Below, piece after piece: positions 1 to 64,000 of a DNA stretch of 64,000 nt. The notes below the pieces were generated by a model, which saw only the letters and a list, made by a program, of their open reading frames with translations, had not been told where the DNA came from and did not search any database. Both the position numbers and the translations under genes were made by a program. This DNA comes from Burkholderiaceae bacterium (GTDB lineage: Bacteria > Pseudomonadota > Gammaproteobacteria > Burkholderiales > Burkholderiaceae_C). The DNA is taken from NCBI GenBank assembly GCA_026125795.1, contig JAHCKM010000005.1, forward strand, positions 186,001 through 250,000. The letters run 5' to 3'. Every line of letters starts with the position of its first letter. Position 1 is the stretch's first letter.

Positions 1-2
1 TT

Positions 3-65
3 TCGTCGCTGTCGGTGCTGGGAATGGACTTCATCCTCACGGCGCTCATGTTCTCGACGCCGTGA
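3..65 (+). CDS. mlaE: MlaE, ABC transporter permease (3' end only)
   Basis: Only the last 20 codons are in the window; they read ...LGMDFILTALMFSTP and then TGA. The hydrophobic LDFILTA-like tail is typical of the C-terminus of MlaE, the inner-membrane permease of the Mla phospholipid transporter. mlaD, mlaA, mlaC and mlaB follow in order, which supports the call. The 96-nt gap to mlaD contains a GC-rich repeat. The start and most of the gene lie upstream of the window. Confidence 0.8.
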   Translation, partial: SSLSVLGMDFILTALMFSTP

Positions 66-87
66 TTTCGAAAGGGACGAACTTGAC

Positions 88-153
88 TGCCCCCATGCTC
101 GTGTTGCTCGCTGCCCCGAAGAGGGGTTCGGCCTCCTCGAGGCCGCTCGTCGG
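88..153. repeat. GC-rich intergenic repeat between mlaE and mlaD
   Basis: The spacer has a CCCCCATGCTC-like block, then GCTCGCTGCCCC, then the short inverted pair CCCCgaagaGGGG. Related blocks recur near 8.1, 23.2, 31.87 and 49.57 kb. This looks like a dispersed palindromic element common in Burkholderiales spacers. Membership in one family is judged by eye only. Confidence 0.4.
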
Positions 154-161
154 AGGCTGAG

Positions 162-674
162 ATGCCCAAGAAGAACGTGGAAATGCTGGTCGGCCTGTTC
201 GTCGTGCTCGGCATTGCAGCGCTGGTGTTCATCGCGTTGAAGGCCGCCAATCTGGGCAGCTTCGGCAACAACGGCGGCTACACGCTGCAGGCGCGTTTCG
301 ACAACATCGGCAGCCTGAAGCCGCGTGCACCGGTGCGCAGCGCCGGCGTCACCGTGGGCCGCGTCATCTCGATCCGCCTGGATCCCAAGACCTACCAGGG
401 CCTGGTCACGATGGAGATCCAGCACGGCTTGGAGTTTCCTCGCGACAGCTCGGCCAAGATCCTCACGGCCGGCCTGCTGGGTGACCAATACGTCGGTTTG
501 GAGGCCGGCGGTGAAGAGAAGAACCTCGCTGCGGGTGACATGGTGACGCAGACGCAGTCGGCAGTGGTTCTCGAGAACCTGATCGGCCAGTTTCTCTTCA
601 ACAAAGCGGCCGAAGCAGGCACGGCAGTGCCCCCGGCGCCGCCGCCGTTGCCAGCGCCGGGCACCAAAAAATGA
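162..674 (+). CDS. mlaD: MlaD, MCE-domain substrate-binding subunit
   Basis: 170 aa. MlaD is the periplasmic, membrane-anchored ring protein of the MlaFEDB complex, which moves phospholipids between the outer and inner membranes. The sequence shows a short cytoplasmic N-terminus (MPKKNVE), one transmembrane helix at about residues 7-28, and a single MCE domain from about residue 39 with the typical LKPRAPVRSAGVTVGRV stretch. The C-terminus ends in a proline/alanine-rich tail (about 154-167). The ATG follows a GGAGG-like site. The stop overlaps the mlaA start (ATGA), so the two are probably translationally coupled. Confidence 0.95.
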   Translation: MPKKNVEMLVGLFVVLGIAALVFIALKAANLGSFGNNGGYTLQARFDNIGSLKPRAPVRSAGVTVGRVISIRLDPKTYQGLVTMEIQHGLEFPRDSSAKILTAGLLGDQYVGLEAGGEEKNLAAGDMVTQTQSAVVLENLIGQFLFNKAAEAGTAVPPAPPPLPAPGTKK

Positions 675-1405
675 CGGGCTTGTGTCGTATCGCGCCTGCA
701 GCGCTGACGATGTTGGTGCTGGGCGGTTGTGCCGCCCCGCCGGGCACACCCAATGATCCGCTCGAGGGTTTCAATCGGTCGATGTTCTCGTTCAACGAAG
801 CGGTCGACAAAGCGGTGCTGAAGCCCGTGGCCACCGGCTACGAGAAAGTTGTGCCGCAGTTCGTCCGCGCCCGCATCGACAACTTCTTCGCCAACCTGGG
901 TGATGCCTGGTCCGCCGTGAACCTCGTGCTGCAGGCCAAGCCGCAGCCGGCTCTCGAAACCGGCATGCGCTTTGTCTTCAACAGCACCCTGGGTCTGGGT
1001 GGGCTGTTCGATATCGCCGGTGAAGCCGGCATGGAACGCCGCAACGAAGACTTCGGTCAAACGCTCGGTTGGTGGGGCGTCGGTCCAGGTCCTTATCTGG
1101 TGCTGCCGATCCTGGGACCCTCCACGGTGCGCGACAGCGCGGCGCTGGCGGCTGACTTCCAGGCGGCGCCGACGGCCTGGTTCCAGGAACGCCGCGATCA
1201 GGTCGGGGTGACCGTGCTGCAGGTCGTCAGCACCCGTGCCCGCCTGCTGTCGGCCACGCGCATGATCGACGATATCGCACTCGACAAATACCTGCTCATT
1301 CGCGACGGTTTCCTGGTGCGCCGCCGCAACCAGGTCTACGACGGCAATCCGCCCGAGGAGCCGGAGCCCCCTGAAGAGGGATCGGAAGCCCCGCCCCCCA
1401 AGTGA
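671..1405 (+). CDS. mlaA: MlaA (VacJ) outer-membrane lipoprotein
   Basis: 244 aa. MlaA sits in the outer membrane and removes phospholipids from the outer leaflet, passing them to MlaC. A lipoprotein signal ends at Cys20 (VLGGC). The family motif DPLEGFNRSMFSFNE starts near residue 29, and the conserved GPYLVLPILGPS segment lies near residue 138. The C-terminal tail is rich in Pro and Glu, which is common in this family. The start codon overlaps the mlaD stop. Having mlaA inside the operon, rather than elsewhere as in E. coli, is usual in Betaproteobacteria. Confidence 0.95.
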   Translation: MTGLCRIAPAALTMLVLGGCAAPPGTPNDPLEGFNRSMFSFNEAVDKAVLKPVATGYEKVVPQFVRARIDNFFANLGDAWSAVNLVLQAKPQPALETGMRFVFNSTLGLGGLFDIAGEAGMERRNEDFGQTLGWWGVGPGPYLVLPILGPSTVRDSAALAADFQAAPTAWFQERRDQVGVTVLQVVSTRARLLSATRMIDDIALDKYLLIRDGFLVRRRNQVYDGNPPEEPEPPEEGSEAPPPK

Positions 1406-1466
1406 ACTCGTGGGTATTGCAATGCGTTAAGGTTGGGCGGTCGGACACAAGACCTGAGGAAAGCAG

Positions 1467-2075
1467 ATGTTTCGCACTCTTGCCATCGCCATGACCTTGG
1501 GCGCCACATTGTCGATGGCGCAAGCCCAGCAAACAGCCGATGCCTTCGTGATGAAGCTATCGACCGAAGTCATCGACGCGGTCAAGGCCGACAAGGCCAT
1601 CCAGGCCGGCGATGTCGGCAAGATCCGCTCGCTGGTCGATTCAAAGGTGCTGCCCAACGTAAACCTGCAGCGCATGGTCATCAAGTCGGTCGGCCCGCCG
1701 TGGCGCAGCGCCACGCCCGAGCAGCAAACGCGGCTGACCGAGGAGTTCAAGACCTACCTCATCAACACCTACGCCGGTGCGCTGACACAGGTGCGCGACC
1801 AGACGGTCAAGCTGCGACCCGTGCGCGCCGGCAGCAACGCCAACGAGGTCGTCATCGGCACGGACGTGGTCAACAAGGGCGAGCCCATCCAACTCGACTA
1901 CCGGCTCGAGAAGGCCGGCGACTCGTGGAAGATCTACGACTTCAACGTGCTGGGCTTGTGGGCCACCGACAGCTTTCGCAGTCAGTTTGCGCGCGACCTG
2001 AGCGGCGGCGGCGTCGATGCGCTGATTGCGCGCCTGTCGGAAAAGAACAAGCAGATCGCCGGCAGCAAGAACTGA
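1467..2075 (+). CDS. mlaC: MlaC, periplasmic phospholipid carrier
   Basis: 202 aa. MlaC shuttles phospholipid across the periplasm between MlaA and the MlaD ring. A clear Sec signal peptide (MFRTLAIAMTLGATLSMAQA, cut near residue 20) precedes an MlaC/Ttg2D domain. That domain contains VLPNVNLQRMVIKSVGPPW and FKTYLINTYAGAL, hallmarks of the family. It lies 61 nt after mlaA and 19 nt before mlaB, so it is in the same operon. The length is normal. Confidence 0.95.
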   Translation: MFRTLAIAMTLGATLSMAQAQQTADAFVMKLSTEVIDAVKADKAIQAGDVGKIRSLVDSKVLPNVNLQRMVIKSVGPPWRSATPEQQTRLTEEFKTYLINTYAGALTQVRDQTVKLRPVRAGSNANEVVIGTDVVNKGEPIQLDYRLEKAGDSWKIYDFNVLGLWATDSFRSQFARDLSGGGVDALIARLSEKNKQIAGSKN

Positions 2076-2094
2076 CGCGTTCACGCACGGCACC

Positions 2095-2382
2095 ATGCTC
2101 GTCCTGCCCGAGGTCCTGACGCTCAACGAGGCCAACACCACGCTGCGCATGCTCGAGCAGTCGATGCGCGGCGACGATGCCGCCACGCTGACGGTTGACG
2201 CATCGGCGCTGCGCACGTTCGATAGCGCCGCCGTGGCGGTGCTGCTCGAATGCCGGCGCCTGGCGCGCGCCTGGAACAAGGGTTTCGAGGTGTGCCGCGC
2301 GCCGCCCAAGCTCACCGAGCTGGTAAAACTGTACGGCGTGGATCAGCTGCTGGCGTTCGCCGCGCCGCCCGCCGGCAACTGA
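2095..2382 (+). CDS. mlaB: MlaB, STAS-domain accessory protein
   Basis: 95 aa. A small cytoplasmic STAS-domain protein that binds the MlaF ATPase and stabilises the MlaFEDB transporter. The fold is supported by a VDASALRTFDSAAVAVLLE segment (conserved D-S/T-A loop) and by RAPPKLTELVKLYGV near the end. The reading frame stays open upstream to 2026, but that part overlaps mlaC, so the ATG at 2095 is the sensible start. It ends the operon; zwf converges from the other strand 93 nt later. Confidence 0.88.
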   Translation: MLVLPEVLTLNEANTTLRMLEQSMRGDDAATLTVDASALRTFDSAAVAVLLECRRLARAWNKGFEVCRAPPKLTELVKLYGVDQLLAFAAPPAGN

Positions 2383-2475
2383 GCCGGCCCGGCACACACG
2401 GCGCGCAAGGCGCACCTGACCTGGCTGCGCCAGCGGTCGCATGCGGGCAGTGAGGACGCGCCCGCGCAGCCGAGT

Positions 2476-3921
2476 TCATTGCTCCTCCTCCCAAACGCAG
2501 CCGTCACGCGCGACCATCGCGCTGGCCGCGGGGGGACCCCAGGTGCCTGCGGCATAGGGGCGCGGCGGCTGCGGGTCGTGGCCCCAGGCGTGCAGCACCG
2601 GCTCAACCCAGCGCCATGCCTGCTCCTGCTCGTCGCTGCGCACGAACAGGTTCAAACGCCCGGCAATCGCATCCATCAGCAGGCGCTCATACGCACCGAC
2701 ACGCTCAGCCGCAAAGGCCTTGTCAAAGTCGAGATCGAGAAACACCGGGGACAGCAGTTCTCCCTGACCGGAGCCCTTGGCCGCCAACAGGTGCAGCTGC
2801 AATCCGTCATCGGGCTGCAGCTTGATCACCAGCTTGTTGGCGCGTGCACTGCCTGGAAAGATCGGATGCGGAACCGGCCTGAAGTTGACGACGATCTGCG
2901 CATGCTGCGCCGCCAACCGCTTGCCGGTGCGCAGGTAGAACGGCACGCCGGCCCAGCGCCAGTTCTGCACCTCGGTGCGCAGCGCAACGAAGGTCTCGGT
3001 CATGCTGTCCGCCGGCACTCTCGTTTCCTCAAGGTAACCGGGCACCGGCTTGCCCTCGACCGTGCCGGCCTTGTATTGGCCGCGCACCACGTCGCGTGCC
3101 ACGGCCCCCGGCGTGAAGGGTTTCAGCGACTTCAGCACCTTGAGCTTCTCGTCGCGGATCGCGTCGGCGTCGTTGGTCGGGGGAGGCTCCATCGCGATCA
3201 TCGTCAGCAGCTGCAGCGCGTGGTTCTGGACCATGTCGCGCAGCGCACCGATCCGATCGTAGAAGTCGCCGCGCGAGCCGACACCAAGCGCTTCGGCCAG
3301 CGTGATCTGGATGTTGGAGATGCTCTCGCGCCGCCACAGCGGCTCGAACAGCGCGTTGCCGAAGCGCAGCGCCGAGAGGTTCTGCACCGATGGTTTGCCA
3401 AGATAGTGGTCGATGCGCAGCGCCTGCCGTTCGGCAAACGCGCCGGCTACCACGCAGTTGATCTCCTTTGCGCTCGGCAGGTCGTGGCCGAGCGGCTTCT
3501 CCAGGACTACGCGCACCTGCGGCCCGTTCATGCCGGCCGCGCCGAGTTGCGCACACACCACCGGGAACAAGTGTGGCGCGGTGGCCAGGTACATCACCAC
3601 CGTGTCGGAGTTGCGCTCGTCGAGCCACGCCTTCAGGCTGGCGTAGTCGCCCGGCTGCGACAGGTCCATGCGCCGGTAGTGCAGCAGAGCGGCGAAGCGC
3701 TCGAACTCTTCTTCCGTCGGTTGCTTGGCCGGCTCAACCTCCACGAAGCGTTGTTGAAGCCAGGCGCGGTAATCGCTGTCGCTGCGCGGCTCGCGGGCCA
3801 CCGCGAGGATGCGACCGCCCGGCGGAAGCTTGCCGTGCCGAAACGCCTGGAACAGCGCCGGCATCAGCTTGCGCCAGGTCAGGTCGCCGGTGCCACCGAA
3901 CAGAACGAGGTCGAACGACAT
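2476..3921 (-). CDS. zwf: Glucose-6-phosphate 1-dehydrogenase
   Basis: 481 aa. Oxidises glucose-6-phosphate to 6-phosphogluconolactone with NADP+, the entry to the oxidative pentose phosphate and Entner-Doudoroff routes. The N-terminal Rossmann motif GGTGDL is at residues 9-14, EKPLG at 141-145, and the active-site signature RIDHYLGK at 169-176. The frame is open for 18 more codons, but the ATG giving MSFDLVLFGG fits the family start and lies 29 nt after the predicted transcription start. It is divergent from pgi. No pgl, edd or eda gene is next to it. Confidence 0.95.
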   Translation of the reverse strand: MSFDLVLFGGTGDLTWRKLMPALFQAFRHGKLPPGGRILAVAREPRSDSDYRAWLQQRFVEVEPAKQPTEEEFERFAALLHYRRMDLSQPGDYASLKAWLDERNSDTVVMYLATAPHLFPVVCAQLGAAGMNGPQVRVVLEKPLGHDLPSAKEINCVVAGAFAERQALRIDHYLGKPSVQNLSALRFGNALFEPLWRRESISNIQITLAEALGVGSRGDFYDRIGALRDMVQNHALQLLTMIAMEPPPTNDADAIRDEKLKVLKSLKPFTPGAVARDVVRGQYKAGTVEGKPVPGYLEETRVPADSMTETFVALRTEVQNWRWAGVPFYLRTGKRLAAQHAQIVVNFRPVPHPIFPGSARANKLVIKLQPDDGLQLHLLAAKGSGQGELLSPVFLDLDFDKAFAAERVGAYERLLMDAIAGRLNLFVRSDEQEQAWRWVEPVLHAWGHDPQPPRPYAAGTWGPPAASAMVARDGCVWEEEQ

Positions 3922-3956
3922 GCGTTTGTGCTTGCTTGTGGTTTCGTTCACCAACG

Positions 3957-3985
3957 ATGATCCGGTAGTGTCCACGGCAGGTCAA
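3957..3985 (-). promoter_or_regulatory. Sigma-70-type promoter for zwf
   Basis: Read on the minus strand: TTGACC (-35, 5/6 match), a 17-nt spacer, then GATCAT (-10, 4/6 match). Transcription would start near 3950, about 29 nt before the chosen zwf ATG. This is a pattern match only. Confidence 0.5.
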
Positions 3986-4086
3986 CTTCACGGCGCCGTG
4001 TTGGGATCCGCTCGGCACGTCGTCGGGCCGGGCATGCTGCGCCGCGGATAATCGAACCATCGATCGGCAGAGATCCGCTTACTGCT

Positions 4087-5685
4087 ATGAGCACACTCGA
4101 TACCAAACGCTGCGATCGCACGGTGGCCTGGCGCGCGCTGCAGGGTCACTATGAAGCACACGGCCGGGACCTCGACCTGCGCGATGCGTTCGCTCGCGAT
4201 CCCGCGCGTGCAGAGGCATTCTCGCTGCAGGCACCCGAGGTGTTCGCCGATCTGTCGAAGAACCGCTGGGATCTGCTGACGCGCAAGCTGCTGATCGACC
4301 TGGCGCACGAGTGCGGCATGCCGGCGCGCCGCGATGCGATGTTCAACGGCGAGCCGATCAACAGCACCGAGGGCCGCGCCGTGCTGCACACCGCGCTGCG
4401 CGCGCCGCCCGGCGCGGGCCCGTTCTCGAGCGACGTGCACGCGGTTCTCGATGACATGCTCGCCTTCGCCGAACGCGTGCGCGACAGCGCCAGCGGCATC
4501 CGCGCTGTGGTCAACATCGGCATCGGCGGGTCGGACCTGGGTCCGCAGATGGTCGTGCCGGCACTCGATTCTTATGCATCGAAGGCCATGGAGTACCACT
4601 TTGTCTCCAATGTCGACGGCCACGACATCACGCCGGTGCTGGCTCGACTGAAGCCGGAGTCGACGCTCTTCGTGATCGCGTCGAAGACCTTCACGACCCA
4701 GGAGACGATGGCCAATGCCGACGTGGCCCGCGCCTGGTTCATCGCGCACGGCGGGCTCGACATCGCGCGGCACTTCGTCGCCACGACCACCAACGTCCAG
4801 GCGGCAGCGGCGTTCGGCATCACCACCACGTTCGGCTTCTGGGACTGGGTCGGCGGACGCTACTCGATGTGGAGCGCGATCGGATTGCCGATCGCCATCG
4901 CGATCGGCGCGGCCCACTTTCGCGCGCTGCTCGCCGGCGCGCACGCCATGGACCGCCACTTCGCCGAGGCCCCGCTGGAACACAACCTGCCGGCGCAGCT
5001 CGGCCTGCTCGACGTGTGGTATCGCAACTTCCACCGTTTCGCGAGCCGCTCGGTGGCGCCGTACCACCAGGGGCTGAAGCGCCTGCCTGCTTACCTGCAG
5101 CAGCTGGAGATGGAGTCCAACGGCAAGGGTGTCGACCTCGATGGCGCTGTGTTGCCCTACGACTCCAGCGCCGTGGTGTGGGGCGAACCCGGAACCAACG
5201 GCCAGCATGCGTTCTTCCAGATGCTGCACCAGGGCACCGACGTGGTTCCATTGGAGTTCATCGCCGTGCGCACGCCGTCGCATCCGCACCTCTCGCTGCA
5301 CACGAAGGCGCTGGCGAACTGCCTGGCGCAGGCCCGGGCGCTGATGCTGGGCAAGAGCGTGGATGGGGCGCGCGGCGAGCGCGCCCCCACGGCGTCCGAC
5401 ACGATCGATGCCGACACTCTGGCGCGGCACCGGAGCTTTCCCGGCAACCGGCCGAGCACGACGCTGGTGCTCGATGCGCTGACGCCGCGCAGCCTGGGTG
5501 CGCTCGTCGCCCTGTATGAGCACCGGGTCTTCACCAGCGGCGCCGTGTGGGGCATCAACAGCTTCGACCAATGGGGCGTCGAGCTCGGCAAAGCACTGTG
5601 CAACGACCTGCTGCCGCGTTTTGCCACTGGGGATACCACGGGGTTGGACCCCTCCACGGCTGCATTGCTGCGCCGCTTGCGCTGA
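4087..5685 (+). CDS. pgi: Glucose-6-phosphate isomerase
   Basis: 532 aa. Interconverts glucose-6-phosphate and fructose-6-phosphate in glycolysis and gluconeogenesis. Phosphosugar-binding motifs are GIGGSDLGP (145-153) and SKTFTT (199-204). Catalytic residues fall where expected: Glu343 in ESNGKG and His374 in NGQH. The C-terminal signature GVELGK is also present. It diverges from zwf across a 165-nt spacer, so both enzymes that use glucose-6-phosphate share one control region. The length is slightly below E. coli Pgi (549 aa) but all motifs are intact. Confidence 0.95.
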   Translation: MSTLDTKRCDRTVAWRALQGHYEAHGRDLDLRDAFARDPARAEAFSLQAPEVFADLSKNRWDLLTRKLLIDLAHECGMPARRDAMFNGEPINSTEGRAVLHTALRAPPGAGPFSSDVHAVLDDMLAFAERVRDSASGIRAVVNIGIGGSDLGPQMVVPALDSYASKAMEYHFVSNVDGHDITPVLARLKPESTLFVIASKTFTTQETMANADVARAWFIAHGGLDIARHFVATTTNVQAAAAFGITTTFGFWDWVGGRYSMWSAIGLPIAIAIGAAHFRALLAGAHAMDRHFAEAPLEHNLPAQLGLLDVWYRNFHRFASRSVAPYHQGLKRLPAYLQQLEMESNGKGVDLDGAVLPYDSSAVVWGEPGTNGQHAFFQMLHQGTDVVPLEFIAVRTPSHPHLSLHTKALANCLAQARALMLGKSVDGARGERAPTASDTIDADTLARHRSFPGNRPSTTLVLDALTPRSLGALVALYEHRVFTSGAVWGINSFDQWGVELGKALCNDLLPRFATGDTTGLDPSTAALLRRLR

Positions 5686-5697
5686 GCGAACGGCGCC

Positions 5698-5714
5698 GGG
5701 CACGATCCCTGCAT
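5698..5714 (+). promoter_or_regulatory. Candidate sigma-54 (-24/-12) promoter for aapJQMP
   Basis: GGGCACGATCCCTGCAT lies 13 nt after the pgi stop and 76 nt before the aapJ start. It matches the consensus TGGCACG-N4-TTGCA/T at all but two positions, with the diagnostic GG and GC doublets exactly 10 nt apart. Sigma-54/NtrC control would suit an amino-acid uptake operon. I did not find a convincing NtrC site upstream. Confidence 0.5.
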
Positions 5715-5790
5715 CGGTGTTTGCTCGGTATGCCGGGCCCGGACGGCTCGGGACAATTCCGGCACTTGCAAACCGCCAGGAGAACCATTC

Positions 5791-6807
5791 ATGCTCAAGC
5801 ACGCCGTGGCCGCCATGCTCGCCCTCGCTTTCGTCGGAGGGGCACAGGCCGGCAAGACTCTCGATGCCATCAAACAACGGGGCCAACTGATCTGTGGCGT
5901 CAATCCGAGCCTGCCCGGCTTCTCCGCGGCGGACAGCCAGGGCAACTGGACCGGGCTCGATGTCGACATCTGCAAGGCGCTGGCCGCCACGGTGCTCAAC
6001 GATGCCAGCAAGATCAAGTGGGTGCCGCTGAACGCGTCACAGCGCTTCGCGGCGCTGCAGTCCGGTGAGGTGGACATCCTGTCGCGCAACACCACGTGGA
6101 CGCTGACCCGCGACGCGTCGCTCGGCCTGCACTTCACCGGCGTCACCTACTATGACGGCCAGGGCTTCATGGTCACCAAGAAGAGCAAGATCGCTTCGGC
6201 CAAGCAGCTGAAGGGCGCCACCGTGTGCGTGCAGTCGGGCACCACCACCGAGAAGAACCTCAACGACTACTCCAAGTCGGCCGGCCTGAACATGAAGCCG
6301 GTGGTGTTCGAGACGCAGGAAGCCACGAACAAGGCGTACTTCTCCGGGCGTTGCCAGGCCTACACCACCGACGCCTCGGGCCTGGCCTCCGTGCGAAACA
6401 AGGAAGCCGGCAACCCCGACGACCACGTGATCCTGCCCGAGCTGATCTCCAAGGAGCCGCTCGGTCCGAGCGTGCGCCGCGGTGACGACGAGTTCTTTGC
6501 GATCTCCAAGTGGGTGGTGTTCGCGCTGATCGAAGCCGAGGAATACGGCATCACGCAGGCCAACGTGGACCAGATGAAGGCCGAAAGCAAGGACCCGGTC
6601 GTGCAGCGCATCCTCGGCACCAGCGAAGACACCGGCAAGTTGCTCGGCCTCGACAAAGATTGGGCCTATCGCGCCATCAAGGCGGTGGGCAACTACGGCG
6701 AGATCTTCGAGCGCAATGTGGGACCCAAATCGGCGCTCAAGCTGCCACGCGGCGCCAACAACCTCTGGAGCAAGGGCGGCTTCATGTATGCGCCTCCGGT
6801 GAGGTAA
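5791..6807 (+). CDS. aapJ: General L-amino acid ABC transporter, periplasmic binding protein
   Basis: 338 aa. Binds polar and other L-amino acids in the periplasm for the AapQMP permease. A Sec signal peptide ends near residue 20 (GGAQA). The solute-binding protein family 3 fold follows, with KQRGQLICGVNPSLPGF, NWTGLDVDICKALA and the SRNTTWTLTRDASLGLHF stretch typical of AapJ/BztA. The length matches the family (about 340 aa). A good AGGAGA ribosome site precedes the ATG. It is the first gene of a four-gene uptake operon behind a candidate sigma-54 promoter. Confidence 0.93.
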   Translation: MLKHAVAAMLALAFVGGAQAGKTLDAIKQRGQLICGVNPSLPGFSAADSQGNWTGLDVDICKALAATVLNDASKIKWVPLNASQRFAALQSGEVDILSRNTTWTLTRDASLGLHFTGVTYYDGQGFMVTKKSKIASAKQLKGATVCVQSGTTTEKNLNDYSKSAGLNMKPVVFETQEATNKAYFSGRCQAYTTDASGLASVRNKEAGNPDDHVILPELISKEPLGPSVRRGDDEFFAISKWVVFALIEAEEYGITQANVDQMKAESKDPVVQRILGTSEDTGKLLGLDKDWAYRAIKAVGNYGEIFERNVGPKSALKLPRGANNLWSKGGFMYAPPVR

Positions 6808-6866
6808 CGCTGCGCGGACAACGATGGCGGGTTCGCCGGCGGCGAACCCTGTTCGGGTGATTTTTC

Positions 6867-8039
6867 GTGGCAGCTCCTCCTAAGAGTCGGTCCTGGTCCT
6901 GGCGCAGCAAAGCCTTCCGCGGCGTGCTGTACCAGGTGATCGTGCTCGGGCTGATCTTTGCCGTGGGCGCGTACCTGTTCTCCAACACGCTGGAGAACAT
7001 GCGGGTGCGCGGCATCCAGAGCGGCTTTGACTTCATCGATCAGCCGGCCGGCTTCGGCATCGGCGAAAGCGTGGTGCCGTTTGACTCATCCGAGAGTTAT
7101 GGCAAGGCGTTCTTGGTGGGCCTTTCGAACACGTTTCGAGTGGCCATTCTCGGCATCGTCATGGCCACCATCCTCGGCACGCTGGTGGGAATCGGCCGGC
7201 TGTCGCGCAACTTCCTGATCCGCACGCTGAGCGGCGCCTACGTGGACCTGCTGCGCAACGTGCCGCTGCTGCTGCAGCTGTTCATCTGGTACTTCGTGCT
7301 CACCGAGATGTTGCCGCCGATCGAGGAGGCGCTGCATCCTCTGCCGGGCGTGTTCTTCAGCAAGAACGGCCTGCAGTTTCCGCACCCGCTGTGGGCGCCC
7401 GGACACTGGGCCACGGTGATCGGTTTTTCGATCGGCTGCATCGGAGTGTGGGGGTGGTCGCGCTATGTCGCGGCGCGCCGCGCCGCCACCGGGAACGCAC
7501 CGATGTTCGGCCTGCCTGCCTTCGCCATCCTGATCGTCGCCACGTACGTCGGCTGGCTGCTCGGCGGCGCGCCGTCGGGCCTTGATACGCCAGAGAAGAC
7601 CGAGATCAACGTGATCGGCGGCGGCTCGGTAACCCCCGAGTTCCTTACCGTGCTGCTCGGCCTGACGATCTACACAGCGGCCTACATCGCCGAAGTGGTG
7701 CGCGCCGGCATCCAGTCGGTGCCGTACGGCCAGCACGAGGCCAGCGTGTCGCTCGGACTCACGCGCGCGAAGGAGCTGCGCCTGGTGCAGTTGCCGCAGG
7801 CGCTGCGCGTGATCATCCCGCCGATGACCAATCAGTACCTGAACCTGACGAAGAACTCGTCGCTGGCCGTCGCGGTCGGCTACCCCGACCTGGTGTCGAT
7901 CTCCAATACATCGCTCAATCAGACCGGGCGCGCGATCGAATGCATCTCGATCGTGATGGCGTGTTACCTCACGCTGTCGTTGCTGACGTCGGCGCTGATG
8001 AACTGGTACAACCGTCGCGCGACGATCAAGGAGAGGTAA
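6867..8039 (+). CDS. aapQ: General L-amino acid ABC transporter, permease 1
   Basis: 390 aa with a GTG start. One of two inner-membrane permeases that form the translocation channel with AapM. Several hydrophobic helices are visible, starting at about residues 17-37. The HisM-type permease region includes ISLRNVPLLLQ-like RNVPLLLQLFIWYF and the EAA loop EVVRAGIQSVPYGQHEA, which contacts AapP. The long N-terminal region and about 400-residue size are typical of AapQ. It lies 59 nt after aapJ. A repeat-bearing spacer separates it from aapM. Confidence 0.93.
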   Translation: MAAPPKSRSWSWRSKAFRGVLYQVIVLGLIFAVGAYLFSNTLENMRVRGIQSGFDFIDQPAGFGIGESVVPFDSSESYGKAFLVGLSNTFRVAILGIVMATILGTLVGIGRLSRNFLIRTLSGAYVDLLRNVPLLLQLFIWYFVLTEMLPPIEEALHPLPGVFFSKNGLQFPHPLWAPGHWATVIGFSIGCIGVWGWSRYVAARRAATGNAPMFGLPAFAILIVATYVGWLLGGAPSGLDTPEKTEINVIGGGSVTPEFLTVLLGLTIYTAAYIAEVVRAGIQSVPYGQHEASVSLGLTRAKELRLVQLPQALRVIIPPMTNQYLNLTKNSSLAVAVGYPDLVSISNTSLNQTGRAIECISIVMACYLTLSLLTSALMNWYNRRATIKER

Positions 8040-8073
8040 GGATGAACGCCGCACGGCCGCTCCGAAGGCGTTC

Positions 8074-8141
8074 GCTCCCCAAGAGCCACGAAGGGGCTCC
8101 TGCTGAGCCCTGGGGGACGGCCCGCAGGGCCAAGGGGGCTC
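8074..8141. repeat. GC-rich intergenic repeat inside the aap operon
   Basis: The 103-nt aapQ-aapM spacer has GCTCCCC...GGGGCTC and CCCTGGGGG blocks followed by CCAAGGGGGCTC just before the aapM GTG. It resembles repeats at 23.2 and 31.87 kb. As RNA it could fold between the permease genes and tune their relative expression; that is inference. Confidence 0.4.
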
Positions 8142-8142
8142 G

Positions 8143-9249
8143 GTGAGCGCCGTTGTCTTCACGCCGATTGAAAGCCGCCCGCCGCCGGTGGCCACGCAAG
8201 GCGCCCTCGGGTGGATCCGACGCAACTTCTTCGACGGCTGGCTCAACACGCTGGCCACGCTCGTCACGGTGGCGATCCTGTTGTGGCTGGTGCCGCCGCT
8301 GTTCGGCTGGTCGGTGTTGCACGCGGTGGCCGTGCCGGACAACGCCGCCTGCCGCGCCGCGCACGAGCATGGCGCGTGCTGGGGGGTGGTGGCGGAGAAG
8401 GGGCGCCTGATCCTGTTCGGCCGCTATCCGTACGAAGAACAATGGCGGCCGCTCGCGGCCTGCGCGATCATGATCGCGTTGCTGGTCGCGAGCTGCCTGC
8501 GCCCGTTCTGGAAGCCGTGGCTGGCACCGCTGTGGGTCTTCGTGCTGGCGCTGTGCTTCATCCTGATGCGCGGCGGCGTGTTCGGTCTGACGCCGGTCGA
8601 AACCGCGCGCTGGGGCGGCTTCCCGCTCACCCTGGCGCTGTCGGTGGTGAGCCTGGCGGTGGCGTTTCCGCTCGCGATCCTGGTGGCGCTCGGACGCAGC
8701 TCCAAGCTGCCAGCGATCCGCGCGGTGTGCGTCATGTATGTCGAGCTGGTCCGCGGCGTGCCGCTGATCTCGGTGCTGTTCATGGCGTCGTTCATGTTCC
8801 CGCTGTTCATGCCGCAGGGCACGACGATCGACGTGCTGTTGCGCGTGCTGGTGGGCATGACGCTGTTCGCTGCCGCCTACCTCGCCGAGGTGGTGCGCGG
8901 CGGGCTGCAGGCGCTGCCCAAGGGCCAGGTCGAGGCGGCGCAGGCGCTGGGGCTCAGCTACTGGCAGACCACGCGCAAGATCGTGCTGCCGCAGGCGCTG
9001 CGGCTGGTGATTCCGGCGATCGTCAACAGTTTCATCAGCGTCTTCAAGGACACGTCGTTGGTCACCATCGTGAGCCTGTACGACCTCACCGGCGCACTGC
9101 AGCTTGCGCTGGGCGACGCCGACTGGCGCAAGTTCTTCCTCGAAGGGCAACTGTTCGTCGCTGCGGTCTACTTCGTCTGTTGCTTTGCGCTGTCGCGCTA
9201 TAGCCGCTGGGTCGAGGGTTATCTCAACACCGGCATGCGCCGCCAATAA
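8143..9249 (+). CDS. aapM: General L-amino acid ABC transporter, permease 2
   Basis: 368 aa with a GTG start. The second membrane permease of the Aap system. Helices are evident around residues 33-57 and 95-150, and the conserved permease core starts with [25 protein letters not shown]-type sequence. It continues with [15 protein letters not shown] and the EAA loop [18 protein letters not shown]. The C-terminal part closely parallels aapQ, as expected for the heterodimer. It stands 16 nt before aapP. The start follows the spacer repeat directly, so a slightly different start is possible. Confidence 0.92.
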
Positions 9250-9265
9250 CACCACCGGAGAGGGA

Positions 9266-10012
9266 ATGGCCGACAACACCCCGATCATCTCGTTCGAGGG
9301 CGTCAGCAAGTGGTACGGCCAGTTCCACGTGCTGCGCGACATCCAGCTCAGCGTGGCCAAGGGCGAGCGCATCGTCATCTGCGGCCCGTCGGGTTCGGGC
9401 AAGTCCACACTCATCCGCTGCATCAACCGGCTCGAGGAGCACCAGCAAGGCAGGCTCGTGGTCGACGGGATCGAGCTGACCGACGACGTCAAGGCCATCG
9501 ATGCCGTGCGGCGCAACGTCGGCATGGTGTTCCAGCAGTTCAATCTGTTTCCCCACCTCACCGTGCTCGAGAACCTGACGCTGGCGCCGATGTGGGTCGG
9601 CAAGATGCCGAAGAAGGAGGCCGAGGACAAGGCGATGACGCAGCTCACGCGCGTGCGCATCGCCGAGCAGGCTCAGAAGTACCCGCTGCAGCTCTCCGGC
9701 GGTCAACAGCAGCGCGTGGCGATCGCGCGCGCGTTGTGCCTCACGCCCAAGATCATGCTGTTTGACGAGCCGACGTCAGCGCTCGACCCCGAGATGATCA
9801 ACGAGGTGCTCGAGGTGATGATCGACCTTGCAAAGCAGGGCATCACGATGCTGTGCGTGACGCACGAGATGGGTTTTGCGCGCCAGGCCGCCGATCGTGT
9901 GATCTTCATGGACCAGGGACAGATCGTCGAGCAGAACACCCCGGTGGAATTCTTCAACCATCCGAAGACCGAACGCGCGAAGGACTTCCTGTCGAAGATC
10001 CTGTCGCACTGA
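9266..10012 (+). CDS. aapP: General L-amino acid ABC transporter, ATPase
   Basis: 248 aa. The cytoplasmic ATPase that powers AapQM. Walker [10 protein letters not shown] is at residues 40-48, the signature LSGGQQQR at 143-150, Walker B IMLFDEPT at 163-170 and the switch His at 200 (CVTHEMGF). This is a canonical GlnQ/HisP-class ATPase. The frame is open upstream into aapM, but the ATG at 9266 has a GGAGAGGG ribosome site and gives the standard N-terminus. It is the last gene of the transporter; a phosphatase gene follows 21 nt later. Confidence 0.95.
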
Positions 10013-10033
10013 GTCGCTGCAAGGGTCGCGGCA

Positions 10034-10540
10034 ATGGCGGTGCGCCCCACACTCGATGCGCTGCATGCCGCCGGTGACGCCGACACACTGCCGCATCCCG
10101 GTTGTTATTGGGTGCTGCCGGGCCGCCTGCTGGCGGGTCCGTACCCGGAGCTCCACCTGCGGGCATTGCTCGATGCCGGCATCGACTGCTTTGTCGACCT
10201 CACGCGCGCCGATCCACCCGCGCCGTATGCGCTGCAGGCCCAGGGGCGCGCTCGTTGGCACGGCTTTGCCATCACCGATTTCTCCACGCCGGGCGTCGAG
10301 CTGATGCGGCGCATCGTCGACACGCTCGACGACGAGTTGGCGCGCGGTGCGCGGGTCTACCTGCACTGCCATGCCGGCGTCGGGCGCACCGGCACCGTGG
10401 TGGGCTGCTGGCTGGTGGAGCAGGGGCTCACGGGTGGCGAGGCGCTGGGGCTGATCGCGCACAAGCGCGACGCGCTGCTCGGACAATCCCCTGAGACGCA
10501 GGCACAACGCGAGTTCGTGCGGCGTTGGCGGGCGCGATAA
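10034..10540 (+). CDS. Dual-specificity/tyrosine protein phosphatase-like protein
   Basis: 168 aa. The CX5R active-site loop HCHAGVGRTG (111-120; Cys112 nucleophile, Arg118) places it among the cysteine-based phosphatases of the dual-specificity/CDKN3-like type. The upstream FVDLTRADPP segment resembles the family region before the general acid, and Asp82 in ITDFSTPG could be that acid. No signal peptide is visible, so it is probably cytoplasmic. It lies 21 nt after aapP and may be co-transcribed. The substrate (phosphoprotein or small phosphate ester) cannot be told from sequence. Confidence 0.8.
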   Translation: MAVRPTLDALHAAGDADTLPHPGCYWVLPGRLLAGPYPELHLRALLDAGIDCFVDLTRADPPAPYALQAQGRARWHGFAITDFSTPGVELMRRIVDTLDDELARGARVYLHCHAGVGRTGTVVGCWLVEQGLTGGEALGLIAHKRDALLGQSPETQAQREFVRRWRAR

Positions 10541-10617
10541 CCGAAGGTTGCGGCGTCGGCTTACATCGCGCAGCGATGTGAAGGCGCGAGGCGCCGGCTG
10601 GAGCCACAATCGTCCCC

Positions 10618-11268
10618 ATGACGGGTGAGGCCGAGGGCGCGCTGCGCATCGTGTTCGATTTTGGCGGCGTGCTGTTCAACTGGCGGCCGATCGAGCTGGT
10701 GCAGCGCCACCTTCCGCATCACGCGCGCGACCTTTCATCGGCGCGCGCGACGGTGGCCGCCGTCTTCCAGGGCTTTGGCGGCGATTGGGCGCAGTTTGAC
10801 CGTGGCGTGCTCGAGGCCGACGAGCTCGTGCGGCGCATCGCCGCCCGCACCGGCCTGCCGGCGCCCGGCGTGCAAGAACTCGTCGATGCGGTGCCCCAGT
10901 CGCTGACGCCCAAGGCCGACACGGTGGCGCTCCTGCAGCGCCTGCACGCGGCGAGCGCGACCCTGCACTTCCTGTCCAACATGCCGCGGCTGTACGCCGA
11001 GCACCTCGATCGCACCCATCCCGAGTTGATGGCCCACTTCCACAACGGCGTGTACTCGTCTCATGTGCGCCTGATCAAGCCGGAGGAGGCGTTGTATCGA
11101 CTGGCCGGCGAGCGCTTCGGCGCACCGGGTCATCGTTTGGTGCTGCTGGACGACATTGCTGCCAACGTCAGCGCGGCCCGGGCGCACGGCTGGAAGTCGC
11201 TTCAGTTCAACGACGCGGCGCAGTGCGAAGCCGAGCTGCGCGCGAATGGATGGTGGCCGCCGGGTTGA
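10618..11268 (+). CDS. HAD-superfamily hydrolase (YihX-like)
   Basis: 216 aa. HAD motif I reads DFGGVLF (nucleophile Asp14). The second Asp of the usual DxD is replaced by Gly16, as in the YihX/epoxide-hydrolase N-terminal branch. Motif II Ser120-Asn121, motif III Lys154 and motif IV Asp178-Asp179 are present. YihX-type enzymes dephosphorylate sugar phosphates such as glucose-1-phosphate; the substrate here is unproven. It sits 77 nt after the tyrosine-phosphatase-like gene and converges with a DUF2817 gene only 9 nt away. Confidence 0.8.
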   Translation: MTGEAEGALRIVFDFGGVLFNWRPIELVQRHLPHHARDLSSARATVAAVFQGFGGDWAQFDRGVLEADELVRRIAARTGLPAPGVQELVDAVPQSLTPKADTVALLQRLHAASATLHFLSNMPRLYAEHLDRTHPELMAHFHNGVYSSHVRLIKPEEALYRLAGERFGAPGHRLVLLDDIAANVSAARAHGWKSLQFNDAAQCEAELRANGWWPPG

Positions 11269-11277
11269 AGGTCCGGA

Positions 11278-12366
11278 TCAGCGCGGCGCTAGCCCGCCGA
11301 TCGCCTGCAGCGAGGCCTCGCGCGCCTGCGCGACGACCCGCTCTTTCCATGCATCGGTGTCGGTGTAGAACGCGTCGCGCAGCTGGCGCTTGATGGCCTG
11401 GCGCAGGTCGGCCGCGGTCTCGGGGTGGTTCTCCAGCCATTGATCGGCACGCAGCGCGTTCATCACGTCGAGCACCGGCAGCGTGCCGTATTCGAGTGCG
11501 ATGCCGGTGTATTCGGCCTGCGGGCACTCCTCGTACGCCGCCAGCCACATCAGTCCGGTGAGCAGCGCCGACGTCGAACTGCCGTCGTAAATGGACGTCA
11601 CGTCGTCGCCCCACCATGTGCGAGCGCGCTGCAGTGCCGCCGTGTCGTCGCGGCACGCGAAGATGCGCTCGCCGACGCCGCTGGGCCCCAAGCCGGTGTG
11701 CAGGTCGATCCAGCCCAGGCGTGCGCAATGCCGCCCGTGGTCGCGCAGCACCTGACGCACCGTGCGATTGCTCCAGCTGGGCTCGCGGCCGCCATAGAAC
11801 AGTCCGTCGGGGTACCGGTACTGGCCCGACGAGATCGCAGCCTGGAAGCCTTTCTCGCCGTGCTGGGCGATATAGCGCAGCGTCAAGGCGTTCACCTCGG
11901 GCGTCGGCGGCCACTGGTCGGGCACGATCCAAGGCGCGATCTCGTCGTACTCCGGGCTTGGCGGCAGTGGCTTGCTGGAATCGTGGAAGTTGCGGTTCAG
12001 ATCGACGTTCTCGTGGGTGGTGCGCCGCCACCACGAAAAACCGTAGGGGTTGAGCGCGTGCACCCACAGCACGGCGACCCCGCTGCGCTGTGCGGCGTCG
12101 CGGAAGGCCGAATCGCCGAGCAGCGCCACCTGGGCGCCGGAGCCGCAGAAGCCTTCGACCCCGTGGCAAGCGCTGGTGATCACGAGCAGGCCGCTGGCGT
12201 CGGGCCGGCCGAGCCGTGCCACGTCCATCGCCAGCACCTCGCTGTCGCGCCCGCGCAGCGGGTGCTCGTGGCTGGTGACAGACAGGCCGGCATCGCGCAC
12301 GGCCTGCAGGAACTTCTGCCGCGCCTCGGCATACGACTGCGAGAAGCAAGCAGCGACAGCTGTCAT
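11278..12366 (-). CDS. M14-like metallopeptidase, DUF2817 family
   Basis: 362 aa. The zinc-carboxypeptidase-like pattern is visible: His68 and Glu71 in CHGVEG, the substrate-carboxylate region DLNRNF (122-127), His223 in DLHTGLG, and Glu292 in ALEYGT as the likely catalytic glutamate. DUF2817 proteins are related to M14 carboxypeptidases. There is no signal peptide, so it is probably cytoplasmic. It lies 25 nt after the M20 amidohydrolase gene on the same strand, which suggests a joint role in breaking down imported peptides or N-acyl amino acids. Confidence 0.8.
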   Translation of the reverse strand: MTAVAACFSQSYAEARQKFLQAVRDAGLSVTSHEHPLRGRDSEVLAMDVARLGRPDASGLLVITSACHGVEGFCGSGAQVALLGDSAFRDAAQRSGVAVLWVHALNPYGFSWWRRTTHENVDLNRNFHDSSKPLPPSPEYDEIAPWIVPDQWPPTPEVNALTLRYIAQHGEKGFQAAISSGQYRYPDGLFYGGREPSWSNRTVRQVLRDHGRHCARLGWIDLHTGLGPSGVGERIFACRDDTAALQRARTWWGDDVTSIYDGSSTSALLTGLMWLAAYEECPQAEYTGIALEYGTLPVLDVMNALRADQWLENHPETAADLRQAIKRQLRDAFYTDTDAWKERVVAQAREASLQAIGGLAPR

Positions 12367-12391
12367 GCCGTCGCCCGAGCAGCGTGAAAGC

Positions 12392-13582
12392 TCAACGCGG
12401 TGCCAGCCACTTCTCTGCCAGGCGCACCCACACGGTGGCGCCCAGCGGGATCAGGTCGTCGTTGAAGTCGTAGCTCGGGTTGTGCAGCATGCACGGGCCC
12501 ATGCCGTGTCCGCCCTGGCGGTGCGCGCCGTCGCCGTTGCCGATCAGGAAATAGCAGCCGGGCTTGCCCTGCAGGAAGTAGCTGAAGTCCTCGGCACCCA
12601 TCGTCGGCTCGAAGTCGTGCACGTTCTCCGCGCCCACCACGTCGGCCAACAACGTGCGTGCGAATTCGGTCTCGGCCTTGTGGTTGATCGTCGGCGGGTA
12701 GTTGCGCGCGAACTGAAACTCGCAGCTGCACTCGAACGCCGCTGCCGTCGACTCGGCGATGGTCTTCATCCGGCGCTCGATCAGGTCGAGCACTTCCGTG
12801 GTGAAGGTGCGCACGGTGCCTTCCATCACGCACGACTCGGGGATCACGTTGGTGGCCTCTCCGGTGTGGATCATCGTCACCGAGATCACGCCGGTGTCGA
12901 TCGGCCGCTTGTTGCGGCTGATGATGGTCTGGAACGCCTGCACCATCTGGCAGGCGGCTGGTACCGGATCGATCCCGTTGTGCGGCATCGCGCCGTGCGC
13001 GCCCTTGCCCTTGATGGTGATCTTGAACTCGTTGCTCGAGGCGAACACCGGGCCCTCGCGCAGCGCGAATTGCCCCACGGCCATGCCGGGCCAGTTGTGC
13101 GCACCGAAGATCGCCTCCATCGGAAACTGCTCGAACAGGCCGTCCTTCATCATCTCGCGCGCGCCACCGCCGCCCTCTTCGGCCGGTTGGAACACGAGGT
13201 AGACAGTGCCGTCGAAATTGCGGTGCTTGCTCAGATGCTTGGCCGCCGCCAGCAGCATCGCGGTGTGGCCGTCATGCCCGCACGCATGCATCTTGCCGGC
13301 ATGCCGGCTGGCGTGCTCGAAGCGGTTCATCTCGGTCATCGGCAGCGCATCGATGTCGGCGCGCAGGCCGATGGCTCGCTTGGAGCTGCCATTCTTCACG
13401 ATGCCGACCACGCCGGTTCGCCCCAAGCCGCGGTGCACCGGAATGCCCCAATCGGCCAGCGCCTTCGCGATCACGTCGGACGTACGCTGCTCTTCAAAAC
13501 ACAGCTCGGGGTGGGCGTGGATGTCGCGGCGCATCCGGGTGATGCTGGCGGCATCGGCCAAAATCGATTCGATCAGGCGCAT
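12392..13582 (-). CDS. M20-family amidohydrolase (hippurate hydrolase-like)
   Basis: 396 aa. A metal-dependent hydrolase of the M20D/AmhX-HipO group, which cleaves N-acyl amino acids. The N-terminus has the RRDIHAHPELCFEE signature (19-31). Metal residues are seen in HACGHDGHTA (Cys101, His103) and in PAEEGGGGA (Glu135-Glu136), with further His in GAHNWPGM and a late GAEDFSYF motif. No signal peptide is seen. It is bracketed by the two substrate-binding-protein genes upstream and the DUF2817 peptidase downstream. Hippurate itself as substrate is only a family default. Confidence 0.88.
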   Translation of the reverse strand: MRLIESILADAASITRMRRDIHAHPELCFEEQRTSDVIAKALADWGIPVHRGLGRTGVVGIVKNGSSKRAIGLRADIDALPMTEMNRFEHASRHAGKMHACGHDGHTAMLLAAAKHLSKHRNFDGTVYLVFQPAEEGGGGAREMMKDGLFEQFPMEAIFGAHNWPGMAVGQFALREGPVFASSNEFKITIKGKGAHGAMPHNGIDPVPAACQMVQAFQTIISRNKRPIDTGVISVTMIHTGEATNVIPESCVMEGTVRTFTTEVLDLIERRMKTIAESTAAAFECSCEFQFARNYPPTINHKAETEFARTLLADVVGAENVHDFEPTMGAEDFSYFLQGKPGCYFLIGNGDGAHRQGGHGMGPCMLHNPSYDFNDDLIPLGATVWVRLAEKWLAPR

Positions 13583-13672
13583 GCGGGCTCCACTGGCGCG
13601 ATGGGCAACCAGTGTACGCCCGGGTTTAGCGGGGTCGGCCGTGCGGGGAAATACGGCCCCGGTTCTGGTGGG

Positions 13673-14800
13673 TCAGACGCGGACGTTGCCGTACGCAGTG
13701 AGCATCGTCAGGTCGACGAAGCGCGAAGCCACGTGGCTGCGCGGGCCGTAGTTCACCATCAGGCCGCCCATGTCGACACCCTGGATCGACTCCAGCCCGG
13801 CGATCAGCCCTTCACGCGTTGCGCCCTTGCCGGCGCGCCGCAGGCCCTCGACCAGCACCTTGGCGGCCACGTAGCCCTCGATGCTCGAGTAGTTGGCCTT
13901 GTAGTCGCCCCCGGCCTTCTGCACCGCGGCCAGGAACTCGCGGGCGATCGGCGTCTTGGGCTGGAACGGGAAGGGCATCACCTGGCTCACCGCCACGCCG
14001 CGCGCGTCGGTGCCCAGCTCGTCGGAAAGCGCCTGTGTGCCGACGAACGACACGTTGTAGAACGTGCCGCCGAAGCCGGCCTTGCGCGCTTCGCGCACGA
14101 ACGCCGCACAGCTCTTGTAGGCGCTGATTTGCACGATGGCGTCGGGGTTCTTCGGCACGATGGCCTGCACCGCGCCGGCCACGTTGACCGTGTTGCGCTC
14201 GACCAGGCCGATGGCCACCGGCTCCAGGTTGTGCGTCTTGAGCGCCCGCGCCACGCCGTCAAGGCCTGCCTGGCCGTAGCTGTCGTTCTGGCGGAACACG
14301 GCGATCTTCTTCAGGCCCAGCGTGGTCAGTTGCTTCACGATGGCGGCGGTCTCGTCGTAGTAGCTGGCGCGCACGTGGAAGACGTAGCGGCTGAACGGAT
14401 CGCGCAGCGCCTCGGCGCCGGTGAACGGCCCGAAGAACGGCACCTTGTGCTGGTTGACCAGCGGCAGCGCGGCCAGCGCGGTGGGGGTGCCGACATAGCC
14501 GAACAGCGCGAACACCTCGTCCTTGATCAGCGCCTCGGTGTTGGCCTTGCACTTGTCGGGCTCGTACATGTCGTCCATCGTGCGCAGGTCGATCTGCGCG
14601 CCGTGCACGCCGCCGGCGGCATTGATGCTGTCAAAGTACAGCTTGGCGCCGCGGTTCATCTGGATGCCGAGCTGCGCGGCCGGCCCGCTGAACGCGGCCG
14701 ACTGGCCGAGCACGATGCGGCGATCGAACTGCGCAAACGCCGGCATGGCCACGGTGGCGCCGGCTGCGGCCAAACGGGTGAGAACGGTACGGCGTTTCAT
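13673..14800 (-). CDS. ABC transporter substrate-binding protein, LivJ type (copy 1)
   Basis: 375 aa. A periplasmic binding protein of the branched-chain amino acid/amide type (type I fold, Leu/Ile/Val-binding family). The signal peptide MKRRTVLTRLAAAGATVAMP has a twin-arginine-like start and is cut near AFA. The frame runs 6 codons further upstream, but the MKRR start matches copy 2. Residues about 27-151 are identical, also in DNA, to the neighbouring gene, while the rest is clearly diverged. No permease or ATPase gene is adjacent, so it must work with components encoded elsewhere. Confidence 0.88.
   Translation of the reverse strand: MKRRTVLTRLAAAGATVAMPAFAQFDRRIVLGQSAAFSGPAAQLGIQMNRGAKLYFDSINAAGGVHGAQIDLRTMDDMYEPDKCKANTEALIKDEVFALFGYVGTPTALAALPLVNQHKVPFFGPFTGAEALRDPFSRYVFHVRASYYDETAAIVKQLTTLGLKKIAVFRQNDSYGQAGLDGVARALKTHNLEPVAIGLVERNTVNVAGAVQAIVPKNPDAIVQISAYKSCAAFVREARKAGFGGTFYNVSFVGTQALSDELGTDARGVAVSQVMPFPFQPKTPIAREFLAAVQKAGGDYKANYSSIEGYVAAKVLVEGLRRAGKGATREGLIAGLESIQGVDMGGLMVNYGPRSHVASRFVDLTMLTAYGNVRV
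14346..14722. repeat. Perfect 377-bp duplicate tract, copy in first binding-protein gene
   Basis: This stretch is identical base for base to 15683-16059 (constant offset 1337). Mismatches begin directly outside it (14345 and 14723). It covers codons for about residues 27-151 of the protein. Flanking parts of both genes differ at many positions, so the tract looks like recent gene conversion. Confidence 0.93.
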
Positions 14801-15009
14801 CGATGCGGCCCCATGCAATCCGGGTCAATCGCCCGTGTGCCGCGAGGGTAGTGCGCGCACCCACGCCGTGGAGGCCCCGGCACACCGACCCCGCCGAGGA
14901 TGCGCACTACTTAATGCACCAGCCCGTGAACAGTTTCGCGCATCAGCACATCTTGATCCGGCGATCTTGCCGGACGTGAACGACCTGCCCCTGTCGCCGG
15001 CATGCCCCC

Positions 15010-16137
15010 TTAGACGCGCACGCGACCGTCGTCGGTGAGCATCGACAGGTCGACGAAGCGCGAGGCCACATGGCTCCTCGCGCCGTAGCCGACCACGAAG
15101 CCGCCGAGGTCGAGGCTTTGCACCGACTCCAGAGCATTGATCAGCGCATCGCGGCTCGGTGACTTGCCGGCCCGGCGCAGGCCCTCCGTGAAGAGCTTGG
15201 CCGCGACGTACCCTTCCATGCTCGAGTAGTTGGGCTTGTTGTCCCCGCCGGCCTTTTGCACCGCGGCGAGATACTCGCGCGACAGTGGCGTGGTGAGGCT
15301 GAACGGAAACGGCATCACCTGGCTGACCACCACGCCCATGGCCTGGCGGCCCAGCTCGTCGGCCAGCGCCTGCGTGCCGACGAACGACACGTTGTAGAAC
15401 GTACCGCCGTAGCCGGCCTTGCGCGACTCGCGGATGAACGCCGCGCAACTCTTGTAGGCGCTGATCTGCACCACCGCATCGGGCTGCTTGGGCACGATGG
15501 CCTGCACCGCCGCGGCCACTTCAACCGTGTTGCGCTCGACCAATCCCACCGCCACCGGTTCGAGGTTGAGCGCCTTCAACGCACGCACCACGCCGTCGAG
15601 GCCTGCCTGGCCGTAGCTGTCGTTCTGGCGAAAGACCGCAATCTTCTTCAGGTTCAGCGATGTCAGCTGCTTCACGATCAGCGCGGTCTCGTCGTAGTAG
15701 CTGGCGCGCACGTGGAAGACGTAGCGGCTGAACGGATCGCGCAGCGCCTCGGCGCCGGTGAACGGCCCGAAGAACGGCACCTTGTGCTGGTTGACCAGCG
15801 GCAGCGCGGCCAGCGCGGTGGGGGTGCCGACATAGCCGAACAGCGCGAACACCTCGTCCTTGATCAGCGCCTCGGTGTTGGCCTTGCACTTGTCGGGCTC
15901 GTACATGTCGTCCATCGTGCGCAGGTCGATCTGCGCGCCGTGCACGCCGCCGGCGGCATTGATGCTGTCAAAGTACAGCTTGGCGCCGCGGTTCATCTGG
16001 ATGCCGAGCTGCGCGGCCGGCCCGCTGAACGCGGCCGACTGGCCGAGCACGATGCGGCGGTCGGCCTGGGCCCACGCAGGGGCTGCGATCCAGGCACTGG
16101 CCGAGGCGAGGTGGACAAGGGCGGTACGGCGCTTCAT
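15010..16137 (-). CDS. ABC transporter substrate-binding protein, LivJ type (copy 2)
   Basis: 375 aa, same length and architecture as the copy 209 nt downstream. The signal peptide is MKRRTALVHLASASAWIAAP, cut near AWA. The mature protein starts RRIVLGQSAAFSGPAAQLG and ends in VRV, like its twin. The shared domain includes DDMYEPDKCKANTEALI and ALFGYVGTPTA, typical of amino-acid/amide-binding Leu/Ile/Val-type proteins. The ligand is unknown. It is the first gene of the minus-strand cluster running to the amidohydrolase and the DUF2817 peptidase. Confidence 0.88.
   Translation of the reverse strand: MKRRTALVHLASASAWIAAPAWAQADRRIVLGQSAAFSGPAAQLGIQMNRGAKLYFDSINAAGGVHGAQIDLRTMDDMYEPDKCKANTEALIKDEVFALFGYVGTPTALAALPLVNQHKVPFFGPFTGAEALRDPFSRYVFHVRASYYDETALIVKQLTSLNLKKIAVFRQNDSYGQAGLDGVVRALKALNLEPVAVGLVERNTVEVAAAVQAIVPKQPDAVVQISAYKSCAAFIRESRKAGYGGTFYNVSFVGTQALADELGRQAMGVVVSQVMPFPFSLTTPLSREYLAAVQKAGGDNKPNYSSMEGYVAAKLFTEGLRRAGKSPSRDALINALESVQSLDLGGFVVGYGARSHVASRFVDLSMLTDDGRVRV
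15683..16059. repeat. Perfect 377-bp duplicate tract, copy in second binding-protein gene
   Basis: Partner of 14346-14722, with no mismatch or gap found by direct reading. The signal-peptide region upstream and the C-terminal two thirds downstream diverge in both genes. Confidence 0.93.
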
Positions 16138-16335
16138 GGATCGTTCTCGACTGCTTCAGATGGACGTGAGGGCTGCAAGCCTAGCGGCAGCCGCGTGCCC
16201 TCCGCCCCGGCTGGCTGCTCTTGCTGCACTGCAGCGTGGAGTAGTTCGCTGTCGCCGCCATGCCGGCACGCCGGTCGCAGCGCGCCGGGCGCGCGCCCCG
16301 GCGAATGCACAAGACCTTTATGCCATAGTGACCCC

Positions 16336-18369
16336 ATGCAGGATTCCCCGCTGACCGTGGTGCGCGGCGCTTGCCCGCACGATTGTCCCGACACCTGCGC
16401 GCTGCGCGTCACGGTGCAAGACGGCCGTGTGGTCAGAGTGCAGGGCGACCCCGATCACCCGCCGACGCACGGTGCGCTGTGCACCAAGGTGTCGCGCTAT
16501 CACGAGCGCACGCACCATCCGGAGCGCGTGCTGCATCCTTTGAGGCGCGTTGGTCTCAAGGGCAGCGGCCGGTTCGAGCGCATCGCCTGGGATGAAGCGC
16601 TCGCTACCGTTGCGTCCCGGCTGCGCGAGGTCGCCGCGCGCGCTCCCGAAGCCGTGTTGCCGTACAGCTATGCCGGCACGATGGGTCTGGTGCAGGGCGA
16701 GGCGATGGCACTGCGCTTCTTTCACAAGCTGGGCGCGAGCTTTCTCGATCGCACGATCTGCTCCAGCGCGGGCGGCGAGGCGCTGGCCGCCACCTACGGC
16801 GGCAAGATCGGCATGCACCTGGAGCACTATGCCGAGAGCAAGCTGATCGTAATCTGGGGCAGCAACTCGATCACGTCGAACCTGCACTTCTGGACCTTTG
16901 CGCAGCAGGCCAAGCGCAACGGCGCCAAGCTGTGGTGCATCGACCCGCGGCGCACCGAAACCGCGGAAAAATGCCATCGCCATCTGGCCCCGCTTCCTGG
17001 CACCGACGGCGCGTTGGCGCTGGCGCTGATGCACGAGCTGATCACTCGAGGCTGGCTCGATGACGACTACATCGAGCGCCATGTGTCCGGTTTCGACCGG
17101 CTGCGTGCTCGGGCGCTGGAGTGGCCGCCGGAACGCGCCGCCGCCGAGTGCGGCCTGCAGGCCGAGGACATCCGCGAGCTGGCCCGCGAATACGGCAACA
17201 CCCGACCGGCGGCGATCCGGCTCAACTACGGCATGCAACGCGTCGCCGGCGGCGGCAACGCGGCCCGTCTGATCGCGCTGCTGCCATGCCTCACGGGTGC
17301 CTGGCGCCATCGAGCCGGCGGGCTGCTGCTGTCGTCATCGGGCTGGTTCAAGCCCGTGCGCGACGACGCCGCGCTGTACAGGCCCGATCTGCTGGCCGGC
17401 CGCAGGCCGCGCACGATCAACATGAGCACGATCGGCGATGACCTGCTGCGGGAGTCGTCGCCGGAATTCGGCCCCAGGATCGAGGCGCTGGTGGTCTACA
17501 ACAGCAACCCGGTGGCGGTGGCGCCCGAGTCGGCGCGCGTGGTCAAGGGCTTCCAACGCGAAGACCTGTTCACCGTGGTGCTCGAGCACTTCATGACCGA
17601 CACCGCCGACCATGCCGACATCGTGCTGCCGGCGACCACGCAGCTCGAACACCTGGACGTGCACCTGTCGTATGGCCACACGTACGCGATGTGGAACCAT
17701 CCCGCGATCCAGCCGTTGGGCGAAGCCAAGCCCAACTCGCAGATCTTTCGCGAGCTTGCGCAGCGCATGGGCTACACCGAACCATGCTTCGCCGACAGCG
17801 ACGAGCAGCTCGCGCGCGACGCGTTCCCCGGCATCGACCAGGAGGCGCTGCGGCGCGACGGCTGGGTCAAGCTCCCGCTGCCCGAGGCGCCTTTCGCCGA
17901 CGGCGGCTTCCTCACTGCCGACGGCAAGGCGCATGTCGACGCGCCGGGCTATGGTGTGCCCGACTACGTGCCGCCTCACGAAGGCGTGGGTTCGCCGCTG
18001 GCCGCGCGCTATCCGCTGGCGATGATCTCTCCGCCGGCGCGCAACTTCCTCAACTCCAGTTTCGTCAACGTCGCGAGCCTGCGCGATGCTGAGCGCGAGC
18101 CTTTGGTCGAGATGCATCCGCACGACGCGGCAGCACGCGGCGTCGTCGACGGCGCGCTGGTCGAGGTGTTCAACGATCGCGGGCGTTACCACTGCCGCGC
18201 GCGCATAGGCGAGCGTGCGCGGCCCGGCGTGATCAACGGTTTGGGCGTGTGGTGGCGCAAGTTCGGCGTGCGCGGAACCAACGTCAACGAGCTGACCAGC
18301 CAGCGGCTCACTGACATGGGCCGCGGACCCACGTTCTACGACTGCCGCGTTGAGGTGCGGCCCGCGTGA
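16336..18369 (+). CDS. Molybdopterin oxidoreductase with N-terminal [4Fe-4S] cluster
   Basis: 677 aa. A member of the DMSO reductase superfamily (formate dehydrogenase/BisC-like). Cys13, Cys17, Cys21 and Cys49 form a C-x3-C-x3-C-x27-C cluster site. The Mo region has DRTICSSAGGEA near 138-149, and the C-terminal molybdopterin-dinucleotide-binding domain contains PPARNFLNSSF and VEMHPHDAAARG. There is no twin-arginine leader, so the enzyme is probably cytoplasmic. No electron-transfer subunit or chaperone gene is adjacent. The redox partner and substrate are unknown. Confidence 0.88.
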   Translation: MQDSPLTVVRGACPHDCPDTCALRVTVQDGRVVRVQGDPDHPPTHGALCTKVSRYHERTHHPERVLHPLRRVGLKGSGRFERIAWDEALATVASRLREVAARAPEAVLPYSYAGTMGLVQGEAMALRFFHKLGASFLDRTICSSAGGEALAATYGGKIGMHLEHYAESKLIVIWGSNSITSNLHFWTFAQQAKRNGAKLWCIDPRRTETAEKCHRHLAPLPGTDGALALALMHELITRGWLDDDYIERHVSGFDRLRARALEWPPERAAAECGLQAEDIRELAREYGNTRPAAIRLNYGMQRVAGGGNAARLIALLPCLTGAWRHRAGGLLLSSSGWFKPVRDDAALYRPDLLAGRRPRTINMSTIGDDLLRESSPEFGPRIEALVVYNSNPVAVAPESARVVKGFQREDLFTVVLEHFMTDTADHADIVLPATTQLEHLDVHLSYGHTYAMWNHPAIQPLGEAKPNSQIFRELAQRMGYTEPCFADSDEQLARDAFPGIDQEALRRDGWVKLPLPEAPFADGGFLTADGKAHVDAPGYGVPDYVPPHEGVGSPLAARYPLAMISPPARNFLNSSFVNVASLRDAEREPLVEMHPHDAAARGVVDGALVEVFNDRGRYHCRARIGERARPGVINGLGVWWRKFGVRGTNVNELTSQRLTDMGRGPTFYDCRVEVRPA

Positions 18370-18447
18370 GCCGCCGGGCCAATCCCGGCCGGAGCCCCGA
18401 AGCGCACCGCGCGAAGGGTCGTCGATGAGTCGGCCGAGCCCGGTGCC

Positions 18448-19533
18448 GTGCTGCGGCGTGCACTCCTGATGGCGGCACTGGGCAGTGCTGCCGTGGCGCT
18501 GCTGCTGACCGGCACCGTGTGCCTGACCAGCGGCTGCTCGACCGTTGGCTATCTGGGCCAATCGGTGGGTGGCCATCTCGAGCTGATGCAGCGTGCGCGC
18601 CCGGTTGACCAGTGGCTGGCCGACGCCAGCACCGCCGAGAAGCTGAAGCGAAAGCTGGCGCTGTCGCAGAAGATGCGCACATTCGCTGTGCACGAGTTGA
18701 AGCTGCCCGACAACGCCAGCTACACGCGATATGCCGACATCGGCCGCCCCGCTGTCGTGTGGAACGTGGTGGCCACGCCGGAGCTGTCGCTCAAGCTCAA
18801 GACCTGGTGTTTTCCGGTGATGGGCTGCGTGGGCTACCGCGGCTACTTTCAAAAGGCCGGTGCCGACGCGCTCGCCGCCGAGTTGCGTGCGCAGGGGCTG
18901 GAGGTCGACGTCTACGGCGTGCCGGCTTACTCCACGCTCGGCTGGACCAACTGGATGGGCGGCGACCCGCTGCTGTCCACCTTCATCGGCTGGCCCGAAG
19001 GCGAGCTGGCGCGGCTGTTGTTTCACGAGCTGGCGCACCAGGTGGCGTACGCCAGCGACGACACCGCGTTCAACGAGTCGTTCGCGGTCGCGGTGGAGCG
19101 CATCGGCGGCAATCGCTGGCTAGCGCAAGAGGGCGATGCGCAGGCGCTGCGCGACTTCGAGGCCACGCAGCAGCGGCGCGAGGCCTTTCGCGCGCTAACG
19201 CTGCGCGCTCGCAGCGCGCTCGACGCGCTGTATCGGGACGCCGACCTCGACGATGCGGCCAAGCGTCAGCGCAAGGCCGAGGTGTTCGCGCAGATGCGCG
19301 CCGACTACGCCACGCTGAAGGCCGGCTGGGGCGGCCATGCCGGTTATGACGGCTTCATCGCCCGCGCCAACAACGCGTCGCTCGCCGTGCAGGGCGCCTA
19401 CAACGATCTGGTGCCGCACTTCGAGCGCCTGTTTGAACGCGGCGGGCGCGATTTCGACAAGTTCTATGCCGAGGTCAAGCGTTTGGCCGCATTGCCGAAG
19501 GACCAGCGCCACGCCACACTGCGCGCTCCATGA
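18448..19533 (+). CDS. Predicted aminopeptidase, zinc lipoprotein (COG4324 type)
   Basis: 361 aa with a GTG start. The N-terminal hydrophobic stretch ends in LTSGC, with Cys30 as a likely lipidation site. The metalloprotease motif HELAH (His193, Glu194, His197) is followed by Glu210 in FNESFA, a probable third zinc ligand. It matches the family of predicted aminopeptidases widespread in proteobacteria. Asp/Arg-rich helices follow. It is probably anchored in the envelope facing the periplasm. It starts 78 nt after the molybdopterin enzyme and ends 17 nt before the PHA-system gene, so co-transcription is possible. Confidence 0.82.
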   Translation: MLRRALLMAALGSAAVALLLTGTVCLTSGCSTVGYLGQSVGGHLELMQRARPVDQWLADASTAEKLKRKLALSQKMRTFAVHELKLPDNASYTRYADIGRPAVVWNVVATPELSLKLKTWCFPVMGCVGYRGYFQKAGADALAAELRAQGLEVDVYGVPAYSTLGWTNWMGGDPLLSTFIGWPEGELARLLFHELAHQVAYASDDTAFNESFAVAVERIGGNRWLAQEGDAQALRDFEATQQRREAFRALTLRARSALDALYRDADLDDAAKRQRKAEVFAQMRADYATLKAGWGGHAGYDGFIARANNASLAVQGAYNDLVPHFERLFERGGRDFDKFYAEVKRLAALPKDQRHATLRAP

Positions 19534-19550
19534 GGACATGTTGAGAGGCC

Positions 19551-19877
19551 ATGCCCGACATCAAGATCCACCGCAAGCACACGCTCGGACTGGCCAAGGC
19601 GCGCAAGGTCGCCTGGGCCTGGGCTGAAGACGTGGAGAAAAAGTTCGATATGGAGTGCACCGTGATCGAAGGCGACTTCAGCGACACGGTGCAGTTCACG
19701 CGCGCCGGCGTCAACGGCCAGCTGATCGTGGCGGCCGATCACTTCGACCTGAACGCCAAGCTCGGCCTTTTGCTCGGCGCGTTCGCCAGGACGATCGAAG
19801 CCGAGATCGAGAAAAACCTCGACGGCCTGCTCGGCAAGGCTGGTGCCGACAAGAAGCCGGCCGCCAGGAAGAAGTGA
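19551..19877 (+). CDS. Polyhydroxyalkanoic acid system family protein
   Basis: 108 aa. Resembles the small PHA_gran_rgn family found in PHA-making proteobacteria. It starts MPDIKIHRKHTLGLAKARKVA, a typical opening, and has DFSDTVQFTRAGVNGQL in the middle. The C-terminus is lysine/alanine-rich (KKPAARKK). The family is thought to be connected with storage-granule formation or its regulation, but its molecular role is not settled. Neighbours include an acyl-CoA-binding protein and a WS/DGAT acyltransferase, which supports a storage-lipid context. Confidence 0.82.
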   Translation: MPDIKIHRKHTLGLAKARKVAWAWAEDVEKKFDMECTVIEGDFSDTVQFTRAGVNGQLIVAADHFDLNAKLGLLLGAFARTIEAEIEKNLDGLLGKAGADKKPAARKK

Positions 19878-19898
19878 GTCGCGGCCGCGCCGCGCCGG

Positions 19899-20153
19899 TC
19901 ACTTCAACGACTCGATCAGGTCGACGTATTCCTGCATCGCCGCGTCGGCGCTCTTGCCCTTGACGCCGTTCCAGGCGTCCCACTTGGCGCGGCCCACCAT
20001 GTCGGAGAAACCGGGTCGCTTGCCTTCCACGTCGCCTGCCGTGGCCTGCTTGTACAGCGCGTATATCTGCAGCAGCGTGGCGTTGTCGGGTTTCTCGGGC
20101 AGGCTCTTGCTCTCGGCAACGGCCTTTTCGAAGGCGGCTTTCAGGTTGGCCAT
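19899..20153 (-). CDS. Acyl-CoA-binding protein
   Basis: 84 aa, a full-length ACBP four-helix domain. It binds long-chain acyl-CoA esters and serves as a cytosolic pool or carrier. Conserved features are LQIYALYKQATAGDV, the KRPGFSDMVGRAKWDAW stretch (acyl-CoA contacts at Tyr and Lys), and YVDLIESL near the end. ACBPs are common in eukaryotes but scattered in bacteria. It lies between the PHA-system protein (convergent) and the WS/DGAT gene (divergent), so acyl-CoA supply to storage-lipid synthesis is a reasonable inference. Confidence 0.92.
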   Translation of the reverse strand: MANLKAAFEKAVAESKSLPEKPDNATLLQIYALYKQATAGDVEGKRPGFSDMVGRAKWDAWNGVKGKSADAAMQEYVDLIESLK

Positions 20154-20245
20154 GGCGTGTCCTCTTCGGGCTTCTTGCGGTTGACGGGCGCGATCTTAGC
20201 CACCATCGTTGCACCCGCCCGCACACCGCCGCAAGGAGAAACCCG

Positions 20246-21673
20246 ATGCCCCCCGCAGCCGCCGAACGCATGTCGCGAGTGGATACCGCGTGGCTGCGCA
20301 TGGACAACGACGTCAACCTGATGATGATTGTCGGCGTGTGGCTGCTCGAGCCCGCGCTGGAGTACGAGCAGCTCTGCCAGCGCGTGGCGGCCAGGCTGCT
20401 GCGTTATGACCGGTTCAGGCAAAAGGTGGTGCAAGACGCGGTCGGCGCGCAATGGGTCGACGACGACACGTTCGACATCCACCGCCACGTGGTGCGCGAG
20501 AAGCTGGTGCGTCGCAAGGGGCACGGCGAGCGCGCCGCGCTGCAGGCGCTGTGCGGCAAGCTGGCCACGCAGCCGCTCGATCCGGCGCGGCCGCTGTGGC
20601 AGTTTCACCTGGTCGATGGCTACGAGGGCGGCTCGGCGCTGATCGTGCGCATCCACCACTGCATCGGCGACGGCATTGCGTTGATCTCGGTGGCGCTGTC
20701 GATCACCGACGGAGGCAACGACCCGCCTGTGCGCAAGAAGCGCGCCGCGCCCGATGCCGAAGGGGACTGGCTGTCCGATGCGGTGATCCAGCCGCTCACC
20801 GGCATCGCGGTCAAGGCGCTGGGCATGACGGGCGAAGGCGTGGCGCGCTCGATGGAAGTGTTGTCGCAGCCGCAGCAGCTCCTGGGTTCGGTGGAGATCG
20901 CGCGTGTGGGCTACCAGGTGCTCGGCGACGTGGCCGCATTGGCGCTGATGCCCGACGATTCCCCCACACGGCTCAAGGGCGTGCCGGCCGGCGACAAGCG
21001 CGTGGCATGGAACGAGCCGCTGCCGCTCGATGCGGTCAAGACGATCAGCAAGGGCCTCAACTGCTCGATCAATGACGTGCTGCTGTCGTGCGTGGCGGGG
21101 GCGATCGGGCAGTATCTGCGCGAACGAGGCGACGATCCCACTGGGCAGGAGATCCGCGCGATGGTGCCCGTGAACCTGCGCCCGCTCGACCAGGCTTGGC
21201 AACTGGGCAACAAGTTCGGCCTTGCGCCGCTGGTGTTGCCGATCGGCATCCACAACCCGATCGAACGTGTGTACGCGGTGCGCCAGCGCATGAGCGAGCT
21301 CAAGGGCAGCTACCAGCCGCTGCTGGCGTTTGCCGTGCTCGCGATCGCCGGGCTGATGATCAAGCCGGTGCAGGACGCGATCCTGAACCTATTTGCCAAG
21401 AAGGCGACCGCCGTGATGACCAACGTTCCCGGCCCGCAAAAGCCGCTGACGTTCTGCGGCTCGACGATCCGCCAGACCATGTTCTGGGTGCCGGCATCGG
21501 GGCACATCGGCGTGGGCGTGTCGATCTTGAGCTATGCAGGTGGCGTGCAGTTCGGCCTCATGACCGACAGCCGGTTGTGCCCCGACCCGCAGACGATCAT
21601 CGATCGTTTCCAGCCGGAGTTCGACAAGCTGCTGCTGGTGACGTTGATGCTGCCCTGGGGCCCGGACGAGTAG
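20246..21673 (+). CDS. Wax ester synthase/diacylglycerol O-acyltransferase (WS/DGAT)
   Basis: 475 aa. Transfers acyl groups from acyl-CoA to long-chain alcohols or diacylglycerol, making wax esters or triacylglycerol. The catalytic motif HHCIGDG (HHxxxDG) is at residues 137-143, PLW is at 116-118, and the MSRVDTAWLRM opening is typical. The C-terminal DUF1298-type region contains TNVPGPQKPLTFCG. An AGGAGA ribosome site precedes the ATG. Its stop codon directly abuts the stop of the convergent TPR gene. Some family members have little in vitro activity, so the product remains to be shown. Confidence 0.92.
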   Translation: MPPAAAERMSRVDTAWLRMDNDVNLMMIVGVWLLEPALEYEQLCQRVAARLLRYDRFRQKVVQDAVGAQWVDDDTFDIHRHVVREKLVRRKGHGERAALQALCGKLATQPLDPARPLWQFHLVDGYEGGSALIVRIHHCIGDGIALISVALSITDGGNDPPVRKKRAAPDAEGDWLSDAVIQPLTGIAVKALGMTGEGVARSMEVLSQPQQLLGSVEIARVGYQVLGDVAALALMPDDSPTRLKGVPAGDKRVAWNEPLPLDAVKTISKGLNCSINDVLLSCVAGAIGQYLRERGDDPTGQEIRAMVPVNLRPLDQAWQLGNKFGLAPLVLPIGIHNPIERVYAVRQRMSELKGSYQPLLAFAVLAIAGLMIKPVQDAILNLFAKKATAVMTNVPGPQKPLTFCGSTIRQTMFWVPASGHIGVGVSILSYAGGVQFGLMTDSRLCPDPQTIIDRFQPEFDKLLLVTLMLPWGPDE

Positions 21674-22447
21674 CTACTCCTCCAACTCGGCCTTGGCCAT
21701 CTCCACGTCGAGCCGCTCCATCGCGTCGAGCGGCTCGCAGCCGGCGGCCTCGGCGTAGAGCTTTTCGGCCTCCTTCATTCTCTTGTCGCCTTCGAGCATC
21801 ACCAGCCCATTGGCGTATTCGACGCGTGCGATCGCGCTGGCCGGGTTGAGCTTGAGCGCCTGCTGGTACATCTTCAATCCGGTCGCGGCGTCGGCACCTT
21901 GCGTCTTGCCGAGCAGCTTGCCGACCTTGTCGATCACCTCGGCATGGAAGGCCCCGAGGGCGATGTGCGCGTCGGCGTGTTTGGGGGCCAGCTTGATCGT
22001 GGTTTCCAGCGCGCCCTTGACCTTGCTGCCCAGACCCTGCGCCAGCGCCTTGGCCACGCTGATGCCCTGGCTGTAGCGGCCGAGCGCATATGCCATCCAG
22101 TAGTACGCGTTCGGATTCTTGGCATCGGCCTTCTGCTGCGCCTCGGCGCGTTCGGCCACCTCGAGAAACAGCGCCAGCTTGTTCTTCTCGCTCTTCTCCA
22201 GGTAGTTGGCGTAGATCGCCTGCGCCTTGTTGGCCGCCGTGATGCCGGCGCCGCCCGCCTTGAGACCCGCCTCGCACGCCTTCTGGAACTCGCCGGCGTG
22301 GAACAACGCCCATGCGGCCAGCACCTTGTCGTCCTTGGGCAGCGGCTCGGCGTCGCCGGCATGCAGACGAGCCCAGTTCTTCTTCAATGCCGCGGCGTCA
22401 TAGGTGTAGTCGGCGCTGCCGTACGGAAAGGTGGTCCATTTGGCCAT
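21674..22447 (-). CDS. TPR-type hypothetical protein
   Basis: 257 aa. No enzyme motif is recognised. The sequence has helical repeat character: AKNPNAYYWMAYALGRYSQG, APKHADAHIALGAFHAEV and LNPASAIARVEYANGLV are TPR-like units at about residues 110-215. There is no signal peptide, which suggests a cytoplasmic scaffold protein. It is convergent with the WS/DGAT gene with no spacer and is followed 39 nt later by a TetR-type regulator on the same strand. A link to lipid storage is only positional. Confidence 0.75.
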   Translation of the reverse strand: MAKWTTFPYGSADYTYDAAALKKNWARLHAGDAEPLPKDDKVLAAWALFHAGEFQKACEAGLKAGGAGITAANKAQAIYANYLEKSEKNKLALFLEVAERAEAQQKADAKNPNAYYWMAYALGRYSQGISVAKALAQGLGSKVKGALETTIKLAPKHADAHIALGAFHAEVIDKVGKLLGKTQGADAATGLKMYQQALKLNPASAIARVEYANGLVMLEGDKRMKEAEKLYAEAAGCEPLDAMERLDVEMAKAELEE

Positions 22448-22486
22448 CGGTTTGTCTCCTCGGTGGAATTCGTTTGCTGGGGCGCG

Positions 22487-23158
22487 TCAGCGCGTCGCGG
22501 CATTGTCTCGATAGGCACCGGCCAGCGCCATCAGGTGTTCACGCGCGGCGGGCTCCAGGTACGGCAGCAGCAGGCTCAGCACGTGGAACGCACCGCGGTT
22601 CAACGCCGCAGCGGCGCTCTCGGGCTCGAGCGCGTGGCGCGGATCGCGCACGTATTCGTAGCTGAGCCAGTAGGTGAGGACCACCACCATCGCATGCGAC
22701 ACCGACGCGCTCCCCGGTGCTGAGGCCATGGCACGGCCGCGAGCCAGCCCGTCGAGCATCGATTGCAGCGCGCGCGCCTTGCCCTGCAGCGCCGCCTGGA
22801 AGTGGGTTTCGAGGCGGCGGTTCTTGCTGAGCAGGTCGTTCAGGTCGCGATACAGGAAGCGGTAACTCCAGATCAGCTCGAACAGCATGTGCACGAACAA
22901 CCAGGCATCCTCGACGTTGCGCACGCTGTCGGCAGCGCCGAGCAGTTCGCCGAGCGCACGCTCGTAGCGATCGACCAGCGCGTTGATCAGCTCGTCCTTG
23001 GCTGGGTAGTGGTAGTACAGGTTCCCCGGGCTGATGTTGAGCTCGGCCGAGATCGCGGTGGTGCTGACGTTGGGCTCGCCGAAGCGGTTGAACATCTCGA
23101 GCGTGATCTCAAGGATGCGTTCGGCGGTGCGGCGGGGCTTCTTCTTTTCGGCTGCCAT
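22487..23158 (-). CDS. TetR/AcrR family transcriptional regulator
   Basis: 223 aa. The N-terminal helix-turn-helix spans about residues 9-55: RTAERILEITLEMFNRFGE, then VSTTAISAELNISPGNLYYHYPAKDEL, the canonical TetR recognition helix. The C-terminal ligand domain has FELIWSYRFLYRDLNDLLSKN. The open frame extends 37 codons upstream, but the ATG at 23158 gives the usual short basic N-terminus (MAAEKKKPRR). It may control the adjacent TPR and WS/DGAT genes or the divergent ABC exporter. The ligand is unknown, and I saw no clear operator in the spacer. Confidence 0.88.
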   Translation of the reverse strand: MAAEKKKPRRTAERILEITLEMFNRFGEPNVSTTAISAELNISPGNLYYHYPAKDELINALVDRYERALGELLGAADSVRNVEDAWLFVHMLFELIWSYRFLYRDLNDLLSKNRRLETHFQAALQGKARALQSMLDGLARGRAMASAPGSASVSHAMVVVLTYWLSYEYVRDPRHALEPESAAAALNRGAFHVLSLLLPYLEPAAREHLMALAGAYRDNAATR

Positions 23159-23215
23159 GGCGGCGCATTCTTGCACCGGCCCACGCGCGCCGCCCTGCCT
23201 ACAATCCCGACGGAT

Positions 23216-23300
23216 GGGTCGACCCCCAAGCTCATTTTCTTCGCTTCGCCCGTCGCCCGGCGGAGCCACAACGCTCCCCTTGGTGGCTCATCGGGTGCGT
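23216..23300. repeat. GC-rich intergenic repeat upstream of the ABC-2 exporter
   Basis: Contains the palindrome GGGTCGACCC, a CCCCCAAGCTC block, a CTTCGCTTCGCCC stretch and CGCTCCCCTTGG. The blocks resemble those at 88-153 and 31851-31893. It lies between the divergent TetR and ABC ATPase genes. Its function is unknown. Confidence 0.4.
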
Positions 23301-23331
23301 CACCGCTTGCGCGCGGCCGGGCGCCGCTGAC

Positions 23332-24279
<948 letters not shown>

Positions 24280-25011
24280 GCGTGGCCGCGTAGCCGGGCG
24301 CAGTGGGCTCGTGCATGAAGTAGGCGTACACCTGATACCAACTGGCCCCGGCCAGCCGGTCGGCCCATTGCGCAAGATCGGCGTCGCTGTAGTGCTCCAG
24401 GCGCAGGCGCACGTAGCCCCAAGGCGCGGTTTCCAACAGAGGCGGCGGTGTGTTGTCCTCGCGTTCCGAGAAGCACAACGATGCACTGGCCCCTTTCAAC
24501 GCCGAGTACACCTCGTCGTCGAACCAGCTGTTGTGGCGAAACTCGAACGCCGCACGATGGTTCGCCGGCAACAACGCAAGGAACGCCTGCAGCCGCGGCA
24601 CGTCCTTCCTGAGCATCGGAGGCAACTGGAACAGCACGGCGCCGAGCTTGTCGCCGAGCGCGGCGAGATTGCCGTACAGGTACTGCAGCGAATCGGCGAC
24701 CGCGTCCACCTTGAGCCGCCCGTCGTGCGTGATGCGCCGAGACGCCTTGATCGCGAAGCGGAACGCCGGCGGCGTGCAGTCGTGCCACCGGGTGAGCACC
24801 TCGCGGCTCGGCATGCGGTAGAAGGTGTTGTTGATCTCCACCGTCGGCAGGTGCCTGGCATAGAAGTCGAGCATCTCGTCGGCCGGCAGGTCGGCGGGAT
24901 AGAACGGCCCTTTCCATTCCTTGAACGCATAGCCGCTGGCGCCGGCCCACAGCCACGGAGTGTCGTTCGGTGCATGAGCGGCTTGTGTTGCCATGCTGCT
25001 ATCGTGCCACC

Positions 25012-25782
25012 ATGACCGCCATGTCGCTCACCGGCAGCCGGACGCTGCTGTACAAGGAGGTGCTGCGCTTCTGGAAGGTGGCGTTCCAGACCGTCGCCGC
25101 GCCGGTGCTAACAGCGGTGCTGTACCTGCTGATCTTCGGCCACGTGCTGGAGAACCGTGTCGAGGCCTTCCCCGGTGTGGGCTACACCAGCTTCCTGATC
25201 CCGGGGCTGGTGATGATGAGCGTGCTGCAGAACGCGTTCGCCAACGCGAGCTCGTCGCTGATCCAGAGCAAGATCACCGGCAACCTGGTGTTCCTGCTGC
25301 TGACGCCGCTGTCGCCCACGGCTTGGTTCGTCGCCTATGTGGGCGCAGCGGTGCTGCGTGGGCTGGTGGTGGGCGCTGGCGTGCTTTCGGTCACCATCTG
25401 GTTCGCGCCGCCGACGCTTGCCGAGCCATGGTGGATCGTCGTCTTCGCGGTGCTTGGCGCCGGCATGATGGGCTCGCTCGGCATCATCGCCGGGCTGTGG
25501 GCCGAGAAATTCGATCAGATGGCCGCGTTCCAGAACTTCATCATCATGCCGATGACGTTTCTGTCCGGCGTGTTCTATTCGGTGCACTCGCTGCCCGATA
25601 CCTGGCAGGCGGTGAGCCACCTCAACCCGTTCTTCTACATGACCGACGGCTTTCGCCGCGGTTTCTTCGGCGTGAGCGATGTGCCGCCGTTGGTGAGCCT
25701 GGTCGTGGTGGTTACCGGCTTTGCGATCGTGGCCGGCATCGCGCTGCGCTTGCTGCACACCGGCTACAAGGTGCGGTACTGA
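25012..25782 (+). CDS. ABC-2 type exporter, permease (YadH-like)
   Basis: 256 aa. Six hydrophobic segments are visible, from about residues 20-42 to the last near 228-248, as in ABC-2 permeases. Motifs include GVGYTSFLIPGLVMMSVLQNAF, FLLLTPLSP and the late LNPFFYMTDGFRRGFFG, which is typical of YadH. The ATG at 25012 (MTAMSL) is preferred over an upstream in-frame start that would overlap the divergent DUF72 gene. It pairs with the ATPase at 23332. The substrate (drug, lipid or polysaccharide) is unknown. Confidence 0.92.
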   Translation: MTAMSLTGSRTLLYKEVLRFWKVAFQTVAAPVLTAVLYLLIFGHVLENRVEAFPGVGYTSFLIPGLVMMSVLQNAFANASSSLIQSKITGNLVFLLLTPLSPTAWFVAYVGAAVLRGLVVGAGVLSVTIWFAPPTLAEPWWIVVFAVLGAGMMGSLGIIAGLWAEKFDQMAAFQNFIIMPMTFLSGVFYSVHSLPDTWQAVSHLNPFFYMTDGFRRGFFGVSDVPPLVSLVVVVTGFAIVAGIALRLLHTGYKVRY

Positions 25783-25875
25783 GGGTCAGGCCTGCGCCGA
25801 AGCCCGGCCCGCCCTTCGCGGGGTCGAGGAACTTGGCAGCGCGGCCCTGCGCTGCTTGAGGCGATAATTCAGGCC

Positions 25876-26145
25876 ATGTCAGACCCCACCGCCGAAGACG
25901 TGCGCCGCTACATCGCGGACGGTCTGGCCTGCGAGCACCTCGAGGTGGAAGGCGATGGGCGGCACTTCTTCGCCACCATCGTGTCGGCCGCTTTCGATGG
26001 GCAGCCGCGCGTGCGGCGCCATCAAAAGGTGTATGCGGCGTTGGGCGATAGAATGCGCGAGCAGATTCACGCCCTGTCGATGAAGACGCTCACCCCCGCC
26101 GAATGGGCCGCTGAGAACCAGCGGTCGCAACACGACCACCATTAA
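25876..26145 (+). CDS. ibaG: BolA family protein (IbaG-like)
   Basis: 89 aa. BolA/IbaG proteins pair with monothiol glutaredoxins in iron-sulfur trafficking. The fold signature is visible: EHLEVEGDGRHFFATIVSAAF, then RVRRHQKVYAALGDRMREQIHALSMKT, with the conserved His in RRHQKVY. The C-terminus is His-rich. It lies just upstream of murA, as in many Beta- and Gammaproteobacteria, where this copy is called IbaG/YrbA. I call it ibaG on position and length; plain BolA cannot be excluded. Confidence 0.88.
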   Translation: MSDPTAEDVRRYIADGLACEHLEVEGDGRHFFATIVSAAFDGQPRVRRHQKVYAALGDRMREQIHALSMKTLTPAEWAAENQRSQHDHH

Positions 26146-26197
26146 GGCCGTCCGCGGCGTTGGCTGCGGAGGGATGGTGGCGTGGCCGCGAGGCTGA

Positions 26198-27517
<1,320 letters not shown>

Positions 27518-27537
27518 GCGCCGCAGGGGGCAACAAC

Positions 27538-28215
27538 ATGACGGCACCGCTCACGCTGGCGCTTTCCAAAGGTCGCATCTTCGACGAGACGCTGCCGCTG
27601 CTGCAGCGCGCGGGCTTGTCCGTGCTCGAGGACCCCGAAACCTCGCGCCGGCTGATCCTGCCGACCAACCGCGCCGACCTGCAGGTGGTGCTGGTGCGCG
27701 CCAGCGACGTGCCGACCTACGTGCAGTACGGCGGTGCGGACTTCGGCGTGGTCGGCCTCGACGTGCTGCTCGAGCACGGCGCGGCCTGGGGACATGCCGG
27801 CGGTGCCACCGGCTTGTACCAGCCGCTCGACCTCCAGATCGCGCGTTGTCGCATGAGCGTGGCGGCGCGCGCCGACTTCGATTACCCCGCCGCGGTCAGG
27901 CAAGGTTCGCGCATCCGCGTGGCCACCAAGTACGTGCAGCTCGCACGCCAGCACTTTGCCGACAAGGGCGTGCACGTCGACCTGATCAAGCTCTATGGCT
28001 CGATGGAGCTGGCGCCGCTGACCGGCCTGGCCGAATCGATCGTCGACCTGGTGTCCACCGGCAGCACGCTGAAGGCGAACAACCTGGTCGAGGTGGAACA
28101 CATCATGGACATCAGCGCGCGGCTGATCGTCAACCCGGCGTCGCTCAAGCTCAAGCGCGAAGTGCTGCGTCCGGTGATCGACGCGCTGGCCGGCGCCTGC
28201 GAGGAGCAGCGATGA
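27538..28215 (+). CDS. hisG: ATP phosphoribosyltransferase, short form
   Basis: 225 aa. First enzyme of histidine synthesis: joins ATP and PRPP to give phosphoribosyl-ATP. The start [18 protein letters not shown], the [13 protein letters not shown] segment and the PRPP site [16 protein letters not shown] are all clear. It lacks the C-terminal regulatory domain, so it is the short form that needs HisZ, which is not in this window. An in-frame ATG at 27514 overlapping the murA stop is an alternative start. I prefer 27538 because AGGGGG lies 7 nt before it. Confidence 0.95.
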
Positions 28216-28312
28216 GCGCTGCCCGGCCGCTGCCAGGGCGCTCGGTGCGCCCGAATCAAGAAGCGGCCGCTTCGGAGCCCTGCGGCACGGGGCGCGGCAT
28301 CAAGGAAGCCTC

Positions 28313-30127
28313 ATGAGCGAAAGTCTGCGCATCGCGCGCCTCGACACGGCGGCGGCGAACTTTGAAGCCCAATTCGCACGTCTGCGCCACTGGTCCGACG
28401 AGACCGATCGTGCGGTCGAAGACGCGGTGACGGCGATCCTGGCCGACGTGCGGGCCCGCGGCGACACGGCGGTGCTGCAATACACCGCCCGCTTCGACAA
28501 GCTCGAGGCAGGCTCCATGGCGGAGCTGGAGATCGGCCCCGACGTGCTGAAGCAGGCCTTCGAGGGCCTGCCCGTGGCGCCGCGTGAAGCACTGCAGGCC
28601 GCCGCCGCCCGCGTGCGCAGCTACCACGAGCACCAGCTGCGTGCCAGCAGCCTCAGCTGGCAGGTGCGCGACGACGATGGCTCGCTGCTGGGGCAGAAGG
28701 TCACACCGCTCGATCGCGTGGGCATCTACGTGCCGGGCGGCAAGGCGGCCTATCCGTCGTCGGTGCTGATGAACGCGATCCCGGCGCAGGTGGCCGGCGT
28801 CGGCCAGATCGTGATGGTGGTGCCCACACCGGGCGGTGAGCGCAACGCGTTGGTGCTTGCGGCAGCGCACCTGGCCGGCGCGCACCGCGTGTTCACGATC
28901 GGCGGCGCGCAGGCGATCGGTGCGTTGGCCTACGGCACGGCGACGGTTCCGCCCGTCGACAAGATCACCGGCCCGGGCAACGCCTATGTCGCAAGCGCGA
29001 AGCGGCGCGTGTACGGCCAGGTGGGCATCGACATGATCGCCGGCCCCAGCGAGATCCTCGTGCTGGCCGACGGCAGCGTCGATCCCGATTGGGTGGCGAT
29101 GGATCTCTTCAGCCAGGCCGAGCACGACGAACTGGCGCAGAGCATCCTGCTCGCGCCCGACGCCGCCTACCTCGACGCCGTGCAGGCGGCGCTCGATCGA
29201 TTGCTGCCGTCGCTGCCGCGCCGGGCGGTGATCCGCGCATCGCTCGAAGGACGCGGGGCGCTGGTGCGGACGCGCTCGATGCAGGAAGCCTGCGAGCTGA
29301 GCAACCGCATCGCGCCCGAGCACCTGGAGATCTGCGCTCGCGAGCCGCAGCGCTGGGAGCCACTGCTGAAGCACGCCGGCGCCATCTTTCTCGGCGGCTT
29401 CACCAGCGAAAGCCTCGGCGACTACTGTGCCGGCCCGAACCACGTGCTGCCGACCTCCGGCACCGCACGCTTCAGTTCGCCGCTCGGCGTGTACGACTTC
29501 GTCAAGCGCTCCAGCCTGATCGAGGTGAGCGCCTCCGGCGCTCGGGCGCTGGGTCCGATCGCGGCCGAGCTGGCGCTCGGCGAGGGCTTGCAGGCACATG
29601 CCCGTGCGGCGCAGTTGCGCCTCGGCGCCGCCGCGGCCGCGGAGCGCAGCGGGTTTCACTTGCGCACGGTCACCGCGGACAACGTCGACTCGCTGATCCA
29701 GCTCGACGTCGCGCCCGAGCAGCAGACTTTGGTGGGATCGGTCGCCAAGTCGATCGCGCAGGCCTCGGTGCGCACGCCGGGCCGGCCGCTGGGCATCTAC
29801 GACGGCGACACGCCGGTGGGGTTCCTGCTGCTGTGGGATGTGCGGCGCGACCCGGACGAGCCCGCCGACCAGCTCTATGTGTGGCGCATCCTGATCGACG
29901 CCCGGCACCAGCGCAAAGGCTATGGCGCCCGGACGATGGGCTGGGTCATCGACGAGGCGCGGCGCCTGGGCGTGGCATCGGTCGGGCTGTCGCACCAGGA
30001 CATGCCCGGCAACGCCGGCCCGTTCTACGAGAAGCTCGGATTTCGCTACACCGGCAAGGTCGAGCACAACGAGCGCGTGATGGTGCTCGAGCTGAATACC
30101 GTTCCCAGCGAGGTGCCCCGTGGCTGA
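28313..30127 (+). CDS. hisD: Histidinol dehydrogenase fused to a GNAT acetyltransferase
   Basis: 604 aa, about 170 more than a normal HisD. Residues 1-436 are a complete histidinol dehydrogenase, which makes histidine from histidinol with two NAD+. Zinc ligands Gln268, His271, Asp370 and His429 and the catalytic pair Glu336-His337 (APEHLE) are all in place. After a short Ala-rich linker (437-446), residues 447-595 form a GNAT domain. It has the acetyl-CoA loop QRKGYGA (533-539) and a [11 protein letters not shown]...[13 protein letters not shown] pattern like spermidine/diamine acetyltransferases (PaiA/BltD type). There is no stop between the domains and no ATG at the junction. It overlaps hisC by 8 nt. 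The role of the acetyltransferase is unknown. Confidence 0.93.
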
Positions 30128-31220
30128 GACCGTGCCCCTGCAGCAGCGCATCGCGCGCGTGATCCGGCAGGACGTGCAGTCCACGCACGGCTACGCCATC
30201 CAGGACAGCAAGGGCCTGGTCAAGCTCGATGCGATGGAAAACCCGTTTGGCCTGCCGGCGCCCTTGCAGCGCGAGCTGGGCGAGAGGCTGTCGCGCGTGG
30301 CGATCAACCGTTACCCGGTGCAGAGCACGGCCGATGTCGTGGCCGCGCTGTCGCGCTACGCGCAGCTGCCGGCCGGCTGCAAGCTGATGCTCGGCAACGG
30401 CTCCGACGAGCTGATCGACATGCTGTCGGTGGCCTGCGACGTGCCCGGCGCGACGCTGCTTGCGCCGGAGCCCGGCTTCGTCATGTACCGCATGTCGGCG
30501 CAGCTGCGCGGCCTGCGCTTCGTCGGCGTGCCGTTGACGCCGGAGTTCGAACTCGACCGTGCTGCGATGCTGGCGGCCGTCGAGCACGAGCGGCCGGCGC
30601 TGACCTACATCGGCTATCCGAACAACCCCACCTGCAACCTGTGGGACGACGCGGTGATCGACGAGATCGTCGCCGCGGTGGGCGCGCAGAACGGCCTGGT
30701 GGTGTTCGACGAGGCCTATCAGCCGTTTTCGTCGCGCACCTGGATGCAGCGCATGGCGTCGCATGACCACGTGCTGGTGATGCGCACGTTGAGCAAGTTC
30801 GGACTGGCCGGCGTGCGCCTGGGATACCTGTGCGGCCACGCGGCGCTCATCGACGAGGTCGAGAAGGTGCGTCCGCCGTACAACGTGAGCGTGCTCAATG
30901 CCGAGGCGACCTTGTTCGCGCTGGACCATGCCGACGAATACGCGCGCCAGGCCGCGACGCTGCGCGCCGAACGTGAGCGGCTTCAGACGGCGTTTCGCAC
31001 CCTGCCCGGCGTGCGCAGCTATCCGAGCGAAGCCAACATGATCCTGCTGCGCGTGCCCGACGCCAAGCGCACGTTCGAAGGCATGAAGGCACGCGGCGTG
31101 CTGGTCAAGAACATCGGCGCGGCACTCGGCCACCCGTTGCTGGCCAATTGCCTGCGCCTGACGGTCGGCACGCCACAGGAGAACACCCTGATGATCGACG
31201 CCCTGAAAGCGAGCCTCTGA
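30120..31220 (+). CDS. hisC: Histidinol-phosphate aminotransferase
   Basis: 366 aa with a GTG start. A PLP-dependent aminotransferase converting imidazole-acetol phosphate to histidinol phosphate. Features include [11 protein letters not shown] near 37, [11 protein letters not shown] at 93-103, YPNNPTCN at 166-173, and the Schiff-base Lys226 in [15 protein letters not shown]. The start overlaps the end of the hisD-GNAT gene by 8 nt, and its stop overlaps the hisB start (TGATG), so translation of the three genes is probably coupled. Confidence 0.95.
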
Positions 31221-31819
31221 TGATGACCGCGCCGCGCACCGCCGACGTCACGCGCAACACCAAGGAAACGCAGATCCGTGTGCAGGTGAATCTCGATGGT
31301 ACGGGGCAGGCCAAACTCGCCACGGGGATCGGCTTCTTCGACCACATGCTCGATCAGGTGGCGCGCCATGGCCTGGTCGATCTGGATGTCGACGCCAAGG
31401 GCGACCTGCACATCGACGGCCACCATCTGGTCGAAGACGTCGGCATCACGCTGGGCATGGCGGTGGCCAAGGCGGTGGGCGACAAGGCTGGCATCACGCG
31501 TTACGGCCACGCCTACGTACCGCTCGACGAGGCGCTGTCGCGCGTGGTGGTCGACTTCTCCGGCCGCCCTGGGCTTCACATGCGCGTGCCGTTCAAGGCA
31601 TCGATGATCGGCGGCTTCGACACGCAGCTCGCCTACGAGTTCTTCCAGGGCTTCTCCAACCATGCCCTGGTGACGCTGCACATCGATAACCTGCACGGCG
31701 ACAACGCCCACCACCAGTGCGAAACGGTGTTCAAGGCATTCGCCCGGGCGCTGCGCATGGCGCTTGCGGCCGACCCCCGGTCGGCCGGCGTCGTGCCGTC
31801 GACCAAGGGCACGCTGTGA
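31220..31819 (+). CDS. hisB: Imidazoleglycerol-phosphate dehydratase
   Basis: 199 aa. Monofunctional HisB, without the N-terminal phosphatase domain found in E. coli. It dehydrates imidazole glycerol phosphate using Mn2+. Metal-binding His clusters are visible in [23 protein letters not shown] and the later [16 protein letters not shown]. The ATG at 31220 overlaps the hisC stop; a second ATG follows directly. A separate histidinol-phosphate phosphatase is therefore needed, and none is in this operon. Confidence 0.95.
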
Positions 31820-31850
31820 GGGGGAGCCGACGGGCCGTCCCGAGGCACGG

Positions 31851-31893
31851 CGCTCCCCCTTGGGCGAACGCGAGCGCAGCGAGCAAGGGGGCA
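31851..31893. repeat. GC-rich palindromic repeat between hisB and hisH
   Basis: CGCTCCCCCTTGGGCG...GCGAGCAAGGGGGC forms an imperfect hairpin whose arms (GCTCCCCCTTG and CAAGGGGGC) are close complements. It shares blocks with repeats at 88-153 and 23216-23300. There is no U-run, so a terminator is unlikely; it may stabilise or attenuate the his mRNA. Confidence 0.45.
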
Positions 31894-31901
31894 CACTGAC
31901 C

Positions 31902-32555
31902 ATGGCACGGCGTGTAGGGGTGGTCGACCATGGCATGGGCAACCTGCGCTCGGTGGCGCAGGCGGTCAAGCATGTGGCGGCCGGCACGGATTGGGAGGTC
32001 GTGATCGCATCGCGCCCGGAACAGGTGGCGTCGGCCGATCGTGTGGTGCTGCCGGGTCAGGGTGCGATGCGCGACTGCATGCGCGAGCTCGAGACCACCG
32101 GCTTGAAACCGGCAGTGCTCGAAGCCGTGCGCCGCAAGCCGTTGATGGGCGTTTGCGTCGGCATGCAGATGTTGCTCGACCACAGTGAAGAGCAGGACAC
32201 GCCCGGATTGGGGTTGATCCCGGGGCGCGTGGTGCGGTTCAGGCTCGAAGGTCGTTTTCAGAGCGACGGCAGCCACTTCAAGCTGCCGCAGATGGGCTGG
32301 AACCAGGTGCGCCAGCGGCCGGGCGCCTCGCATCCGATGTGGCGCGACGTGCCAGATGAGAGCTACTTCTATTTCCTGCACAGCTACTACGCGATACCGT
32401 CGGACGAATGCCACAGCGCCGCGGACAGCGACTACGGCGGGCGCTTTACCTGCGCAGTGGCGCGCGATAACATTTTTGCCACCCAGTTCCACCCAGAGAA
32501 GAGCGCCACCCACGGTCTGACCCTCTATCGGAACTTTCTCGCCTGGACGCCTTGA
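31902..32555 (+). CDS. hisH: Imidazole glycerol phosphate synthase, glutaminase subunit
   Basis: 217 aa. The glutaminase that feeds ammonia to HisF. Class I amidotransferase triad: Cys85 in GVCVGMQM, His197 and Glu199 in FHPEKS. The opening [14 protein letters not shown] and [12 protein letters not shown] are typical. The frame extends upstream through the repeat, but the ATG at 31902 gives the standard start. It forms the cyclase complex with HisF, encoded 0.9 kb downstream. Confidence 0.95.
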
Positions 32556-32649
32556 ACGCGCAGCGGCCTGGAGCGCCGCGCCATCGAAGGCCCAAGAGCA
32601 AAACAATCACCACCCCCGCACAGCGAGACCGCATCCGCTCGGACGAGCC

Positions 32650-33393
32650 ATGCTGCTGATCCCCGCGATCGATCTGAAAGACGGCAAGTGTGTCCGCCTC
32701 GAACAGGGCGACATGAAGACGGCCACCACCTTCGGCGACAACCCGGCCGCGATGGCGCGCCGCTGGCTCGACGCGGGCGCGCGCCGCCTGCACCTGGTGG
32801 ACCTCAACGGTGCGTTCGCCGGCAAGCCGGTCAACGAGGCCGCGGTCAAGGCGATCGTGCGCGAAGTCGGCGACCAGATCCCGGTGCAGATGGGCGGCGG
32901 CCTGCGCGACCTCGACACCATCGAGCGTTTTCTCGACGACGGGCTGAGCTACGTGATCATCGGCACTGCGGCGGTCAAGAACCCGGGCTTCCTCAAGGAC
33001 GCCTGCAGCGCCTTCGGCGGCCACGTGATCGTGGGGCTCGATGCCAGGGACGGCAAGGTTGCCACCGACGGCTGGAGCAAGCTCACCGGCCATGAAGTGA
33101 TCGACCTGGCCAAGAAGTTCGAGGATTACGGCGTCGAAGCCGTCGTCTACACCGACATCGGCCGCGACGGCATGCTCACCGGCGTGAACATCGAGGCCAC
33201 GGTCAAGCTCGCGCAGGCGCTCACGATCCCGGTGTTCGCATCCGGCGGCCTGAGCGGCATCGCCGACATCGAGAAGCTCTGCGCGGTCGAACAAGAAGGC
33301 GTGCAGGGCGTGATCTGCGGGCGAGCGCTCTACAACGGCTCGCTCGACTTCGTCGCGGCGCAGAAGCGCGTCGACGAGCTGAACGGCGGTTGA
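32650..33393 (+). CDS. hisA: ProFAR isomerase (HisA)
   Basis: 247 aa. A TIM-barrel isomerase that opens the ribose ring of ProFAR. Catalytic Asp8 ([13 protein letters not shown]) and the second Asp in [13 protein letters not shown] are present, along with the phosphate-binding loops VQMGGGLRD and FASGGLSG. The gene is homologous to the adjacent hisF, the classic half-barrel duplication. A 94-nt spacer after hisH holds no clear signal. Confidence 0.95.
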
Positions 33394-33430
33394 TTTCCAC
33401 CAGGGCGCTGCTCGCGCGCCGTTTCCAGAC

Positions 33431-34206
<776 letters not shown>

Positions 34207-34210
<4 letters not shown>

Positions 34211-34791
34211 AGCGCGGCCGCCCGCGGGCCGGCCCGGCCGACCTGCCGCACGAGGTGCGCATCGTCGGGGGGGTCTTCAAGCGCAGCAAGCTTCCCGTGC
34301 CGGACAAGCCGGGCCTGCGACCGACCCCGCAGCGGCTGCGCGAAACCTTGTTCAACTGGCTGGGGCAGGATCTTTCGGGCTGGGTCTGCCTCGACGCGTT
34401 CGCCGGCAGCGGTGCGCTCGGGTTCGAGGCGGCATCGCGCGGGGCGGCATCGGTGATCATGCTGGAGCGCGACCCCGACCTGGTTGCCCTGCTGCGCGCA
34501 AGCCAGCAGCGGCTCAAAGCCGATGCGGTGCGGGTCGAGCGCGCGGATGCGTTGTCGTGGATGCGCGCTGCCTCGCCCGGCCAGTTTGATCTGGTGTTGC
34601 TCGACCCGCCGTTTGATGCGCCTGCGCTGTTGTCTGCAGCTGTCGAAGCGTCCACTCACTTGGTCAAATCATTCGGCGCACTCTATGTGGAGGCAGCTGA
34701 CGCCGCTCTGGTGGCGCCGCAGGGATTCATGCCTTGGCGGCAAGCCCGCATCGGGTCGGTCTGGGCTCAGGTGCTGCGGCGCAACAGCTAA
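34207..34791 (+). CDS. rsmD: 16S rRNA (guanine(966)-N(2))-methyltransferase
   Basis: 194 aa with a GTG start. Methylates G966 of 16S rRNA during 30S assembly. Motifs include [34 protein letters not shown], the SAM-binding [10 protein letters not shown] (63-72) and the catalytic DPPF (133-136). The start overlaps the hisF stop (GTGA), so translation may be coupled to the histidine genes although the functions are unrelated. coaD follows after 32 nt, the usual rsmD-coaD pair. Confidence 0.93.
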
Positions 34792-34823
34792 ACTGCCCGC
34801 GCCCTCAGACCAGGAGAGCCGAC

Positions 34824-35330
34824 ATGGCGCACCGCAGTCCGCTGATCGCCGTCTATCCCGGCACTTTCGATCCGATGACGCTGGGCCATGAAGACCTGAT
34901 GCGTCGCGCGAGCGGACTGTTCGACAAGCTGCTGCTGGCGGTGGCTGCGGGCCATCACAAGCGCACGATGTTCACCATCGACGAGCGCATCGACATCGCG
35001 CGCGAGGTGGCGGCGCCTTACAAGAACGTCGACGTGGTGGCATTTCGCGGCCTGCTGCGCGACTTCGTGGTTGAAAACGGCGGCAAGGTGGTGGTGCGCG
35101 GCCTGCGCGCGGTGAGCGACTTCGAATACGAGTTCCAGATGGCCGGCATGAACCGGCAACTGATGCCCGATGTCGAAACCATCTTCATGACGCCATCGGA
35201 CCAATACCAGTTCGTCAGCGGCACCTTTGTGCGCGAGATCGCGATGCTGGGCGGCGACGTGTCGAAGTTCGTGGCACCTTCGGTGCTGCGCCGGCTGCAG
35301 GATCGGGTCACGCGCACCGAGGACACTTGA
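34824..35330 (+). CDS. coaD: Phosphopantetheine adenylyltransferase
   Basis: 168 aa. Makes dephospho-CoA from ATP and 4'-phosphopantetheine, the fourth step of CoA synthesis. The nucleotidyltransferase motif is in [15 protein letters not shown] (TxGH ending at His22). Further signatures are [19 protein letters not shown] and the SGTFVREIA region. The ATG at 34824 has an AGGAGAG ribosome site; the longer open frame upstream overlaps rsmD and is not used. Confidence 0.95.
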
Positions 35331-35340
35331 TCTGCTGTAG

Positions 35341-35616
<276 letters not shown>

Positions 35617-35624
35617 AGAGCGCG

Positions 35625-36032
35625 TCAGCGCGACGCCTGGGCGCCGCGATACAGCGTGACGGTGTGCGGCTTGTCGGACCGGCGCTTCGACGCAGCCGGC
35701 TTGCACGCCGCGCCCTTTGCGCAGGAGACTTCGCCCAGCGAGGCCTTGGAACCACCGATCAACGCTGGTCCCTGGCGCGCGGCCAGGCGCTCGGCGTGCA
35801 ACCGGGCGCGCTCCAGTTCGTCGGCCGCGCGCGCATCGCGCAACGCGGCCCGGCGGGTCTGCGCAGCCTGCTGTGCGCTTCGCGGGTCGCCCACGTCGAT
35901 CGTGCGGCCCTGTGCGCAGGGCTCCTGCGAGTAGGCACGGCCATCCGGGCCGCACCGGTAGACCTGCGTCTGTGCCGATGCGGAGCCCACCCAGAGCAGG
36001 GTGAGCACGACCAAACCGGTGGCCCGGCTCAT
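35625..36032 (-). CDS. DUF4124-type periplasmic protein
   Basis: 135 aa. A signal peptide ([20 protein letters not shown]) is followed by [18 protein letters not shown], the short cysteine-bearing motif of DUF4124 proteins. The rest is Arg/Ala-rich and probably helical, with two more cysteines late in the protein. The function is unknown. The start overlaps the pth stop (ATGA on the minus strand), so it is probably co-translated with pth. The open frame extends further upstream inside pth and is not coding there. Confidence 0.75.
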
Positions 36033-36655
36033 TTTGCTGGCGCCGCCGGGGCGGCTCCGTTCACCGGGGTCGCCGCCGCGACCTTGGGTTTGGCGTGGAT
36101 CTTCATCATCGCGCGCTCCATCGGTCCATCGATCAACAGGTCCAGCGCATCGAGCGAACGCTCGACGCATGATTCGATCAACTCGCGCTGCTCGGGCGAG
36201 GGCTTGCGCAGCACCCAGTCGGCCACCTCGTCGCGGTTGCCGGGATGGCCCACGCCGATGCGCAGGCGCCAGAAGTCAGCGGTGCCGAGCTGGGCCTGCA
36301 GGTCCTTCAAGCCGTTGTGGCCGGCCACACCGCCGCCGAGCTTGACCTTCATCTGGCCCGGCGGCAGATCGATTTCGTCGTGCACGACCAGCACGTCCTG
36401 CGGGGCGATCTTGAAGAAGCGAGCCAGCGCCGCCACCGACTTGCCCGACAGGTTCATGTAGGTCTGCGGTTCCAGCAGGTACAGCGGCCCGTCGGCACGG
36501 TTCACGCGCGCCAGCAGGCCGTGATAAGCACGGTCGTGCTTCAGCGACGCCCCGAGCTTGCGCGCGGCGCCGTCGACCCACCAGAAGCCCACGTTGTGGC
36601 GGGTGCGCTCGTATTCGGTGCCTGGGTTGCCGAGGCCGACGATCAATCGAATCAT
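36029..36655 (-). CDS. pth: Peptidyl-tRNA hydrolase
   Basis: 208 aa. Releases tRNA from peptidyl-tRNAs that drop off the ribosome. The start [23 protein letters not shown] carries Asn10 and catalytic His20. FMNLSG-like [21 protein letters not shown] and [13 protein letters not shown] are also typical. A proline/alanine-rich C-terminal tail (from about 190) is extra. It follows rplY on the same strand, with an intrinsic terminator between them. Confidence 0.95.
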
Positions 36656-36679
36656 GGGTGCAATTATCGAGGCCGGTGC

Positions 36680-36709
36680 AAAACAAAACGGCCCCCGTCG
36701 GGGGGCCGC
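36680..36709 (-). terminator. Rho-independent terminator after rplY
   Basis: On the minus strand: CGGCCCCCC-GAC-GGGGGCCG, followed directly by TTTTGTTTTGC. A strong GC hairpin plus a U-rich tract, between rplY (ends 36746) and pth (starts 36655). Confidence 0.8.
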
Positions 36710-36745
36710 TGATGGGGGAGGCGCGCCAAGCCAGGCGCGGCCTCG

Positions 36746-37456
36746 TCACTTCTTCTTCTTGTCGTCCTTGGCGGGTGCCGCCGGCGCCTTGGCAGCTGCC
36801 TTGGCGGCCGGTGCAGCAGCGGGCGCCGGAGCCGCGCCGGCCGCCGGGGCACCGCCGGGCGCCGCGCCCGCCTCAGCGGCCGCGACTTCCTCTTCTTCGA
36901 CCTTGGGCATCGTCACCGCGACGATCACCGGGTTGAGCTTGCCGTGCCGCACGATGCGCACGCCGGCCGGCGGCACGATGTCGGACACGTGCAGCGACTG
37001 GCCCTTGACCAGCGCGCTCAGGTCGACGCCGATGAACTCGGGCAGCTGCGTGGCCAGGCACTCGACCTCGACGTCGGTGGCCACGTGGTTGACCAGGCAC
37101 TTGTCAGTCTTGACCGCGGGCGAGTTCTCTTCGCCGCTGTAGTGCAACGGCACCTTGATGCGCACGCGCGTGTTGGCATCGACGCGCTGGAAATCGATGT
37201 GCAGAACCTGCTGCTTCCACGGGTGCATCTGAAAATCGCGCAGCAGCACCTTCTGCGTCTGGCCCGCGAGCTCCATCTCGAGCACCGAAGAATGGAAGGC
37301 TTCCTTCTTCAGCGCGTGGAACAGCGCGTTGTGATCGACCTCGATCGTGCGCGGGTCACCCGCGCCGTAGACGATGCCGGGCACCTTGCCCGAACTGCGC
37401 AGGCGGCGGCTCGCTCCGGTCCCCTGCTGTGTGCGCTCGAAAGCGACGAACTTCAT
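36746..37456 (-). CDS. rplY: 50S ribosomal protein L25/general stress protein Ctc
   Basis: 236 aa. Binds 5S rRNA in the central protuberance of the large subunit. It is the long Ctc-type: an N-terminal L25 domain ([20 protein letters not shown]) plus the C-terminal beta domain ([25 protein letters not shown]). It also has a low-complexity Ala/Pro/Lys tail from about residue 188 to the end. The ribosome-binding site GGAG lies inside a small perfect hairpin. It sits between prs and pth, the usual Betaproteobacterial order. Confidence 0.95.
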
Positions 37457-37458
37457 TT

Positions 37459-37473
37459 TTCACTCCAAGTGAA
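37459..37473 (-). promoter_or_regulatory. Hairpin over the rplY ribosome-binding site
   Basis: On the minus strand TTCACT-TGG-AGTGAA is a perfect 6-bp inverted repeat that includes the GGAG ribosome site and ends 2 nt before the ATG. It could limit or gate translation of L25. This is seen in sequence; function is inference. Confidence 0.4.
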
Positions 37474-37502
37474 TGAGGGCCCGCGACCAGGCTCCTCGAC
37501 AT

Positions 37503-37518
37503 AGGACTCGGCCGAGTC
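37503..37518. repeat. Perfect 16-bp palindrome in the prs-rplY spacer
   Basis: GGACTCGGCCGAGTCC is fully self-complementary. It lies just after the prs terminator and about 47 nt upstream of the rplY start. It could be a protein-binding site or an RNA structure. Confidence 0.5.
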
Positions 37519-37520
37519 CA

Positions 37521-37550
37521 AAACCAGAAAGGGTTCCCGCAAGGGAACCC
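37521..37550 (-). terminator. Rho-independent terminator after prs
   Basis: On the minus strand GGGTTCCC-TTGC-GGGAACCC is a perfect 8-bp stem with a 4-nt loop, followed by TTTCTGGTTTT. It starts 10 nt after the prs stop. It should separate prs from rplY, at least in part. Confidence 0.8.
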
Positions 37551-37559
37551 GCTGTCCTA

Positions 37560-38522
37560 TCAGAAATTGTTGTTCTGCTCCGCAAACAGCGACGTCACCG
37601 ACTCGCCATCGGAAATCCGTCGGATCGTCTCGGCAAACAAGAACGCGACAGACAGCTGCCGGATCTTCTTGCACGCCAGCGCGACATCGCTGAGCGGGAT
37701 GGTGTTGGTGATCACCACCTCGTCGAGCTGGCTCTTGGTGATGCGTTCGATCGCCGGACCGGAAAACACCGGATGTGTGCAATAGGCGTAGACGCGTTTG
37801 GCGCCGCGCTCCTTCAGCACCTCGGCGGCCTTCACCAGCGTGCCTGCGGTGTCGATCATGTCGTCCATGATCACGCAGTTGCGGCCCTCGATCTCACCGA
37901 TGACGTGCATCACCTCCGACACGTTGGCTGCAGCGCGCCGCTTGTCGATGATGGCTAGGTCGCTGCCAAGCTGCTTGGCCAGCGCGCGCGCGCGCACCAC
38001 GCCGCCGACATCGGGCGATACCACCACCAGGTTGGGATAGGCCTTGCTCTTGAGGTCGGACAGCAGCACCGGCGAGGCGTAGATGTTGTCGACCGGGATG
38101 TCGAAGAAGCCCTGGATCTGGTCGGCGTGCAGGTCCATCGTCAGCAACCGCTCGACGCCCACCGTCTCCAGCAGGTTGGCCACCACTTTGGCGCTGATCG
38201 GCACGCGCGTGGAGCGCGGGCGGCGATCCTGCCGCGCATAGCCGAAGTACGGAATCACGGCGGTGATGCGGCGCGCGCTGGCGCGCTTGAACGCATCGAC
38301 CATGATCATCAGCTCCATCAGGAACTCGTTGGTTGGCGCGCAGGTCGGCTGCACCACGAACACATCGCGTGCGCGCACGTTCTGCTGGATCTCGACGTCG
38401 ACTTCGCCGTCGGAGAAGCGGCTCACCTTGGCCTTGCCCAGCTCCACGCCCAGGGTCTGGGCGATCTCGCGCGCCAGCGCCGGGTTGGCATTGCCGGTGA
38501 AGAGCACGGTGTTGAACAGCAC
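37560..38522 (-). CDS. prs: Ribose-phosphate pyrophosphokinase (PRPP synthetase)
   Basis: 320 aa. Makes PRPP from ribose-5-phosphate and ATP for nucleotide, histidine and NAD synthesis. Motifs: [48 protein letters not shown] and the PRPP-binding [13 protein letters not shown]. No ATG fits. The GTG at 38522 (reads [17 protein letters not shown]) has GAGAGG 8 nt upstream and gives the normal length. The longer open frame beyond it runs through tRNA-Gln and ispE and is not coding. Confidence 0.93.
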
Positions 38523-38554
38523 GGCGCTGGGCCTCTCAGGTGCGGCGGGAGATC

Positions 38555-38631
38555 TGGCAGGGGAGGAAGGATTCGAACCCTCGAATGTCGGAATCAAAAT
38601 CCGATGCCTTAACCAACTTGGCGACTCCCCT
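38555..38631 (-). tRNA. tRNA-Gln (UUG)
   Basis: 77 nt on the minus strand with the CCA end encoded. Acceptor AGGGGAG pairs with CTCCCCT. The anticodon stem is TCGGA/TCCGA and the loop TTTTGAT gives anticodon TTG. The T arm contains GGTTCGAATCC. It lies between ispE and prs, as in many Beta- and Gammaproteobacteria. Confidence 0.95.
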
Positions 38632-38673
38632 ACACAGGTGCGTCCGTTGCCGACCGCACCCCTCGAAACCGGC

Positions 38674-39549
38674 TCAGCCGGCCCAGTGCGCCAACGGGTG
38701 CACCGGCAAGCTGCGGCACATGCGACCAACCCAGGTGGCGGGGAGTTCGTCCTCGCCCCAAGTCGCCAACGGTCGATCACCCGTGCCGGCTCTCGCGAAC
38801 ACCGCACTGCCCGAACCAGACATGCGGCTGTTGCCGAAGCGCGCTTGCAGCCAATCGGCCACCTGGCCCACCTCGGCGCACTCGGCAAGGGCGACGGCCT
38901 GAAGGTCGTTGCGCCCGAATCCCGCAGCGTGGTTGTCGCCCAGCTCGGTGTTTGCGAGAAAGTCGGCGAGTATAACAGCCGGGGTCGCGCGCTCCAGCGC
39001 CGGGCTGCCGAAGATCTGCGCCGTGCCCAGCGACGCCTGGGGCTTGACCACCGCCAGCCAAGTGAGCGGCAGAACCACCGGCGTGATGCGCTCGCCGATG
39101 CCTTCGACGAAGGCATGCCGGCCGTGCAGGAAGAACGGCACGTCGGCCCCCAGCGTGAGGGCGATCGACGCCAGCTTCGCCCGCGGCCAGTGCAGAGCCC
39201 ACAGCCGGTTGAGCGCCAGCAACGTCGTTGCGGCATCGGAGCTGCCGCCGCCGAGGCCGGCGCCGGCCGGCACGCGCTTGTCGATGTGGATGTCCGCGCC
39301 GTAGCCGGAACCGCTGGCCTGCTGCAGCGCCCGTGCGGCGCGCAGACAAAGGTCATCCGGCGGCAATGGCGCGCCGAGGTCGTGGCGCTGAAGCTTGCCG
39401 TCGCTGCGCCTTTCGATGTGCAGGGTGTCGGCCCAGTCGATCAACATGAACACCGATTGCAGCAGGTGGTAGCCGTCGGCGCGCCGGCCGATCACGTGCA
39501 GGAACAAGTTGACCTTGGCCGGCGCGGTCAACTCGTAGGCGGCGTTCAT
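38674..39549 (-). CDS. ispE: 4-diphosphocytidyl-2-C-methyl-D-erythritol kinase
   Basis: 291 aa. A GHMP kinase of the MEP isoprenoid pathway. The start [24 protein letters not shown] contains the conserved Lys12. The ATP loop [15 protein letters not shown] ends near residue 108, and [12 protein letters not shown] is the third GHMP motif. The start overlaps the lolB stop (ATGA), so the two are coupled. tRNA-Gln and prs follow. Confidence 0.95.
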
Positions 39550-40097
39550 TGCGCGGCAGGCCCATCCAGCCGGGCGCGCATCGTGACCGCCGGCGGTGCC
39601 TCGCGGTGTGCCTCGACCCACCCCTGCTCGAAGCGCGCCAGTCCGATGCGCCAGCCGAGTTGGAAGAATCCGGCTTCGCCGTCGGCGAGCGCCTCGCTGC
39701 GGGCGCCGGCCCACGGGCGCCCGCGCAGCCAATCGAACAGCGCCGCCAACGGTACACGCTCACCGAGCGCACGCTCGGCCAGGGTGTCCAGGTCGGGATA
39801 GCGCTGCTGCGAGCCCGGGGTCTCGAGCACCACGTCGTCGGGTTTCCAGCGTGCCTGCGCCAGCGTGTTGCCGAGCGGCGAGGTCAGCGCCATCGCGCCT
39901 TCACGCGCGTTGCCGCTTAGCTCGAACGCCGCGCTCAGCGCGCGCACCGGATCGGATTCCACGCGCACGCTCAGCCGACCCGTGAGCACCTGGGTGCCGT
40001 CCGCATGGGGCGTCTGCAGGCTGGCGCAGCCGGCCAACCCGGCGAGCGCCGCGGCACCGGCAGCAAGGCGCCGGAGGGCGACGGCGCGCAGGCTCAC
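39546..40097 (-). CDS. lolB: Outer-membrane lipoprotein receptor LolB
   Basis: 183 aa. Receives lipoproteins from LolA and inserts them into the outer membrane. The lipobox LAGC puts the lipid-carrying residue at Cys24. The domain features LTGRLSVRVESDP, FELSGNAREGAMALTSPLGNTLAQARW and LPLAALFDWLRGRP-like PLAALFDWLRGRPW are recognisable. It overlaps ispE and lies 4 nt after the upstream TPR gene, an operon order frequent in Betaproteobacteria. Confidence 0.9.
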   Translation of the reverse strand: MSLRAVALRRLAAGAAALAGLAGCASLQTPHADGTQVLTGRLSVRVESDPVRALSAAFELSGNAREGAMALTSPLGNTLAQARWKPDDVVLETPGSQQRYPDLDTLAERALGERVPLAALFDWLRGRPWAGARSEALADGEAGFFQLGWRIGLARFEQGWVEAHREAPPAVTMRARLDGPAAQ

Positions 40098-40101
40098 GGG
40101 T

Positions 40102-41940
40102 TCACAGGCTGACTTTGAGACGCGCCAGTGTCTCCTTCAGCACCTCGTTGGCGGCATCGCGACCGCGCGCGTCTTGCCAGATGCGGCGCGCTTCGTCGCG
40201 CTGGCCCATGGCCCACAGCACCTCGCCCAGGTGGGCGGCGATCTCGGTGTCCGGACGAGCGGCGTAGGCTTGCCGCAACCACTTGAGCGCTTCCTCGCGG
40301 TTGCCCATGCGGTACTCGACCCAGCCCATGCTGTCGATGATGAACGGGTCGCCCGGTGCGAGCTTCATGGCCTTCTGGATCAAGGCCTTGGCTTCCGGCA
40401 GGCGGAGCCGGCGATCGGCCAGCGAGTAGCCCAGCGCATTGTGCGCATGCGGATGCTCGGGTTTGAGGGCGATGACGCGCTGCAACAGCCGTTCCATCTC
40501 GGCGTAGCGCTCGAGCTTGTCCTCGAGCATGGCCTGTTCGTAGAGCAGATCTGCATCGTCGACGAAGCGCTTGTTGGCGGCAGCCAGGACATCGGTGGCT
40601 TCCTGCCAGCGCTTGAACTCGCGCAGCAACTGCACCTCGGCCAGCAGCTTGGCGCGCACATCGCCGTCGTTGCGCTCGGGCACGCGCCGGATCACTTCGC
40701 GCGCCTGCGCCAGCTGGCCCTGTCGCGCCAGCAGCGATGCGCGGCGGCTCTGCACGTCGAGCGCGCGCTGCGGGTTGTCGATCTTTGCGAGCCATGCCTC
40801 GGCCGCTTTCAGGTCGCCGCGCTGCTCGGCGATCTGCGCCAGCAGCAGCCATGCCTGAGTGAGGCCGCGATCGTCGCCCGCCTCAGCCGCCGCCTCGGCC
40901 TCAGCTGCCTCGGCCCCGCCCACCGGCGGCTTCTGCACCAACTCGACGAACCGCATCAGCGCAGCCTCCGCTTCGCGCGGCTGCTTCAGGTCGAGGCGCA
41001 ACGCGCCGAGCGTGAGCCAGGGTGTCGGCAGATTCGGCTCGACCTGTGTCAAGCGATCGAGGTGCTGCGCAGCTTCAGCGTAGCGCTGCACCTGCGTGAG
41101 CGCGCGGACGTAGCTCAGGCGCACTGCGGTCTCGATCTGCGGCCGTGCAAGGTACTGGGTGGCGATGGTCTCGGCCTCGGCCTGCATCGGCATCAGCTCG
41201 ATCGCGAGCAGCACCGGGCCGGGCGAGTCGGGTTCGTCGGCCGCTGCTTGCTGGGCGAGCTGAAGCGCCTTGCCGGGTTCGCTGGCCGCAAGCCATGCGC
41301 GGGCCAGCGCGACACGGGTGACAGTGCGAGTAGCCGGTGCATCGCGATAAGGCGCCAGCCACTGCTCCAGCAGCGTGGCAGCCTGTTTGCGATCGGTCGC
41401 GCGGGCCAGCAGACGCGGCGTTGCGGTGATCAGCCCGTTGCGCTGCTCCGGGGTGCTCTGCGCGATCCAGCTCTTCAGCGGCTCGCCGGCGTCTTCGATC
41501 CGGTTGAGCGCGATCAGGATCTGCAACTGGTAGCGCCGTGCATCGAGCGCATCGGGGGCCGATTGCCGCCATGCGCGCGTGGCGTCGAGCGCTTGCTCTC
41601 CGGCGCGCGCTTGCAGCGCGATGTCGACTGCGCGCTTGAACAGCGCCTCGTCGCGCGTGCGCCGCGCCGCGTCGAGCACCACCTCGTAGGCCGAGCCGGC
41701 ACGCCCCGCGCTCAGCTCCAGTTCGCCGATCAGCAGCTGGTAGAACAGCGGGGCATCGAGCGACGAGTTTTCCGGCGCTGGCTTGGCGGGTGCGGTTTTC
41801 GGCGCGGCGGGTTGCGTCGCCGGTGGTGCTGCGGGTGACGGCGAGGACTGCTCCGGCACCTGCGCGTGCGCGCAGGCCAACGCGACTGCGGTCAACAGCC
41901 CACCGATCACCGCACGACCGCCTTTGCCGCGAGCCTGCAC
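40102..41940 (-). CDS. Secreted TPR-repeat protein upstream of lolB
   Basis: 612 aa. A signal peptide ends near ACAHA (residue 26), followed by a Pro/Ala-rich linker. The rest is many TPR units; the clearest are near the C-terminus ([19 protein letters not shown] and [20 protein letters not shown]). Such proteins are regular neighbours of lolB-ispE and are probably periplasmic or outer-membrane-associated scaffolds. I chose the GTG at 41940, which has GGAG 6 nt upstream; a TTG two codons earlier is possible. It is divergent from mutM. Confidence 0.85.
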
Positions 41941-42006
41941 AACCAACTCCAGAAGTCCACGGCCATTCTAGGCCGCTCACCTCGAGGCGGCAGGGATAAT
42001 CCCGGC

Positions 42007-42837
42007 ATGCCCGAGTTGCCCGAGGTGGAGGTCACGCGAATCGGTCTGGCCGAGCGCCTCCAAGGGGCCCGGGTGCGCGCCGTGCACGTCGGCAAGCCGC
42101 TGCGCTGGCCGCTCGGCGTGGCGCCGCGCACCTTGCACGATCTCGCCATCGGACCCTTGTCGCGGCGCGGGAAATACATCTGGATGCCGCTTGAGGGGGT
42201 CAAGCGCCGAGGTGGCCTGTTGTGGCATCTGGGCATGTCGGGGTCGCTTGCGCTGCACGAACGTGCGGCTCCGCCGCGCGGTGTGCACGACCACTTCGAG
42301 CTTGTCAGCACCGCCGGTGTGCTTCGCCTCACAGATCCACGCCGCTTCGGCGCCGTCTTGTGGTCCGATGCGCTCGACTCGCCGCCTGCGGTGCGCCTGC
42401 TGAGCGGGCTGGGCGCCGAGCCGTTCGACGCCGCGTTCACGGCGGCCGCGCTCCATGCCGGTTGCCGCAGCCGGCGCACGTCGATCAAGGCGGCGCTGCT
42501 GGCCGGCGACATCGTGGTTGGCGCCGGCAACATCTACGCGTGCGAGGCGCTGTTTCGCGCCGGCATCGACCCGCGCACGCGCTGCGACCGGCTCTCCCTG
42601 CCGCGTTGCGAGCGCTTGTTGCACGCGTTGCGCGATGTGCTGTCCGAAGCGGTGGCGCTCGGAGGTTCCACGCTGCGCGACTTTCGCGATTCGCACGGCA
42701 TGGCCGGCGAGTTCCAGTCAAACGCCCGTGTCTATGGACGCGAGGGCCAGCCTTGTCCCGCGTGCGGCGGCGCGGTGCGCCGCGTGGTGCAGGGCCAGCG
42801 GTCCAGCTTCTTCTGCCCTCTCTGCCAGCGTCGCTGA
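42007..42837 (+). CDS. mutM: Formamidopyrimidine-DNA glycosylase
   Basis: 276 aa. Removes 8-oxoguanine and ring-opened purines from DNA. The catalytic N-terminus PELPEVE (Pro, Glu after Met removal) is perfect, and the C-terminal zinc finger CPAC...CFCPLC-like (CPAC and CPLC) is intact. [18 protein letters not shown] is the helix-two-turn-helix segment. The longer open frame upstream is rejected because the ATG at 42007 gives the exact family start. MutY is encoded 2.2 kb downstream, with a dynamin-like GTPase gene between. Confidence 0.95.
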
Positions 42838-42990
42838 GGTCCCGCGGCACACGCGGGGTCCACCGCATACCGAGGCGCTGCGCACTATGTGGTGGCCGTG
42901 CCGCAAGCCCTGTCAGCAGATGTATCGCGTTGCGGCTGCACCAGAGGGTCTGAGCTAGGATCGTTCGGCAGATCTCTCCTGTTGGGCCCA

Positions 42991-45012
42991 ATGACTTCCA
43001 CCCTCGCGCGTCGCCTGGACGCTCTGGCCGACTGGCGCCGTGCGCTCGACCGCTCCGTCGAGCAGTTCTCGGCGTTCCTGGTTGACCACGAACTGCGCGA
43101 TTCGTCGGCCGCGGCACAGATCGATGCGCTGCGCCAGCGCCTTGCCAGCGATCGCCTCGTCTTGGCGTTTGTGGCCGAGTTCTCGCGCGGCAAATCCGAG
43201 CTGATCAACGCGATCTTCTTCGCCGACGCTGGCCGCAGGGTCATGCCGGCCACGCCCGGCCGCACGACGATGTGCCCGGTGGAACTGGCCTGGGATCCCG
43301 ACCAGCCGCCAGGCGTGTCGCTGCTGCCGATCGACACGCGCCTGCGCGCGGTGTCGCTGGCCGACCTGCGCGATCGGCTCGATCTGTGGAAGCGCATCGA
43401 GCTCCCAGTGCTCGAAGCGGCACAACTCGCCGAGGCGCTGGCCGAGGTCAAGCGCACGACGCACGTGTCGCTGGACGAGGCGCGCCAACTCGGCTTCTGG
43501 AACGACGAACATCCCGAGGACAACCCGCCGCAGGCGGCCGACGGCACAGTGGAAGTGCCGGCCTGGCGCCATGCGTTGATCAACTACCCGCACCCGCTGC
43601 TCAAACGCGGGTTGGTCGTGATCGACACGCCCGGCCTGAACGCCATCGGGGCCGAGCCGGAGTTGACGCTCGGCCTGCTGCCTTCGGCGCACGCCACGGT
43701 GTTCATTCTGGGCGCCGACACCGGGGTCACCAAGTCAGATCTCGAAATCTGGCGCGACCACCTCGATGGCCGTGCGCTCGAGCGTTTTGTCGTGCTGAAC
43801 AAGATCGACACGCTGGCCGATCCGCTGAGCTCGCGCGAGGAGGTCGAGCGGCAGGTGGCCAAGCAGTGTGAAGTCGTGGCGCAGACGCTGGCGATCGACG
43901 GCGCGCGGGTGTTCCCGCTGTCGGCGCGCGACGCGCTGGCGGCCCGCGTGGCCGGCAACGACGCGGCGCTGCAGGCCAGCCGCCTGCCAATGCTCGAGGA
44001 GGCGCTGTCGGCGCAGCTGATGCCGCAGCGCAGCGCGGTGGTCGGCCGCATCGCCGTCGACGGCATGGAAGCGCTGCGCCAGCACGCCACGCGCCGGCTC
44101 AACGATCAGCGGCGCCAGCTCGCCGAGCAGTTGCTCGAGCTGCGCGGCCTGCGCGGCAAGAGCGGCAGCAAGGTCAAGCTGATGCTTGAGCGGACGCAGG
44201 CCGATGCGGCCGAGTTCGAGCGCTGCACCGTGCGGCTGACGGCGCTCAAGGCGGTGCATGCACGCCAGCTCAAGCAGGTGATGCAGCTGCTGTCGAGCGA
44301 CCGCGTGCGCGACGAGGTGGCCCTGATGCGCAAGACCAGCGACGCAAGCTGGTTCAAGCTCGGCGCGCGCAAGGCGTTTGTCGGCTTGTGCGAGCGGCTG
44401 CGCGCGACGATGACGCAGGCGACGCAGAAAGTCGGCGAGATCGAGCAGATGGTGCAAGGCACCTTCAAGCAGCTCAACGCCGAATACGGTTTTGCGCTGG
44501 CGGTGCCGCCCGTGCCGAGCATGGAGCGCTACGAGCGCGAGCTGACGCTGATCGAGTCGAGCTATACCAAGTACCTCGGCGCCGCCAACGCGTGGCGCTT
44601 GTCGGAGCCCGGCTTTCTCGACCAGTTCATGCGCATGCTGGTGTCCAAGTTGCGTGTCGTGTTCGAGAACGCCGCCGGCGACATCGAGATGTGGAGCCGC
44701 TCCAACGCCGCGCAGATGGAATCCCAGCTGCGCGACCGCCGCAAGGGCTTCAAGCGCCGTCGCGAGGCGCTGGAGCGCATCCAGGGCGCGGCCGGCGAGC
44801 TGGAGCGCCGCATCGCCGAAGTGCAGGCGCAAGACGAGCGCCTGACGCTTTGGATCACCAGGGTCGATGAGCTGACCGCGGCATTGCGGGCGGTGGCCGC
44901 AACGCCGCCGTCGATCGGTGACAGCGCCGACCGTGCGCCGCACCTGTCACTGGTGCGTGCCAAGCCCAGCCTGAGCGCGGCGCCGGTCGAGGCCGCCAGC
45001 GGCTCCGCTTAG
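42991..45012 (+). CDS. Dynamin-like large GTPase
   Basis: 673 aa. A GTPase domain with a long helical stalk, as in bacterial dynamin-like proteins. The P-loop reads AEFSRGKS (62-69), where the first Gly of GxxxxGKS is replaced by Ala; G3 is DTPG (212-215) and G4 NKID (270-273). The region from about 350 to the end is largely helical and coiled-coil prone (RRKGFKRRREALERIQGAA). No transmembrane helix is obvious. It sits between mutM and mutY. Membrane remodelling or a stress role is possible; its function is not established. Confidence 0.85.
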   Translation: MTSTLARRLDALADWRRALDRSVEQFSAFLVDHELRDSSAAAQIDALRQRLASDRLVLAFVAEFSRGKSELINAIFFADAGRRVMPATPGRTTMCPVELAWDPDQPPGVSLLPIDTRLRAVSLADLRDRLDLWKRIELPVLEAAQLAEALAEVKRTTHVSLDEARQLGFWNDEHPEDNPPQAADGTVEVPAWRHALINYPHPLLKRGLVVIDTPGLNAIGAEPELTLGLLPSAHATVFILGADTGVTKSDLEIWRDHLDGRALERFVVLNKIDTLADPLSSREEVERQVAKQCEVVAQTLAIDGARVFPLSARDALAARVAGNDAALQASRLPMLEEALSAQLMPQRSAVVGRIAVDGMEALRQHATRRLNDQRRQLAEQLLELRGLRGKSGSKVKLMLERTQADAAEFERCTVRLTALKAVHARQLKQVMQLLSSDRVRDEVALMRKTSDASWFKLGARKAFVGLCERLRATMTQATQKVGEIEQMVQGTFKQLNAEYGFALAVPPVPSMERYERELTLIESSYTKYLGAANAWRLSEPGFLDQFMRMLVSKLRVVFENAAGDIEMWSRSNAAQMESQLRDRRKGFKRRREALERIQGAAGELERRIAEVQAQDERLTLWITRVDELTAALRAVAATPPSIGDSADRAPHLSLVRAKPSLSAAPVEAASGSA

Positions 45013-45060
45013 CACAACGGTCAAGGCGGGGCAGGCCCCGCCATCCTGTAGCCTGCGCGT

Positions 45061-46128
45061 GTGAGCACGCCAAGCGCATCGAAGTCCAAGGTTGCCGAGC
45101 GCGTGGTCGCGTGGCAGCTCGCGCAGGGCCGGCGCGGCCTGCCGTGGCAGGGCGAGCGCGATCCATACCGCGTGTGGCTGTCGGAGGTGATGCTGCAGCA
45201 GACGCAGGTGGCCACGGCACTGGCGTACTACCAGCGCTTCATCGCCAGATTTCCCGACGTCGCGGCGTTGGCGGCTGCGCCGCTGGACGACGTGCTCGCA
45301 CTTTGGAGCGGCCTGGGCTACTACAGCCGTGCGCGTTATCTGCACCGCTGCGCGCGGACCGTGGTGGGCGATCATGGCGGCGCGTTTCCGCGCAGTGCTG
45401 CCGCGTTGGCCCAATTGCCCGGCATCGGGCCGTCGACCGCGGCAGCGATCGCGGCGTTCTGCTTTCACGAGCGCGCCGCCATCCTCGACGGAAACGTCAA
45501 GCGCGTGCTGGCGCGCCACATCGGCTTCGAGGGCGACCTTGCCAGCGCGTCATCGCAGCGCGAGTTGTGGCTGCACGCCCAGTCGCTGCTGCCGCCGGCA
45601 ACGCAGATGCCGAGCTACACGCAAGGACTGATGGATCTCGGCGCCACGGTGTGCCTGCCGCGCCAGCCGCGCTGCCTGCTGTGTCCGTTGCACGCCGACT
45701 GCGTGGCGCGCCGCACCGGCCGTACCGCTGCACTGCCGCTGAAGTCGCGCCGCCTGCAGCGTGGCAGCCGCAGCAACGCGCTGCTGTGGCTGCGCCATCG
45801 CGACGATGTGCTGCTGGTGCGGCGCCCCGAGCGCGGGGTGTGGGCCGGATTGTGGAGCCTGCCCGAGATGAGTGATCTTGCGGCGGCGCGCGCCCAGGCA
45901 GCGCAGTGGTCGGGGCGAGGCGTCGAGCTGCCGCCGATCGCCCATGCGCTCACGCACTTTGACTGGCAGCTGCGGCCGTTGCGCTGGGACCTGCCGGCGC
46001 GCACGGATGCCGCGGCGCGCGAACGCATCGCCGCCAGCCTGGGCCCGGCGCGCTGGCTGCCGCTGAACGATGCGCTGGCGATGAGCCTGCCCTCGCCGGT
46101 GCGCAAGCTGCTCAACAGCGGCGGTTGA
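45061..46128 (+). CDS. mutY: A/G-specific adenine glycosylase
   Basis: 355 aa with a GTG start. Removes adenine mispaired with 8-oxoguanine, the partner of MutM in the GO system. Catalytic Glu42 is in SEVMLQQTQV, the helix-hairpin-helix is LPGIGPSTAAAI (119-130), and Asp143 is in ILDGNVKR. The [4Fe-4S] cysteines are at 198, 205, 208 and 214. The C-terminal NUDIX-like domain recognises the 8-oxoG strand. It is 48 nt downstream of the GTPase gene, so co-transcription is likely. Confidence 0.95.
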   Translation: MSTPSASKSKVAERVVAWQLAQGRRGLPWQGERDPYRVWLSEVMLQQTQVATALAYYQRFIARFPDVAALAAAPLDDVLALWSGLGYYSRARYLHRCARTVVGDHGGAFPRSAAALAQLPGIGPSTAAAIAAFCFHERAAILDGNVKRVLARHIGFEGDLASASSQRELWLHAQSLLPPATQMPSYTQGLMDLGATVCLPRQPRCLLCPLHADCVARRTGRTAALPLKSRRLQRGSRSNALLWLRHRDDVLLVRRPERGVWAGLWSLPEMSDLAAARAQAAQWSGRGVELPPIAHALTHFDWQLRPLRWDLPARTDAAARERIAASLGPARWLPLNDALAMSLPSPVRKLLNSGG

Positions 46129-46206
46129 ATCGGCTCGGACGGAGCCAGGCCGCCCCGGGCCGACGGTCCCGCTGGGAGGCGCGAATCAATCCCGCAAGGT
46201 TCAACT

Positions 46207-46857
46207 TCAGCCCGATACCACGCCCTTGCCGCGCAGGTATTCGTCGACCAGACGCAGCCGCATCTGCGGGTCTTCGAGCTCCATCAGCTTTTGCTTGGCG
46301 GCCAGCGAGATCGGCAACAGCTCGCACCAGCGGTTGGCGACCCAACCGGCGTCGTCGAAGTGGTAGGGCTTGCTAAACGGGGATCCGCTCTTGCGCTCGA
46401 GCGCGCCGATCGCGCTGGCCAGTGCTTTCACGGTCGCCAGCATCGCGGCCGGCGGCGCCAGCACCGGGTCGTCGTCCACCAGCCAGGCGCGCGCGGTCCA
46501 CAGCCCGTCGGGCTGCTGCAGCGGCTCGTCGATCTCGAAGCGCTGCGTGCCGAGGCACTTCACCCGCAGCACGCCGGCCTGCTCCGCATCGACTTCCTGC
46601 AGCTCGGCCAGTACGCCGGTGGACTCCAGCAGCACCGGCTCGTCGTTTTGTGTGCGCACCTCCGAGCCCTGGCGCAGACACACCACGCCAAAGGGCTGCT
46701 TCTCGCGCAGGCACCGGCTCACCAGATCGAGGTAGCGCGGCTCGAACACGCGCAGCTGCAGCTGGGCGCCCGGAAACAACACGCTTTGCAGCGGGAACAG
46801 CGCTAGATGCGGCAGGCTGTGCGGATCGCCGCTGGAATCAGAAGTGGGTTCGTTCAA
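46207..46857 (-). CDS. Lon N-terminal (substrate-binding) domain protein
   Basis: 216 aa, TTG start. A stand-alone LON substrate-binding domain without ATPase or protease parts: [28 protein letters not shown], then FGVVCLRQG. Single-domain LON proteins are widespread and their role is unclear. The start overlaps the rapZ stop (TTGA), which ends a tightly coupled recN-rapZ-LON series on the minus strand. A downstream start is conceivable but would remove part of the conserved region. Confidence 0.85.
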
Positions 46858-47801
46858 TCGACGGTGTCCAGTTCGCGGTGCCGCACCAGCGCCGTGCCGA
46901 AGTCGGCGAATCGCCGCGCCAGTTGTTCGACGATGTACACCGAGCGGTGTTGTCCGCCGGTGCAGCCGATCGCCACGGTGAGGTAGCTGCGCTGGTCGGC
47001 CTCGAACACCGGCAGCCAGCGTCGCAGAAAGGCCTCGATCTGCGCCAGGATCTCCTCGCTCTCGGGCTGCGCGCGCAAGTAGTCGGCCACCGGTGCGTCG
47101 GAGCCGCTGAGCGCGCGCAGCTCGCGGATGTAGTAAGGGTTCGGCAGCATGCGCACGTCGAACACGTAGTCGGCGTCCAGCGGCACGCCGAACTTGAACG
47201 CGAACGACTCGAACACCAGCGTCAGCGCGGCGCGGCGCGCCTGCACCAGTCGGCGCACCCAGCCGCGCAAGTCGGCCGGTCGGAGCTGGCTCGTGTCGAT
47301 CACCGTCGACACCTCGCGCAGCTCGCCGAGCAGCAGGCGCTCGAGCTCGATCGCGTCGATCAGCGCGTGCTGCGTGTCGCTGGCCGACGGATTGGCCAGC
47401 GGGTGCGGCCGGCGCGTCTCGGAGAAGCGTCGCACCAACGAGTCGGTGGTCGCATCGAGGAACAGCGAGCGGATCTGCACGCCGTCGGCACGCATCTCGT
47501 CCATCAGCGGGACCAAGGCGGGCAAGGAGCGTGCCGCGCGCACGTCCACCGCCACTGCGATGCGGTGGGTGTCGCGCGCGTGCTCCAGGCGCACGAACTC
47601 GCGCAGCAGCTCCGGTGGCAGGTTGTCGACGCAGAAGTAGCCGGCGTCTTCCAGCGCGTGCAGCGCCACCGACTTGCCGGACCCGGAGATGCCGGTGACC
47701 AGCACCACCTCACGCAGCGGCGCGCCGGGCGCCGTGCCGGTCGGTGCAGCCGCCGATGCCGCATCGGACGGCGCTGCTGCGTGTGGCGCGGGCGCGTTCA
47801 C
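46854..47801 (-). CDS. rapZ: RNase adapter protein RapZ
   Basis: 315 aa. A nucleotide-binding protein that in enterobacteria guides RNase E to the sRNA GlmZ and so tunes glucosamine-6-phosphate synthesis. The Walker A motif GISGSGKS is at 37-44. [22 protein letters not shown] and the C-terminal [14 protein letters not shown] are diagnostic. The GTG at 47801 overlaps the recN stop (GTGA). The first 30 residues are Ala/Pro-rich and extra. The long open frame upstream is antisense noise over recN. Confidence 0.93.
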
Positions 47802-49498
47802 GTGCGCGAGCGCCGTTTCGCGGCGCGTGGTGCCGGCGTCGCCGCACCTTGCAGCAAGGCTTGCGCGTGTGCGGTGCCCGACAGGCGCTCGCCGCCGAGC
47901 ATGCGGGCGATCTCCGCCACGCGCGCTTCGCCGCTCACGCGCTGCAGGTCGCTCTGCGCGCGCCCCGCCACCTGACGCTTGCTGACCACCCAATGGTGGT
48001 CTCCGCAGGCGGCCACCTGCGCCAGGTGCGTGACCGACAGCACCTGGGCCGACTGCCCCAGCTGCTTCATCAGCGCGCCCACCACGTCGCCCACGGTACC
48101 TCCGATGCCGGCGTCGATCTCGTCGAAGATCAGCGTCCCCGCACCCGCGTCCGGCGCAGCGCCGCGCGCCCGCGACGTGGTGACTGCGATCGCCAGCGCC
48201 AGGCGCGACAGCTCGCCGCCGGAGGCCACCTTGGCCAGCGCGCGCGGCGTGCTGCCGGCATGGCCTGCAACCTGAAACTCGACGTTCTCGAGGCCAAAGC
48301 TCTGCGGCGGGTCCTGCGGAATCAGCGCGACGTCGAAGCGGCCGCCCGTCATGCCGAGGCCCTGCATCGCCTGCGTCACCGCATCGGCCAGGGCGCTCGC
48401 GGCCTGCTTGCGCAGGGCGCTCACGCGCGCGGCCTCGACGCGATACTCGCGCTCGGCCTGGGCGATCGTCTGCTCCAGGCCCGACACGTCGGTTGCGGCG
48501 TCGAGCGCGCGCAGCGCGTCCTTCCATTGAGTGAGCAGCGCCGGCAGTTCCGCCGGCGGGCGGCGCAGCCGCCGCGCCAGCCCGTGCCAGGCCGACAGGC
48601 GTGCGTCGAGCTCGGCCAGGCGCGCACCGTCGGCGCGCTCGCGGCCGAGGTAGGCGTGCAGCGAATGCGCGGCGTCGCCCAGCTGCGCCTGCGCACCCTG
48701 CAGCACCTCGATCACCGCGCTCAGCGCCGCATCGAAGCGCACCACCTGGTGCAGCGCCGACAACGCCTGCCCGGTGCGCTCGAGCGCACTGCCATCGGCC
48801 TGCGACACGCCATCGAGCCCGCTGCGCGCCGCATCGATCAGCGCCTGCGCGTTCGACAGCCGGCTGTGCTCGGCATTGAGCTCGTCCCATTCGTCGGCGC
48901 CGGGCGCCAGCCGATCGAGCTCGTGGATCTGCCAGGCCAGACGCTCACGTTCACGCTGAATCTCGTCGCCGCGCTCGCGCGCCCGCTGCAGCGCCGCCGT
49001 GGCGGCTTTCCAGCGCGCGTGCAGCGCTACCAGCGGGGCGCCGTCGAGGCCTGCCTGCGCATCGAGCAGCGCGCGCGCGTCGCCGGCGCGCGTGAGCCGC
49101 TGCCACGCGTGCTGGCCATGGATCTCCACCAGCTGCTCGGCCGCCTCGCGCAACTGTGCGATCGTGGCGGGGCTGCCGTTGATCCATGCGCGGCTCTTGC
49201 CTTGCGCGTCAAGCGTGCGCCGCAGCAGCAGCGACTCCTGCGTGTCGAAGCCGGCCTCTTCGAGCCACGGCTTCAGCGCGGCCGGTAGGTTGTCGAACTC
49301 GGCGCTGACCTCGGCCCGGCTGCAACCCTGGCGCAGCAGCCCCACGTCGCCGCGGCTGCCGAGTGCGAGCTGCAACGCGTCGATCAGGATCGACTTGCCG
49401 GCGCCGGTTTCGCCGGTGAGCACCGAGAAGCCGGCGTCAAACTCGACCTCGAGCTCCGGCACGATGACGAAGTCCCTCAAGGTCAGTCGTTTGAACAT
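47798..49498 (-). CDS. recN: DNA repair protein RecN
   Basis: 566 aa. An SMC-like ATPase in double-strand break repair. Walker A GETGAGKS is at 29-36 in the typical start [20 protein letters not shown]. Long coiled-coil arms follow, and the C-terminal ABC half has [12 protein letters not shown] and [13 protein letters not shown]. It lies 113 nt downstream of nadK on the same strand, a pairing (nadK-recN) common in Betaproteobacteria next to hrcA. Confidence 0.95.
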
Positions 49499-49523
49499 GG
49501 CCTTTGCGCCGTACCTTCAAGCG

Positions 49524-49607
49524 GACACCGCGGATCCGGCTTTGCCGGTCCGCTGGTGTCGCCCCCTGGAGGGGGAGGCGGCCGCCAGGCCGCTTCGGGG
49601 GTGGTCC
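49524..49607. repeat. Hairpin and GC-rich repeat between nadK and recN
   Basis: An extended imperfect hairpin (49524-49560: GACACC...GGTGTC outside, CCGGC-TTT-GCCGG inside) is followed by CCCCCTGGAGGGGG, the palindrome GGCGGCCGCC and CGCTTCGGGGGTGG. No U-run follows on either strand. It matches the kind of repeat often seen in Burkholderiales spacers. Confidence 0.5.
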
Positions 49608-49611
49608 ATGT

Positions 49612-50487
49612 TCACACCACGCCTTCGTACCAACGCAGCTTGCGGCGCAGCGTGGCGTAGTAGCTCCAGCCGCGCGGGTGCACGAAGCGCACGCGGTGCG
49701 CCGAGCGGCGCACGCGGATCTGGTCGCCATGCTGCAGGCTGGTGAGGCTTTGCATGTCGAAGTTGGCCGACGCGTCGCGGCCGGCGACGATCGAGATGCG
49801 CACCTCGCCCGAATCGGGCAGCACGATCGGGCGGTTGGACAGCGTGTGCGACGCGATCGGCACCAGCACCCACCCGGCGATGCCCGGATGAAGGATCGGC
49901 CCGCCCGCAGAGAGCGCATAAGCCGTGCTGCCCGTGGGTGACGCGATGATCAGGCCGTCGGCGCGCATGTTGGCGACGAACTCGTCGGCGATGTCGATGC
50001 GCAGCTCCACCATGCCGGCGGTGGCGCCGCGGCTCACCACCACGTCGTTCATCGACAGGCCTTCGAAGATGCGCGTGCCGTCGCGCCACACGTCGCCCTC
50101 GAGCATCGCGCGATGTTCTTCCTCGTAGTCGCCCGCCACCAGGGGTGCCAGCGCCTCGCGCACCTGGCCGACCGTGATGTCGGTGATGAAGCCGAGCCGC
50201 CCCTGGTTGATGCCGACCAGCGGCATGTCGTAGCGCGCCAGCTCGCGTGCCACGCCGAGCATCGTGCCGTCGCCGCCCACCACCACGGTCAGGTCGCAGC
50301 TCGCTCCGATTTCGGCCAGCTCGAGCGCACCGAACCGATCGATGCCGGTGGATCCCGCCGTCTGGCGCTCCAGCGACACCTTGAGGCCTTGTTCGTTGAG
50401 GTAGGCGGCGATTTCCTCCAGCACCGGCCGTATGCCATCGGCCTGATGCTTGCCCACCAGAGCCGCGTGACGGAAACGGCTGCCCAT
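49612..50487 (-). CDS. nadK: NAD kinase
   Basis: 291 aa. Phosphorylates NAD+ to NADP+. The conserved GGDGTM loop lies in [17 protein letters not shown], and [11 protein letters not shown] and [16 protein letters not shown] are further signatures. The ATG at 50487 ([13 protein letters not shown]) is preferred over an upstream in-frame start that would overlap the hrcA promoter region. It diverges from hrcA, the common arrangement in Betaproteobacteria. Confidence 0.95.
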
Positions 50488-50542
50488 GCAACGAATTACA
50501 CCACAGCGTTTTCCTGGGCCACGTACGCATGCGCCCGCTCCG

Positions 50543-50548
50543 TACAAT
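50543..50548 (+). promoter_or_regulatory. Possible -10 element of hrcA
   Basis: TACAAT lies 10 nt before the preferred hrcA ATG at 50559. If used, the transcript would be leaderless or nearly so. No good -35 is visible and no CIRCE element was found here. Confidence 0.3.
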
Positions 50549-50558
50549 GAAATTTGAC

Positions 50559-51584
50559 ATGGACGAGCGCGCGTTATCGCTGCTGAAGACCCTGGTCGAA
50601 CGCTATATCGCCGACGGCCAACCGGTGGGCTCGCGCACGCTGTCGCGTGCTTCCGGCCTTGAATTGTCGCCGGCGACCATCCGCAACGTGATGGCCGATC
50701 TCGAGGAACTGGGCCTGATCGCCAGCCCGCACACGTCGGCCGGGCGGATACCCACCCCGCGCGGCTATCGTTTGTTCGTCGACATGATGATGACGACGCG
50801 GGCGGCGGAACCGTCGCAGTTGAGCGTCGAGCTGCAAAGCGTGCGCGAGCAGCTGCAACCCGACCAGCCGCAGCGCGTGATCACGCAGGCCGCCCAGCTG
50901 CTGTCGAACCTGTCGCACTTCGTGGGCGTGGTCACCGCGCCGCGCCACGGCGGCGTGGTGCGCCACATCGAGTTCCTGCGCCTGGGCGAGCGGCGTGTGC
51001 TGGTGATCCTCGTCACCACCGACGGCGACGTGCAGAACCGCGTCATCATCACCGCGCGCGACCACACGCAGTCGGAGCTGATCGAAGCCACCAACTACGT
51101 CAACGCGCACTACGCGGGCCTCGACATCGAGCAGATGCGCGAGCGGCTGCGCGGCGAGATCGTGGCGCTGAGCGACGAGATCGCGCAGCTGATGCAAGCG
51201 GCGGTGCAGACCGGCACCGGCGCGCAGCAGCAGGACGATCAGGTGGTCGTCTCCGGCGAGCGCAACCTGCTCGGCGTGCAGGATTTCGGACAGGACATGG
51301 GCTCGCTGCGCAAGCTGTTCAATCTCTTCGAGAAGAAGACCGAGCTGATGCGCCTGCTCGAGGTTTCGAGCCGTGCCGACGGCGTGCGCATCTACATCGG
51401 CGGCGAGAGCGGCGTGGTGCCGTTCGAGGAGCTGTCGATCGTGTCGGCGCCGTACGAGGTCAACGGCCGCATCGTCGGCACGCTGGGCGTCATCGGGCCC
51501 ACGCGCATGGCCTACGACCGCATGGTGCAGATCGTCGATATCACGTCACGCCTGGTCAGCAACGCGCTGTCGCACAAGCAGTAG
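50559..51584 (+). CDS. hrcA: Heat-inducible transcription repressor HrcA
   Basis: 341 aa. Represses groE/dnaK-type heat-shock genes through CIRCE operators. The N-terminal winged helix is in [21 protein letters not shown], then [20 protein letters not shown] and [18 protein letters not shown]. The C-terminal GAF-like domain ends with [21 protein letters not shown]. In-frame ATGs also exist at 50529 and 50547; 50559 ([10 protein letters not shown]) fits the family. Its targets are not in this window. Confidence 0.93.
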
Positions 51585-51597
51585 CCGCACCGCGTCG

Positions 51598-52008
51598 TCA
51601 CGCCTGCAGCACGCGCCCGCCCGAGGGCGCGCGCCAGGCCAGCAGGGCCCGCAAGCCCCGGCTCAGCCGTTCCACCTGCGTGCTGCGGCTGGTGCCTGAC
51701 AGGCACCAGTGCACGAAGTGCTCGCAGTTGTTGCTCCAAACGCGGTAGCGGTTCTCGCCGAGCCGCGTGCGTGCGCGTGCCACCACCTCGGTGCCGCCGA
51801 ACTGCGCCGCGCTCGCCGAGGCCGCCTGCACGCCGCGGCCGCCGGCAAACCGCTCGAGCGAGATCTCCTCGACCGGGCCACGACGGAACGCGCGGTGAAA
51901 GCCAGCGTAGTGGATCACGCGGCCCTCGCCGGCGTAGATGCCGTGATGCACGTAGCCACGGCGCGGCGAGGTGAGGTGGGTGCCCAAGGGCCAGGAGGAG
52001 GCATCCAT
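51598..52008 (-). CDS. LRAT-like (lecithin retinol acyltransferase domain) protein
   Basis: 136 aa. The NlpC/P60-related LRAT fold is indicated by GTHLTSPRRGYVHHGIYAGEG, with His21/His22, by VIHYAG (His33), and by NNCEHFVHWC, with Cys95 as probable nucleophile. Eukaryotic relatives are acyltransferases or phospholipases; bacterial roles are mostly unknown. There is no signal peptide from this start. The open frame continues upstream to 52203 without homology. It converges with hrcA, 13 nt between stops. Confidence 0.75.
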   Translation of the reverse strand: MDASSWPLGTHLTSPRRGYVHHGIYAGEGRVIHYAGFHRAFRRGPVEEISLERFAGGRGVQAASASAAQFGGTEVVARARTRLGENRYRVWSNNCEHFVHWCLSGTSRSTQVERLSRGLRALLAWRAPSGGRVLQA

Positions 52009-52201
52009 GGCTGTGCGTGCATCGGAAGGTCGTGTTCGGTGCTGCGCAGCATCGGTGTTGGCGGTGGCCGCCCGATGACACGCGGGGGCCCGGGCGATTT
52101 CACCGGTAACGCGGCGCTCGCGGGTTGAAACCGATGCACAACACGACAGGCGCTCAATGTGGGTGCGCCAGTCCCGGCGCGCGCCACCGAAGAGGCCTGC
52201 C

Positions 52202-52429
52202 ATGAATCACGCCGCTGTTCGTCGCCCGATGCAAACCGGACGATTCGTGCTGCGTTTCCCGTCGCTGTTCGACGGCGGGCGCGGCTTCGCCTTTCCCTGT
52301 GACGCGCTTGGCCAGGTGAGCCTGGACGCATTGAGCCCGCGCGCACGCCAGAACTACCTTTTCGCCAGCAGCGCCGTCGGCCGCGATTTCGGCGTGCCGG
52401 CGGTCGTTGCCGAAGCAAGGTGGCACTGA
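52202..52429 (+). CDS. Small conserved hypothetical protein
   Basis: 75 aa. It resembles small proteins I know from Burkholderiales genomes, with a RGFAFPCDALGQVSLDALSPRARQNYLFA core; the function is unknown. The ATG at 52202 follows AAGAGG. No membrane helix or metal site is evident. The stop is directly followed (1 nt) by the next tiny gene, which suggests a two-gene unit. Confidence 0.6.
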   Translation: MNHAAVRRPMQTGRFVLRFPSLFDGGRGFAFPCDALGQVSLDALSPRARQNYLFASSAVGRDFGVPAVVAEARWH

Positions 52430-52430
52430 A

Positions 52431-52574
52431 ATGAACACCCTGTGCATCCCTTGCGTGCTGCACGCCGCTGCAGGCCGGACTGGCACGACCAGCGCGCAAC
52501 AGGATATGGCGCGCGCGCTGCTCAAGGTAGCCTCGATCGGCACCGCGCTGGTCCTGTTGTGGCTGGCGAGCTGA
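52431..52574 (+). CDS. 47-residue putative single-pass membrane peptide
   Basis: 47 aa, from ATG 52431 to TGA 52574. It has two early cysteines (CIPC) and a hydrophobic C-terminal stretch VASIGTALVLLWLAS that could span the membrane. It starts 1 nt after the stop of the upstream 75-aa gene. There is no recognised family, and coding status rests on position and the complete frame. A tRNA gene follows 45 nt later. Confidence 0.4.
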   Translation: MNTLCIPCVLHAAAGRTGTTSAQQDMARALLKVASIGTALVLLWLAS

Positions 52575-52592
52575 TGCGACGCGACTCGCTTC

Positions 52593-52598
52593 TACAAT
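52593..52598 (+). promoter_or_regulatory. Possible -10 element of the CAU tRNA gene
   Basis: TACAAT, with transcription start expected near 52605, about 15 nt before the mature tRNA 5' end. The -35 (around CTGATG) is weak. Confidence 0.3.
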
Positions 52599-52619
52599 TG
52601 AGCGAACCAGTCGTGACGC

Positions 52620-52696
52620 GGGCCGTTAGCTCAGTTGGTTAGAGCAGAGGACTCATAATCCTTTGGTCGCTGGTTCGAGCCCAGCACGGCCTACCA
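52620..52696 (+). tRNA. tRNA with CAU anticodon (elongator Met or lysidine-type Ile)
   Basis: 77 nt including the encoded CCA. Acceptor GGGCCGT pairs with ACGGCCT (first pair G-U). The anticodon stem is GAGGA/TCCTT with loop CTCATAA (anticodon CAT). The T arm GGTTCGAGCCC is normal. The D arm GCTCAGTTGGTTAGAGC and anticodon arm resemble both elongator tRNA-Met and the Ile2 tRNA modified to lysidine, so identity is left open. Confidence 0.9.
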
Positions 52697-52715
52697 CTCG
52701 CGCGTGTGAGGCGCA

Positions 52716-55286
<2,571 letters not shown>

Positions 55287-55440
55287 CGCGGGCGGGCAGC
55301 CTTCCGGCGTAGGGGCCGACCATGCATCAACACCGGACCGCCTGCAACGACCGCAGCGGCCACGGCGGCGGCGATTCCGGTAATTGTTTGATACCTAACG
55401 GCGCTGACCGTGGTCTGCCGCCGGCGCTTACCCAGCGTCG

Positions 55441-55671
55441 TCAATCGTGGTGCTGTCGCCTGTCGATGCGCAGTACCACGCTGTCGCGGGTGACCTGGCG
55501 CCCCACCTGGTCAAGCGAGATCGGCTGCGGCCTGCCACGCTCGTCGAGCGTCTGGTCGCCGATCTCCACCAATGACCCGATGCGCACCCTGTAAAAGCCC
55601 GGCACTCCCGGGCCGGGAGGATCGGCTCCGTTGTTGCGTCTCTCCGTGAAGCCTTCGTTGAGATGGTTCAT
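55441..55671 (-). CDS. Small hypothetical protein
   Basis: 76 aa. No family recognised. Composition is polar with GFYRVRIGSLVEIGDQTLDERGR as a possible small beta-rich part. CAGGGA lies about 8 nt before the ATG. An overlapping open frame on the other strand (55322-55594) looks less gene-like. It lies between the hybrid kinase and a glycine-zipper lipoprotein on the same strand. Confidence 0.4.
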   Translation of the reverse strand: MNHLNEGFTERRNNGADPPGPGVPGFYRVRIGSLVEIGDQTLDERGRPQPISLDQVGRQVTRDSVVLRIDRRQHHD

Positions 55672-55789
55672 CGCGAAATCCCTGACGAACGGGCGCGCCG
55701 ATGGCGGACGCGCCTGACGATTTCAACGATAGCCGGGCCCACCCGCAAACGGATTGCATGCCATCAATGACCCCGATGCGCGTCGGTGG

Positions 55790-56251
55790 TCAGCTACGCG
55801 GCGCCTTCACCACACGGGCCTTGCCGCCGGTGGTGACGATGATCACCGGGTCGCCCGGCGCAAGCACCTCAGCGCCCTTGGCCTGCACGATGGCGCGGCG
55901 CTCCCCGTTCTTCAGCTGCACCAGGATCTCGAGCGCCTCTTCACGCGTGGCGCCTCGTTCGATCACGTTGCCGGCCACACCGCCAGCCACCGCGCCGAGC
56001 ACGCCACCGACGATCGCGCCCTTGCCCTTGCCGACCGTGGAGCCGGCCACGCCGCCCGCCACGCCGCCGGCTGCGGCACCCACACCGCTCTGCGAGCCTT
56101 CCACCGTGACCTCGCGCGTCGACAGCACCACGCCGTCGAGCACGTTGGACATGCGCTGCGCGTCCTCGCGCTTGATGACGTCGGGGCTGGTGGTTGAACA
56201 AGCGCTCAACAACAAGGCCGCGCTGGCGGCACACACAAGGATGAATCTCAT
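55790..56251 (-). CDS. Glycine-zipper outer-membrane lipoprotein (SlyB/Pcp-like)
   Basis: 153 aa. The lipobox LLSAC gives Cys18. Residues about 57-100 are a glycine zipper ([21 protein letters not shown] and [18 protein letters not shown]), as in SlyB/Pcp-type lipoproteins that sit in the outer membrane. The C-terminal part has [29 protein letters not shown]. It is divergent from the molybdenum hydroxylase genes across a 279-nt spacer that holds a small inverted repeat (CACGA-ATG-TCGTG, 56501-56513). Confidence 0.85.
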
Positions 56252-56530
56252 GGGGCACTCCTGATCATGGTGCGACGCTGCCGAGCCGCTGGCAAGCGTC
56301 CGCTGAACATCAACCGCGTGGGCAACGATCCACGTTGCTGTCGCGCAGGTGAACGATTCGGCGCGCTTGTGCTGGTTTGGAACAGCGCCTGCGTGCCCCG
56401 GATCATACGCGCCGGGTTTCCACTGATACGGTGCGGCTCCCTGCGCGCGAGCATGCAGCCCGACGGCCCGGAAGCCGGCGCTTGCGGTGCCGCGTCACAC
56501 CACGAATGTCGTGAGACGAAAGGGACACGC

Positions 56531-56994
56531 ATGGCGACCAAGTTCATCCTCAATGGCAAAGCCGTTTCGTCGACATCGCATCCAGACACCCCGCTGATGT
56601 GGGTCGTGCGCGACGAGTTCGGATTGATCGGCACCAAGTTCGGCTGTGGCATCGCCGTTTGCGGGGCTTGCACGGTGGATGTCGGCGGCCAGGCCGTACG
56701 GTCGTGCACCACGCCCGTGTCCGCGGTCGCCGGCAAAAAAGTCGTCACCATCGAAGGGCTCTCGGCCGACCGGATCGGCCGCATGGTGCAGGACGCCTGG
56801 GTCGAGAACAACGTCCCGCAATGCGGCTACTGCCAGGCCGGCCAATGCATGTCGGCCGCGGTGCTGCTGAAGTCGAAGAAGAACCCGAGCGATGTCGACA
56901 TCGATCAGGCGATGAGCGGCAACATCTGTCGCTGCGGGTGCTACACGCGCATACGCGCTTCCATCAAGCAGGTTGCAGCGAAGAGAGGTGCAGC

Positions 56995-56998
<4 letters not shown>
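56531..56998 (+). CDS. Molybdenum hydroxylase, [2Fe-2S] subunit (IorA-like)
   Basis: 155 aa. The small electron-transfer subunit of an aldehyde/isoquinoline oxidoreductase-type enzyme. The plant-type [2Fe-2S] site uses Cys39, Cys44, Cys47 and Cys59 (CGIAVCGAC). The second cluster uses Cys98, Cys101, Cys133 and Cys135 (CGYCQAGQ and CRCGCYTR). The ATG at 56531 has AAAGGGA upstream. The stop overlaps the start of the large subunit gene (ATGA). No FAD subunit is present, as in the two-subunit Ior class. Confidence 0.93.
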
Positions 56999-59298
<2,300 letters not shown>

Positions 59299-59330
59299 CG
59301 CGCAAGCGCGAGGCGCGCACCCGGAAGGAA

Positions 59331-59354
59331 GAAACGCGCCTGCGGGCGCGTTTC
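59331..59354. terminator. Bidirectional intrinsic terminator
   Basis: GAAACGCGCC-TGCG-GGCGCGTTTC is a perfect 10-bp stem. On the plus strand it is followed by TCCTGT with TTTC inside the arm; on the minus strand TTCCTTCC follows. It lies between the convergent IorB-like and HNH genes. Confidence 0.6.
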
Positions 59355-59376
59355 TCCTGTCAGGGCATGCCTGAGA

Positions 59377-60003
59377 CTACGCGTGCAAGCGGCTCGAGCG
59401 CGGCACGCTGGCGAGCAGGAACTCCATCTGGTCGGCCAGGATGCGGCGGCCGCGCAGGATCATGTCTTCGTGCAGGTTGGGCACGTAGGGCAGGTATAGC
59501 AGACTCATGCCCACCTCTTCCGGCAGGTGGTTGCCTTTGCGGCCGTTGCAGCCGCGGCACGCGGTGATGCAGTTCATCCAAGTGTCGCGCCCGCCGCGCG
59601 ACACCGGCACCACGTGCTCGCGGGTCAGCAGATCGAACACGAAGCGTCGGCCGCAATAGGCACACACGTGGCGGTCGCGGTTGAACAGCTTGGGGTTGGT
59701 CAGCGCCGGCACCGTGCGCCAGGCGCGGCTCGGCACCGCGCCCTTCACCGCGATGATGGGGTGCACCTCGATGCGCGATTGCAGGCCGGTGGTGCGCTGG
59801 ATGCCGCCGCGCAGCACGTGGAAGGTCTGGCCCAGTGTCCACGCCACGCCATCGCTGGCATACAACACCGCGGCCTCGCGTGGCGTGATCCACGCCTGCG
59901 GGCGACCGGACACATCGAGTTGCAGCACATCCACGGTGGGCCAAGACCTCCAGGGAAACGACGCACCGCAAGCGTATCGCAACTCGGCAGCGGTGTTCCG
60001 CAT
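59377..60003 (-). CDS. HNH endonuclease
   Basis: 208 aa. A ββα-metal nuclease domain: CAYCG (Cys114, Cys117), then REHVVPVSRGGRDTWMNCITACRGCNGRKGN, with His130 and the second Cys pair (149, 152) as zinc-finger ligands. The N-terminal part has VDVLQLDVSGRPQAWITPREAA, seen in a proteobacterial family of HNH proteins with no established biological role. A start at 60060 is also possible. It is not next to an obvious toxin, phage or restriction gene. A possible promoter (TAGACA, 16 nt, TACTAT) lies at 60130-60157 on the minus strand. Confidence 0.85.
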   Translation of the reverse strand: MRNTAAELRYACGASFPWRSWPTVDVLQLDVSGRPQAWITPREAAVLYASDGVAWTLGQTFHVLRGGIQRTTGLQSRIEVHPIIAVKGAVPSRAWRTVPALTNPKLFNRDRHVCAYCGRRFVFDLLTREHVVPVSRGGRDTWMNCITACRGCNGRKGNHLPEEVGMSLLYLPYVPNLHEDMILRGRRILADQMEFLLASVPRSSRLHA

Positions 60004-60128
60004 GGGTCGCGCGCGCCGCTCTGAGCGGCGCGCACTCCAGGACATCGGCTTGAAAGGCACCTGCTAGGTGCGCCAGCCTAGAAAAAGTAGGCACCTCGCG
60101 GCGACGCGGGGATCAGAAATCGGGTGAG

Positions 60129-60152
60129 AATAGTACGACCGTTCGTTTTATT
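60129..60152. promoter_or_regulatory. Probable TetR-type operator
   Basis: A 24-bp near-perfect palindrome: AATA, then ACGA-CCG-TTCGT, then TATT, with 18 of 24 positions symmetric. It lies 10 nt before the TTG start of the TetR gene and between the -35 and -10 of a divergent promoter match, an ideal position for a repressor. Confidence 0.6.
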
Positions 60153-60161
60153 GTCTACGTT

Positions 60162-60899
60162 TTGAACCCTCCCGACACCCGCGACGCGCGCGTCCTGCCC
60201 AAGGGCCGTCAGACGCGCGCCGCCATTCTTGAAGCCGCGCTCGGCTTGGCGTCGCACATGGGGCTGGAGGGCCTGTCGATCGGCGCGCTGGCCGAACTGA
60301 TGCGCATGAGCAAGTCGGGCGTGTTCGCGCACTTCGGCTCGCGCGAGGAGTTGCAGATCTCGGTGATCCGCGAGTACCACGAGCGGTTTGCCGAAGAGGT
60401 GTTTCGTCCCGCGATCCGCGAGCCACGCGGGTTGCCGCGGCTGCGCGCGCTGTTCGAGCGTTGGATCCGGCGCGTGTCGGTGGAGATCGACTCCGGCTGC
60501 ATCTACATCAGCGGCGCGGTCGAATTCGACGACCGGCCCGGACCGGTGCGTGATGCGCTGGCGCAGATGGTGCGCACCTGGCATGGCACGTTGGAGAAAG
60601 CAATTCGCCTCGCCGTCGACGAAGGTCATCTGCGAGCCGATACCGACCCCCACCAGATGCTGTTCGAGATCCACGGCCTGATCCTGTCGCTGCACCACGA
60701 CGCGCGCTTTCTCAAGCTACCCGGTGCGCTCGATCGTGCCCACTTGGCGTTCGAGCGCGTGCTGTCTCACCACCTGAACCAACCGGTCGCCGGCACCCGC
60801 CCGGCAACCCGGCGAGCTGTCGCCCCCGCCGTGCGCAGCGAGCCGCGCAAGCCGGCTCGGGCGGCCGCGCGCAGCGCCACCAGCCGCACGCGACGCTGA
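60162..60899 (+). CDS. TetR family regulator of the fatty-acid oxidation operon
   Basis: 245 aa with a TTG start. The N-terminal helix-turn-helix (about 16-65) reads RQTRAAILEAALGLASHMGLE, then LSIGALAELMRMSKSGVFAHFGSREEL. The ligand domain follows, with SGCIYISGAVEFDDRPG. The C-terminal 40 residues are Arg/Ala-rich and probably disordered. The palindrome 10 nt upstream suggests autorepression. The acyl-CoA dehydrogenase gene follows after 41 nt, so an acyl-CoA ligand is a fair guess. The TTG start is chosen because no ATG fits. Confidence 0.9.
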   Translation: MNPPDTRDARVLPKGRQTRAAILEAALGLASHMGLEGLSIGALAELMRMSKSGVFAHFGSREELQISVIREYHERFAEEVFRPAIREPRGLPRLRALFERWIRRVSVEIDSGCIYISGAVEFDDRPGPVRDALAQMVRTWHGTLEKAIRLAVDEGHLRADTDPHQMLFEIHGLILSLHHDARFLKLPGALDRAHLAFERVLSHHLNQPVAGTRPATRRAVAPAVRSEPRKPARAAARSATSRTRR

Positions 60900-60939
60900 A
60901 GCTTCACACCCGATCCCCGAGACCCAAGGAGCCACTCCC

Positions 60940-62730
<1,791 letters not shown>

Positions 62731-62768
62731 AAACCCGATCTGCACGACACATCAACAAGGAGCGAGAC

Positions 62769-63203
62769 ATGAGAGCAGCGATCGTCGCCGGTGCGCTGGC
62801 GCTGGCGGGGTTGTCGGCCGCGGCGCAGAACACGCCGGTGGGGCTGTGGAAGACCATCGACGACGACGGCAAGACCGAGAAGTCGCTGGTGCGCATCAGC
62901 GATGCGGGCGGCGTCCTGAGCGGCAAGATCGAGAAGATCTTCGACCCGACCAAGCAGGATTCCAAATGCGACAAGTGCACCGACGATCGCAAGGACCAAC
63001 CGGTGCTGGGCATGGTGATCCTGCGCAACCTCAAGCAAGACGCCGATGACAAGGAAGTCTGGAGCGGCGGCGAGGTGCTCGATCCCAACAACGGCAAGGT
63101 CTACAAGACCCGCTTGAAGCCGATCGAAGGCGGCAAGCAGCTGCAGATGCGCGGCTACATCGGGCCTTTTTACCGCACGCAGGTGTGGCAACGCGTCGAA
63201 TAG
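62769..63203 (+). CDS. DUF2147 domain periplasmic protein
   Basis: 144 aa. The signal peptide ends near LSAAA (residue 19). The DUF2147 domain then starts NTPVGLWKTIDDDGKTEKSLVRI and continues with GKIEKIFDPTK, the CDKC pair and KVYKTRLKPIEGGKQLQMRGYI. The family is lipocalin-like in pattern and of unknown function. It is 38 nt after the acyl-CoA dehydrogenase and 30 nt before the next gene, so it is part of the operon; such proteins recur in Burkholderiales fatty-acid oxidation operons. Confidence 0.88.
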   Translation: MRAAIVAGALALAGLSAAAQNTPVGLWKTIDDDGKTEKSLVRISDAGGVLSGKIEKIFDPTKQDSKCDKCTDDRKDQPVLGMVILRNLKQDADDKEVWSGGEVLDPNNGKVYKTRLKPIEGGKQLQMRGYIGPFYRTQVWQRVE

Positions 63204-63233
63204 ACGCACACAGCATTGGTTGGAGAAACCGCA

Positions 63234-64000
63234 GTGAATCGATTCGTGGTGCGCAAGGTGGCCGTGCTCGGAGCCGGCGTGATGGGTGCGCAGATCGCCG
63301 CCCATCTGGTCAACGTGAAGGTGCCGGTGGTGCTGTTCGACCTGGCAGCGAAGGAAGGGCCGAAGAACGGGATCGTGTTGAAGGCCCTCGACGGGTTGAA
63401 GAAACTCAAGCCTTCGCCGATCGGCGTGGCCGACGAGGTGAGCCTGATCCAGGCCGCCAACTACGACGAGCACCTGGAGCAGCTCAAGGGTTGCGATCTG
63501 GTGATCGAGGCGATCGCCGAGCGCATGGACTGGAAGCTCGACCTGTACAAGCGCGTCGCGCCCTACGTGGCGCCGCATGCGATCGTCGCATCCAACACCT
63601 CCGGCCTGTCCATCACCAAGCTGTCGCAGGCGCTGCCGGTCGAGATCAAGCCGCGCTTCTGCGGCATCCACTTCTTCAACCCGCCGCGCTACATGGCGCT
63701 GGTCGAGCTGATCCCCACGCCGACCACGCAAGCCGACGTGCTCGACCAGCTCGAGAGCTTCGTCACCACCGCGCTGGGCAAGAGCGTGGTGCGCGCCAAG
63801 GACACGCCCAACTTCATTGCCAACCGCGTGGGCATCGCCGGCATGCTGGCCACGATGGTCGAGGCCGAGAAGTTCGGGCTGACCTTCGACGTGGTCGACG
63901 ACCTCACAGGCAAGAAGATGGGCCGTGCCAGCTCCGGCACGTTCCGCACCGCCGACGTCGTGGGCCTCGACACCATGGCCCACGTGGTCAAGACCATGCA
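63234..64000 (+). CDS. 3-hydroxyacyl-CoA dehydrogenase (5' part, runs off the window)
   Basis: 255 codons visible from a GTG start with GGAG 8-9 nt upstream. The NAD-binding Rossmann motif GAGVMG is at 13-18 (KVAVLGAGVMGAQIAAHL). DLVIEAIAERMDWKLDLY and the catalytic His segment GIHFFNPPRYMALVELIPT follow, then DTPNFIANRVG. It oxidises L-3-hydroxyacyl-CoA in beta-oxidation. The NAD domain at the N-terminus suggests a FadN-like enzyme, perhaps with a C-terminal enoyl-CoA hydratase part outside the window. Confidence 0.92.
   Translation, partial: MNRFVVRKVAVLGAGVMGAQIAAHLVNVKVPVVLFDLAAKEGPKNGIVLKALDGLKKLKPSPIGVADEVSLIQAANYDEHLEQLKGCDLVIEAIAERMDWKLDLYKRVAPYVAPHAIVASNTSGLSITKLSQALPVEIKPRFCGIHFFNPPRYMALVELIPTPTTQADVLDQLESFVTTALGKSVVRAKDTPNFIANRVGIAGMLATMVEAEKFGLTFDVVDDLTGKKMGRASSGTFRTADVVGLDTMAHVVKTM

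Follow-up and report, generated by a model that had tools for sequence, protein, structure and literature searches.

A histidinol dehydrogenase (HisD) is joined in frame to an acetyltransferase of the GNAT type within the histidine operon of a Burkholderiaceae bacterium, and this join is real, is common to many related species, and is kept by selection. In the window, by which we mean the whole stretch of 64,000 nucleotides that was analyzed, the hisD::GNAT fusion gene occupies positions 28313..30127 of the plus strand (604 codons plus a stop). Translation of this interval gives 604 residues with a single stop at the end, and both Pfam domains score above their cut-offs, which bears out the uninterrupted 604-codon frame claimed in a sequence-only reading of the window. 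The whole genome to which the window belongs yields one match to the fusion protein.

The fusion gene lies between hisG (27580..28215; PF01634) and hisC (30120..31220; PF00155). A murA-like gene (26255..27517; PF00275) is found upstream, and hisB (31211..31819; PF00475), hisH (31764..32555; glutamine amidotransferase PF00117), hisA (32650..33393; PF00977), and hisF (33431..34210; PF00977), the final his gene of the cluster, follow downstream, all on the plus strand. The starts of the murA-like gene, hisG, and hisB were chosen by the analysts, and hisH is given as a mechanical open reading frame whose real start is probably later. The GTG start of hisC at 30120 overlaps the fusion stop (30125-30127) by 8 bases, and with his genes on both sides the previously claimed embedding in the operon is confirmed. 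The sole hisI match (PF01502) in the genome falls on the same contig, approximately 80 kb beyond the window. Among the loci retrieved from named genomes, the order murA-hisG-fusion-hisC-hisB-hisH-hisA-hisF is kept as far as the contigs extend, with the exception of two loci (L075 and L076, of the AAP99 type) in which HisC is encoded far downstream. These two carry HisD-GNAT amid divergent his genes (HisD 61-62% to that of the window) in a spread-out operon, with hisC located 2.9-4.3 kb after HisD.

HisD is the last enzyme of histidine synthesis. Judged by its sequence, the portion of the fusion protein spanning residues 1-436 (28313..29620, plus strand) is an ordinary zinc-dependent histidinol dehydrogenase, and its his operon context supports the oxidation of histidinol to histidine with NAD+ as its reaction. 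Pfam PF00815 matches residues 29-437 with 541.6 bits (cut-off 27), and the NCBIfam hisD model TIGR00069 scores 507.8 bits (cut-off 243.8). Residues Q268, H271, E336, H337, D370, and H429 align to Q259, H262, E326, H327, D360, and H419 of E. coli HisD (1k75), of which we take Q259, H262, D360, and H419 to be the zinc ligands and E326-H327 the catalytic pair. The alignment upholds the earlier assignment of Gln268, His271, Asp370, and His429 as zinc ligands together with Glu336-His337, and all of the 31 fused proteins compared (31 of 31) keep the ligands and the Glu-His pair unchanged. In Medicago HisD, the zinc ligands are Gln299, His302, Asp401, and His460 (PMC5585171). A second HisD-like gene, with 35-39% identity, is frequent in these genomes (L007 and many others) and is perhaps a sulfopropanediol-dehydrogenase-type relative.

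The linker that follows (residues 437-449; 29621..29659, plus strand) starts right after Arg436 and measures 13 residues, not the approximately 10 first estimated. It is short, variable, and Ala-rich; across 30 fused genes its length ranges from 13 to 38 residues with a median of 16, and its sequence is not conserved. The sequence-only reading had proposed looking in relatives for the same fusion and for stops at the junction. The fusion does recur, and neither a stop nor a frameshift was seen at the junction in relatives that carry the GNAT domain. A sequencing or assembly artifact is ruled out by the identical in-frame junction in independent genomes. Separate translation of the GNAT domain from an internal start is likewise unsupported. 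The linker of the window and its surroundings include no ATG or GTG, and neither of two nearby TTG codons has a Shine-Dalgarno-like motif. Only 9 of the 30 fused genes have a start codon preceded by a Shine-Dalgarno-like 4-mer in the linker region, and the places differ among them.

The remainder of the protein (residues 450-604; 29660..30124, plus strand) matches Pfam PF00583 at residues 486-577 with 43.4 bits (cut-off 20.7). It includes the acetyl-CoA loop Q533-R-K-G536-Y-G538, which agrees with the motif R/Q-x-x-G-x-G/A as stated in PMC10416765, and a catalytic-type tyrosine, Tyr572. Thus, the full GNAT domain with an acetyl-CoA loop that had been claimed is present. In a profile search of the PDB, the spermine/spermidine acetyltransferases 9dsb and 2fl4 ranked first (E values of 1.7e-15 and 2.9e-15). 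The match is nearly full length (profile positions 4-151 of 156), and the fused GNAT shares with these enzymes the Q-x-x-G-x-G loop and the Tyr-x-x-Leu-Gly-Phe and GE-x-x-M motifs, although 9dsb and 2fl4 are free-standing chains. The third match is the canavanine acetyltransferase LcGNAT (8osp), and rimI-type protein acetyltransferases are found among the weaker matches. The proposed likeness to spermidine/diamine acetyltransferases therefore holds for the nearest solved relatives but fails for the curated NCBIfam PaiA spermidine acetyltransferase equivalog, which the domain misses widely (16.4 bits; cut-off 250).

LcGNAT likewise belongs to the polyamine acetyltransferase subclass, and it takes an amino-acid analogue. 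Mutating Glu92, Tyr97, or Tyr142 is reported to lower its activity (PMC10416765). In our reading of the 8osp alignment, Tyr142 corresponds to Tyr572, and this catalytic tyrosine of SSAT/PaiA enzymes is present in 42 of 42 fused domains. In contrast, Glu92, the PaiA-type general base, is replaced by Tyr522 and Tyr97 by Leu527 (again by our reading, with the 8osp chain numbers shifted by 3). With the PaiA model missed and Tyr142 alone kept, the domain is assigned to the broader polyamine-acetyltransferase group rather than to the spermidine acetyltransferases themselves. Furthermore, a comparison of 33 fused domains with 43 free relatives reveals differing residues at positions 490, 491, 493, 511, 513, and 561, where most free forms carry A490, W491, R493, and Y561 and the fused ones have mostly G, R, L, and H. 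Such differences suggest that the domain may have shifted to another substrate, which need not be a polyamine. The best reading is that the GNAT part is a small-amine N-acetyltransferase, probably distantly related to spermine/spermidine acetyltransferases. The neighborhoods of ten free GNAT relatives, when inspected by eye, revealed no shared pathway gene.

Use of the domain is indicated by its sequence conservation. The fused GNAT domains of 73 loci comprise 42 distinct sequences, one of which (L070) comes from a probably chimeric contig. Residues Y572, Q533, G536, W524, R525, D509, R511, and E587 are invariant in all 42, and G538 is kept in 41 with A in the remaining one. Estimates of omega with IQ-TREE (GY+F3X4; 30 fused genes, L070 left out) are 0.101 for GNAT (145 codons) and 0.081 for HisD (430 codons). 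Median pairwise Nei-Gojobori values are higher, at 0.50 for GNAT versus 0.30 for HisD (462 of 465 pairs, L070 included), and both are probably inflated by the strong bias toward GC in codon use. All values are below 1 for both parts, and by the pairwise method GNAT is less constrained than HisD. From the invariant residues and the purifying selection we infer that GNAT is likely an active acetyl-CoA-dependent N-acetyltransferase.

The fusion is present in four of the six genomes of the window's genus; of the others, one (G004) is cut by a contig end and one (G003) has HisD without GNAT. When 299 genomes of the family were searched with the GNAT part, 51 gave a match. Near-full-length matches at 50% identity or more occur in 12 of the 299, all fused to HisD in the retrieved locus, and in 18 further retrieved loci with at most 45% identity no HisD adjoins the GNAT relative. 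The retrieved family loci do not include a second match in G280, a 66-residue match of 52% in G284, or weaker matches. Among 399 genomes sampled from the order and 398 from the phylum, no GNAT relative in a retrieved locus stands beside HisD, except in the window's own genome. Matches in a second genus, that of G122, span the full fused length in three of five genomes, comprise only a 36% HisD-like gene in one, and are absent in one. A close GNAT relative encoded as a separate gene was not seen in the genomes searched.

A scan of named genomes, which used two peptide patterns only and thus gives a lower bound biased to the fused clade, yielded 33 loci, 32 of them with an in-frame fusion (30 complete, L070 among them). 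In two loci hisD is cut by the contig start and is still in frame (L056 and L059). In one more (L055) the contig ends between hisD and GNAT, and the hisD contig of the same genome (L212, G1074) enters the same GNAT in frame. The titles of these records name Ideonella, Rubrivivax, Aquincola, Rhizobacter, and unplaced Burkholderiales or betaproteobacteria. Most are metagenome-assembled genomes (MAGs); the three records not marked as such are Rubrivivax rivuli KYPY4, AAP65, and AAP99. Many of the 33 loci come from genomes that also occur in the other samples, as recognized by identical sequences. L070 (JAMLIM010000060.1) looks as if one MAG had two copies of the fusion, but it is probably a chimeric contig instead. 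From base 4188, which lies inside hisD, onward it shares 98% identity with L071, and before that point approximately 76-79%.

The most varied picture comes from the Rubrivivax-type genus that includes G199, in which 79 of 81 genomes have a match and 2 have none. HisD is followed by a fused GNAT in 28 of the 81 genomes and by HisC fused in frame in 14. A stop and a VapBC-like pair follow in 8, and a stop and another gene in 28, mostly hisC where the stretch reached that far, with one genome (G1123) unsorted. For this count a second, unfused copy in G1104 was left out, and G1064 and G1074 were each judged from two contigs. Close relatives without GNAT (one of six genomes in the window's genus; in the Rubrivivax-type genus, 50 of 81) argue that histidine synthesis does not depend on it, and the acetyltransferase, being patchy in presence, looks accessory.

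The in-frame fusion of HisD to HisC was unexpected (loci L204, L205, L208, L219, L223, L224, L226, L227, L232, L238, L242, L243, L248, and L251), and no description of it was recognized in the open-access literature searched. In one case (L219:43-2514, from G272) the protein, counted from the first aligned codon, is 824 residues long and matches PF00815 at 25-443 and PF00155 at 485-815; the other 13 were judged by the open frame that runs through HisD into HisC. G272 is sister to G199 plus G1058 in the HisD tree (SH-aLRT 99). Its DNA is 87-91% identical to that of G199 on both flanks, and it lacks GNAT, with HisD running into HisC by a different linker. The occurrence of HisD-GNAT and HisD-HisC in sister species identifies the point after the last conserved residue of HisD as a repeated fusion site. 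This makes the GNAT join alone weaker as proof of a functional link. Neither the spread of the HisD-GNAT trait over tens of species nor this second use of the HisD tail, by HisC, could be seen in the sequence-only reading.

In a 52-row tree the fused GNATs group as a single clade (one change, with L055 counted as fused), and GNAT and HisD distances are correlated (r of 0.59 over 28 rows, without L075 and L076; 0 of 2000 permutations reached this value). On HisD trees and on a tree of flanking genes alike, the fused state is scattered, and the states behind HisD require 26 changes on a 75-row HisD tree. In the flanking-gene tree (48 rows, from which L055, L056, L057, L059, L070, and L071 had been left out beforehand), a core clade holds 23 fused rows plus the unfused G003, and L047, L052, L073, and L075/L076 are fused rows outside of it. 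Single vertical inheritance is rejected, as these outside rows need either exchange or many losses. An origin of the GNAT domain as a former neighbor gene of hisD is also rejected, as neither HisD nor another tested his gene was found near any of 68 GNAT relatives (L026-L043 and L109-L158, with at most approximately 1.5 kb on each side), 5 of which gave no tblastn match to the GNAT of the window.

The explanation that we favor, and regard as probable if only by a little, is that one protein holds two working enzymes, HisD in its first 436 residues and GNAT in its last approximately 155. The second would N-acetylate some small amine in an accessory reaction, with a diamine or polyamine as the first choice of substrate and an amine of the histidine pathway as the second. 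Its attachment to HisD would serve co-expression and location, and the join would have been made once and later lost or exchanged many times. The location can be pictured from the Medicago structure paper, in which the two subunits swap their C-terminal domain IV, so that His460 of one is a zinc ligand in the active site of the other (PMC5585171). Arg436 lies seven residues past His429, the equivalent of that swapped ligand, and with the linker beginning just after it, GNAT would sit on a short tether close to where the partner subunit binds histidinol/histidine. Several observations tell against the favored explanation, among them the weaker constraint on GNAT in the pairwise comparison, the replacement of Glu92 and Tyr97, the residues that set fused domains apart from free ones, and the lack of a shared pathway gene beside the ten free relatives. 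Moreover, the same GNAT type joins other partners, and joining HisD therefore need not mean a role in histidine metabolism. In one such relative (L028:261-1460, plus strand; 41% identity) the GNAT is fused to DUF924 (PF06041, 208.5 bits) in one 400-codon frame, and in another (L109:1507-2592, minus strand) it follows a different GNAT domain in a protein made of two GNATs in tandem.

The same geometry lends itself to a more specific reading, in which GNAT acetylates histidinol, histidinol phosphate, or histidine as it leaves the HisD/HisC active sites, either as an overflow, storage, or export form or to spare the cell excess histidinol. The tether starts seven residues past a zinc ligand that, by the Medicago structure, sits in the histidinol site of the partner. 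The residues common to fused GNATs and unlike those of free relatives fit this reading, and the canavanine-specific third solved relative demonstrates that the type can take an amino acid. The product of HisC is histidinol phosphate, and HisC is the alternative partner at the same point in the 14 genomes noted above. Nevertheless, we consider acetylation of a pathway amine unlikely. Many close relatives encode HisD, and also HisC where the retrieved stretch extends that far, but lack GNAT; the linker range of 13-38 residues argues against a built channel; and neither acetylated histidinol nor such an enzyme was found in the open-access literature searched. An N-acetylated branch of the histidine pathway, catalyzed by a bifunctional HisD-acetyltransferase acting on one of these amines, with the swapped HisD tail serving as a docking point for GNAT or HisC, is a similarly doubtful possibility.

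The join could also be functionless if a neighboring gene lost its start as hisD lost its stop, with GNAT now being lost. The end of HisD is indeed a fusion hotspot, given the 28 GNAT and 14 HisC joins in 81 genomes and the 26 state changes, and both the sister species G272 and the fusions of GNAT relatives to other proteins are consistent with a join of this kind. However, the omega of 0.101 and the invariant catalytic residues speak for a domain in use, the flanking-gene tree is compatible with entry of GNAT into other lineages, and a separate GNAT beside hisD was never seen (0 of 68 other relatives). We judge this reading quite improbable. Some GNATs acetylate proteins, and the fusion does place GNAT on an enzyme that it might modify, either HisD itself or a partner, so as to tune histidine synthesis to the acetyl-CoA level. 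This seems very unlikely, as the names of the nearest solved relatives are those of small-molecule enzymes, even though rimI-type proteins are among the weaker matches, and as the patchy occurrence implies that regulation works without GNAT.

The nearest parallel to the two-enzyme protein that we favor is ArgH(A) of Moritella and other marine gammaproteobacteria, an argininosuccinate lyase with a C-terminal GNAT, which is likewise an amino-acid biosynthetic enzyme with a fused acetyltransferase that is limited to one bacterial group. The ArgH(A) acetyltransferase serves its own pathway and complements argA (PMC1382215), whereas the histidine pathway is not known to us to include an acetylation step and the best matches of the GNAT joined to HisD are of another type. 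That the fused GNAT supplies N-acetylglutamate for arginine synthesis in the same manner is suggested by the shared layout but is extremely improbable, since the window's genome has an argJ-family gene (PF01960, 487.8 bits) and the best solved GNAT matches are spermine/spermidine enzymes, not N-acetylglutamate synthases (NAGS).

Fungal HIS4, a HisI-HisE-HisD protein, also places HisD within a larger histidine-pathway polypeptide. In it HisI-HisE stands in front of HisD, whereas GNAT comes after it in the window. The passages of PMC1963479 that were consulted mention neither hisC nor a GNAT, and the main text of that paper lacks the word acetyltransferase. Within the open-access literature searched, no recognizable description of a HisD-acetyltransferase fusion or of acetylhistidinol was found, in keeping with the initial reading, to which no described enzyme of this kind was known.

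Histidine synthesis is a textbook pathway whose gene fusions have been surveyed. A selected HisD-GNAT in tens of species, together with HisD-HisC at the same joint, provides natural pairs with and without the fusion that let one ask why metabolic enzymes fuse. HisD-GNAT also hints that histidine metabolism may have an acetylation beside it that has not been described.

The interval between hisD and hisC is further occupied in many relatives by a toxin-antitoxin-like pair that consists of a PIN-domain protein (PF01850) and a small protein with a weak, below cut-off match to DUF6364. The pair is found after fused and unfused hisD alike (L005, L063:5512-6188, L081, L052, and others), and repeats of the type ACACGAAGTTCGTG accompany it inside the his operon. 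In five loci (L052, L061, L063, L065, and L072) the fusion stop falls within TTGACA.
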